A stretch of 26,724 bases of DNA from a virus. Every line of letters starts with the position of its first letter. Position 1 is the first letter of the stretch. Shown here piece after piece: positions 1-26,724 of the stretch. The notes beneath the pieces were generated by a model. That model made no database searches and had not been told where the DNA came from. It saw only the letters and a list, made by a program, of their open reading frames with translations. The stretch is from positions 1 through 26,724 of IMG/VR virus record IMGVR_UViG_3300037166_000313; one strand, written 5' to 3'. Both the position numbers and the translations under genes were made by a program.

Positions 1-1
1 C

Positions 2-472
2 ACCGAAGCCCCCACCGCCAAATGCAACTGCCAGCACTGCAACGGCCGTATCGCTTTTGACCCTGAACAATTCACCGCCCAGGGCGCAACCGCCGCCGGC
101 TCGCTCGGCCCCACAGTCACCTGCCCGCACTGCGGCATGGACACCATTGTCTTTCTGCCTCACAGCGACGCGGGCCGGCCCACCGTTACAGTCGCCCCGC
201 CGCGCACCAACACTCGCCGGCGCATCGGCGTAATTCTGGCCAGTGTCCTTGGTCTCCTGCTGCTAACCAGCTTTATCGCTCTTCTGGCGCGCAACGAATC
301 CGTTCAACAGACAACCGCCCTCGCAGGAGGAAGTGTGATCGCCATGGTCCTCTTCGGCATCCTCTTTCTAATCGCCCTTTTGTGGCTGCTCTTTCCGGTT
401 TTCATGTACTTCGGCATGAACCGTCTGGAGAAACTCCTGGAGCAAATCGAGCGCAACACCCGCACCCCATAG
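2..472 (+). CDS. Zinc-ribbon, two-TM membrane protein (5' end outside window)
   Basis: The reading frame is open from the first full codon at the left edge, so the start lies outside the window; 156 residues are visible. The N-terminal visible part has two Cys pairs, CNCQHC around residues 8-13 and CPHC around residues 45-48, typical of a small zinc ribbon. A polar linker follows, then two hydrophobic stretches beginning RIGVILASVLGLLLL and VIAMVLFGILFLIALLWLLF, and a short charged tail (RLEKLLEQIERN). I see a zinc-ribbon head with two membrane helices, probably inner membrane with the ribbon in the cytoplasm. Similar 'CPHCxGxIEFD' ribbons are common in Verrucomicrobiota proteins of unknown role. 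It could be host or phage-borne; it ends 47 nt before the integrase start on the same strand. No function can be assigned. Confidence 0.75.
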   Translation, partial: TEAPTAKCNCQHCNGRIAFDPEQFTAQGATAAGSLGPTVTCPHCGMDTIVFLPHSDAGRPTVTVAPPRTNTRRRIGVILASVLGLLLLTSFIALLARNESVQQTTALAGGSVIAMVLFGILFLIALLWLLFPVFMYFGMNRLEKLLEQIERNTRTP

Positions 473-519
473 AACCCTTACCCCATGTAACCCCATCATT
501 CTCATACCGTCCCATCACC

Positions 520-1878
520 ATGAACACACCCACCGTCCCCCGCTTCGCAGTCACCTTCCCCAACGGCCGCCCCCAGGTCCGCCCTCTGCCATCTGCCATA
601 GACCATGTGCCATCGCCCCGCGATCGCCGTCCCGGCGAGGAAGTCCTCGTTGGCGCCGGCAAAGTCCAACTCTTCGGCCGCGCCCCCGGCCCTTGGACCA
701 TCGCCTGGTATGAAGCCGAATCCTCTCCCCGCCACCGCACCACGCGCGCCAGCCACAAAAAAGCCAAAGCCCTCTTCGAGCGGAAGATCAAAGAGTTGAG
801 CAACCGCGCCACCGGCCTCCGCGAACTCAGCCCCCAGGACGGCGCCACTCACCTGCAAGCCCTGGACAACCTCTCGCCCACCGGCCAATCACTCATCACC
901 GCCACCGCCGAACACGCCCGCCGCGAGAAGATCCTCAAGGACAAGCAAATCACCTTTGACGCCCTCGTCGGATTCTGGGATGAGAACCGCCCGCGCATTG
1001 CCACCGCCCAACCCCTGCCCCGCGTCGTAGATGAATACCTGGCCGATCGCCAAGGCCAGCTCAGCAAAGATCACCACGCCCACCGCACCCACCAGCTCAA
1101 CAAACTCGCTCACTGGTACACCGGCCCCATCCATCAACTCCAGCGCGTGGACGTGGACATCTGGCTGAAAAGCCTCGGAGTCGGCCCCATCACCCGCCGC
1201 GGCTACAAAGAAGCCGCCCGCGAGTTGGTCCGCTATGCCGAGGCCTGCGGCTACGTCGGCCCAAACAACCCGCTCCTCGCCCGCGCCAAAGCCGACCGCC
1301 AGGTTGTCCGGGAAATCAAGATCCTCACCATTGACCAGGTCACCGCCCTCCTCACCATCCGCCAGCACGACGAAGAACAAGGCCGCGCCCAAAAGAGCCT
1401 GGTCCCCTTCCTGGCCATCCAACTCTTCGCCGGCCTCCGCCACAGTGAAGCCGCCCGCCTCGACTGGCGCGACATCCATTTTGGCGAGCATTCCATCTAC
1501 GTCCCCAAAGCCATCGGCAAGGGAGGCAACGCCCGCGTCGCTCCCATCAGCGAAAACCTCGCCGCCTGGCTAAAGTCCTACGCGAGGCGCAGCGGCCCAG
1601 TTACCAGCCTCAGCCAGATCAGCGGCGCCCTCACCAAAGCCAAGCGCAACGCAAACATTCCAGCCGGCGATGGTGAGACGAAGAACATCCTCCGGCACAC
1701 CGCCATCAGCTACCGCATGGCCGCAATCCAAGACATCGCCAAAGTCGCCCTGCAATCCGGCAACAGCCCCGCGATAATCCGAAAGCACTACGGCCGCCCA
1801 ATGCCCCAGGAAGAAGGCAAGCGCCTCTTCACCATCTACCCGGCCGACACCAAGCAACCCCGCCTCCCCGGACTGTGA
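520..1878 (+). CDS. Tyrosine recombinase / phage integrase
   Basis: A 452-aa site-specific recombinase, expected to integrate and excise the phage. The N-terminal ~170 residues include an arm-binding-like region (W-x-I-A-W-Y near 59-64) and a SAM-like core-binding domain around 165-265. The catalytic domain shows Arg307 (FAGLRHSE), a lysine candidate around K330-K334 in the beta-hairpin, Arg392 (NILRHT) and the nucleophile Tyr424 (RKHYGR). Both canonical active-site histidines (of HxxR and of GH) appear as Asn, N389 and N415. I chose ATG 520; an upstream in-frame start at 382 would overlap the preceding gene by 91 nt. No Shine-Dalgarno sequence is seen. Codons 22-31 lie in a four-unit heptamer array. 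The stop is 8 nt before a palindromic repeat and 94 nt before the candidate core attachment site, which fits an int-attP arrangement. Confidence 0.93.
   Translation: MNTPTVPRFAVTFPNGRPQVRPLPSAIDHVPSPRDRRPGEEVLVGAGKVQLFGRAPGPWTIAWYEAESSPRHRTTRASHKKAKALFERKIKELSNRATGLRELSPQDGATHLQALDNLSPTGQSLITATAEHARREKILKDKQITFDALVGFWDENRPRIATAQPLPRVVDEYLADRQGQLSKDHHAHRTHQLNKLAHWYTGPIHQLQRVDVDIWLKSLGVGPITRRGYKEAARELVRYAEACGYVGPNNPLLARAKADRQVVREIKILTIDQVTALLTIRQHDEEQGRAQKSLVPFLAIQLFAGLRHSEAARLDWRDIHFGEHSIYVPKAIGKGGNARVAPISENLAAWLKSYARRSGPVTSLSQISGALTKAKRNANIPAGDGETKNILRHTAISYRMAAIQDIAKVALQSGNSPAIIRKHYGRPMPQEEGKRLFTIYPADTKQPRLPGL
585..612. repeat. Heptamer array A, inside integrase
   Basis: Four 7-bp units in register: TCTGCCA, TCTGCCA, TAGACCA, TGTGCCA. 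They encode part of a low-complexity N-terminal stretch of the integrase (LPSAIDHVP). Because 7 is not a multiple of 3, gain or loss of one unit would shift the frame. Confidence 0.8.
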
Positions 1879-1886
1879 CAACAAAA

Positions 1887-1902
1887 GTGACCCCGGGGTC
1901 AC
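1887..1902. repeat. 16-bp perfect palindrome, copy 1
   Basis: GTGACCCCGGGGTCAC, a perfect palindrome preceded by AAAA, 8 nt after the integrase stop. Identical copies lie at 2171-2186 and 23077-23092. It has no U-tract, so it is not a standard intrinsic terminator. It may be a REP-like element or an outer recombinase or regulator site. Confidence 0.85.
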
Positions 1903-1972
1903 AAACGCCCCCGCGATTCCTGTCACGATCCAGTCACGAATTCCAAGTGACCCCCTCCGGACCCGCAAAAAG

Positions 1973-2013
1973 ATGGTGCGCGATAGAGGGTTTAAACCTC
2001 TATCGCGCACCAT
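1973..2013. other. 41-bp inverted repeat, candidate recombination core
   Basis: Two perfect 17-bp arms (1973-1989 and 1997-2013, beginning ATGGTGCGCGAT) flank a 7-nt centre, GTTTAAA. Inverted arms around a 6-8 bp spacer is the usual design of a tyrosine-recombinase core, and 7 bp is the lambda overlap length. The right half (GTTTAAACC...CGCGCACCA) also resembles a tRNA T-arm plus acceptor end, the commonest integration target, but does not fold as a proper tRNA 3' half. The alternative is a bidirectional hairpin without a U-tract. Confidence 0.6.
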
Positions 2014-2170
2014 TTCCAAGACCCCAGAAAACGCACGGCAGGCCGTGTTCCACGTGGCATACTGCCCATTTGGCTATTATCCCCAAACGGCCTGCAAAGT
2101 GTCAACCGGTGACATGCGGTGCCACTTTCCAGTCACGTCCTGTCACGAACGCCCCGATCCGCCCGCCCGA

Positions 2171-2186
2171 GTGACCCCGGGGTCAC
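2171..2186. repeat. 16-bp perfect palindrome, copy 2
   Basis: GTGACCCCGGGGTCAC, preceded by GA and followed by TTTG. It lies in non-coding DNA on the far side of the candidate core site from copy 1, at a similar distance. Confidence 0.85.
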
Positions 2187-2402
2187 TTTGCCTGGCCAGA
2201 GAAAGATTACCGGTTGGAGGGGGTCTTTGCGATTAACCAAGGGGAAGTCTGCAGACGCCTGTAAGCCCCAGAAGCTTCAGGAGCTAACGGACCATGTCAG
2301 CACACGTCCGCCTGGGGAATCGCCCGCCAGAGAGCCTGCCAGCGCGCCGGGTGCCCCCTGGCGCGAATCAGGGGCAGAGGTTGCGCGCAAACCCTGCCCG
2401 CC
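2187..2402. other. Non-coding stretch downstream of the late operon
   Basis: About 216 bp between the right arm of the candidate attachment region and the stop of the last leftward gene. I see a weak GCCAG...CTGGC inverted repeat and no credible gene. A late-operon terminator would be expected here, but no hairpin plus U-tract is evident. Confidence 0.4.
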
Positions 2403-2606
2403 TCAATCCGCGCGTTGCGGGATATGGGCCGGCTTGCCCTGCTCCGCGATATAGGTTTCGGCAGCCGCGATAGCGAACATCAAACACTCTGCTGAACGGT
2501 GCAACGGTACATTCACGTTATCAGCCTCCATCGAGGGCTTCATCCGCCGATCGGCGTCGATCAGGGCCTGTTCGGCAACCCTCATCAATTTGAGCGCGGT
2601 CCTCAT
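2403..2606 (-). CDS. Small hypothetical protein, last gene of late operon
   Basis: A 67-aa acidic-to-neutral, probably all-helical protein (MRTALKLMRVAEQ...). It has no signal peptide, membrane segment or motif I recognise. ATG 2606 lies 3 nt after the stop of the DUF1353 gene, so it is the distal gene of the leftward operon and probably cotranscribed. The segment ALIDADRRM...AAAETYIAEQ suggests two helices. Function unknown; the small size and position downstream of the lysis-like genes are the only context. Confidence 0.6.
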   Translation of the reverse strand: MRTALKLMRVAEQALIDADRRMKPSMEADNVNVPLHRSAECLMFAIAAAETYIAEQGKPAHIPQRAD

Positions 2607-2609
2607 ACG

Positions 2610-2996
2610 CTAACCGGAGTGGGCTTGGTCCAGCGCCTTGCGATCTTCCGCAATCGCCGTCCACCCACCAACCCGCACCCCGTCATAAATCTCCAGGCAC
2701 GTCGCCTCCGGCACGCCCAGCGACCGCATGGCCTCTAGCAGGATGCCATCGCAGTAATCCTGTGGCAGGTACGTGTAGCGGTAGAGATAGTCGTGCAGCA
2801 CGGCCGCCAGCCAGTACTTGCCAAACGGTGGCAGCAGGGGCCACGTAGCGCGCGGCGTGCTCGCCCCGTCTGTGGTGGTGCCCGCCGGCGCCGTGATGAT
2901 CGTCCCGGCATTGGTCTGGTACCGCAGCGGCTCCGCCAGTGTGAAATTCTGGCCATCGCCGGTCCGCACCAGGAGACTCTCTTGGAGGAATTTCAT
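2610..2996 (-). CDS. DUF1353 family phage protein
   Basis: A 128-aa protein with the DUF1353 signature: TTDGASTPRATW (around residues 41-52), then AAVLHDYLYR around 65-74 with an invariant-looking His-Asp pair, DGILLEAMRSLGV around 83-95, and a C-terminal YDGVRVGGW. DUF1353 proteins are found in many tailed phages and their biochemical role is not established; the HD pair hints at a metal or hydrolase site, which is inference. The start is ATG 2996, which overlaps the stop of the upstream lipoprotein gene in ATGA. A longer frame upstream is a shadow of that gene. Confidence 0.85.
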   Translation of the reverse strand: MKFLQESLLVRTGDGQNFTLAEPLRYQTNAGTIITAPAGTTTDGASTPRATWPLLPPFGKYWLAAVLHDYLYRYTYLPQDYCDGILLEAMRSLGVPEATCLEIYDGVRVGGWTAIAEDRKALDQAHSG

Positions 2997-3325
2997 GGCG
3001 CCAGGTGTTGCCGGTAGTAGAAACTCATCAGCGCAAACGCCCCCATGCCATCGCTGGTGATAATGAAGGTGTTTGTGCCCGTCGGCGAGATCCACCGCGG
3101 CGACGTCATCGGCGGATTCAGCCGCGCGCCATAAAGCCGCACCAGGTTGGTGTAGCGCTCGCTGAACAGCGGCGTGACGACGCAGCCCCGGTCCGGCAGC
3201 ACCTGCAGCACGCCCGAGTTCGCCACCCCGCCATCGAGCGACGGCCCGGCTGGCCGAACGATGCGCGGGGATACTGTGCATCCCACCAGTATCAGGAGGC
3301 TAAGCGCAAAGAAGCTGAATCGCAT
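2993..3325 (-). CDS. Small lipoprotein, prophage-encoded
   Basis: A 110-aa protein with a clear signal peptidase II signal: MRF, a hydrophobic stretch, and lipobox LVGC (Cys16). The mature part (TVSPRIVRPAG...) is predicted extracytoplasmic and contains SPRWISPTGTNTFIITSDGMG near residues 75-95. ATG 3325 has one of the few good Shine-Dalgarno sequences in the operon (AAGGGG, about 6 nt upstream), inside the end of the preceding gene, with which it overlaps by 26 nt. It lies in the part of a phage late operon where lysis genes often sit, so an outer-membrane spanin role is possible, but the protein is not proline-rich like Rz1. Mature function unknown. Confidence 0.75.
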   Translation of the reverse strand: MRFSFFALSLLILVGCTVSPRIVRPAGPSLDGGVANSGVLQVLPDRGCVVTPLFSERYTNLVRLYGARLNPPMTSPRWISPTGTNTFIITSDGMGAFALMSFYYRQHLAP

Positions 3326-3497
3326 TCAAGTCCCCTTTCTCCAAGGCAGCCTTGATGGCATCCTTGAGCGCCTGCACCTGGGCCGCTTCTTTCGCCACGA
3401 CTTCCGCCGGCGTATTCAACTGCGCATCCTTTTGCAGCGCCAGCTTGCCCACGTCGTCTGCCACCTGCAGCGCTCCCGTTATTGCGTCCACGGCCAT
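3300..3497 (-). CDS. Small helical protein
   Basis: A 65-aa, Ala-rich, probably fully helical protein (MAVDAITGALQVADDVGKLAL...) with no signal peptide and no clear transmembrane segment. Heptad-like spacing in KEAAQVQALKDAIKAALEKG suggests a coiled coil. The start at 3497 is 3 nt after the stop of the upstream lipoprotein gene. The 3' end overlaps the next gene by 26 nt and carries that gene's Shine-Dalgarno sequence. Function unknown. A short coiled-coil peptide between two lipoproteins might be part of a lysis complex, but nothing in the sequence shows that. Confidence 0.65.
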   Translation of the reverse strand: MAVDAITGALQVADDVGKLALQKDAQLNTPAEVVAKEAAQVQALKDAIKAALEKGDLNAIQLLCA

Positions 3498-3500
3498 GAC

Positions 3501-4022
3501 CTACTGACCCGCCAAGCCGGTGACCAGGCCCTCAGAGACCGCCCGGGTGATTGCCAACGCGATTTGCCCGCCAACCATGGGCCCGTACTTCGCCAAAAGC
3601 TGCTGCTCCAAGGCGCTCACAGTACTGAGCAACGAGGTCACCTCAGTGTTGAGCACCGGGTTGGCGTTGCCGCCCAAGAGGCCAATCACCTGCGCTGTGG
3701 TATTCGTGTTGGCCCCGTTCAAGATGCCGTCCAATGCCACCGCCGCGTCTTTCAGGGCCGGAATCGAACCCGGCTCCTTAGCCACGACTACCGACACCGC
3801 CCCGGCCGTGATGCCCTGCAGGACGCCGCAGTCCAGTGTCAGATTGGCCTGGTTCACCGTGACGACCGTGTTGGTGACGGGCAAATAACCCGCGCCGGTG
3901 ACACTATTTGTCCCCCCAGGCGTCACGGTCGTGGTCTTGCTGGTCATGCAGCCGGTCAGGCATCCAGAAAGCAGCGCCGCGGCCAAGGTGGAGAGAAGGA
4001 GGAATTTCATTTTCATAATCAT
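3501..4022 (-). CDS. Lipoprotein with Ala/Val-rich helical domain
   Basis: A 173-aa protein with a lipoprotein signal: charged MIMKMK, hydrophobic core, lipobox LLSGC (Cys21), with a second GC at 25. A Thr/Asn-rich linker (SKTTTVTPGGTNS) follows. The rest is small-residue-rich and hydrophobic: LDCGVLQGITAGAVSVVVAKE, then TSLLSTVSALEQQLLAKYG and a C-terminal amphipathic stretch. Verrucomicrobial phages often carry a protein with this linker and a 'GAVSVVVAKEP...ALKDAAVALDGI' region, but I know of no assigned function. ATG 4022 was chosen; two further Met codons follow within five residues. No Shine-Dalgarno is seen. Confidence 0.75.
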   Translation of the reverse strand: MIMKMKFLLLSTLAAALLSGCLTGCMTSKTTTVTPGGTNSVTGAGYLPVTNTVVTVNQANLTLDCGVLQGITAGAVSVVVAKEPGSIPALKDAAVALDGILNGANTNTTAQVIGLLGGNANPVLNTEVTSLLSTVSALEQQLLAKYGPMVGGQIALAITRAVSEGLVTGLAGQ

Positions 4023-4115
4023 TGCATTTGTGATTTATGAAAGAGCGAGACCGTCAACGCGTGAGCTGGTACCCAACGCGCCAGCAACGCCCCCCGGGAA
4101 TTGGGCCGCAATTCG

Positions 4116-4286
4116 TCACGGCCAGGTCCGCAAATTCGTGGTGGACTCAATCGTGGTCTGCCAGCCCGGCCAGCCGGCTAGATTGGTGGCCACCATCGGG
4201 GGATTGTTCCAGGCCAGGTGTTCGCTGGCCGGAGCGACCGCCGCGGCCAAAATCAGGAATGCCACGCCGCGAGCTTTCGCGAGCAT
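4116..4286 (-). CDS. Small exported peptide, possibly truncated
   Basis: A 56-aa open frame that starts ATG 4286, 4 nt after the stop of the preceding leftward gene. The N-terminus is a plausible Sec signal (KARG, then VAFLILAAAVAPASE). The rest contains WNNPPMVATNL...ESTTNLRTW and stops directly at TGA. 'STNL..W' is the start of the beta-repeat motif typical of verrucomicrobial secreted proteins, and the fold should need more residues. An alternative frame after the stop continues (TNCGPIPGG), so a frameshift or truncation is possible. Confidence is moderate because of its size. Confidence 0.5.
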   Translation of the reverse strand: MLAKARGVAFLILAAAVAPASEHLAWNNPPMVATNLAGWPGWQTTIESTTNLRTWP

Positions 4287-4290
4287 AAGG

Positions 4291-4503
4291 TTACCGCGGC
4301 ACAGTCGGCTCTGCGGGCGAAGTAGGTTTCGGCGTGTTGGTCCCGTTCATCACCGCATTCCACACGCCGCGCAAACCGCCATGGGTTTGCCAGCCATACC
4401 AGCCGCGCTTGATGTAGGGCAGCAGCAGGAATCCACCAATGACGTAGGGCGTCCACTTGGACGGGATGAGTTTGGTGATCTCAGGATCAATTTGGGCGAT
4501 CAC
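4291..4503 (-). CDS. Small single-TM protein, holin-like
   Basis: A 70-aa protein with one hydrophobic segment (YVIGGFLLLPYIKRGW, around residues 22-37) followed by a Trp/Gly-rich and then Pro/Thr-rich tail. I chose GTG 4503, whose GTGA overlaps the TGA of the upstream gene; this matches the 1-4 nt overlaps used throughout the operon. A longer form from ATG 4533 is possible. Together with the 64-aa membrane peptide just upstream it forms a pair of small membrane proteins, a common holin/antiholin layout. The role is inferred from position and topology only. Confidence 0.6.
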   Translation of the reverse strand: MIAQIDPEITKLIPSKWTPYVIGGFLLLPYIKRGWYGWQTHGGLRGVWNAVMNGTNTPKPTSPAEPTVPR

Positions 4504-4694
4504 TGCTTGTCCCTCCGCGCCACCCGCCGCCATTGCCAAACCGTATAAGCGGCCGAAAGCAGGATGAGTCCGAACTCCGCCCATTCTTTGAGCGTCACGA
4601 TATTGATCGTCGCCAGCACCGCGCTATTCGGAATCACGACCTTAAGCGTGTCCGCCAGCGTGTCGTCAAAAACCTTTGCGGCCCGGTCCAGCAT
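4500..4694 (-). CDS. Small membrane protein, holin candidate
   Basis: A 64-aa protein. The N-terminal half is amphipathic and includes a moderately hydrophobic stretch (VVIPNSAVLATINIV). It is followed by the hydrophobic segment EFGLILLSAAYTVWQW (about residues 40-55) and a strongly basic C-terminus (RRVARRDKQ), consistent with a short holin with a cytoplasmic basic tail. The start is ATG 4694, 36 nt after the protease gene. It overlaps the next small membrane gene in GTGA. No endolysin gene is recognisable next to it, so the lysis role is unproven. Confidence 0.6.
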   Translation of the reverse strand: MLDRAAKVFDDTLADTLKVVIPNSAVLATINIVTLKEWAEFGLILLSAAYTVWQWRRVARRDKQ

Positions 4695-4730
4695 TCACCA
4701 GCCGGAATCCGTCAACGTCGCAGGCCCGCT

Positions 4731-5747
4731 CTACCTCAGTGCCGGCCAATTCGTCAGTGCCGCAAAACTCAACTGATAATCCGTCCCGGCAGAATTGTTG
4801 GTCGAGAGCTGGTGCATGGCCGCGTTGATCGTCGCGCTCTGCAGCGCGTAATCCGGTCCGGATATTCCCGTGGTATAGGCCGAGACCAAAACAAGCTGGT
4901 TGCCGACCAGCAATCGAATCGGCGTCGAGGAGTCCCCCGACCGCCCATAGCAATTGGCGAGTGGGTCCGCGCAGGAGGTCCAGTTAGTCCCGACGCCACT
5001 GGCCGCCGGCAGATCGCCGCGAAACTCCACGCCGAACATGCTGCCAAAAATCACCCCCACCCCAAACACCAGCGAGTCCTGGTTTGCGCCGATCCCCTGC
5101 ACCGTCTGGCCCGGGTCGAGCCAGTTCGTATAATTGATCGGCAGCAACGGCAGAAACCCCACCGACGCCGGCAAGTCCGCATCCAGAATCCCCACGGTCG
5201 TATCGCTGTTCGGCAGGTTCGTTATCTGCAAACTCCGGCGGATGTAAACCACTCCGTTGGTGTCCACGAACACCGTCGAAGAAATCCCCAGGAACAGATG
5301 CGACCAGGTGACGTGCGACGCGCAAAGGTAGTGGCGGGGCGAGATCATCGTGATATGCCACGTGCCATCGTCCGAGGCATTCGTAACGCAATCCCCCAAA
5401 CACGTCGCGCTCAGCCCCTGCACTCCGGCCAGCCAGCAATTCGTGCTCAGCTTCGCCTGGTAGCAGATCCCGTACTGGTCAAACCCACACGGCGGCCCTG
5501 GCTCCAGGAATTGCATCGCCGAGAGCGCATTGGTGAACCCCGAGGTCCGCGCGACGGCATTGGTGGATAGATGGTACGCCAGCGTCCGCGTCACATCCGG
5601 CAGCACCGCGTTCGTATTGATGCCATCAATCACCCTTCCAACCAGCGCCCCGGCAATGCTGAAGCTGTTCAAGACGGGATTGGTTTGCGCCTGCGCGATT
5701 CCAGCGCAGAGCAGGAAGACGGCTAGGATGGGGAGGCGGAGATTCAT
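4731..5747 (-). CDS. Secreted trypsin-like serine protease (S1-type)
   Basis: A 338-aa protein with a Sec signal (MNLRLPILAVFLLCAGIAQA, cleavage near 20). The triad can be read as His145 in LCASHVTW (cf. TAAHC), Asp189 or Asp191 in ILDADLPA, and Ser273 in GRSGDSSTPIRLL (cf. GDSGGP). The VGNQLVLVSAYTTG stretch matches the strand after the S1 serine. The canonical GDSG is GDSS here. Several Cys (C87, C95, C104, C116, C120, C142, C259, C266) could form disulfides, as expected outside the cytoplasm. The start is ATG 5747, overlapping the previous stop by 1 nt (TGATG). It lies among tail-fibre-like and lipoprotein genes of the late operon, so it is likely made late. It may process virion or surface proteins or attack host-surface proteins; the target is unknown. 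Confidence 0.8.
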   Translation of the reverse strand: MNLRLPILAVFLLCAGIAQAQTNPVLNSFSIAGALVGRVIDGINTNAVLPDVTRTLAYHLSTNAVARTSGFTNALSAMQFLEPGPPCGFDQYGICYQAKLSTNCWLAGVQGLSATCLGDCVTNASDDGTWHITMISPRHYLCASHVTWSHLFLGISSTVFVDTNGVVYIRRSLQITNLPNSDTTVGILDADLPASVGFLPLLPINYTNWLDPGQTVQGIGANQDSLVFGVGVIFGSMFGVEFRGDLPAASGVGTNWTSCADPLANCYGRSGDSSTPIRLLVGNQLVLVSAYTTGISGPDYALQSATINAAMHQLSTNNSAGTDYQLSFAALTNWPALR

Positions 5748-6706
5748 CAATTTGGGCTGTAGTAGAGGTTGGTTCCCGTCGAATCCACCCGCAAGTAGTA
5801 GCCGGCGTGGGGAGCGTTGGTGGTTTGTAGATTCGCAGGGCCGATGTTGATCAAACGAGCGAGCGGAACTGTGCCTGTTGCCAGCGCCGATGCGTTCAGG
5901 TTGGTCATGCTGGAGCCGTTGCCAACAGGAGCGCCGTGAATGTAATTTTGCCCCAATGAGCCGACGAACATTCCTTGATCCGAACTCACTATTAAATTGC
6001 CGTCGTCGTCTATATAAATCTCGCTCTCGACAGTAGCGTCGTCCACAACTTTAGACAGCATTAGACTTTCTGTAACGGTCGGGTCCACAAGTGTTACCCC
6101 GCTCTGCCCATTCGTAATCCCCGCTGCCGTCACCGCATTCGTCGGCATCCGTGCCCAATCCCCCAGGGAGCCAGGCAGGGCGGACGGCGGGATGTTGGTC
6201 GTGAAGAGCAGCGCGTTCATCCCGCTAATGGAGACCCCCAGCCCGGTTCCGGGAATGAGTGTCAATCCGCCTCCCATCGCCCAAATCGAGGCAAACCGCG
6301 CATCCGCCTGAGTCATCGAGTAAGCCGGAATCTGCGAGCCTGCCAGCACGTAAGCCGACGCCACGCAATTGCTCGCATAGATCAGCCCATTCGTTGCCGG
6401 GATCGTGAACCAGTTGGTCGTTGCCTGCCATACTCCCTGGAATTCCCCGCGGTATAGTCCCGCCAGCATGTTGGTGGCCGTCGCCAGCCCGTGCATGTCC
6501 GTCAAATAAACCCGACGGTCCAAAGTCGTCATACCCATCGGGCTGGTGGAGGGCACGTACAACGGATAAAGGTAGAGCTTCCGCACCGTCTGCGGTGTCT
6601 GCCCAAAATCGCTGTAAGAGAAACAGACCTGGTTGGACTGCGCGCGCGCTGCAGGGGCCAGCGCGCCAACAAAGCAAACCATCACCGTCAGGATTAATCG
6701 TTTCAT
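5747..6706 (-). CDS. Tail-fibre-like protein with Sec signal
   Basis: A 319-aa protein with an N-terminal signal peptide (MKRLILTVMVCFVGALAPAARA, cleavage near 22). The centre has the region MTNLNASALATGTVPLARL, the 'NASALxxGTVPxARL' pattern that recurs in phage tail fibres and other trimeric beta-structures, and the end (GYYLRVDSTGTNLYYSPN) also resembles a fibre C-terminus. A region rich in acidic residues (VESEIYIDDDGNLIV) lies before it. Fibres assembled in the cytoplasm do not need a Sec signal, so its presence is notable. No Shine-Dalgarno is seen before ATG 6706. It is followed with 1-nt overlap by the protease gene. It could be a released adhesin, a surface decoy or a true tail component. 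Confidence 0.7.
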   Translation of the reverse strand: MKRLILTVMVCFVGALAPAARAQSNQVCFSYSDFGQTPQTVRKLYLYPLYVPSTSPMGMTTLDRRVYLTDMHGLATATNMLAGLYRGEFQGVWQATTNWFTIPATNGLIYASNCVASAYVLAGSQIPAYSMTQADARFASIWAMGGGLTLIPGTGLGVSISGMNALLFTTNIPPSALPGSLGDWARMPTNAVTAAGITNGQSGVTLVDPTVTESLMLSKVVDDATVESEIYIDDDGNLIVSSDQGMFVGSLGQNYIHGAPVGNGSSMTNLNASALATGTVPLARLINIGPANLQTTNAPHAGYYLRVDSTGTNLYYSPN

Positions 6707-6719
6707 AAAAGAGGGATAA

Positions 6720-6938
6720 CTAAGCCGGCTTGACCGGGGCTTGCGTGGCCGACCGTGCAGCCGGAGTCAACGGCGCCCGCTCCATCGTTTTTCTTGGCAG
6801 CGAATACTCGTTCGCCAACTTGAACATCAGCGCCCGTCGGAATCGCAGGTCCAATTCCGATGGCACGCCAATCGTGGTGTTGGCCTCATAGAGCCGGACA
6901 ATTTGCGCGCGCTCGATGAGCTCTTCTTTGGTGGCCAT
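6720..6938 (-). CDS. Small hypothetical protein
   Basis: A 72-aa protein, ATG 6938, stop TAG just before the fibre-like gene. The N-terminal half is charged and helical (MATKEELIERAQIVRLYEAN); the middle (ELDLRFRRALMFKLANEY) is basic-amphipathic and the C-terminus is Ala/Pro-rich. No signal peptide or membrane segment. It sits between two exported fibre-like proteins in the late operon, 77 nt downstream of the preceding gene. Possible fibre chaperone by position only; I do not recognise the family. Confidence 0.6.
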   Translation of the reverse strand: MATKEELIERAQIVRLYEANTTIGVPSELDLRFRRALMFKLANEYSLPRKTMERAPLTPAARSATQAPVKPA

Positions 6939-6986
6939 AACACCAACGGCATTCAGTCAACCCAACCCTCTGCAGACCTGCACGCC

Positions 6987-7015
6987 TCGGCTATCGGCTA
7001 TCCGGCGATTGGTGA
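6987..7015. repeat. Heptamer array I, at gene junction
   Basis: TCGGCTA, TCGGCTA, TCCGGCGA (one extra base), TTGGTGA, ending exactly at the stop codon of the 435-aa gene. The unit family (TTGGCTA/TTGGCGA) is shared with the arrays at 20143, 23914 and 24379. Confidence 0.65.
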
Positions 7016-8323
7016 TCATGGCCCAAACGGCTTCGTGTAGGTGCTGGTGCCATTGGTCGAGCCGGTGACGAAGAAAAACCCATTGCTCAACCAAAGCCGG
7101 CCGCCCCGCTGGTTGCCCAGGTCTCCTATCGTCGGCGTGTTGGTCTGCGTGTAGAGCTGGAGCGCCCCGCCGATGTTCACTGGCGCATTGATGCTCACCG
7201 AGTTTTTCGCGGGCAGGCCCGCCCGGAAAAACTGAACCGGCGAGGCCGCGTTGAACGGAATCGTGAAGGTCACTTCCCCGCTATTGGTGGCCATGGTGTA
7301 ATTGGTGAAGGTCGTCCAGCCGTTCAGCAACACCAGGTTGGTGCTGGCCTGCAGGTTCCAGCCGGACAGCAGTCCGCTTTGCGCAACCGACAGCAGCACA
7401 TTGGTTCCCGTGCCGTCCAGCGCCAGCCCGTCGATATGTATCCACAGCCCGGCGCTGCCAATGTCGATCAGCGTCTGAGCGTTCCTCAGCAGCGTGACGT
7501 GAAACGTGTTGCTGGCGTCCATGCTCGTCAGGAACGGCGAGAGCGTATTAGCCACCGCGGCCTCTAGGGAACGCTTGTTCACCGCGTCCGTTGGGTTCGC
7601 TGGGTCCGGGAAAGCATTGAACTGCCCAAAGTAGCTGTTAGTCCGCCCGACCAGCTCCGGATGATCAATGCCATAGATCACCAGCGAGCCAGCGTTCCCA
7701 GCCGTGCCCACCACAGCCACCGAAACGTTGGTAAAGATGCTCGCAAAGCGCGTAGCCAAAAACCAAGCGTTGGTGCCCGTGTAACTCAGCCAGACCGCTT
7801 CAACTTCATTCGTGGGCGTGGCAAAATCGCCTCCGCCCAGCAACGGTGTCGTCAGGGCAAAATCGTAGAACTGCGAGATCCGGCCGATGTAGTTGCTGCC
7901 CGAAAAGTTGAGCGGGTTAACGTTGGTCACCACATACTGAGCACTCGACAGCACCGTGTTGCTGAAGACCATCGCTGTGACAGAATTTGTGCCGGACGCT
8001 CCCGCCGGCAACCCCAATTGGAATAACCCGGCGACGCCCCCATAATTCACGCAGTAGGCAGTGGCCCCGGGCGCGAGCGTCACGGTGTTGGTAAAAACAA
8101 TCGCATTGCTCGATCGTATCTGACTGGCCAGCAGCGCCGTGTTGTGGTTGATCTTGTTCCAAATGACGAGATAGCTGTCCCGTGCTGGGTCCGTGCCATT
8201 CGTGCCACAAAAGATGTTGGTGGTGTACGGCAGCGCGTAAAACAGATTGGTTGAATACGTGAAGTCTTGGGCCGAAGCGGTCCACGCGAAAAGTAGGGCG
8301 ACAATAGAGAGAAGTGTTTTCAT
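7016..8323 (-). CDS. Exported fibre-like protein with verrucomicrobial beta-domain
   Basis: A 435-aa protein with a clear signal peptide (MKTLLSIVALLFAWTASA). The mature part is Asn/Thr/Ser-rich and beta-structured. Near the C-terminus, around residues 330-395, is the element SGWNLQASTNLVLLNGW...EVTFTIPF...VQFFRA. The 'W-x-LQxSTNL...W...FFR' signature is extremely common in secreted proteins of Pedosphaera-type Verrucomicrobiota. The region FPDPANPTDAVNKRSLEAAV resembles the 'P.na.davnK..ve..i' joint of phage fibre proteins. It therefore looks like a fibre joined to a host-type secreted module. ATG 8323 is 3 nt after the preceding small gene. Its role in the virion or on the cell surface is unknown. 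Confidence 0.75.
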   Translation of the reverse strand: MKTLLSIVALLFAWTASAQDFTYSTNLFYALPYTTNIFCGTNGTDPARDSYLVIWNKINHNTALLASQIRSSNAIVFTNTVTLAPGATAYCVNYGGVAGLFQLGLPAGASGTNSVTAMVFSNTVLSSAQYVVTNVNPLNFSGSNYIGRISQFYDFALTTPLLGGGDFATPTNEVEAVWLSYTGTNAWFLATRFASIFTNVSVAVVGTAGNAGSLVIYGIDHPELVGRTNSYFGQFNAFPDPANPTDAVNKRSLEAAVANTLSPFLTSMDASNTFHVTLLRNAQTLIDIGSAGLWIHIDGLALDGTGTNVLLSVAQSGLLSGWNLQASTNLVLLNGWTTFTNYTMATNSGEVTFTIPFNAASPVQFFRAGLPAKNSVSINAPVNIGGALQLYTQTNTPTIGDLGNQRGGRLWLSNGFFFVTGSTNGTSTYTKPFGP

Positions 8324-8326
8324 GCT

Positions 8327-8494
8327 TTATGGGCCACACCCGACGCATGGCCGCTGTTTTGTGACTCGGAATATTTCATTGGCCAGGGCATCCTCAAGGT
8401 TGCCCGCGCTGATTTCTGGTCTGCTTTCCGGCTTCCGTTTCTTCGGAGGCCGCATCGCGAAAACCTTGGTGGTGGTGGGGGCTTTACTCAGCAT
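8327..8494 (-). CDS. Small basic protein with C-terminal CxxC
   Basis: A 55-aa open frame starting at ATG 8494, inside the stop region of the upstream 1104-aa gene (7-nt overlap, ATGCTGA), and ending 3 nt before the next start. It fills the otherwise empty gap. It is very basic in the first half (MRPPKKRKPESRP), then has an acidic helix (NLEDALANEIFRV) and a C-terminal CVGCGP. The tight spacing on both sides supports a real gene. Function unknown. Confidence 0.6.
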   Translation of the reverse strand: MLSKAPTTTKVFAMRPPKKRKPESRPEISAGNLEDALANEIFRVTKQRPCVGCGP

Positions 8495-11400
8495 GACACA
8501 AATTGGCTGTAGGTTGTCCCGAACCGTCCGCTGCCCGCAATGTTCGCGCAGGCTTTGAGGTAAAATCCGTATGCCGTCCAGACTGATCCAAATCCTCCCG
8601 ACACGTCCCCAATGGGTATGCCTGGAGGCCCCACTTCTGGCATGATGAGATTCTTGGTCACATCAAAGGCCAACGATAATGCTCCGGGCAATGTAGGCGC
8701 ACCCTCGTTCTTCGCCCAGCCGAGATTGGCGGGATAGGTTGCCCGCGCTTCCACCAGCGGCCGGGCCGGGTAATACCGAATGAATGGCGGGTCATCCTCG
8801 TCGCCTGAATCCGGTTGCCCGCTGCCGTCGTCCTCTATCCACTGAAAAGCGCCGGTGCAGTCCGGTGCAAATGGCGCCTGCCAAAACGGGTCAACCATCG
8901 TCGTTTGAACCACCCCAATCCAGTAGGCAAAAAAACTGTCGTCAAACTGGAAAGTGCCTGGCATCGGAAAGAGTTGCTGATTCCTGAAAGACTCTCGGGG
9001 CGCGGACGGCGGCGGCTGTGGATCTGACGGCTGCCCACTGCCGCTGTCCACCAGCGGCGAATAAAACGGCACGAAGCCAATCACCGCCGGGCAGCATGGC
9101 GAAAGCCGAATGTTCTGACTTTGAATGTTGACGGGTAGGATAGTCGGCTGGCCGCTGCCGAGATTGGCCCCGTTCCAAGTCGGTACCGTTCCGGTGTAGC
9201 CCGTCTGGGCCGCCCGGTTATTCCAAAGCCACTGCATCTGCACGAAGTCCCCCTTGGGCCGGTTATCGTCATACTCAGGCTTGAACGCACCGCCGGAAAA
9301 GTGCAGGTGTGGAATGAGGAAAGCTGCGGTGTGTTTGTCGCCCACGGCATAAGCCACCGCTCCAACCGGCACCATGCCGCCCGTCGTCCAGGTGACAGTG
9401 CCATCCATAGTCGTCCCGGCCAGCGTCGGGTTCCACGTCGGTGCGCTGCCGCCGCTTGTGCCCCCGCTCGTCGCCGTAAAGATTTGCTGCCCCACGAGGA
9501 TCTTCTGTCCGGTGGCAAACGCCATCCCCGCCGCCCATGCGCCGTACTTTGTCAGCGTTACTGCGCTGCCGGCGGACGCGTGCGGGTTTCCATTGCCGGC
9601 ATCCGGCGCATAGAGGTCCACTGAGAGCGTCGGGTTTCCGCTCAGCGCCAGCCAATAGGGCGTCGCCGGCATGACAAAGTTGGTATTGGTCGTACCGTCA
9701 TACGTGGCCGCGCACGCCAGCAGCCCGAAAGGCGGCGCCGCCCAAAACCGCATCATGCCCGCATAGCCGGCCCCGAGGTCCGCCCCGTCCGGAATCTCAC
9801 TCAGCTTGGTTCCCAGCGTCATGCTGGTGCCGCTCACTGTGATGTTGTAAATCCCGGACCCACCCAGCATAGCAACCCCTGTCACCAGGGGATTCGTCGC
9901 ATTGTTCGTTGGCGTGATCGTGTAAGGTCCCGCCCCCGTAACGCATTGGACCGTCGTCTGGTCCACCGCGAACTTGTCCAACCCATAAGGCCGTCCGAAG
10001 TTCACGCTCTGCCAGATTTCCTTGGCCTCGATATACTTCCCGCCCGTCAGCACACTGCCCTTTTCGCGCAGCCAGGCTTGCGGCAGGTTCCCGTCAGCCG
10101 GTGTCCCCTCATCACCAATGGAAGCCAGATAATCAAACTGCGCGGCTTGCTGGTCCTGCCAGCGCACAGTTGCCGTGGGGAGCAGTCCATCGCTATACCC
10201 GCCATGCTCCGTGATATACCAAATATACGTCCCCGGATTGTCAAACTCCTCCAGGCGCTGCGTTTTGGCAAAGTTGAACCAGAAATGGCGGTCGCTCCCG
10301 GCTGCGTTGTGCGTCACCATCGCGCCGCTCCGCAGCGGCGTTTTCAGGATGTTTCCGCCCGTCGCAATCGGGAACCCCTCAAATCCGCCGCTGGGGGTCT
10401 GCCAGGTGTAATTGTTCGGGTCCAGCATCGGGCGCTGCGGCCAGGAGCCATCTCCGTTCTGGGCCTGACTGTAATCGTTCATCGTCCCGTACGTCGGCGT
10501 TGGTTGCGATGGGCCAACCTCGTCAAAAACCATCAAGGGCGCATTCGCCAGTTCCTCATCGGTGCGGAACGGATAGAGCGTATCGCTGGTCAAATCCCAT
10601 TGCGCCATCAGCGCCTGCCAATCGGAATAGCAGTCCGCTGAAGTGTACGGATCGCTCAGAGTTACCGAACCGGAATCAACCTCGCTCATGGATGTTCCGT
10701 TGTTTTGATCGGTAATCGTATAGGAGTAATTGTAGGTCAAACCCGTGTTTCCCCAGACAACCGACTCCCTCAAAGTATAGGTCGTTGAAAGAAAGCCGGG
10801 GGCGTTATAGACAATATCGACCGTCCTCGAACAAGAACCACCTGGATCAATACTAATGGTGGAAACCGCTGTCGTCCAAGTATCCCCGGCATCGGCGGTA
10901 AAAGTCCATGAATTTGGACCGCTTGCCGCCACCGTTCCAGTGGCCACTCCGAAAAGAAAAGTGTTGGTGAACCATCTGTCTTCAAACATTCCTATGATCG
11001 AGTCATGGCTTAATCCTTGGAGTAGCGTAAAAATCTCGCTGGCGTCGATGTAGTCCTGCGGGTCGGGCGTGTATTCTGAACTGAAGGATTGAATCCCACT
11101 ATAGCGTCCAACGGTAGCCGTCGCAGACACCGATGAGCTTGTATCTGGGGTTGGAGGAGTGAGTGGATTAAAAGTTCCGCTTACTGACCAGCGCCTTGAT
11201 CCCTCAATCTTGGAGGTCAGGTATCGCACTTGCGGGGCCGCATTATTAAACCCGTTTGCCGACGAGAAATATCCACCCCCGCTATCAGTAGAACCAGTCG
11301 CGCAACTCACCGAAGCAATCGGAGTAGGGTCATTCCGGTCGTTCAGCCCCAGCACGCCATGCCACATTTTTTGAGCCACATTCCACTTCCCTCCGATCTT

Positions 11401-11802
11401 GTGGCACTTCTTGAAACTCAATCTGCCGGACTGGCTGTAGCAGTTGTGATCGTAGCTCACCACCGGCGCGGCCCCGCAAGCCAGAATGTCGTTCACCGTG
11501 TCGGTGATTTCCTGCGCGCTCAGGCCGAGCAAATCCCCCGCCATTATCCATGCGCCACAAGTTCCGGGTGGCGATGTCGGGCAGGTATTCGGTCCCTCTG
11601 GCCCGCCGTCAAAGGTGGTATCGTTGCGCGGAAAGGGCGCGACGCTGCCAATGGTCGGCGGAGTCGCCCCATCCGCCGCCCGCACCCGCGTCACATTCTG
11701 CCAATGCGGCGCGGTGTCGCAGCCGCTCATGTGGTTCGGATGGCTGTAAACAATCGAACCACCGGGCGGGAGCCGATACGGCAATGCGTAGTTGCCAGCC
11801 AT
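8488..11802 (-). CDS. Large tail protein, receptor-binding / tail-tip candidate
   Basis: An 1104-aa protein, the largest in the window. It has no signal peptide. The N-terminus (MAGNYALPYRLPPGG) is followed by a Cys-rich region (CPTSPPGTCG, CYSQ, KKCHK, SCATG) and long beta-rich Gly/Ser/Thr segments. Around residues 754-812 is W..GMAFATGQKI...TSGGSAPTWNPT...DGTVTWT, a repeat-like element found in phage tail and tail-fibre proteins and similar to small carbohydrate-binding folds. The C-terminal region contains DYLASIGDEG-type and Pro/Gly-rich stretches. Its place after the tape measure and two minor tail genes fits a tail-tip or receptor-binding protein. ATG 11802 has GAGGT just upstream and lies 3 nt after the previous stop. 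Confidence 0.7.
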   Translation of the reverse strand: MAGNYALPYRLPPGGSIVYSHPNHMSGCDTAPHWQNVTRVRAADGATPPTIGSVAPFPRNDTTFDGGPEGPNTCPTSPPGTCGAWIMAGDLLGLSAQEITDTVNDILACGAAPVVSYDHNCYSQSGRLSFKKCHKIGGKWNVAQKMWHGVLGLNDRNDPTPIASVSCATGSTDSGGGYFSSANGFNNAAPQVRYLTSKIEGSRRWSVSGTFNPLTPPTPDTSSSVSATATVGRYSGIQSFSSEYTPDPQDYIDASEIFTLLQGLSHDSIIGMFEDRWFTNTFLFGVATGTVAASGPNSWTFTADAGDTWTTAVSTISIDPGGSCSRTVDIVYNAPGFLSTTYTLRESVVWGNTGLTYNYSYTITDQNNGTSMSEVDSGSVTLSDPYTSADCYSDWQALMAQWDLTSDTLYPFRTDEELANAPLMVFDEVGPSQPTPTYGTMNDYSQAQNGDGSWPQRPMLDPNNYTWQTPSGGFEGFPIATGGNILKTPLRSGAMVTHNAAGSDRHFWFNFAKTQRLEEFDNPGTYIWYITEHGGYSDGLLPTATVRWQDQQAAQFDYLASIGDEGTPADGNLPQAWLREKGSVLTGGKYIEAKEIWQSVNFGRPYGLDKFAVDQTTVQCVTGAGPYTITPTNNATNPLVTGVAMLGGSGIYNITVSGTSMTLGTKLSEIPDGADLGAGYAGMMRFWAAPPFGLLACAATYDGTTNTNFVMPATPYWLALSGNPTLSVDLYAPDAGNGNPHASAGSAVTLTKYGAWAAGMAFATGQKILVGQQIFTATSGGTSGGSAPTWNPTLAGTTMDGTVTWTTGGMVPVGAVAYAVGDKHTAAFLIPHLHFSGGAFKPEYDDNRPKGDFVQMQWLWNNRAAQTGYTGTVPTWNGANLGSGQPTILPVNIQSQNIRLSPCCPAVIGFVPFYSPLVDSGSGQPSDPQPPPSAPRESFRNQQLFPMPGTFQFDDSFFAYWIGVVQTTMVDPFWQAPFAPDCTGAFQWIEDDGSGQPDSGDEDDPPFIRYYPARPLVEARATYPANLGWAKNEGAPTLPGALSLAFDVTKNLIMPEVGPPGIPIGDVSGGFGSVWTAYGFYLKACANIAGSGRFGTTYSQFVSC

Positions 11803-11805
11803 ACC

Positions 11806-12303
11806 TCAACAAACCGATTTCCAGAGCAGCCAATAAACCGTGTCTTCATCGTCCCCATCCAAGTCCCCCTCCAATGGGGAACCGCTGGGCACTTCCCCAC
11901 CGCTACCGATTGGCGGGTCCTGGGGAACATGGTAGCCCGAGGCCGTCTTGGCCGGCACGGCCAGCAACGCCTGCCAAATGCCCGGCGTCGCCTGCATAAT
12001 TGTCGCCGAGACCAAATCAGTCAACCCAACCGTCGCCAGCGGGTTCTGCGGCGAGATATAGACAAAGGTGTTTGCGGACACAGTTACGGTCGGGTCCAAT
12101 TCCTTCATTGGAGTTTGCCACCCAAACCCGCTTCCACCAGTCCCGCCTTTTTTCTTCACCACCGAAACGCCCCGCGTCGTGCGATTCGTCGCCGAGTCGG
12201 GCGTGTCGATGGTTCGCAACGCTCCCAACCGGCGCTGCACCCAGCGCGCCCAGTTGTGGAATTGGGAATCACCCGCCGGCAATGGAGGAGGGGTATCGAG
12301 CAT
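11806..12303 (-). CDS. Minor tail protein candidate
   Basis: A 165-aa soluble protein, ATG 12303, 1 nt after the stop of the upstream gene. The N-terminal ~45 residues are charged (FHNWARWVQRRLGALRTID). A Lys/Gly linker (VVKKKGGTGGSGFGW) follows, then a beta-rich core (VTVSANTFVYISPQNPLATVG) and a strongly acidic C-terminus (EGDLDGDDEDTVYWLLWKSVC). It is a typical small tail-region protein by position, between the 275-aa minor tail gene and the 1104-aa protein. Family not recognised. Confidence 0.65.
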   Translation of the reverse strand: MLDTPPPLPAGDSQFHNWARWVQRRLGALRTIDTPDSATNRTTRGVSVVKKKGGTGGSGFGWQTPMKELDPTVTVSANTFVYISPQNPLATVGLTDLVSATIMQATPGIWQALLAVPAKTASGYHVPQDPPIGSGGEVPSGSPLEGDLDGDDEDTVYWLLWKSVC

Positions 12304-12304
12304 A

Positions 12305-13132
12305 TCACGAGGTCACGGGATCGTAATAGTAAGTGCTCCACTGCTCAAGCCAGTACTCCGTGACGATCTCGATCCGGCCGCCGGCTGTGCTCGACTCGCT
12401 GCTAGGCAGTTTGCGCCAGCTCCACAGATAGCCCGCCTGGGCCGGCGGCGCCGGGATGTTCTGGATCTTATAGACCAGCCGCGGCGGCAGCGAAATCACC
12501 CAATAGAGCGGGTTAGTGACTTCCGCCAGCAACTGCTGTGTCGTGTAGATCTGCTCGACGTTCTGGTCGGAAACGTTGGTCGAGTAGGCCGCGCTCACAT
12601 TGGTCGTGTGCCGCAGCACGTACTGCCCCAGGTAGAAATGCGTGCTGCCGGATGAGCAAAGCCCGTAGCAGGCCGCATGGTTGGCATACTGTGTAGGCGA
12701 CCAGCCCGCGAGCGGGTTCGGCGTCATCGCCCGCATGTCATCGAGGCACTCCCGCAACGCCTTGCCATCCTGGACATGCCGGTCACTGATAACCGACGGG
12801 TCCGATCCGATGATCAAAGTTTTTTTGTGGGCCCAGCCGGACTTTTGCAGTTCGTTGCAAGGCATCTCCCAACGATCGACGGGCGCCCCGGCCTGCGTCG
12901 GGTCCAGGCTGCCGCCGACAATCTCAATCTCCAACGTGACAGTGGTGCCTGTGGAGTTGGTGTTATAGGGCATCTGGAGCAGCACCGCCTGCGCGGCCAG
13001 GGTGTCCACCTGAGCCTGGTTGATGCACTTCCAGACCGCAAAGCGTGTCGGGCCCCGGACTGGGTCCCAGGCGAGCCGGTCGGGCTGCCGGACCGGCAAA
13101 GACGTGCCTTTAGCTCCATAGGGTAGTGACAT
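12305..13132 (-). CDS. Minor tail protein candidate
   Basis: A 275-aa protein. The start is ATG 13132, sharing one base with the tape-measure stop (TGATG), which suggests translational coupling. The sequence is mixed alpha/beta with no membrane segment. The conserved-looking stretch LRECLDDMRAM...YANHAACYG and the C-terminal YWLEQWSTYYYD are its most distinctive parts. Being the first gene after the tape measure, it occupies the slot of distal tail or minor tail protein genes in siphoviruses. I do not recognise a domain. Confidence 0.65.
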   Translation of the reverse strand: MSLPYGAKGTSLPVRQPDRLAWDPVRGPTRFAVWKCINQAQVDTLAAQAVLLQMPYNTNSTGTTVTLEIEIVGGSLDPTQAGAPVDRWEMPCNELQKSGWAHKKTLIIGSDPSVISDRHVQDGKALRECLDDMRAMTPNPLAGWSPTQYANHAACYGLCSSGSTHFYLGQYVLRHTTNVSAAYSTNVSDQNVEQIYTTQQLLAEVTNPLYWVISLPPRLVYKIQNIPAPPAQAGYLWSWRKLPSSESSTAGGRIEIVTEYWLEQWSTYYYDPVTS

Positions 13133-14394
13133 CAAAAGCCTCCAATTGTGGTGCGCTTATCCGAATGCGTCTTGCCGGCGATGCTCGCCACGTGCTTCTC
13201 AATCGCCTGGATCAGCGTGTAGTTGCGGTCCGCCGGCCCCGCGTAGGCTCCGGCCCGCTGCAACGCGTTCGTGTCCGGCTTAGTGCGTCGCAGGCTCGCC
13301 TCTTCTCCCTTGAGCAGCCGCTGAATCTCGATATTGGCTTCCGCGAGCTTATTGTTGCGCTCTTGCGCATCCGCCTGGCCTTGCGCGGTGGTGAGATCAA
13401 ACGTCTCCTTGAGCAACCCATTGCGCCGCGCCTCGAGGGCCGCAAGCTTCTCCGCGTCATTCATGCCGCCCTCGACAAACTGCTTGTTGAGGGACATCTG
13501 CCGTTCGATCAAATGCACCAACCGCTCCCGCTGATGCTCTTCCTCTTTGAGCAGCTCCTTCTTTACGTCAGCGGCTTCCGAAGCCGCCGCGGCCTCGGCC
13601 TTAGCCGCGTCATTCAAGCCCAGCGGCTTGGCCATCTTCTCCCCCTTCGCCCCATAAGCATCCAACGAAAGGCCGCCCGAGAAAGTCGTCGCCACATTCT
13701 TGAAAAAGCCGTCCAGCTCGACGACGCCCTTTTCAAACCAGTGATGCATGGTCTTGCCGCCCTCGGCGATCACCGCGCCGGCTTCGCGCGCCGTCTGCAG
13801 GTCTTCCTTGGAAAGCGCGTTCGGATTCTTCTCTGAGAACAGCCCGCCGCGCATGGCCGGCAGCAGCTCGTCCGCCGACTTGCCCATCGTCTTGATGGTG
13901 GCCACGAGCTTTTCGCCGTTCATCGAAGCCCCGTCCATCCCCGCGGCGATCGCCGCGAACAATTGGTCCGGGCTTTTGCTTTGGAGATCGTCGATGCTGA
14001 CACCGAGCATCGCGAAGTGAGCCACCAACTCCTTGTTACCATGCAGCGCCTCATCGGCATTCACCGCCAGCTTGCGGTATGCGCCGTAGAGCGCCTCGAT
14101 GGACGAGCCCCCTTTCTCCGCCGCGAGCTGCAGGTCCTGAAAGCGCGACGTGCCAATGTCCATCCGCGCCGATCCGATTTGGATTTCCTTGGCCTCGGCT
14201 GCCACCTCCTTGACGGCATCGAACATTTTCTTGGCCGCCAAAAAGATGCCGGCGGCCGTCAAGCCCGCCGCGACCTTGCCGCCCAGCGTGGACCCAATGT
14301 CCCCGCCCTTCCGGGACGCCTCGCCCTTAGCCTGGTCCAGCCCGGAAGAGAACCCGCTGCGATCCAGCCCCAGAATGGCCAGCAGACTAGGCAC
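13132..14394 (-). CDS. Tail tape measure protein (short)
   Basis: A 420-aa protein. The N-terminus matches tape-measure proteins: LLAILGLDRSGFSSGLDQAK, then a Gly/Ala hydrophobic stretch (GGKVAAGLTAAGIFLAAKK), the RMDIGTSRFQDLQLAAEKGG...YRKL region typical of this family, and a long charged helical part (KKELLKEEEHQRERLVHLIERQ) likely to be a coiled coil. Tape-measure length sets tail length at roughly 1.5 A per residue, giving a tail of about 60 nm, on the short side; this is an inference. GTG 14394 lies inside the end of the upstream gene (8-nt overlap), as expected for a chaperone/tape-measure pair. Confidence 0.85.
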   Translation of the reverse strand: MPSLLAILGLDRSGFSSGLDQAKGEASRKGGDIGSTLGGKVAAGLTAAGIFLAAKKMFDAVKEVAAEAKEIQIGSARMDIGTSRFQDLQLAAEKGGSSIEALYGAYRKLAVNADEALHGNKELVAHFAMLGVSIDDLQSKSPDQLFAAIAAGMDGASMNGEKLVATIKTMGKSADELLPAMRGGLFSEKNPNALSKEDLQTAREAGAVIAEGGKTMHHWFEKGVVELDGFFKNVATTFSGGLSLDAYGAKGEKMAKPLGLNDAAKAEAAAASEAADVKKELLKEEEHQRERLVHLIERQMSLNKQFVEGGMNDAEKLAALEARRNGLLKETFDLTTAQGQADAQERNNKLAEANIEIQRLLKGEEASLRRTKPDTNALQRAGAYAGPADRNYTLIQAIEKHVASIAGKTHSDKRTTIGGF

Positions 14395-15046
14395 GCGCTA
14401 CCTCCTCGGCCTTCGGACTTCGGCCTTCGGATTTCCGCGCCGCCGCGGCGCGGTCCTGTTCTTCGCACCAGGCGTTGAAATCAATCTCCCCTTCGTTCAG
14501 CACGTCGAGCCGCCCTTGGGCTTCCCAGTAAGCGCACCAGCGCCACTGCGCCAGGCCCAGCGGGTAATCCCAAGCCGCACTCTCGCTCAGCCCGGCGTCC
14601 TGCATGATGAACCGATGCAGCCGCAGGAGGAAGGGGCTGCCCGGCTCGCGTCCGGTCACATCCGCCGGCGTTTGGCATGGGGGCCAGGAAGATCCCGCCT
14701 TGCGGTAGGCCTCAAATTGCCGCCCGACCAGGTCGAGGTCCTGGGTGCGCGCGTGCCGTCCCCAAAGCCATACCTTCAGCTCGACAAGCAGCTCGGATTC
14801 AAGCCGCTCGGTTTCCTCCCATGAATGCGCGCAGATCCACACGCCTTGCAGGGTCGCGCCGTAAAGCCGCGCCAGGCGCGCGCAGAGATCGTTGGCGCCG
14901 AGCTTGGCGGAGAGGGCCGGAGGGAGGGCGGCGGCCGAGTCGCCGGAAAGCAGCAGCTCATGTCCAATCGAGTAAGGCTTAAGCGCCAGCCTAAGCAGTC
15001 TCACCGTCGGCGGCCGCGCCGCCCGGGCGAAAGCCGCGTCGTGCAT
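14387..15046 (-). CDS. Tail assembly chaperone candidate
   Basis: A 219-aa helical protein immediately before the tape measure and overlapping it by 8 nt. It contains the segments RLLRLALKPYSIGHELLL, ALSESAAWDYPLGLAQWRW-like and CEEQDRAAAARKSE. The SIGHELLL and 'ALP...LG' pattern is common in verrucomicrobial and lambda-like phages at this position. The gpG/tail chaperone role is inferred from synteny. The C-terminus (KSEGRSPKAEEVARA) is encoded by a heptamer array. No programmed frameshift site was identified. ATG 15046 is 5 nt after the previous stop. Confidence 0.6.
   Translation of the reverse strand: MHDAAFARAARPPTVRLLRLALKPYSIGHELLLSGDSAAALPPALSAKLGANDLCARLARLYGATLQGVWICAHSWEETERLESELLVELKVWLWGRHARTQDLDLVGRQFEAYRKAGSSWPPCQTPADVTGREPGSPFLLRLHRFIMQDAGLSESAAWDYPLGLAQWRWCAYWEAQGRLDVLNEGEIDFNAWCEEQDRAAAARKSEGRSPKAEEVARA
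14406..14433. repeat. Heptamer array B
   Basis: Units TCGGCCT, TCGGACT, TCGGCCT, TCGGATT on the + strand. The array encodes most of the C-terminal tail of the 219-aa gene, just upstream of the tape-measure start. It closely resembles array D. Confidence 0.8.
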
Positions 15047-15051
15047 AGGAA

Positions 15052-15480
15052 CTAAGCCAGGTAGGTGACCGCCGTGGTCGCCGCGGTCTGCTGCGCCGAA
15101 TTTGCGTACTTCCGCAATTTGATCGTCGCGCCGCCGTGCTTGGAATCCGACAAGTCAATGGCCGTCCCACCGATGTATTGCCAAGTGGCATTCATCCAGG
15201 AGAGATCGAAGCCGCTCAGCACCACCGGGGCATAAGGAGCCAGGAATATCGACGCCGCTTTGGCCGCGGCCACACTGGCCCCTGTCAGCTTCACCGTCAC
15301 ATCGAGGATCACGTGCTCATCGCGAGGCACCCAGGTAGCGGCCAGGCCCGAGGCATCCTTGATGATTTCTTCCTCCCAAGCATGGGCCGCCTTGAGAGCT
15401 TCATTCGTGACGCCGGCGTAAGCGTCCAACGCACCGACCGCCGTCTCGACCACCGCCCCGCCTTTGTAAGCAAATGACAT
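15052..15480 (-). CDS. Major tail (tube) protein candidate
   Basis: A 142-aa protein with a beta-rich, compact composition: VILDVTVKLTGASVAAAKAASIFLAPYAPVVLSGFD and a C-terminal GGATIKLRKYANSAQQ. Size, lack of membrane segments, and position two genes before the tape measure fit a siphovirus tail-tube protein; the assignment is positional. ATG 15480 has no Shine-Dalgarno: the 40-nt leader is almost entirely the CTGGTTG heptamer array (its complement here). For a protein needed in many copies this is odd. Confidence 0.55.
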   Translation of the reverse strand: MSFAYKGGAVVETAVGALDAYAGVTNEALKAAHAWEEEIIKDASGLAATWVPRDEHVILDVTVKLTGASVAAAKAASIFLAPYAPVVLSGFDLSWMNATWQYIGGTAIDLSDSKHGGATIKLRKYANSAQQTAATTAVTYLA

Positions 15481-15488
15481 ATTGAAAA

Positions 15489-15523
15489 CTGGTTGCTGGT
15501 TGCTGGTTGCTGGTTGCTGGTTA
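15489..15523. repeat. Heptamer array C, near-perfect, between two genes
   Basis: Four identical CTGGTTG units and a fifth, CTGGTTA, filling the leader of the 142-aa tail gene and overlapping the stop codon of the 54-aa gene. It is the most regular array in the window and so the most prone to slippage. Confidence 0.9.
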
Positions 15524-15685
15524 TTCGCTGGCCGGCTTGGGATGGGTTACGGCCGAAATGATCTCCTGCAGGATGGGCGTATCCCAGTAGAGCGCCGCGC
15601 GCTCGGCATCTGTTCTGCACGCCCGATAGGCCGCCAGCGCCTCTTTGCGCGTCATTGGCTCTGTGGTGTTGATTGGTTCACTCAT
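15521..15685 (-). CDS. Small hypothetical tail-region protein
   Basis: A 54-aa open frame, ATG 15685 to TAA at 15521. It fills the gap between two leftward genes with 9 nt before and 40 nt after. The sequence is helical and charged (TTEPMTRKEALAAYRACRTD, AERAALYWDTPILQEIISAVTHP). Composition matches neighbours, and its stop coincides with the end of the heptamer array. Function unknown; it may be a minor tail accessory or chaperone. Confidence 0.6.
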   Translation of the reverse strand: MSEPINTTEPMTRKEALAAYRACRTDAERAALYWDTPILQEIISAVTHPKPASE

Positions 15686-15694
15686 AAAACTTGG

Positions 15695-16057
15695 TCAGGG
15701 GTCGCACGCGAGGACCTGCACGAGGCAGGCTGCGGTGTTGGCTTTGGCGTAGATGGTCACTGCGGGATCTGGCGGAATGAACGCCGCCCGGTTGGGACTG
15801 AGCCGCGCGAAGACCTTCGCTCCCGCGTTATCCGTCGCGAGCTGGACGTAGTTGGTGGGGTCCGTATTGATGACCAGCAGCAGGTCGGCCGTCGCCACGG
15901 TGCCCAGCGGCAATGCCGCCCAGGCGGTGCCCACCGATTGCTGGGAACCCGACAGATTCGACCCAGCCAGGTTCTCTGCGAGATTCACCTGCGCTTGGAG
16001 CGTCTGAGTGCCCTTGTTCAGGCTGAACTGGAGCACGGTTCGTTTTTCCTGCGACAT
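15695..16057 (-). CDS. Hypothetical beta-rich phage structural protein
   Basis: A 120-aa soluble protein. The sequence alternates hydrophobic and polar residues (VLQFSLNKGTQTLQAQVNL; TADLLLVINTDPTNYVQLATD; CLVQVLACDP), which suggests a beta-sandwich. ATG 16057 follows a 95-bp gap that contains a hairpin repeat. It lies between the tail-terminator candidate and the tail-tube candidate. Possible minor virion protein; family not recognised. Confidence 0.6.
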   Translation of the reverse strand: MSQEKRTVLQFSLNKGTQTLQAQVNLAENLAGSNLSGSQQSVGTAWAALPLGTVATADLLLVINTDPTNYVQLATDNAGAKVFARLSPNRAAFIPPDPAVTIYAKANTAACLVQVLACDP

Positions 16058-16090
16058 TCAAGAGCCGCAAAGCGTCAACGGATAGCCGGG

Positions 16091-16130
16091 CTCTTCTCTC
16101 TCTCCCCGCGGGAGAGGGCTGGGGTGAGGG
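16091..16130. repeat. Dispersed intergenic hairpin repeat
   Basis: A CTCTCCCCGCGGGAGAG hairpin followed by GGCTGGGGTGAGGG, in the gap between two late genes. Its text matches a repeat I know from the intergenic DNA of many GC-rich bacteria. In a late operon it would form a stem-loop in the mRNA. No U-tract is present on either strand close to the stem. Confidence 0.6.
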
Positions 16131-16152
16131 CGGAATGGCCGGGACTTTGGAC

Positions 16153-16680
16153 TCAGTCCACATCCGAAGGCGCGCAATCAATCTCCAGCCGGACGGTCTC
16201 CGTCCAGGCCGCCAGGTCGCCCTCGACGATGCCCGCCTCGCCCCCGGTGTGCCGCACATCTAAGATAGTGAAATCAGCCAGGTCGGCGTAGTTGGGGTCG
16301 GTGGCCGCCAACGTCCGCGCGGCCACGGTGATTTGCGCCGCCATTTTCTTGGAATCCCACGCGCTGCCGTCCGCGATGGTGTAGAGCGCATCAATAACCT
16401 CGGCCACCAGCTCATCGCTATCCGCCGGCGGATCGGCCTCGCCCGCCCCGACTTCCACCGACGCCGGCGTCTTCACCTGCAGCGCCATTTGCACCGTGTA
16501 ACACCCCGTGTTCCGGATCGTGGTGTAGGACTCTGAGTAAGCGATTACCAGTGGCAGATCCTTGTTCCCCGACCGCTTAGCCGGCACCACCTGGCCCGGG
16601 CCGCCAACCTCGCACGCCACCAGGTAAGCCACGAAGGCACGATCGCACTTGGAAAGGATTCGATGAAAAGGCGCCGGCAT
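16153..16680 (-). CDS. Tail terminator / completion protein candidate
   Basis: A 175-aa protein with an alpha/beta look: FHRILSKCDRAFVAYLVAC at the N-terminus, LPLVIAYSESY, YTVQMALQVKTPA, then an acidic helix (DSDELVAEVIDALY) and a C-terminal WTETVRLEIDC strand. The 'VxxALxxI...W.E.v.l.i.c' ending and the order head-joining, neck, this gene, tail tube fit a tail terminator. The call rests on synteny and size. The stop codon is embedded in a short palindrome, TGGACT-C-AGTCCA. ATG 16680 is 44 nt after the previous stop, a gap that holds a GTGCCG/CGGCAC hairpin. Confidence 0.5.
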   Translation of the reverse strand: MPAPFHRILSKCDRAFVAYLVACEVGGPGQVVPAKRSGNKDLPLVIAYSESYTTIRNTGCYTVQMALQVKTPASVEVGAGEADPPADSDELVAEVIDALYTIADGSAWDSKKMAAQITVAARTLAATDPNYADLADFTILDVRHTGGEAGIVEGDLAAWTETVRLEIDCAPSDVD

Positions 16681-16724
16681 ATCAGAAACCGCCCAAGGTC
16701 AACCCGTGCCGGCGTCGGCACGTC

Positions 16725-17444
16725 CTATTGCTGCTGCTCATTAAACGCCAGCACGTCCTCCACCATTTTCTTCTCGAGATAGTCCATCATGGATTGGGTT
16801 TCCTCCGAGAAGGCCCGCTCCAACGCTTGCGAGGCATGCCGGGAGAGCGCCTGGCCGTCCTCGTCCTTTTTGGTATGCGCGAAGTTGGTAATCGAGCCGC
16901 GCACAATCCCCACGGCCGCTCCCGCTCCCCAAGCCGGCGCCGCGGTGCCCTTGGCGCGCCCATAAACGCGAGCATCGCCGCCCGTTTGTGGGGCCCCGGC
17001 TTTATCCGCCAGCGGGGCGAGCAATTTGATGCCGTCGAGCCAGCCGGCCGCCAGGAAGCCCCGCGAACGCTGCCGCATCGCGACCAGCTTCCGGATGGCA
17101 TCCTCCATTTCCTTTGCGTCCAGCCCGGGTTTCCCCGCCAGCCGGCGCCGCGCCATGATGATCAGCATCGCCAGCGTCTTGCCGTCGGCCCGCCCAGAGG
17201 ATGATCCCTGGTAAACGCGCCGCAGCCGCACCACCTTGCCGCGCGCGTTCTTGCCGATCATCGTCACGATGGTGCCCAACTCCCTCGCGATTTTGGTTTT
17301 GTCCGCGCGCGGCGTGTACCAGCACGCGCGCCGGCCGATGTAATAGAGCTTCGTGTCGATCACCTTCTCCGTGGTCCGGGAGGTGCGCTGCGCGTAGGCC
17401 ACCAGCGTCCGATCAAACTGAGATTGGTCCCACGTAACGCTCAC
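16725..17444 (-). CDS. Neck / tail completion protein candidate
   Basis: A 239-aa basic protein starting GTG 17444 (MSVTWDQSQFDRTLVAYAQRT). The start, with 'FDxxLxxYxxxxxRTxxKVIDxKLYYIGRRA', is shared by many phage proteins between head-tail joining and tail terminator genes (HK97 gp10-like position). The middle is rich in Arg/Lys (GKVVRLRRVYQG) and the C-terminus is helical (SQALERAFSEETQSMMDYLEKKM). Its leader is a heptamer array whose CGAAGGC unit supplies a GAAGG that could serve as a weak ribosome binding site. Assignment by position. Confidence 0.55.
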   Translation of the reverse strand: MSVTWDQSQFDRTLVAYAQRTSRTTEKVIDTKLYYIGRRACWYTPRADKTKIARELGTIVTMIGKNARGKVVRLRRVYQGSSSGRADGKTLAMLIIMARRRLAGKPGLDAKEMEDAIRKLVAMRQRSRGFLAAGWLDGIKLLAPLADKAGAPQTGGDARVYGRAKGTAAPAWGAGAAVGIVRGSITNFAHTKKDEDGQALSRHASQALERAFSEETQSMMDYLEKKMVEDVLAFNEQQQ

Positions 17445-17449
17445 TATGC

Positions 17450-17477
17450 CTTCGGGTTTCGGCCTTCGGCCTTCGGG
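17450..17477. repeat. Heptamer array D, in a gene leader
   Basis: CTTCGGG, TTTCGGC, CTTCGGC, CTTCGGG (+ strand). It occupies 28 of the 38 nt between the head-tail joining candidate and the next leftward gene. The complementary unit contains GAAGG, close to the GTG start at 17444. Confidence 0.8.
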
Positions 17478-17482
17478 CTTTC

Positions 17483-17794
17483 CTACTGCGTCGGGTCATT
17501 GCACTCGATCCGCAGAAACAAGCCGCCAGGCATCTGCTCCATCGTATCAATCCGGTAAGCGTTCCCAAGGTAGGTGATCTGCTGCTTGAGCTGGGGACCG
17601 GGAGTGGGGAAGACGCTGATTCGGACGATGAACTTCAAATCCGAGTGCAGCTTGAAACCGCCGGCCCCGAGGTCCTTGCCGCGCACGGCTGAGCCCGGCA
17701 GGATCGGGTAATCTTTTTTGTTCCAGGTGATCACCTGGGGCAGAGCCGCCTCGGCCTCGAGGAGCCCGGCATTGAATTCATCGAACACGCTCAT
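17483..17794 (-). CDS. Head-tail joining protein candidate
   Basis: A 103-aa protein, MSVFDEFNAGLLEAEAALPQVITW..., beta-rich after residue 20 (FKLHSDLKFIVRISVF, QQITYLGNAYRIDTMEQMPGGLFLRIEC). The 'itylgnayrId.v....gg.l.l.c..p' ending is a familiar pattern in small phage head-closure proteins. ATG 17794 sits directly behind a hairpin plus T-run at 17800-17833, and no Shine-Dalgarno is present (TTTTTGATTT before ATG). Its expression may depend on read-through. Confidence 0.6.
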   Translation of the reverse strand: MSVFDEFNAGLLEAEAALPQVITWNKKDYPILPGSAVRGKDLGAGGFKLHSDLKFIVRISVFPTPGPQLKQQITYLGNAYRIDTMEQMPGGLFLRIECNDPTQ

Positions 17795-17799
17795 AAATC

Positions 17800-17833
17800 A
17801 AAAAGCGCCGAGCGAACAGTGACGCCCGGCGCT
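17800..17833 (-). terminator. Intrinsic terminator-like hairpin before the head-tail joining gene
   Basis: In the leftward transcript AGCGCCG (17833-17827) pairs with CGGCGCT (17810-17804), 7 bp around a 16-nt loop, followed at once by a TTTTT run, 5 nt before the next ATG. It should cut or attenuate transcription between the capsid gene group and the tail gene group. Both arms and the T-run are seen; activity is inferred. Confidence 0.65.
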
Positions 17834-17868
17834 GGGGAGGTACCGGAGCTATGACCCTCCGGGTAAGA

Positions 17869-18114
17869 TTATTCCCGGCGATTGCCGCGCGCGGACTTAG
17901 CCGGCGCCGGATCGCGCGTCTCGGCCTGTGGCTCGCGCACTTCCACCTTCGTCTCGGCGCTCGGAGTCCCGGCTTCCGCCGGTTCCTTAAACTCGACCCC
18001 ACGGCCAACCGAAATGATGTTCCAGGCCGTCGCGTCCGACACGTCCACCACTTCACCGGGCTTGGCGGCCACACCGCCGCCAAGCATCACCGGCTCCAGA
18101 ATTCGTAGCTTCAT
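17869..18114 (-). CDS. Small head-region phage protein
   Basis: An 81-aa protein. The N-terminal half, MKLRILEPVMLGGGVAAKPGEVVDVSDATAWNII, matches a small protein commonly found just after the capsid gene in tailed phages (MKI.fl.pv..g....pGevvev.d..A..li..G.a). The C-terminal half is a charged, low-complexity tail (ETKVEVREPQAET) that includes an in-frame copy of the GGAGTCCCGGCTTCCGCCGG repeat. I chose ATG 18114, where conserved sequence begins; a GTG at 18174, overlapping the upstream stop in GTGA, would add 20 basic residues. Role unknown. Confidence 0.65.
   Translation of the reverse strand: MKLRILEPVMLGGGVAAKPGEVVDVSDATAWNIISVGRGVEFKEPAEAGTPSAETKVEVREPQAETRDPAPAKSARGNRRE
17963..17982. 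repeat. GGAGTCCCGGCTT... repeat, copy 1 (coding)
   Basis: GGAGTCCCGGCTTCCGCCGG, read in frame on the minus strand as PAEAGTP within the tail of the 81-aa protein. Related copies at 20117 and 20741 have CTTTAG in the middle. Confidence 0.75.
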
Positions 18115-18170
18115 ATTTGGGCGGTTGAGGATTGGCGCTCGACGCCGAATGATCCGCACCCGCAGCGGCG

Positions 18171-18647
18171 TCACTTATACTTCGCCGGCAAGATCAGCGA
18201 GAGGGAGTAGATGTACTCCGGCGACGCTGTGCCGCCGATGGCGTTGGTGGTCCGCAGATAAGCATAGTTCTGCACCGGGCCGACCAGGGCCACGGCGATA
18301 GTCCCCCTGCCCGTGGCCGGGTAGTTGGTGGTGACCGAGGCCACTGGCGAGAGCGTGGTCCACGTGCTGCCGTCCGTCGAGGACTGCAGGGTGCAGGCCA
18401 GCGTCGGGGTGGTGCCGGCGACGTTCGTCGCACTCAGCACCATGTAGGCATTGCCGAGCCAGGCGCCGTTGTTGGTGAACGTGCCGCTGGTGCCAGAGGC
18501 CGTGATGTCATTCCCCGAAACCAACTGCCAAACTCCAGGGCTGTCCCCCAAGGTTTGCTGGGCCGACGCGGTGGTCGGCAACATGGCGACGGAGGCGAGA
18601 AGGGCCATCGAAACGACAGCCGCGATATTTTTAAAACGGTTTTGCAT
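18171..18647 (-). CDS. Exported small protein in decoration-protein position
   Basis: A 158-aa protein directly after the capsid gene. This slot usually encodes the capsid decoration protein. Unlike those, it begins with a textbook signal peptide: MQNRFKNI, hydrophobic core AAVVSMALLASVAML, and TTASA before the cleavage site. The mature part is a beta-sandwich-like sequence (LGNAYMVLSATN, LACTLQSSTDGSTWTTLSP, YAYLRTTNAIGGTASPEYIYSLSLIL) of the 'LQ.S.DG.tW....' type. It could be a secreted cargo, or a decoration protein that has gained an export signal. No Shine-Dalgarno before ATG 18647; a GC hairpin lies between it and the capsid stop. Confidence 0.75.
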   Translation of the reverse strand: MQNRFKNIAAVVSMALLASVAMLPTTASAQQTLGDSPGVWQLVSGNDITASGTSGTFTNNGAWLGNAYMVLSATNVAGTTPTLACTLQSSTDGSTWTTLSPVASVTTNYPATGRGTIAVALVGPVQNYAYLRTTNAIGGTASPEYIYSLSLILPAKYK

Positions 18648-18679
18648 AAAAACTAGAACTAAGATTTTGTTTTGGTCGT

Positions 18680-18708
18680 GCCGGGGGACTTTCGAGGCCT
18701 GCCCCGGC
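18680..18708 (-). other. GC-rich stem-loop after the capsid gene
   Basis: In the leftward transcript GCCGGGG (18708-18702) pairs with CCCCGGC (18686-18680) around a 15-nt loop, 16 nt after the capsid stop. No U-tract follows directly, so mRNA protection or partial termination is more likely than full termination. Confidence 0.5.
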
Positions 18709-18723
18709 TATTGGTTGAATTGA

Positions 18724-20712
18724 TTACTGAGCGGCGCTATCAGTGGAGGCCGCGAACGATCCCACATGCCGGATGCCGACATCCGCGAGCATGTTGATCG
18801 TCACCTTGATCTGGTGCTGGTCCGCCAGCGTGTAGGGATCGACCACGACGTCCATCCCGATCCAATCAGCGATGATGAGGTCCGCCCAGTTGCCGAAGAT
18901 CATCTTGTCTCCGGCGATCTGCTTGGTGACCACCGCGCGGTAGCCATTCACTTCGCCTTCGCCCGGCTTGCTGCCGTTCTCCCAAATGAAGACCGGGTAA
19001 GTGCTGCCGACTTTCGGAGCGGCTTTGAGTTTCGCGCGCGCATTCGGCGTGGAAACGTAGGCCATGGCGCCCAGCAACGCGTTCGCGTTTGCAACCTGCG
19101 TTTCAAACGCCAGCGTGTGCGCCCAATCGGCGGCGGCGCCGAAGGTTACCGAGCCAATGCCCGGGGTTGCGAGGATGCCCAGCGGCTGCCCGCCGGCGCC
19201 CGTCCCGGCCAGGCCGGCCAGGTCGATGGCTAGAGCCAAAACGCGCGCGAAGTCCTCGCGAACGAGGCCCTCGACATCCACCGAGGACTGCGCCAGGAGC
19301 ATCTTGCCCAAAGCGGTAACGGCGGAGAGCCGGTGCGGAGAGAGTCCGACCTGCCCGAAGGTGAGGTTGCTGGTGGTCGTCTTGGCATTCTCAGCCACCC
19401 AGTAAGCGGTTGCGCCGCCGTTCTGGCTGGGGATGGCCACATCGCCGACCAGGCCGCCCAACTTGCGCGCGCCGAGTTCAAAGCAAACAGCCATATTGCG
19501 CAGCAGCTCGATCAAACTCGAGCCGAGCACATCGGTTTGGACGGTGTAACCGCCCAAATTGCCCGTGCCCTTGGAGAGGTCCCGGAGCATGGCGGCCATC
19601 TGCATCAGCTCGCGTTGTTCGCGCGTGCCGTGAACGATTTCGTTCGGGATGAAGAATCCGGCGGCGCTGCGGCCGCAGACTTTGCCCACGGCGTCGGAAG
19701 CTTCCTTCTCGATGCCATCGACCGCCTGGTGATTGGCCATGCGGTTGAGCGCGCGGACCAAACTCCAGCGTTTCACTTCCTTGTTGGACATGCCGATGTC
19801 GCCCAACTGGCGCAGTTCATCACCCGTGGGGGCGGTGATCGGCTTTGCCGAAAACTTGGTTTCGAGGATCCACTTCCGGAAGGCTTCCGGAGAGGTGCCG
19901 TCATTGACGGCCGTGAGGGCCTCGGCATTGCAATCGAACTGGCGGCCCAGCGCGAAAAGTTCGCCGGCGACTTTCATCGCGGCTTTGCCGGCCTCAGCTC
20001 GCACGACCGTCAGGTCGGGAGTGGCAGCGGCCGTGGCGGCGCCGCCGCCTGCCGGAGCAGTGAGGGCGGGAGCCGGGTCGAGTAACAGAGAGGATCGGTT
20101 CATATTTTGGATGTTCGGAGTCCCGGCTTTAGCCGGTGCCCCTTGGCTATTGGCGGGGGGCGATTGGCGATCTGCCATCCCCTCCACCGTGGTATCGAAA
20201 TTTCCTGCGGCAGCTTCCGCGCGCCCGACGCCGACGGTGTTATCCGCGGGGACTGGTACGAGCGACACTTCGTATGGCTCCCAATTGACAGCGCGCAGGG
20301 TTTCCACGCCCTCCTCGATGCTATCGGTGACCATCTTGTGAACCCGGTAGCCGATTGAGACCAGCTTGCGGATGCCATCCTTGACATCCTGGAAGACCTC
20401 TTCGGCCCGGGCCGATTTCCCGAATCTGACCGTGGCCCGCAGCCTTTTATCCTTGAGGCTGGCGGACTCGACGACGCCGACCTGGTCGGCCGTGTCGTGA
20501 TTCACCAGCAGCGCCGCTCCGGAGTTCATCCGGCTCAAGTCGCAGCTCTCGGGGGAGTGATCCAGAATCTCCTGCCCAAACCATCGTGCTACCGGCAGCT
20601 CGCTCGAACAGCTCATCTCGACCGTGCGCGCCTTTTCGTCGATAGCCCCACGTTCAAACGTGAGCGACCGAAAAAGCATGCCGGTTTTGATCGTCTTGCT
20701 CGTTGCTGCCAT
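18724..20712 (-). CDS. Prohead protease - major capsid protein fusion (HK97-type)
   Basis: A 662-aa fusion. Residues 1-165 are an HK97-family prohead protease: His72 in LLVNHDTADQVG, Ser119 in KLVSIGYRV, and the conserved WEPYEVSLVPVPAD (144-157) with an acidic candidate E148. Residues 166-210 are a disordered linker encoded by a heptamer array and a dispersed repeat. Residues ~290-660 are an HK97-fold major capsid protein: SLVRALNRMAN, then TVQTDVLGSSLIELLRNMAV, VAIPSQNGGATAYWVAENA, and C-terminal DVVVDPYTLADQHQIKVTINML. The protease is expected to cut the linker during maturation. Such fusions are known in several phages. ATG 20712 faces the divergent + strand connector gene. No Shine-Dalgarno. 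Confidence 0.93.
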   Translation of the reverse strand: MAATSKTIKTGMLFRSLTFERGAIDEKARTVEMSCSSELPVARWFGQEILDHSPESCDLSRMNSGAALLVNHDTADQVGVVESASLKDKRLRATVRFGKSARAEEVFQDVKDGIRKLVSIGYRVHKMVTDSIEEGVETLRAVNWEPYEVSLVPVPADNTVGVGRAEAAAGNFDTTVEGMADRQSPPANSQGAPAKAGTPNIQNMNRSSLLLDPAPALTAPAGGGAATAAATPDLTVVRAEAGKAAMKVAGELFALGRQFDCNAEALTAVNDGTSPEAFRKWILETKFSAKPITAPTGDELRQLGDIGMSNKEVKRWSLVRALNRMANHQAVDGIEKEASDAVGKVCGRSAAGFFIPNEIVHGTREQRELMQMAAMLRDLSKGTGNLGGYTVQTDVLGSSLIELLRNMAVCFELGARKLGGLVGDVAIPSQNGGATAYWVAENAKTTTSNLTFGQVGLSPHRLSAVTALGKMLLAQSSVDVEGLVREDFARVLALAIDLAGLAGTGAGGQPLGILATPGIGSVTFGAAADWAHTLAFETQVANANALLGAMAYVSTPNARAKLKAAPKVGSTYPVFIWENGSKPGEGEVNGYRAVVTKQIAGDKMIFGNWADLIIADWIGMDVVVDPYTLADQHQIKVTINMLADVGIRHVGSFAASTDSAAQ
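20117..20136. repeat. GGAGTCCCGGCTT... repeat, copy 2 (coding)
   Basis: GGAGTCCCGGCTTTAGCCGG, translated in frame on the minus strand as PAKAGTP in the protease-capsid linker. The CCGGCT-TT-AGCCGG part is a perfect hairpin. It lies 6 bp from heptamer array E. Confidence 0.85.
20143..20177. repeat. Heptamer array E, in capsid fusion linker
   Basis: TTGGCTA, TTGGCGG, GGGGCGA, TTGGCGA, TCTGCCA on the + strand. On the coding strand it gives the DRQSPPANSQ stretch between protease and capsid domains. Confidence 0.8.
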
Positions 20713-20889
20713 GTCGAAACTCGACAGCCGTCAACGGTTTGGAGTCCCGGCTTTAGCCGGTCAGGCCGAAATGGCTGGTGTGAAATAAGCCCCAACTTTT
20801 TCCTTGTTGAACAATACAAAGCAGCCCGTTTGTGCATCGGCTGCCCCGCCGTTGACCCCGCCCCAGACGTTGACCCCCTTCCTCAACCG
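20713..20889. promoter_or_regulatory. Divergent intergenic region, capsid / connector
   Basis: 177 bp between the leftward capsid gene and the rightward connector gene. It holds repeat copy 3 (20741-20760), a TTGTT-G-AACAA dyad (20804-20814) and TTGAC-like hexamers near 20853 and 20871 without convincing -10 partners. Promoters for both directions are expected here, but none is clear. Confidence 0.4.
20741..20760. repeat. GGAGTCCCGGCTT... repeat, copy 3 (intergenic)
   Basis: GGAGTCCCGGCTTTAGCCGG, identical to the coding copy at 20117, here in the leader of the capsid gene 29 bp upstream of its ATG. Confidence 0.85.
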
Positions 20890-21498
20890 ATGCCAGACGA
20901 CATCCCAAACAACGAACCGGACATCCTTGTCGCCGGCGACACTGCCACCTGGCGCCGACACCTCCATAATTACCCCGCCACGGGCGGTTGGGTCATCAGC
21001 TATGCGCTGGTGCAGCAGCAGAGCGGCCTGCAGATACTCATCACCGGCACCGCCGATGGCGACGATCACCTGGTCAACGTCCCGCCGAGCCTCACCGTGG
21101 ACTGGTCAGCTGGCGACTATACCGGCGCCGGTTATTGCAGCAACACGACGACGGGCGACCGTTTCACTATCTGGCGAGGCACGATCAAGATCGCGCCCAA
21201 CTTGGCCGGCGCCGATCAAGGCGATCCCCGCACCCATGCCCGGAAGGTGCTCGATGCCATCGGAGCCGTCCTCGAAGGCCGCGCGGGTCAGGAGGTGCTG
21301 GAAATGACGATCGAGGGCACCATTCTGCGCAAGGCCACCGTGGCGGACCTGCTGCTGCTGCGCGACCGCTATGTAATCATCGTCCGCGGCGAAAACGACC
21401 GGGAGAAGATCGCCAGCGGCCGTCGCACGGGCCGGCGCATCCTCACCCGCTTCAAAGGCGCCGATCAAGGTCGTTGGGGCATCGGCGACATCCGCTAA
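20890..21498 (+). CDS. Head-tail connector protein candidate
   Basis: A 202-aa protein, ATG 20890. The N-terminal domain (DTATWRRHLHNYPATGGWVISYALV, VDWSAGDYTGAGY, IWRGTIKIAPNLA) is beta-rich. The C-terminal part is helical and ends in a phage pattern: DPRTHARKVLDAIGAVLEGR, then EMTIEGTILRKATVADLLLLRDRY and a basic GRRILTRF. The 'dpRt.A.k.LdaI.a.leGra...y.i.gr.l.r....dLl.lRd.Y' pattern occurs in small proteins encoded next to lambda-type portals, which are thought to act in head completion or joining. It ends 7 nt before the portal start. The frame extends upstream of 20890 but there it is antisense to the capsid gene. Confidence 0.65.
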   Translation: MPDDIPNNEPDILVAGDTATWRRHLHNYPATGGWVISYALVQQQSGLQILITGTADGDDHLVNVPPSLTVDWSAGDYTGAGYCSNTTTGDRFTIWRGTIKIAPNLAGADQGDPRTHARKVLDAIGAVLEGRAGQEVLEMTIEGTILRKATVADLLLLRDRYVIIVRGENDREKIASGRRTGRRILTRFKGADQGRWGIGDIR

Positions 21499-21505
21499 AT
21501 CCTAA

Positions 21506-23080
21506 ATGAAATTCTCCCTCTCGCTTGGCAGCTTCAACCTATCCGTCGGCAAGAATGTTCCGGCCGCCACCGGCAAGCGCAGTTTCGCCGCCGGCAGCAT
21601 CAACCGCCTGACGAGCGACTGGTCCACCACGGTGACCAGCGCCGATGTCGAGGCCCGCAACGACGTCACCAAACTTCGCAGCCGGTGCCGCGAGCTCGAG
21701 CGGGACGATCCTTATGCGCGCCACTATTTCAAGCTGCTGCGCAATAACGTGCTCGGGTGGCAAGGGATGCGGTTGGAAATGAAGGTCAAGGACCCCAGCG
21801 GCTCCCTCGACATCGAAGCCAACACGATGATTCAAGATGCCTGGGAGAAGTGGGGCAAAAAGAAGAACTGCACCGTGCAGCGCAACCTGAGCTGGCGCAC
21901 CGTCTGTTGGCTGGTCATCACCGCGCCGGCTCGTGACGGTGGCGTCCTGCTCCGGAAAGTCCGCGGCTTCGACAACGAATTCGGTTTCGCCCTGCAGCTT
22001 TTGGAAATCGACCTGCTCGACGTTTATTACAACGTCCCGAACTGCGGCCGCGACCAGGGCAGCCCCGGCAACGAGATCCGCATGGGCGTCGAGCTGAACC
22101 AGTGGAAAGAGCCGGTCGCGTATCATCTCTGGACTCGTCACCCGGGCGATTACAACAGCGCCTCCGGCTTCAAACGCGAGCGCATCCCCGCCGCGGACAT
22201 TATTCACCTGTTCATGCCCGACCGTGTCATGCAGACCATCGGCACGCCCTGGATCACCAGCGCAATGCTCCGCCTGAACATGTTGAACGGCTATGAGGAA
22301 GCAGAGTTGGTAGCCGCGCGGACCGCCGCCTGCAAGGGCGGTTACATCACGAAAGAGAAACCCGAACAGTACACCGGCGACGACGTGGACCATGAAGGCA
22401 ACCAGGTCGAGGAAATGGAGCCCGGCGTCGTCCGCGAACTCGACCCCGGCCAGGGCTTCGTCGAGCACGACCCGAAGCATCCGAACACCGCCTACCCCGC
22501 TTACATCAAGCAAGTCCTCCGCGGCGCCGCCGCCGGCATGAGCGTGAACTACAACACGCTGGCTAATGATTTGGAGGGCGTGAACTATTCGAGCCTGCGT
22601 GCCGGCACCCTAGAGGACCGCGAAGAATGGATGATGGTTCAGGAGTGGTTTGCGGAGGATCTCTGCGACGCGGTTTTTGAAGCCTGGCTACCGATGTCAA
22701 TCCTCTCCAACCAGGTCGCGCTGCCCATGGCTAAGCTCGACAAGTTCATGGCCCAGACCTGGCAAGGCCGCCGCTGGCCCTGGGTGGACCCGCTGAAGGA
22801 CATTCAAGCGACGGTGATGGCCATTAACAACCGGCTGGAGTCCCGCACCGGCGCCGCCGCCGACCAGGGCAACGATCTGGGCGAGCTGTTCAACCAGATC
22901 GAAGCCGAAGAGGCATTGGCCAAAGCGAAGAACGTCGAACTCCCCGCCCTGGGGAGCCAGCCGCCGGCGGACATCGAGGACGATGACACCCCGCCCAAGA
23001 AACCGGTCAAGGAAGGCGAAGAAGCCCCCGAGGGCGGCCTGCCCCCCGTCCCTAAGAAGCCTTCCAAGCCCAAAAAGTGA
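21506..23080 (+). CDS. Portal protein (lambda gpB family)
   Basis: A 524-aa portal, forming the dodecameric DNA gate at the capsid vertex. Family features: LRSRCRELERDDPYARHYFKLLRNNVLGWQG (about residues 52-82), IQDAWEKWGKKKNC, DGGVLLRKV, IPAADIIHLFMPDRVMQTIGTPWITSAM, RTAACKGGYI, and GMSVNYNTLANDLEGVNYSSLRAG, the conserved stem/wing region, followed by WVDPLKDIQATVMAINN. The last ~45 residues are a Pro/Lys/Glu-rich tail. Length is typical. ATG 21506 follows the connector stop by 7 nt. The stop TGA lies inside a 16-bp palindrome. It is on the opposite strand to both the capsid and terminase genes, which is unusual. Confidence 0.93.
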   Translation: MKFSLSLGSFNLSVGKNVPAATGKRSFAAGSINRLTSDWSTTVTSADVEARNDVTKLRSRCRELERDDPYARHYFKLLRNNVLGWQGMRLEMKVKDPSGSLDIEANTMIQDAWEKWGKKKNCTVQRNLSWRTVCWLVITAPARDGGVLLRKVRGFDNEFGFALQLLEIDLLDVYYNVPNCGRDQGSPGNEIRMGVELNQWKEPVAYHLWTRHPGDYNSASGFKRERIPAADIIHLFMPDRVMQTIGTPWITSAMLRLNMLNGYEEAELVAARTAACKGGYITKEKPEQYTGDDVDHEGNQVEEMEPGVVRELDPGQGFVEHDPKHPNTAYPAYIKQVLRGAAAGMSVNYNTLANDLEGVNYSSLRAGTLEDREEWMMVQEWFAEDLCDAVFEAWLPMSILSNQVALPMAKLDKFMAQTWQGRRWPWVDPLKDIQATVMAINNRLESRTGAAADQGNDLGELFNQIEAEEALAKAKNVELPALGSQPPADIEDDDTPPKKPVKEGEEAPEGGLPPVPKKPSKPKK

Positions 23081-23092
23081 CCCCGGGGTCAC
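23077..23092. repeat. 16-bp perfect palindrome, copy 3
   Basis: GTGACCCCGGGGTCAC with AAAAA on the left and TTCG on the right. It contains the portal stop codon (TGA 23078-23080). It shares AAAAGTGACCCC with copy 1 and GGGGTCACTT with copy 2. Confidence 0.85.
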
Positions 23093-23103
23093 TTCGCTGC
23101 CGC

Positions 23104-23427
23104 ATGACCCAAATCACCTTCGACCAGCGCGTAAACGAGTGGGAAGACAAGGCGATCGACGCCGACGGTTGGTGGCAGCGCCCGGACCTGGCTCCCGGAT
23201 CGGCCTGGTGGGCCCGGGGCACTGACGACCAGATCGCCTGCCTGAGATTCGTCTGTCCGTGTGGCTGTGGTTCCGTCGGCACGTGCCCGGTCAAGCCAGG
23301 CTTCGGCAGTGGCCACTGGACCTGGGACGGCAATGAAACCCTGCCCACTCTCTCACCGAGCATTTTCAAGCTCAGCGGCTGCCGCTGGCACGGTCACCTG
23401 GTGAAGGGAGTCTTTGTGCCTTGTTGA
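23104..23427 (+). CDS. DUF6527-like, Cys-rich protein
   Basis: A 107-aa protein, ATG 23104. It contains FVCPCGCGSVGTCPV (around residues 49-63), a Trp-rich middle (GSGHWTWDG), TLSPSIF, and a C-terminal GCRWHGHLVKGVFVPC. The order Cys-rich CxCG, 'LsPSI', 'GC..H..v..G.v' matches the DUF6527 family, found often in phages and prophages and probably metal-binding; function unknown. It follows the portal gene by 23 nt and is probably cotranscribed. Its last 75 bp overlap the convergent gene 23353-23661. Confidence 0.7.
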   Translation: MTQITFDQRVNEWEDKAIDADGWWQRPDLAPGSAWWARGTDDQIACLRFVCPCGCGSVGTCPVKPGFGSGHWTWDGNETLPTLSPSIFKLSGCRWHGHLVKGVFVPC

Positions 23428-23661
23428 ACTAAACCAGGCCACGGCCAGCCAGGCAAACAAAGCAACGATGAATCCCACCCTGAGCATCACGCGAAAGCTC
23501 GAATCGTTTTCTTCGGTCGGCGAGCGCCGATAGGTTTCCTTTGGTTGCCCGCGGTGCGGTGGTTCTGGAACAAGTCGGCCCATATCGTCTAACTGGTGCG
23601 TGTGCGTGTGCTTCGGAAATCCGGGCTGACGACAATCGCACCCTACAAGAACCACGCTCAC
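23353..23661 (-). CDS. Small membrane protein, distal gene of control operon
   Basis: A 102-aa protein. GTG 23661 overlaps the preceding stop in GTGA. The first half is polar (MSVVLVGCDCRQPGFPKHTHTH) and the second has one strong transmembrane segment (MLRVGFIVALFAWLAVAWF, about residues 59-77) and a short charged tail. The N-terminal VVLVGC with Cys8 is too short for a standard lipoprotein signal. Its 3' end overlaps the DUF6527 gene on the other strand. Confidence is moderate; the coupling with the operon is the main support. Confidence 0.55.
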   Translation of the reverse strand: MSVVLVGCDCRQPGFPKHTHTHQLDDMGRLVPEPPHRGQPKETYRRSPTEENDSSFRVMLRVGFIVALFAWLAVAWFSSTRHKDSLHQVTVPAAAAELENAR

Positions 23662-23945
23662 AGCTTCTCCGCCCGAACCATCAGCCTGTCCTCATCGCGT
23701 GTAAAGATTATCCGATACATAGGCGGAAACATACCTATCGGCACTGGTTCAAACAACTCAGAGAGGGCGGTGTATTCGAAGCAGTCGTTCCAATAAAGCT
23801 GCTCGCATCTCACAACCACGACTTGGGCCATCAGCGGGAGCAAAAGCTTCCAATCTTCCATCGTTGCCCAAGCGACCGTGAATCGCCCCAAGCGCCGGGA
23901 CAGTTGTTGAGCCTTGGCTATTGGCTCTTGGCGATTAGCGATCAT
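23658..23945 (-). CDS. Hypothetical protein of control operon
   Basis: A 95-aa protein. The start is ATG 23945, overlapping the upstream stop as ATGA; a longer frame upstream is antisense noise. Residues 2-11 (IANRQEPIAK) are encoded by a heptamer array, so the true N-terminus may be partly repeat-derived. The rest (WKLLLPLMAQVVVVRCEQLYWN, ALSELFEPVPIGMFPPMYRIIF, DRLMVRAEKL) has an alpha/beta appearance. No recognised domain. Loss or gain of a single 7-bp unit right after the start codon would switch the gene off. Confidence 0.6.
   Translation of the reverse strand: MIANRQEPIAKAQQLSRRLGRFTVAWATMEDWKLLLPLMAQVVVVRCEQLYWNDCFEYTALSELFEPVPIGMFPPMYRIIFTRDEDRLMVRAEKL
23914..23941. repeat. Heptamer array F, right after a start codon
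   Basis: TTGGCTA, TTGGCTC, TTGGCGA, TTAGCGA (+ strand), followed immediately by TCAT, the ATGA overlap of two control-operon genes. Confidence 0.85.
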
Positions 23946-24736
23946 AGTCTCCCCGCAAAAAAGAGCACTGGCTCCAGCCACTCTTTCCAAGCCGCGCGCC
24001 GCTCAGCCGTCCAGAACCGCGTCAGGTCGGGCCCCGCGGGATCTGGCAGCCTCCGAATGCACGAATCAAACCCGTCCAACCACTTCCTTGGCGATTCCGT
24101 CACAGGCCCGTCGCTCTTGAGCGCATTGTTTTCGCCCTGGCTGAGCCGGATTTGCTGCCGCAGCTCGGCGACCGGCAGATTCTCGTCCACGACCTTATCG
24201 AGCCACTTGTCCTGCTCTTTCGCCGGCAGTGGCGCAACTTCCGCGTGTTTCGACCAGCCCACTGTGTCACGACGTCGTGACAGTTCTACGTGCATGGACA
24301 CCCAAGCCAGGTTGCGCAGTGTGCCATAATTGATGCCGTGCGACTCCGCAAATTCCTTGAGCGCACCCCGCCGAGGCCTTGGCGATTGGCGATTAGTGCT
24401 CGGCGATTCCCCATCGTCCTGAACACCTTCAAACTTCCGGAGGCCGAAAGCCGCCCAATCCCCGAGCCACCATTGCATGACCTGGTCCGCCCGGGTCAGC
24501 CGCCGCCCAATGGCCGCCCAACCGTCCATGTCGAGCGTTTCTGGCAACCGCAGTTCGACCGGCGTGAACTCCGCGCCGCGTGCGGCCAATTCTGATTCCA
24601 CGTATTCAATCGCCAGCGTGTGGGGGGCAGAAGACTTGTTAGCCAGTCCGCTCTCCTGCGTCCACCTCTGCAACTGCCTGGATTGGCGTTCCTGGAATTC
24701 CTGCGCCTTGGGGCTCGTCCTTTTGAGAGCTCTCAT
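23942..24736 (-). CDS. LmbU-like DNA-binding protein
   Basis: A 264-aa protein. It carries the pattern of the LmbU regulator family and related phage/plasmid proteins: DGWAAIGRRL (71-80), VMQWWLGDWAAFG (86-98), INYGTLRNLAWVSMHV (135-150), ELSRRRDTVGWSKHAEVAPLP (151-171) and EQDKWLDKVV...ELRQQI (174-196). LmbU controls lincomycin genes by DNA binding; here a regulatory or replication-related role is inferred. Residues 110-121 come from a heptamer array, inserted exactly between two conserved blocks. The codons for LSRRRD contain a perfect 18-bp palindrome. ATG 24736 overlaps the stop of the zinc-ribbon gene (ATGA), so the true N-terminus is much shorter than the open frame. Confidence 0.75.
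   Translation of the reverse strand: MRALKRTSPKAQEFQERQSRQLQRWTQESGLANKSSAPHTLAIEYVESELAARGAEFTPVELRLPETLDMDGWAAIGRRLTRADQVMQWWLGDWAAFGLRKFEGVQDDGESPSTNRQSPRPRRGALKEFAESHGINYGTLRNLAWVSMHVELSRRRDTVGWSKHAEVAPLPAKEQDKWLDKVVDENLPVAELRQQIRLSQGENNALKSDGPVTESPRKWLDGFDSCIRRLPDPAGPDLTRFWTAERRAAWKEWLEPVLFFAGRL
24265..24282. promoter_or_regulatory. 18-bp perfect palindrome TGTCACGACGTCGTGACA
   Basis: It lies within the LmbU-like gene, over codons for LSRRRD. Each half is TGTCACGA, the same octamer found at 1921 and 2141 in the candidate attachment region. It may be an operator or recombinase arm site; coding constraint is the alternative. Confidence 0.4.
24379..24413. repeat. Heptamer array G, inside the LmbU-like gene
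   Basis: TTGGCGA, TTGGCGA, TTAGTGC, TCGGCGA, TTCCCCA (+ strand). It encodes the Ser/Pro/Arg linker STNRQSPRPRR between the two conserved blocks of the protein. Confidence 0.8.
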
Positions 24737-25197
24737 GTTTTTCTGGGCCTCCGATTGCTGAGCCGGAACTTGTCGCAGGTGGCCTCGTCCCTCATGTAGC
24801 GCGACGGCGGCAATCCCAATGCCGCGCAGATCAAATGACATTGCTTGCTGACAGTCGCCCGGCGCACTCCCCATTGTTTGGCATACTCGGCCATCGAGAC
24901 GCCTTCGGCAAAAGCGTCTCCGGTCGAAATGAGGTAGCATCCGAGGGTGAATTTGGAGTTGCGCGCCCCTTGCAGGAGCTGCAGGAACCGCCGGTAAAAC
25001 TCTGACCGGGTAATCGAGGACGCCGCGGCGCCGTCCGTGCTCGCCCCCGAGGCCTCGACCGTGTTGGAACACTTCGGGCACACCGGATTAACCGCGCGCT
25101 GGCATCGCGGACAAAACGCCTCGAGGAAATGGTCGGCGGGATCGTCGCAGGCAGAGGCCACGGGTAAATCGGCAATATCGGCAATAGCACTACACAT
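24733..25197 (-). CDS. Zinc-ribbon / helix-turn-helix DNA-binding protein
   Basis: A 154-aa protein and the first gene of the leftward control operon. Cys29, Cys32, Cys40 and Cys43 (FCPRCQRAVNPVCPKC) form a zinc ribbon. A linker follows, then a helical region (SEFYRRFLQLLQGARNSKFTLGCYLI) and a helix-turn-helix near residues 102-121 (MAEYAKQWGVRRATVSKQC). The C-terminus is basic. This suggests a sequence-specific DNA-binding regulator; a small-terminase-like role is less likely but possible. ATG 25197 has no clear Shine-Dalgarno. It is coupled to the LmbU-like gene by ATGA. It faces the LuxR-type gene across an 84-bp shared regulatory region. Confidence 0.75.
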   Translation of the reverse strand: MCSAIADIADLPVASACDDPADHFLEAFCPRCQRAVNPVCPKCSNTVEASGASTDGAAASSITRSEFYRRFLQLLQGARNSKFTLGCYLISTGDAFAEGVSMAEYAKQWGVRRATVSKQCHLICAALGLPPSRYMRDEATCDKFRLSNRRPRKT

Positions 25198-25281
25198 CTG
25201 TTGCCCGCCAATATCGGCGGTTCTCTCCCTGCCCGGTAGTCAACTGGTGGTCTTACCCACCAAAACCGCATATATTAGGAA
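25198..25281. promoter_or_regulatory. Divergent control region with two dyads
   Basis: Between the two divergent regulator genes. It contains CCGCCAATATCGGCGG (25205-25220, one mismatched pair) and TGGTGG...CCACCA (25245-25262). TATATT at 25271-25276 is a good -10 hexamer placed so that transcription would start at the LuxR-type ATG. A TTGACT at 25243-25238 points leftward, but has no -10 at normal spacing. These look like an operator region; no binding factor can be assigned. Confidence 0.5.
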
Positions 25282-25599
25282 ATGTCACCGCCGCACCGCG
25301 CCCACACCCGGCTCCGCCGCCCGCTGAGTCCACGCGAACGAGAGATCGTCGAACTCCAGCGCGCCGGCCTCTGCCAGAAAGAAATCGCCGTCCAGCTCGG
25401 CATCGCCCTGGCCACCGTCAAAACCCACTTCACCCGCGCCTTTGAAAAGACCGGCGCCCGAAACAGCCTCGAACTCCAGCAGCTCATCCGCTGTCGCGAC
25501 TGCGTCCGTCTGCAGCCCATAGCCAACAAAATCAAAGCCATTCTCGCCATGAGCGACCACGCCGTCGCTTTCCAAAAATGCTGGCCCCCTCTGCGCTGA
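25282..25599 (+). CDS. Stand-alone LuxR-type (GerE) HTH regulator
   Basis: A 105-aa protein made almost only of a LuxR/GerE DNA-binding domain: LSPREREIVELQRAGLCQKEIAVQLGIALATVKTHF (about residues 15-50) and KTGARNSLELQQLI. The four-helix pattern with 'tvKtHl..if.Ktga.nr.el' is complete. No receiver or ligand-binding domain is present, so its activity is probably set by amount or a partner. The ATG at 25282 has AGGA only 1 nt away, too close for normal initiation, while a TATATT lies 6 nt upstream; a leaderless mRNA is plausible. It is divergent from the control operon and upstream of a hairpin at 25654. Confidence 0.85.
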   Translation: MSPPHRAHTRLRRPLSPREREIVELQRAGLCQKEIAVQLGIALATVKTHFTRAFEKTGARNSLELQQLIRCRDCVRLQPIANKIKAILAMSDHAVAFQKCWPPLR

Positions 25600-25653
25600 C
25601 AGCCCCAGGGCCATCCAGCCCGGAAATCCCGTAGATCACCGTTTCCCTCGAAA

Positions 25654-25671
25654 GAATCCTTCTCAGGATTC
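25654..25671 (+). terminator. Hairpin downstream of the LuxR-type gene
   Basis: GAATCCT-TCTC-AGGATTC, a perfect 7-bp stem 54 nt after the stop. A TTTTT run comes only about 12 nt later, so it is a weak intrinsic terminator at best. Confidence 0.4.
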
Positions 25672-25807
25672 GATTAGAGGCGTTTTTGCGGCTTGCTTGG
25701 GCATAGATGGTGGGGGTAAAACCAACGGAGTGGAACGCCGCGCCGCACCGGACCATGCATAGGCCAAGCAGCATCTGCGGCGGCGCCCCGGGAGGCAGGC
25801 CACCTGA

Positions 25808-25851
25808 CCGGGCGGGGGACGAGAGGCACGAATACAGCACCCCCCGCCCGG
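25808..25851. repeat. 11-bp perfect GC-rich inverted repeat
   Basis: CCGGGCGGGGG (25808-25818) and CCCCCGCCCGG (25841-25851) separated by 22 nt. There is no U-tract on either side. It lies just upstream of the extended -10 element. Confidence 0.7.
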
Positions 25852-25871
25852 GACCGCCCCGGCTCGGCTTG

Positions 25872-25880
25872 TGCTATAGT
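25872..25880 (+). promoter_or_regulatory. Extended -10 promoter candidate
   Basis: TGC followed by TATAGT, matching the TGn-TATAAT form of sigma-70 promoters, with no clear -35 upstream. The predicted start is near 25887, about 42 nt before an ATG preceded by GAGGGAAC. Confidence 0.4.
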
Positions 25881-25928
25881 GTTTCTAAGGCTCGGCCCTG
25901 CGTGAGGGATAATCAGCCAAGAGGGAAC

Positions 25929-26222
25929 ATGTTCGGTGTAGCGATACGGTTCGGGCATGACCAGCCAGATGAGTATGGTAAGCTGGCGGACAGGTGTAAC
26001 ACGGCGAAACCACAAACGCGCCGACCTCTTGGACATCGGGTTAATCCCGAAGCCTACCCTCACTTCCTCCACGCCGAAACAAACCCGCCCCGTCCCGGCC
26101 GCCGCGGTCGCAGCGCTTTCGGAATCGGTTTGGCCGCCACCGGTGGCGTGGCCGGCGCTGCTGAACTTTGGCCCTTGGACTCGGGGCTTTGGACTTCTCC
26201 CCCTGCAGGCTTCAGCTCGTAA
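25929..26222 (+). CDS. Possible small gene, antisense to terminase end
   Basis: A 97-aa frame, ATG 25929, preceded by GAGGG (3 nt spacing) and an extended -10 at 25872. The first ~40 residues (MFGVAIRFGHDQPDEYGKLADRC) look protein-like; the rest is antisense to the terminase C-terminal tail and has a low-complexity look. The upstream signals are the only reason to list it. It may instead be a non-coding RNA or nothing. Confidence 0.2.
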   Translation: MFGVAIRFGHDQPDEYGKLADRCNTAKPQTRRPLGHRVNPEAYPHFLHAETNPPRPGRRGRSAFGIGLAATGGVAGAAELWPLDSGLWTSPPAGFSS

Positions 26223-26724
26223 ACCTTCACGACCGGTTCCGGCAGCCCGGCCGCCAAGTGCTTGGCGATCGCCGTCAGGTTCGGTTTGAGAATATCTACG
26301 CCCGCCAGAAAGTACTTCCGGATGTCCAGCGCCTCATTCCGCTCCCTCACCTTTTCGTAACGCGACACCACCACCCCGCGCACCTTCGACTTCTTGAGCA
26401 CCTCGGCCGTGAGCTGAAGGAAATACTCCTCCGTAAACCCCTGCCCTTTCGGGTAGTGCATATACCGCGGCCCCTCTTCAGTAATGCGCAACCGTGCAAA
26501 CAGCGTATCCTTGGCCTGCTTGTCGCAAACCGCAAACGTTCTCAATCTGTAGTGCTTGTTAAACCTTGTGGTGACGAGAATCGGTGAATCCCCCCCTACA
26601 CCATATACGGGGAAAACCCTTACAACGCCCGACGCTTTGGCGAACTTCCGGACCTTGTGCGGTTTGTGCCGTGTATCGATCACCGTCGCCGTAATGGGCA
26701 GGACCGCCCCGTCCTCGCGCTGAT
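26060..26724 (-). CDS. Large terminase subunit, GpA family, C-terminal part
   Basis: 220 codons are visible; the gene continues past the right edge, and translation is open through the last codon (REDGAVLPITATVIDTRHK). This is the nuclease-domain end of a lambda GpA-type terminase, which packages DNA into the prohead. VIDTRHK with its Asp fits the first metal-binding strand. The segment DILKPNLTAIAKHL and the YPKGQGFTEEYFLQLTAEVL stretch match this family. RYMHYPKGQG..EEYF..L is a recognised GpA pattern. The last ~35 residues are a Pro/Ala/Arg-rich tail carrying a heptamer array. It is on the same strand as the capsid/tail operon but 5.3 kb away from it, separated by the control genes and the inverted portal block. 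Confidence 0.88.
   Translation of the reverse strand, partial: QREDGAVLPITATVIDTRHKPHKVRKFAKASGVVRVFPVYGVGGDSPILVTTRFNKHYRLRTFAVCDKQAKDTLFARLRITEEGPRYMHYPKGQGFTEEYFLQLTAEVLKKSKVRGVVVSRYEKVRERNEALDIRKYFLAGVDILKPNLTAIAKHLAAGLPEPVVKVYELKPAGGEVQSPESKGQSSAAPATPPVAAKPIPKALRPRRPGRGGFVSAWRK
26167..26194. repeat. Heptamer array H, in terminase C-terminal tail
   Basis: TTTGGCC, CTTGGAC, TCGGGGC, TTTGGAC (+ strand), encoding the VQSPESKGQSS region of the disordered terminase tail. Confidence 0.75.

Follow-up and report, generated by a model that had tools for sequence, protein, structure and literature searches.

Structural proteins of tailed phages are taken to be cytoplasmic, and the locus described here raises the question of why several proteins of a phage late operon begin with what appear to be export signals. 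The window, the whole stretch of 26,724 nt that was analysed (IMGVR_UViG_3300037166_000313), belongs to a temperate tailed phage of the HK97 type, with a probable host among the Verrucomicrobiota, and the genes considered all lie on its minus strand (Table 1). A sequence-only reading had proposed that seven of its late genes encode signal-bearing proteins, among them two lipoproteins, a protease, two fibre-like proteins and a protein in the decoration slot, and that these might remodel the surface or exclude superinfection, act after release, or be parts that join the virion outside the inner membrane.

Signals were called with a home-made rule, not SignalP, which looks for a basic n-region, an uncharged hydrophobic core and either an A-x-A-type site or a lipobox. 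By this rule, and after start correction, four of the 26 late-operon proteins (fib2, fib1, the protease and the cement-slot protein) have canonical Sec signals, each combining a basic n-region, hydrophobic core and A-x-A-type site for SPase I with a supported start, and two more of the same 26 carry lipoboxes (2993-3325 and 3501-4022). The predicted leaders, with a slash at the cut, are MKTLLSIVALLFAWTASA/QDF for fib2, MNLRLPILAVFLLCAGIAQA/QTN for the protease, MQNRFKNIAAVVSMALLASVAMLPTTASA/QQT for the cement-slot protein (29 aa) and MKRLILTVMVCFVGALAPAARA/QSN for fib1, where the cleavage site was read by eye and the rule placed the cut earlier. None of the 139 non-gene ORFs of at least 60 aa in the window reaches a rule score of at least 33, and 22 of 2,431 internal Met-started peptides pass (0.9%), a rate at which six passes among 26 late genes have a probability of about 1e-7; a chance origin of the signals is thus ruled out. 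So is a start-site artefact: the signals, whose loss on start correction had been named as what would overturn the earlier reading, remain at the corrected starts, including that of the protease, which is ATG 5747 (in a TGATG overlap with the fib1 stop) and not TTG 5750. Cysteine content, considered as a signature of export, showed no clear difference. From these sequences we infer that the signal-bearing late proteins would be translocated and cleaved.

Table 1. Features of the late operon discussed in the text (positions in the window).
Feature	Position	Strand	Remarks
DUF1353 protein	2610..2996	-	PF07087, 4e-22
lipo1, predicted lipoprotein	2993..3325	-	lipobox LVG/C; start ATG 3325
65-aa ORF overlapping lipo1	3300..3497	-	ORF listing
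lipo2, predicted lipoprotein	3501..4022	-	lipobox LSG/C; start ATG 4022 or 4016
56-aa peptide, plausible signal	4116..4286	-	MLAKARGVAFLILAAAVAPASEHLAWNN...IESTTNLRTWP
Small ORF, one hydrophobic segment	4291..4503	-	ORF listing
Holin-like ORF, 64 aa, one hydrophobic segment	4500..4694	-	no Pfam/PHROG match
Trypsin-like protease, 338 aa, predicted Sec signal	4731..5747	-	one-base overlap of its start with the fib1 stop
fib1, fibre-like, 319 aa, predicted Sec signal	5747..6706	-	start ATG 6706
72-aa ORF lying between fib2 and fib1	6720..6938	-	no signal by rule
fib2, fibre-like, 435 aa, predicted Sec signal	7016..8323	-	start ATG 8323
Host-type STNL..W..FYR beta-domain in fib2 (residues 270-372)	7208..7516	-	sequence matches
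Cement/decoration-slot protein, 158 aa, predicted Sec signal	18171..18647	-	directly downstream of major capsid gene; start ATG 18647
Fused protease/major capsid protein (context)	18724..20712	-	phrog_617, 2.3e-140

The signals on fibre-like and decoration-slot proteins thus bear out the earlier reading; its count of seven holds for four Sec signals and two lipoboxes, the seventh being the 56-aa peptide, whose signal is plausible but whose gene is probably truncated, because the peptide ends just inside the host-type STNL..W motif. The two lipoproteins that had been placed in the exported cassette are probably a separate and ordinary lysis or surface cassette beside the holin-like gene. A two-gene spanin was not found at lipo1, since the overlapping 65-aa ORF has neither a membrane segment nor a signal, despite the lipobox. 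Lipo2 is weakly similar to phrog_1119 (Cor) over the leader region only (E 0.25), and a Cor-type exclusion reading of it is unsupported. The neighbouring DUF1353 protein has a homologue (40% identity, in L133) that likewise lies near the late-operon end, in the G310 prophage. An Rfam search of the window gave no match.

By its complete triad and predicted fold, the product of 4731-5747 is a PA-clan serine protease. H145, D182 and S273 are invariant across 12 aligned sequences, and a model of moderate quality (pLDDT 64) matches chymotrypsin-fold proteases in Foldseek (E 5e-7, probability 1.00); it differs from those proteases in having no match to Pfam trypsin and no solved relative by sequence. 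The domain also occurs in the tail-gene neighbourhoods of four other prophages, with a signal in G192 and with none found in G050, G246 and G121, and in likely host secreted proteins. Fib2 contains a fibre-type motif, NPTDAVNKRSLEAAV, read from the sequence, and fib1 a motif, LNASALATGTVPLARL, with short matches in other genomes. The two had been described as joining phage-fibre patterns to a host-type secreted beta-domain; the domain is indeed found in fib2, where it matches proteins from two genomes of the Verrucomicrobiota at 31% identity (E about 1e-4), but neither protein has a Pfam or PHROG match, to a fibre family or otherwise. The window proteins resemble phage tail fibres with enzymatic tips in their fibre motifs, operon position and hydrolase or protease domains, and differ from classical tail fibres, which lack a Sec signal. 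Direct searches of viral contigs and tblastn of named phages found no relatives of the protease, the cement-slot protein or a 1104-aa protein, and tblastn of fib2 in named phages found nothing.

The product of 18171-18647 is a probable capsid-cement protein. Its sequence matches phrog_9522 (3.7e-7) and phrog_427 (1.3e-3), and its family profile matches the BPP-1 cementing protein (3j4u, E 8.2e-5), whereas the single sequence gave no match to that protein; the predicted model, examined for a jellyroll fold, is mostly beta and of low quality (pLDDT 51). The BPP-1 cement protein Bbp16 is a capsid component, uncleaved in virions and resolved from Met1 (PMC3863775). The likeness lies in the family profile, the gene adjoining the major capsid gene and a similar length; the difference is that Bbp16 begins at Met1 without a leader and the window protein does not. 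Relatives of the latter in L011, L030, L043 and L044 also begin without a comparable leader. The kinship of the slot protein, through its family, with a cement protein lends some weight to the reading in which the virion acquires parts beyond the inner membrane, as does the occurrence of the protease domain in tail regions with no signal detected.

A leader by itself is no proof of export, because the gpT major capsid proteins of three Pseudomonadota prophages (L264, L267 and L280) also carry Sec-like leaders, although capsids have to be filled in the cytoplasm. The premise that Sec signals are normally absent from virion proteins is broadly right, with these three as exceptions. Together with the Mu protease gpI of L263 and L269, the gpT proteins, with leaders that are Sec- or lipoprotein-like, could point to N-termini that serve assembly, as membrane tethers or removable pro-segments of proteins that are never translocated. 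We regard this as unlikely, since the leaders, though varied in sequence, follow the canonical design and have A-x-A sites, small separate genes next to them bear signals of their own, and lipoboxes have no such role in assembly.

The arrangement recurs, as the sequence-only reading had suggested should be checked, in roughly one in three of the Mu-like prophages sampled from Verrucomicrobiota: a long signal-bearing gene is present in 8 of 24 such regions and in 1 of 24 from Pseudomonadota (p=0.02), where Portal_Mu matches with only one phage-type ORF were left out (e.g. L254, L256-L260, L273, L283, L287, L289, L290) and where long tail-region genes are almost never signal-bearing. The Verrucomicrobiota examples include signal-bearing PHROG tail-fibre genes between the tail-tube and tape-measure genes (L249, phrog_35419, 6e-25; L234, phrog_2631, 1e-8; L243, phrog_7389, 1.4e-5, and also phrog_3018 head decoration, 5e-13). 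The predicted cut falls directly before a common IPW motif in L229, L234, L243 and L247; at least two consecutive genes have their own signals in L234, L243, L247, G192 and G386; and in L240 the gene directly after the capsid gene bears one. Besides the large tail-tip gene, G263, G020 and G172 show no further gene of fibre type up to the boundary with the host. The trait is not universal, most capsid-related Verrucomicrobiota prophages being without signal-bearing fibres, nor is it restricted to that phylum, given a four-gene cassette in G579 (Pseudomonadota) and two signal-bearing genes after the capsid gene in the Nitrospirales L046. Leaders and secreted domains might instead be pieces of host genes for secreted proteins, captured by recombination and serving no purpose for the phage, as the STNL domain, the truncated peptide at 4116-4286 and the fibre-like motifs shared with probable host secreted proteins (e.g. 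L305) would allow; the recurrence of intact frames at one operon position across several prophages, and the enrichment over Pseudomonadota, make this very improbable.

The explanation we favour, tentatively and at somewhat less than an even chance, is that an outer-virion-type module (cement, two fibre-like proteins and protease) is exported by Sec late in infection and joins particles as lysis mixes the compartments. What is observed is the signals, their place in the operon, the catalytic triad of the protease and the recurrence in other prophages. Export would take place while the late genes are expressed, and the proteins would fold in the periplasm; least certainly, once a holin breaks the inner membrane they might become outer parts of capsids and tails that are already finished, and the particle, bearing a protease-carrying fibre set, might be completed outside the cytoplasm. 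We counted against this explanation that export removes proteins from the assembly site, that fib1 and fib2 match no fibre family, that the slot protein alone misses BPP-1 and has a poor model, and that gpT proteins have leaders and likely host secreted proteins the protease domain.

Nearly as likely is that the exported proteins stay off virions, as surface or released adhesins, receptor blockers or a protease/hydrolase activity remodelling the surface. Roles of this kind include superinfection exclusion, competition and freeing virions from debris at lysis. The same signals fit it, as do the enzymatic content (trypsin-like here, with a weak SGNH-type match in G310) and the host-type beta-domain of fib2. 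There is also a precedent in lambda Lom, a signal-bearing gene between the tail spike and tail fibre genes that is expressed in the lysogen (PMC12309495); Lom and similar morons share with the window a signal-bearing gene among tail-fibre genes, but Lom is an outer-membrane beta-barrel and the window signals are on fibre-, enzyme- and capsid-type proteins. Surface or released activity leaves the signal on a cement-type capsid protein unexplained, and homology to known exclusion proteins is absent apart from the leader match of lipo2 to Cor. The exclusion meaning proposed earlier found no specific support.

Returning to the joining of exported proteins to virions, its more general form, that some tailed Verrucomicrobiota phages finish their virions outside the cytoplasm, with Sec-exported cement, side fibres and fibre-borne enzymes attaching during or after lysis, is rather more doubtful. 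That DGR target proteins lack a signal peptide has been used to support their origin from phages (PMC6199706), an argument weakened by signal-bearing fibres that recur in late operons within a single host phylum. The recurrence also cautions annotators against treating genes of this kind as belonging to the host or as products of a wrong start. It suggests that some phages may send proteins of outer-particle type out of the cytoplasm, and points to export as a part of the late phage programme.

The sequence-only reading gave seven proteins of the window export signals, and on re-examination of the start of every gene before signals were called, four Sec signals and two lipoboxes were retained. 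Since the rule used (basic n-region, uncharged hydrophobic core, A-x-A-type site or lipobox) is simple and home-made its background was measured; the rule is passed by none of 139 non-gene ORFs of the window and by 0.9% of internal peptides that start with Met, and a count of six among the 26 late genes is far above chance. The seventh, a short secreted peptide of 56 amino acids, has the C-terminus IESTTNLRTWP, which stops within a host-type motif, and probably derives from truncation of a host-type secreted gene. The single cassette first proposed is in fact two, one of the fibre-like proteins fib2 and fib1 and the trypsin-like protease, the other of two lipoproteins beside a holin-like ORF and a DUF1353 gene. 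The protease starts at an ATG (5747) with a one-base overlap with the fib1 stop, and thus the two are probably translated together. A short lipoprotein also precedes the DUF1353 gene of the G310 prophage, and lipoproteins lie within the prophage regions fetched from G119 and G152, so that the lipoprotein part is regarded as ordinary lysis-region or surface lipoproteins; no spanin pair could be confirmed in this region.

The 26,724-base virus contig, with no host contig attached, encodes an integrase, gpA-type terminase, HK97-type fused protease/capsid, portal and tape measure, with most late genes on the minus strand, running down to the DUF1353 gene. The portal is on the plus strand, opposite to the terminase, the capsid and the remaining late genes, which lie on the minus strand; this may reflect a rearrangement or an assembly error, and no strong inverted repeats flank the portal. 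The host is probably a member of the Verrucomicrobiota, because the host-type STNL domain within fib2 matches genomes of that phylum and because the G310 prophage has a capsid N-terminus 61% identical to that of the window, together with homologues of p101 and DUF1353.

Coordinates of features in the window and in compared loci (L numbers)
Feature	Locus	Position (strand)	Family or detail
Integrase	window	382-1878	PF00589
Lipoprotein 1	window	2993-3325
Lipoprotein 2	window	3501-4022
Short secreted peptide	window	4116-4286 (-)
Protease	window	4731-5747 (-)
fib1	window	5747-6706 (-)
fib2	window	7016-8323 (-)
Decoration-slot protein	window	18171-18647 (-)
Protease/capsid	window	18724-20712 (-)	phrog_617, 2e-140
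Portal	window	21506-23080 (+)
gpA-type terminase	window	right end	PF20454
Signal-bearing gene pair	L046	12287-13510 (+)
Sigma factor-like gene	L170 (G192)	11819-12364 (+)
Four-gene cassette	L271 (G579)	2869-7294 (-)
gpT	L264	5037-6092 (+)	clean leader, ~28-30 aa
gpT	L267	13631-14692 (-)	clean leader, ~28-30 aa
gpT	L280	11714-12757 (-)	clean leader, ~28-30 aa
gpI	L263	15266-16393 (-)	Sec- or lipoprotein-like leader
gpI	L269	3407-4555 (+)	Sec- or lipoprotein-like leader

The decoration-slot protein is related to proteins directly behind the capsid genes of L011, L030, L043 and L044, which begin without a comparable leader; the mildly hydrophobic N-terminus of the L044 relative passes the rule, yet lies within the N-terminal part aligned across the family. 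A profile built from all five sequences matches the BPP-1 cementing protein (PDB 3j4u, E 8.2e-5), which the window sequence alone did not when searched against the PDB, and the predicted structure was too poor for judging the fold. The BPP-1 protein is uncleaved and needed for infectious particles (PMC3863775), whereas a Sec leader is predicted here. Given these relatives and this profile match, the window protein is probably a capsid-exterior protein that gained a Sec leader.

Domains related to the protease occur in 17 of 388 Verrucomicrobiota genomes (a draw centred on the genome of L079, titled Opitutales, which fixes the phylum), and the triad His145, Asp182 and Ser273 is invariant across 12 aligned members, with a predicted fold matching chymotrypsin-type proteases (model pLDDT 64). 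Some of these resemble secreted proteins of the host. Others lie among tail genes, with a signal and a fibre-like N-terminus in the Mu-like G192, with no signal found in G050 and G246, and within the baseplate region in G121; a Sec signal thus accompanies the domain in some phage tail regions, with none found in others. An RNA polymerase sigma factor-like gene follows the signal-bearing fibre/protease pair in the G192 late operon.

Export-signal genes do recur in verrucomicrobial prophages. Mu-type portals were found in 118 of the 388 genomes, and among 40 regions downstream of them, scored with the same rule, long signal-bearing genes lie within the morphogenesis operon in L219, L229, L234, L240, L242, L243, L247 and L249; G192, found separately via the protease, was added. 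PHROGs matches are to tail fibre for L249 (6e-25) and L234 (1e-8), and to decoration (5e-13) and tail fibre (1.4e-5) for L243; L219, L229, L242, L247 and the two G192 genes had no strong PHROG match and are termed fibre-like solely on motifs and position. An IPW motif directly after the predicted cut is shared by L229, L234, L243 and L247, and in the last three a small second signal-bearing gene comes next. L240 has a further one directly after the capsid gene, and G386 has, by eye, about five in succession; of its long ones, two satisfy the rule. In G263, G020 and G172 the whole tail module is present as far as the host boundary, and no other fibre-type gene was apparent besides a large tail-tip gene.

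With the same rule, Pseudomonadota Mu-like regions gave one comparable cassette (G579), comprising four signal-bearing genes in a row, of which two have collagen-like repeats. Limited to regions of at least 12 kb with at least four phage-type ORFs, the counts are 9/25 Verrucomicrobiota against 1/24 Pseudomonadota (p=0.011), or 8/24 against 1/24 without G192 (p=0.023), both p-values being rough because counting was partly by eye and post hoc and genomes were unmatched for relatedness. Few of 45 HK97-type control regions, mostly Pseudomonadota, have clear signal-bearing non-lysis genes, the clearest being two directly after the capsid gene in Nitrospirales NPIRA02 (L046). Portal_Mu (PF06074) calls for caution as a prophage marker; L254, L256-L260, L273, L283, L287, L289 and L290 have a single phage-type ORF each and adjoin genes reading like a respiratory/sulfur electron-transfer operon, not prophage.

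In three Pseudomonadota Mu-like prophages the major head subunit gpT (PF10124, E 1.6e-97 or better) itself has a Sec-like leader, with ribosome-binding-like sequence upstream, and the Mu protease gpI (PF10123) has a leader in two loci. Capsids are filled in the cytoplasm, and thus either export is escaped or the leaders serve another role, which keeps alive the explanation that the window's leaders are Sec-like and the proteins are not exported.

The signals, gene positions, protease triad and recurrence are shown here, and export of the window's late Sec-leader proteins is inferred; that they would then rejoin virions at lysis is the least certain step. Rejoining has a slight edge, because no other use is obvious for a protein of cement type and because the protease domain is also found in signal-less tail-region genes; action at the surface or after release is nearly as likely, with lambda Lom as precedent (PMC12309495). 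That phage DGR proteins carry no signal peptides has been used as support for phage origin (PMC6199706), and a text search of open-access literature turned up no account of tailed-phage fibres or cement proteins bearing Sec signals. Lom, like the window genes, is a signal-bearing late-operon gene and already known; as far as found in that literature, what is new is that such signals are on fibre- and cement-class proteins, and recur there.
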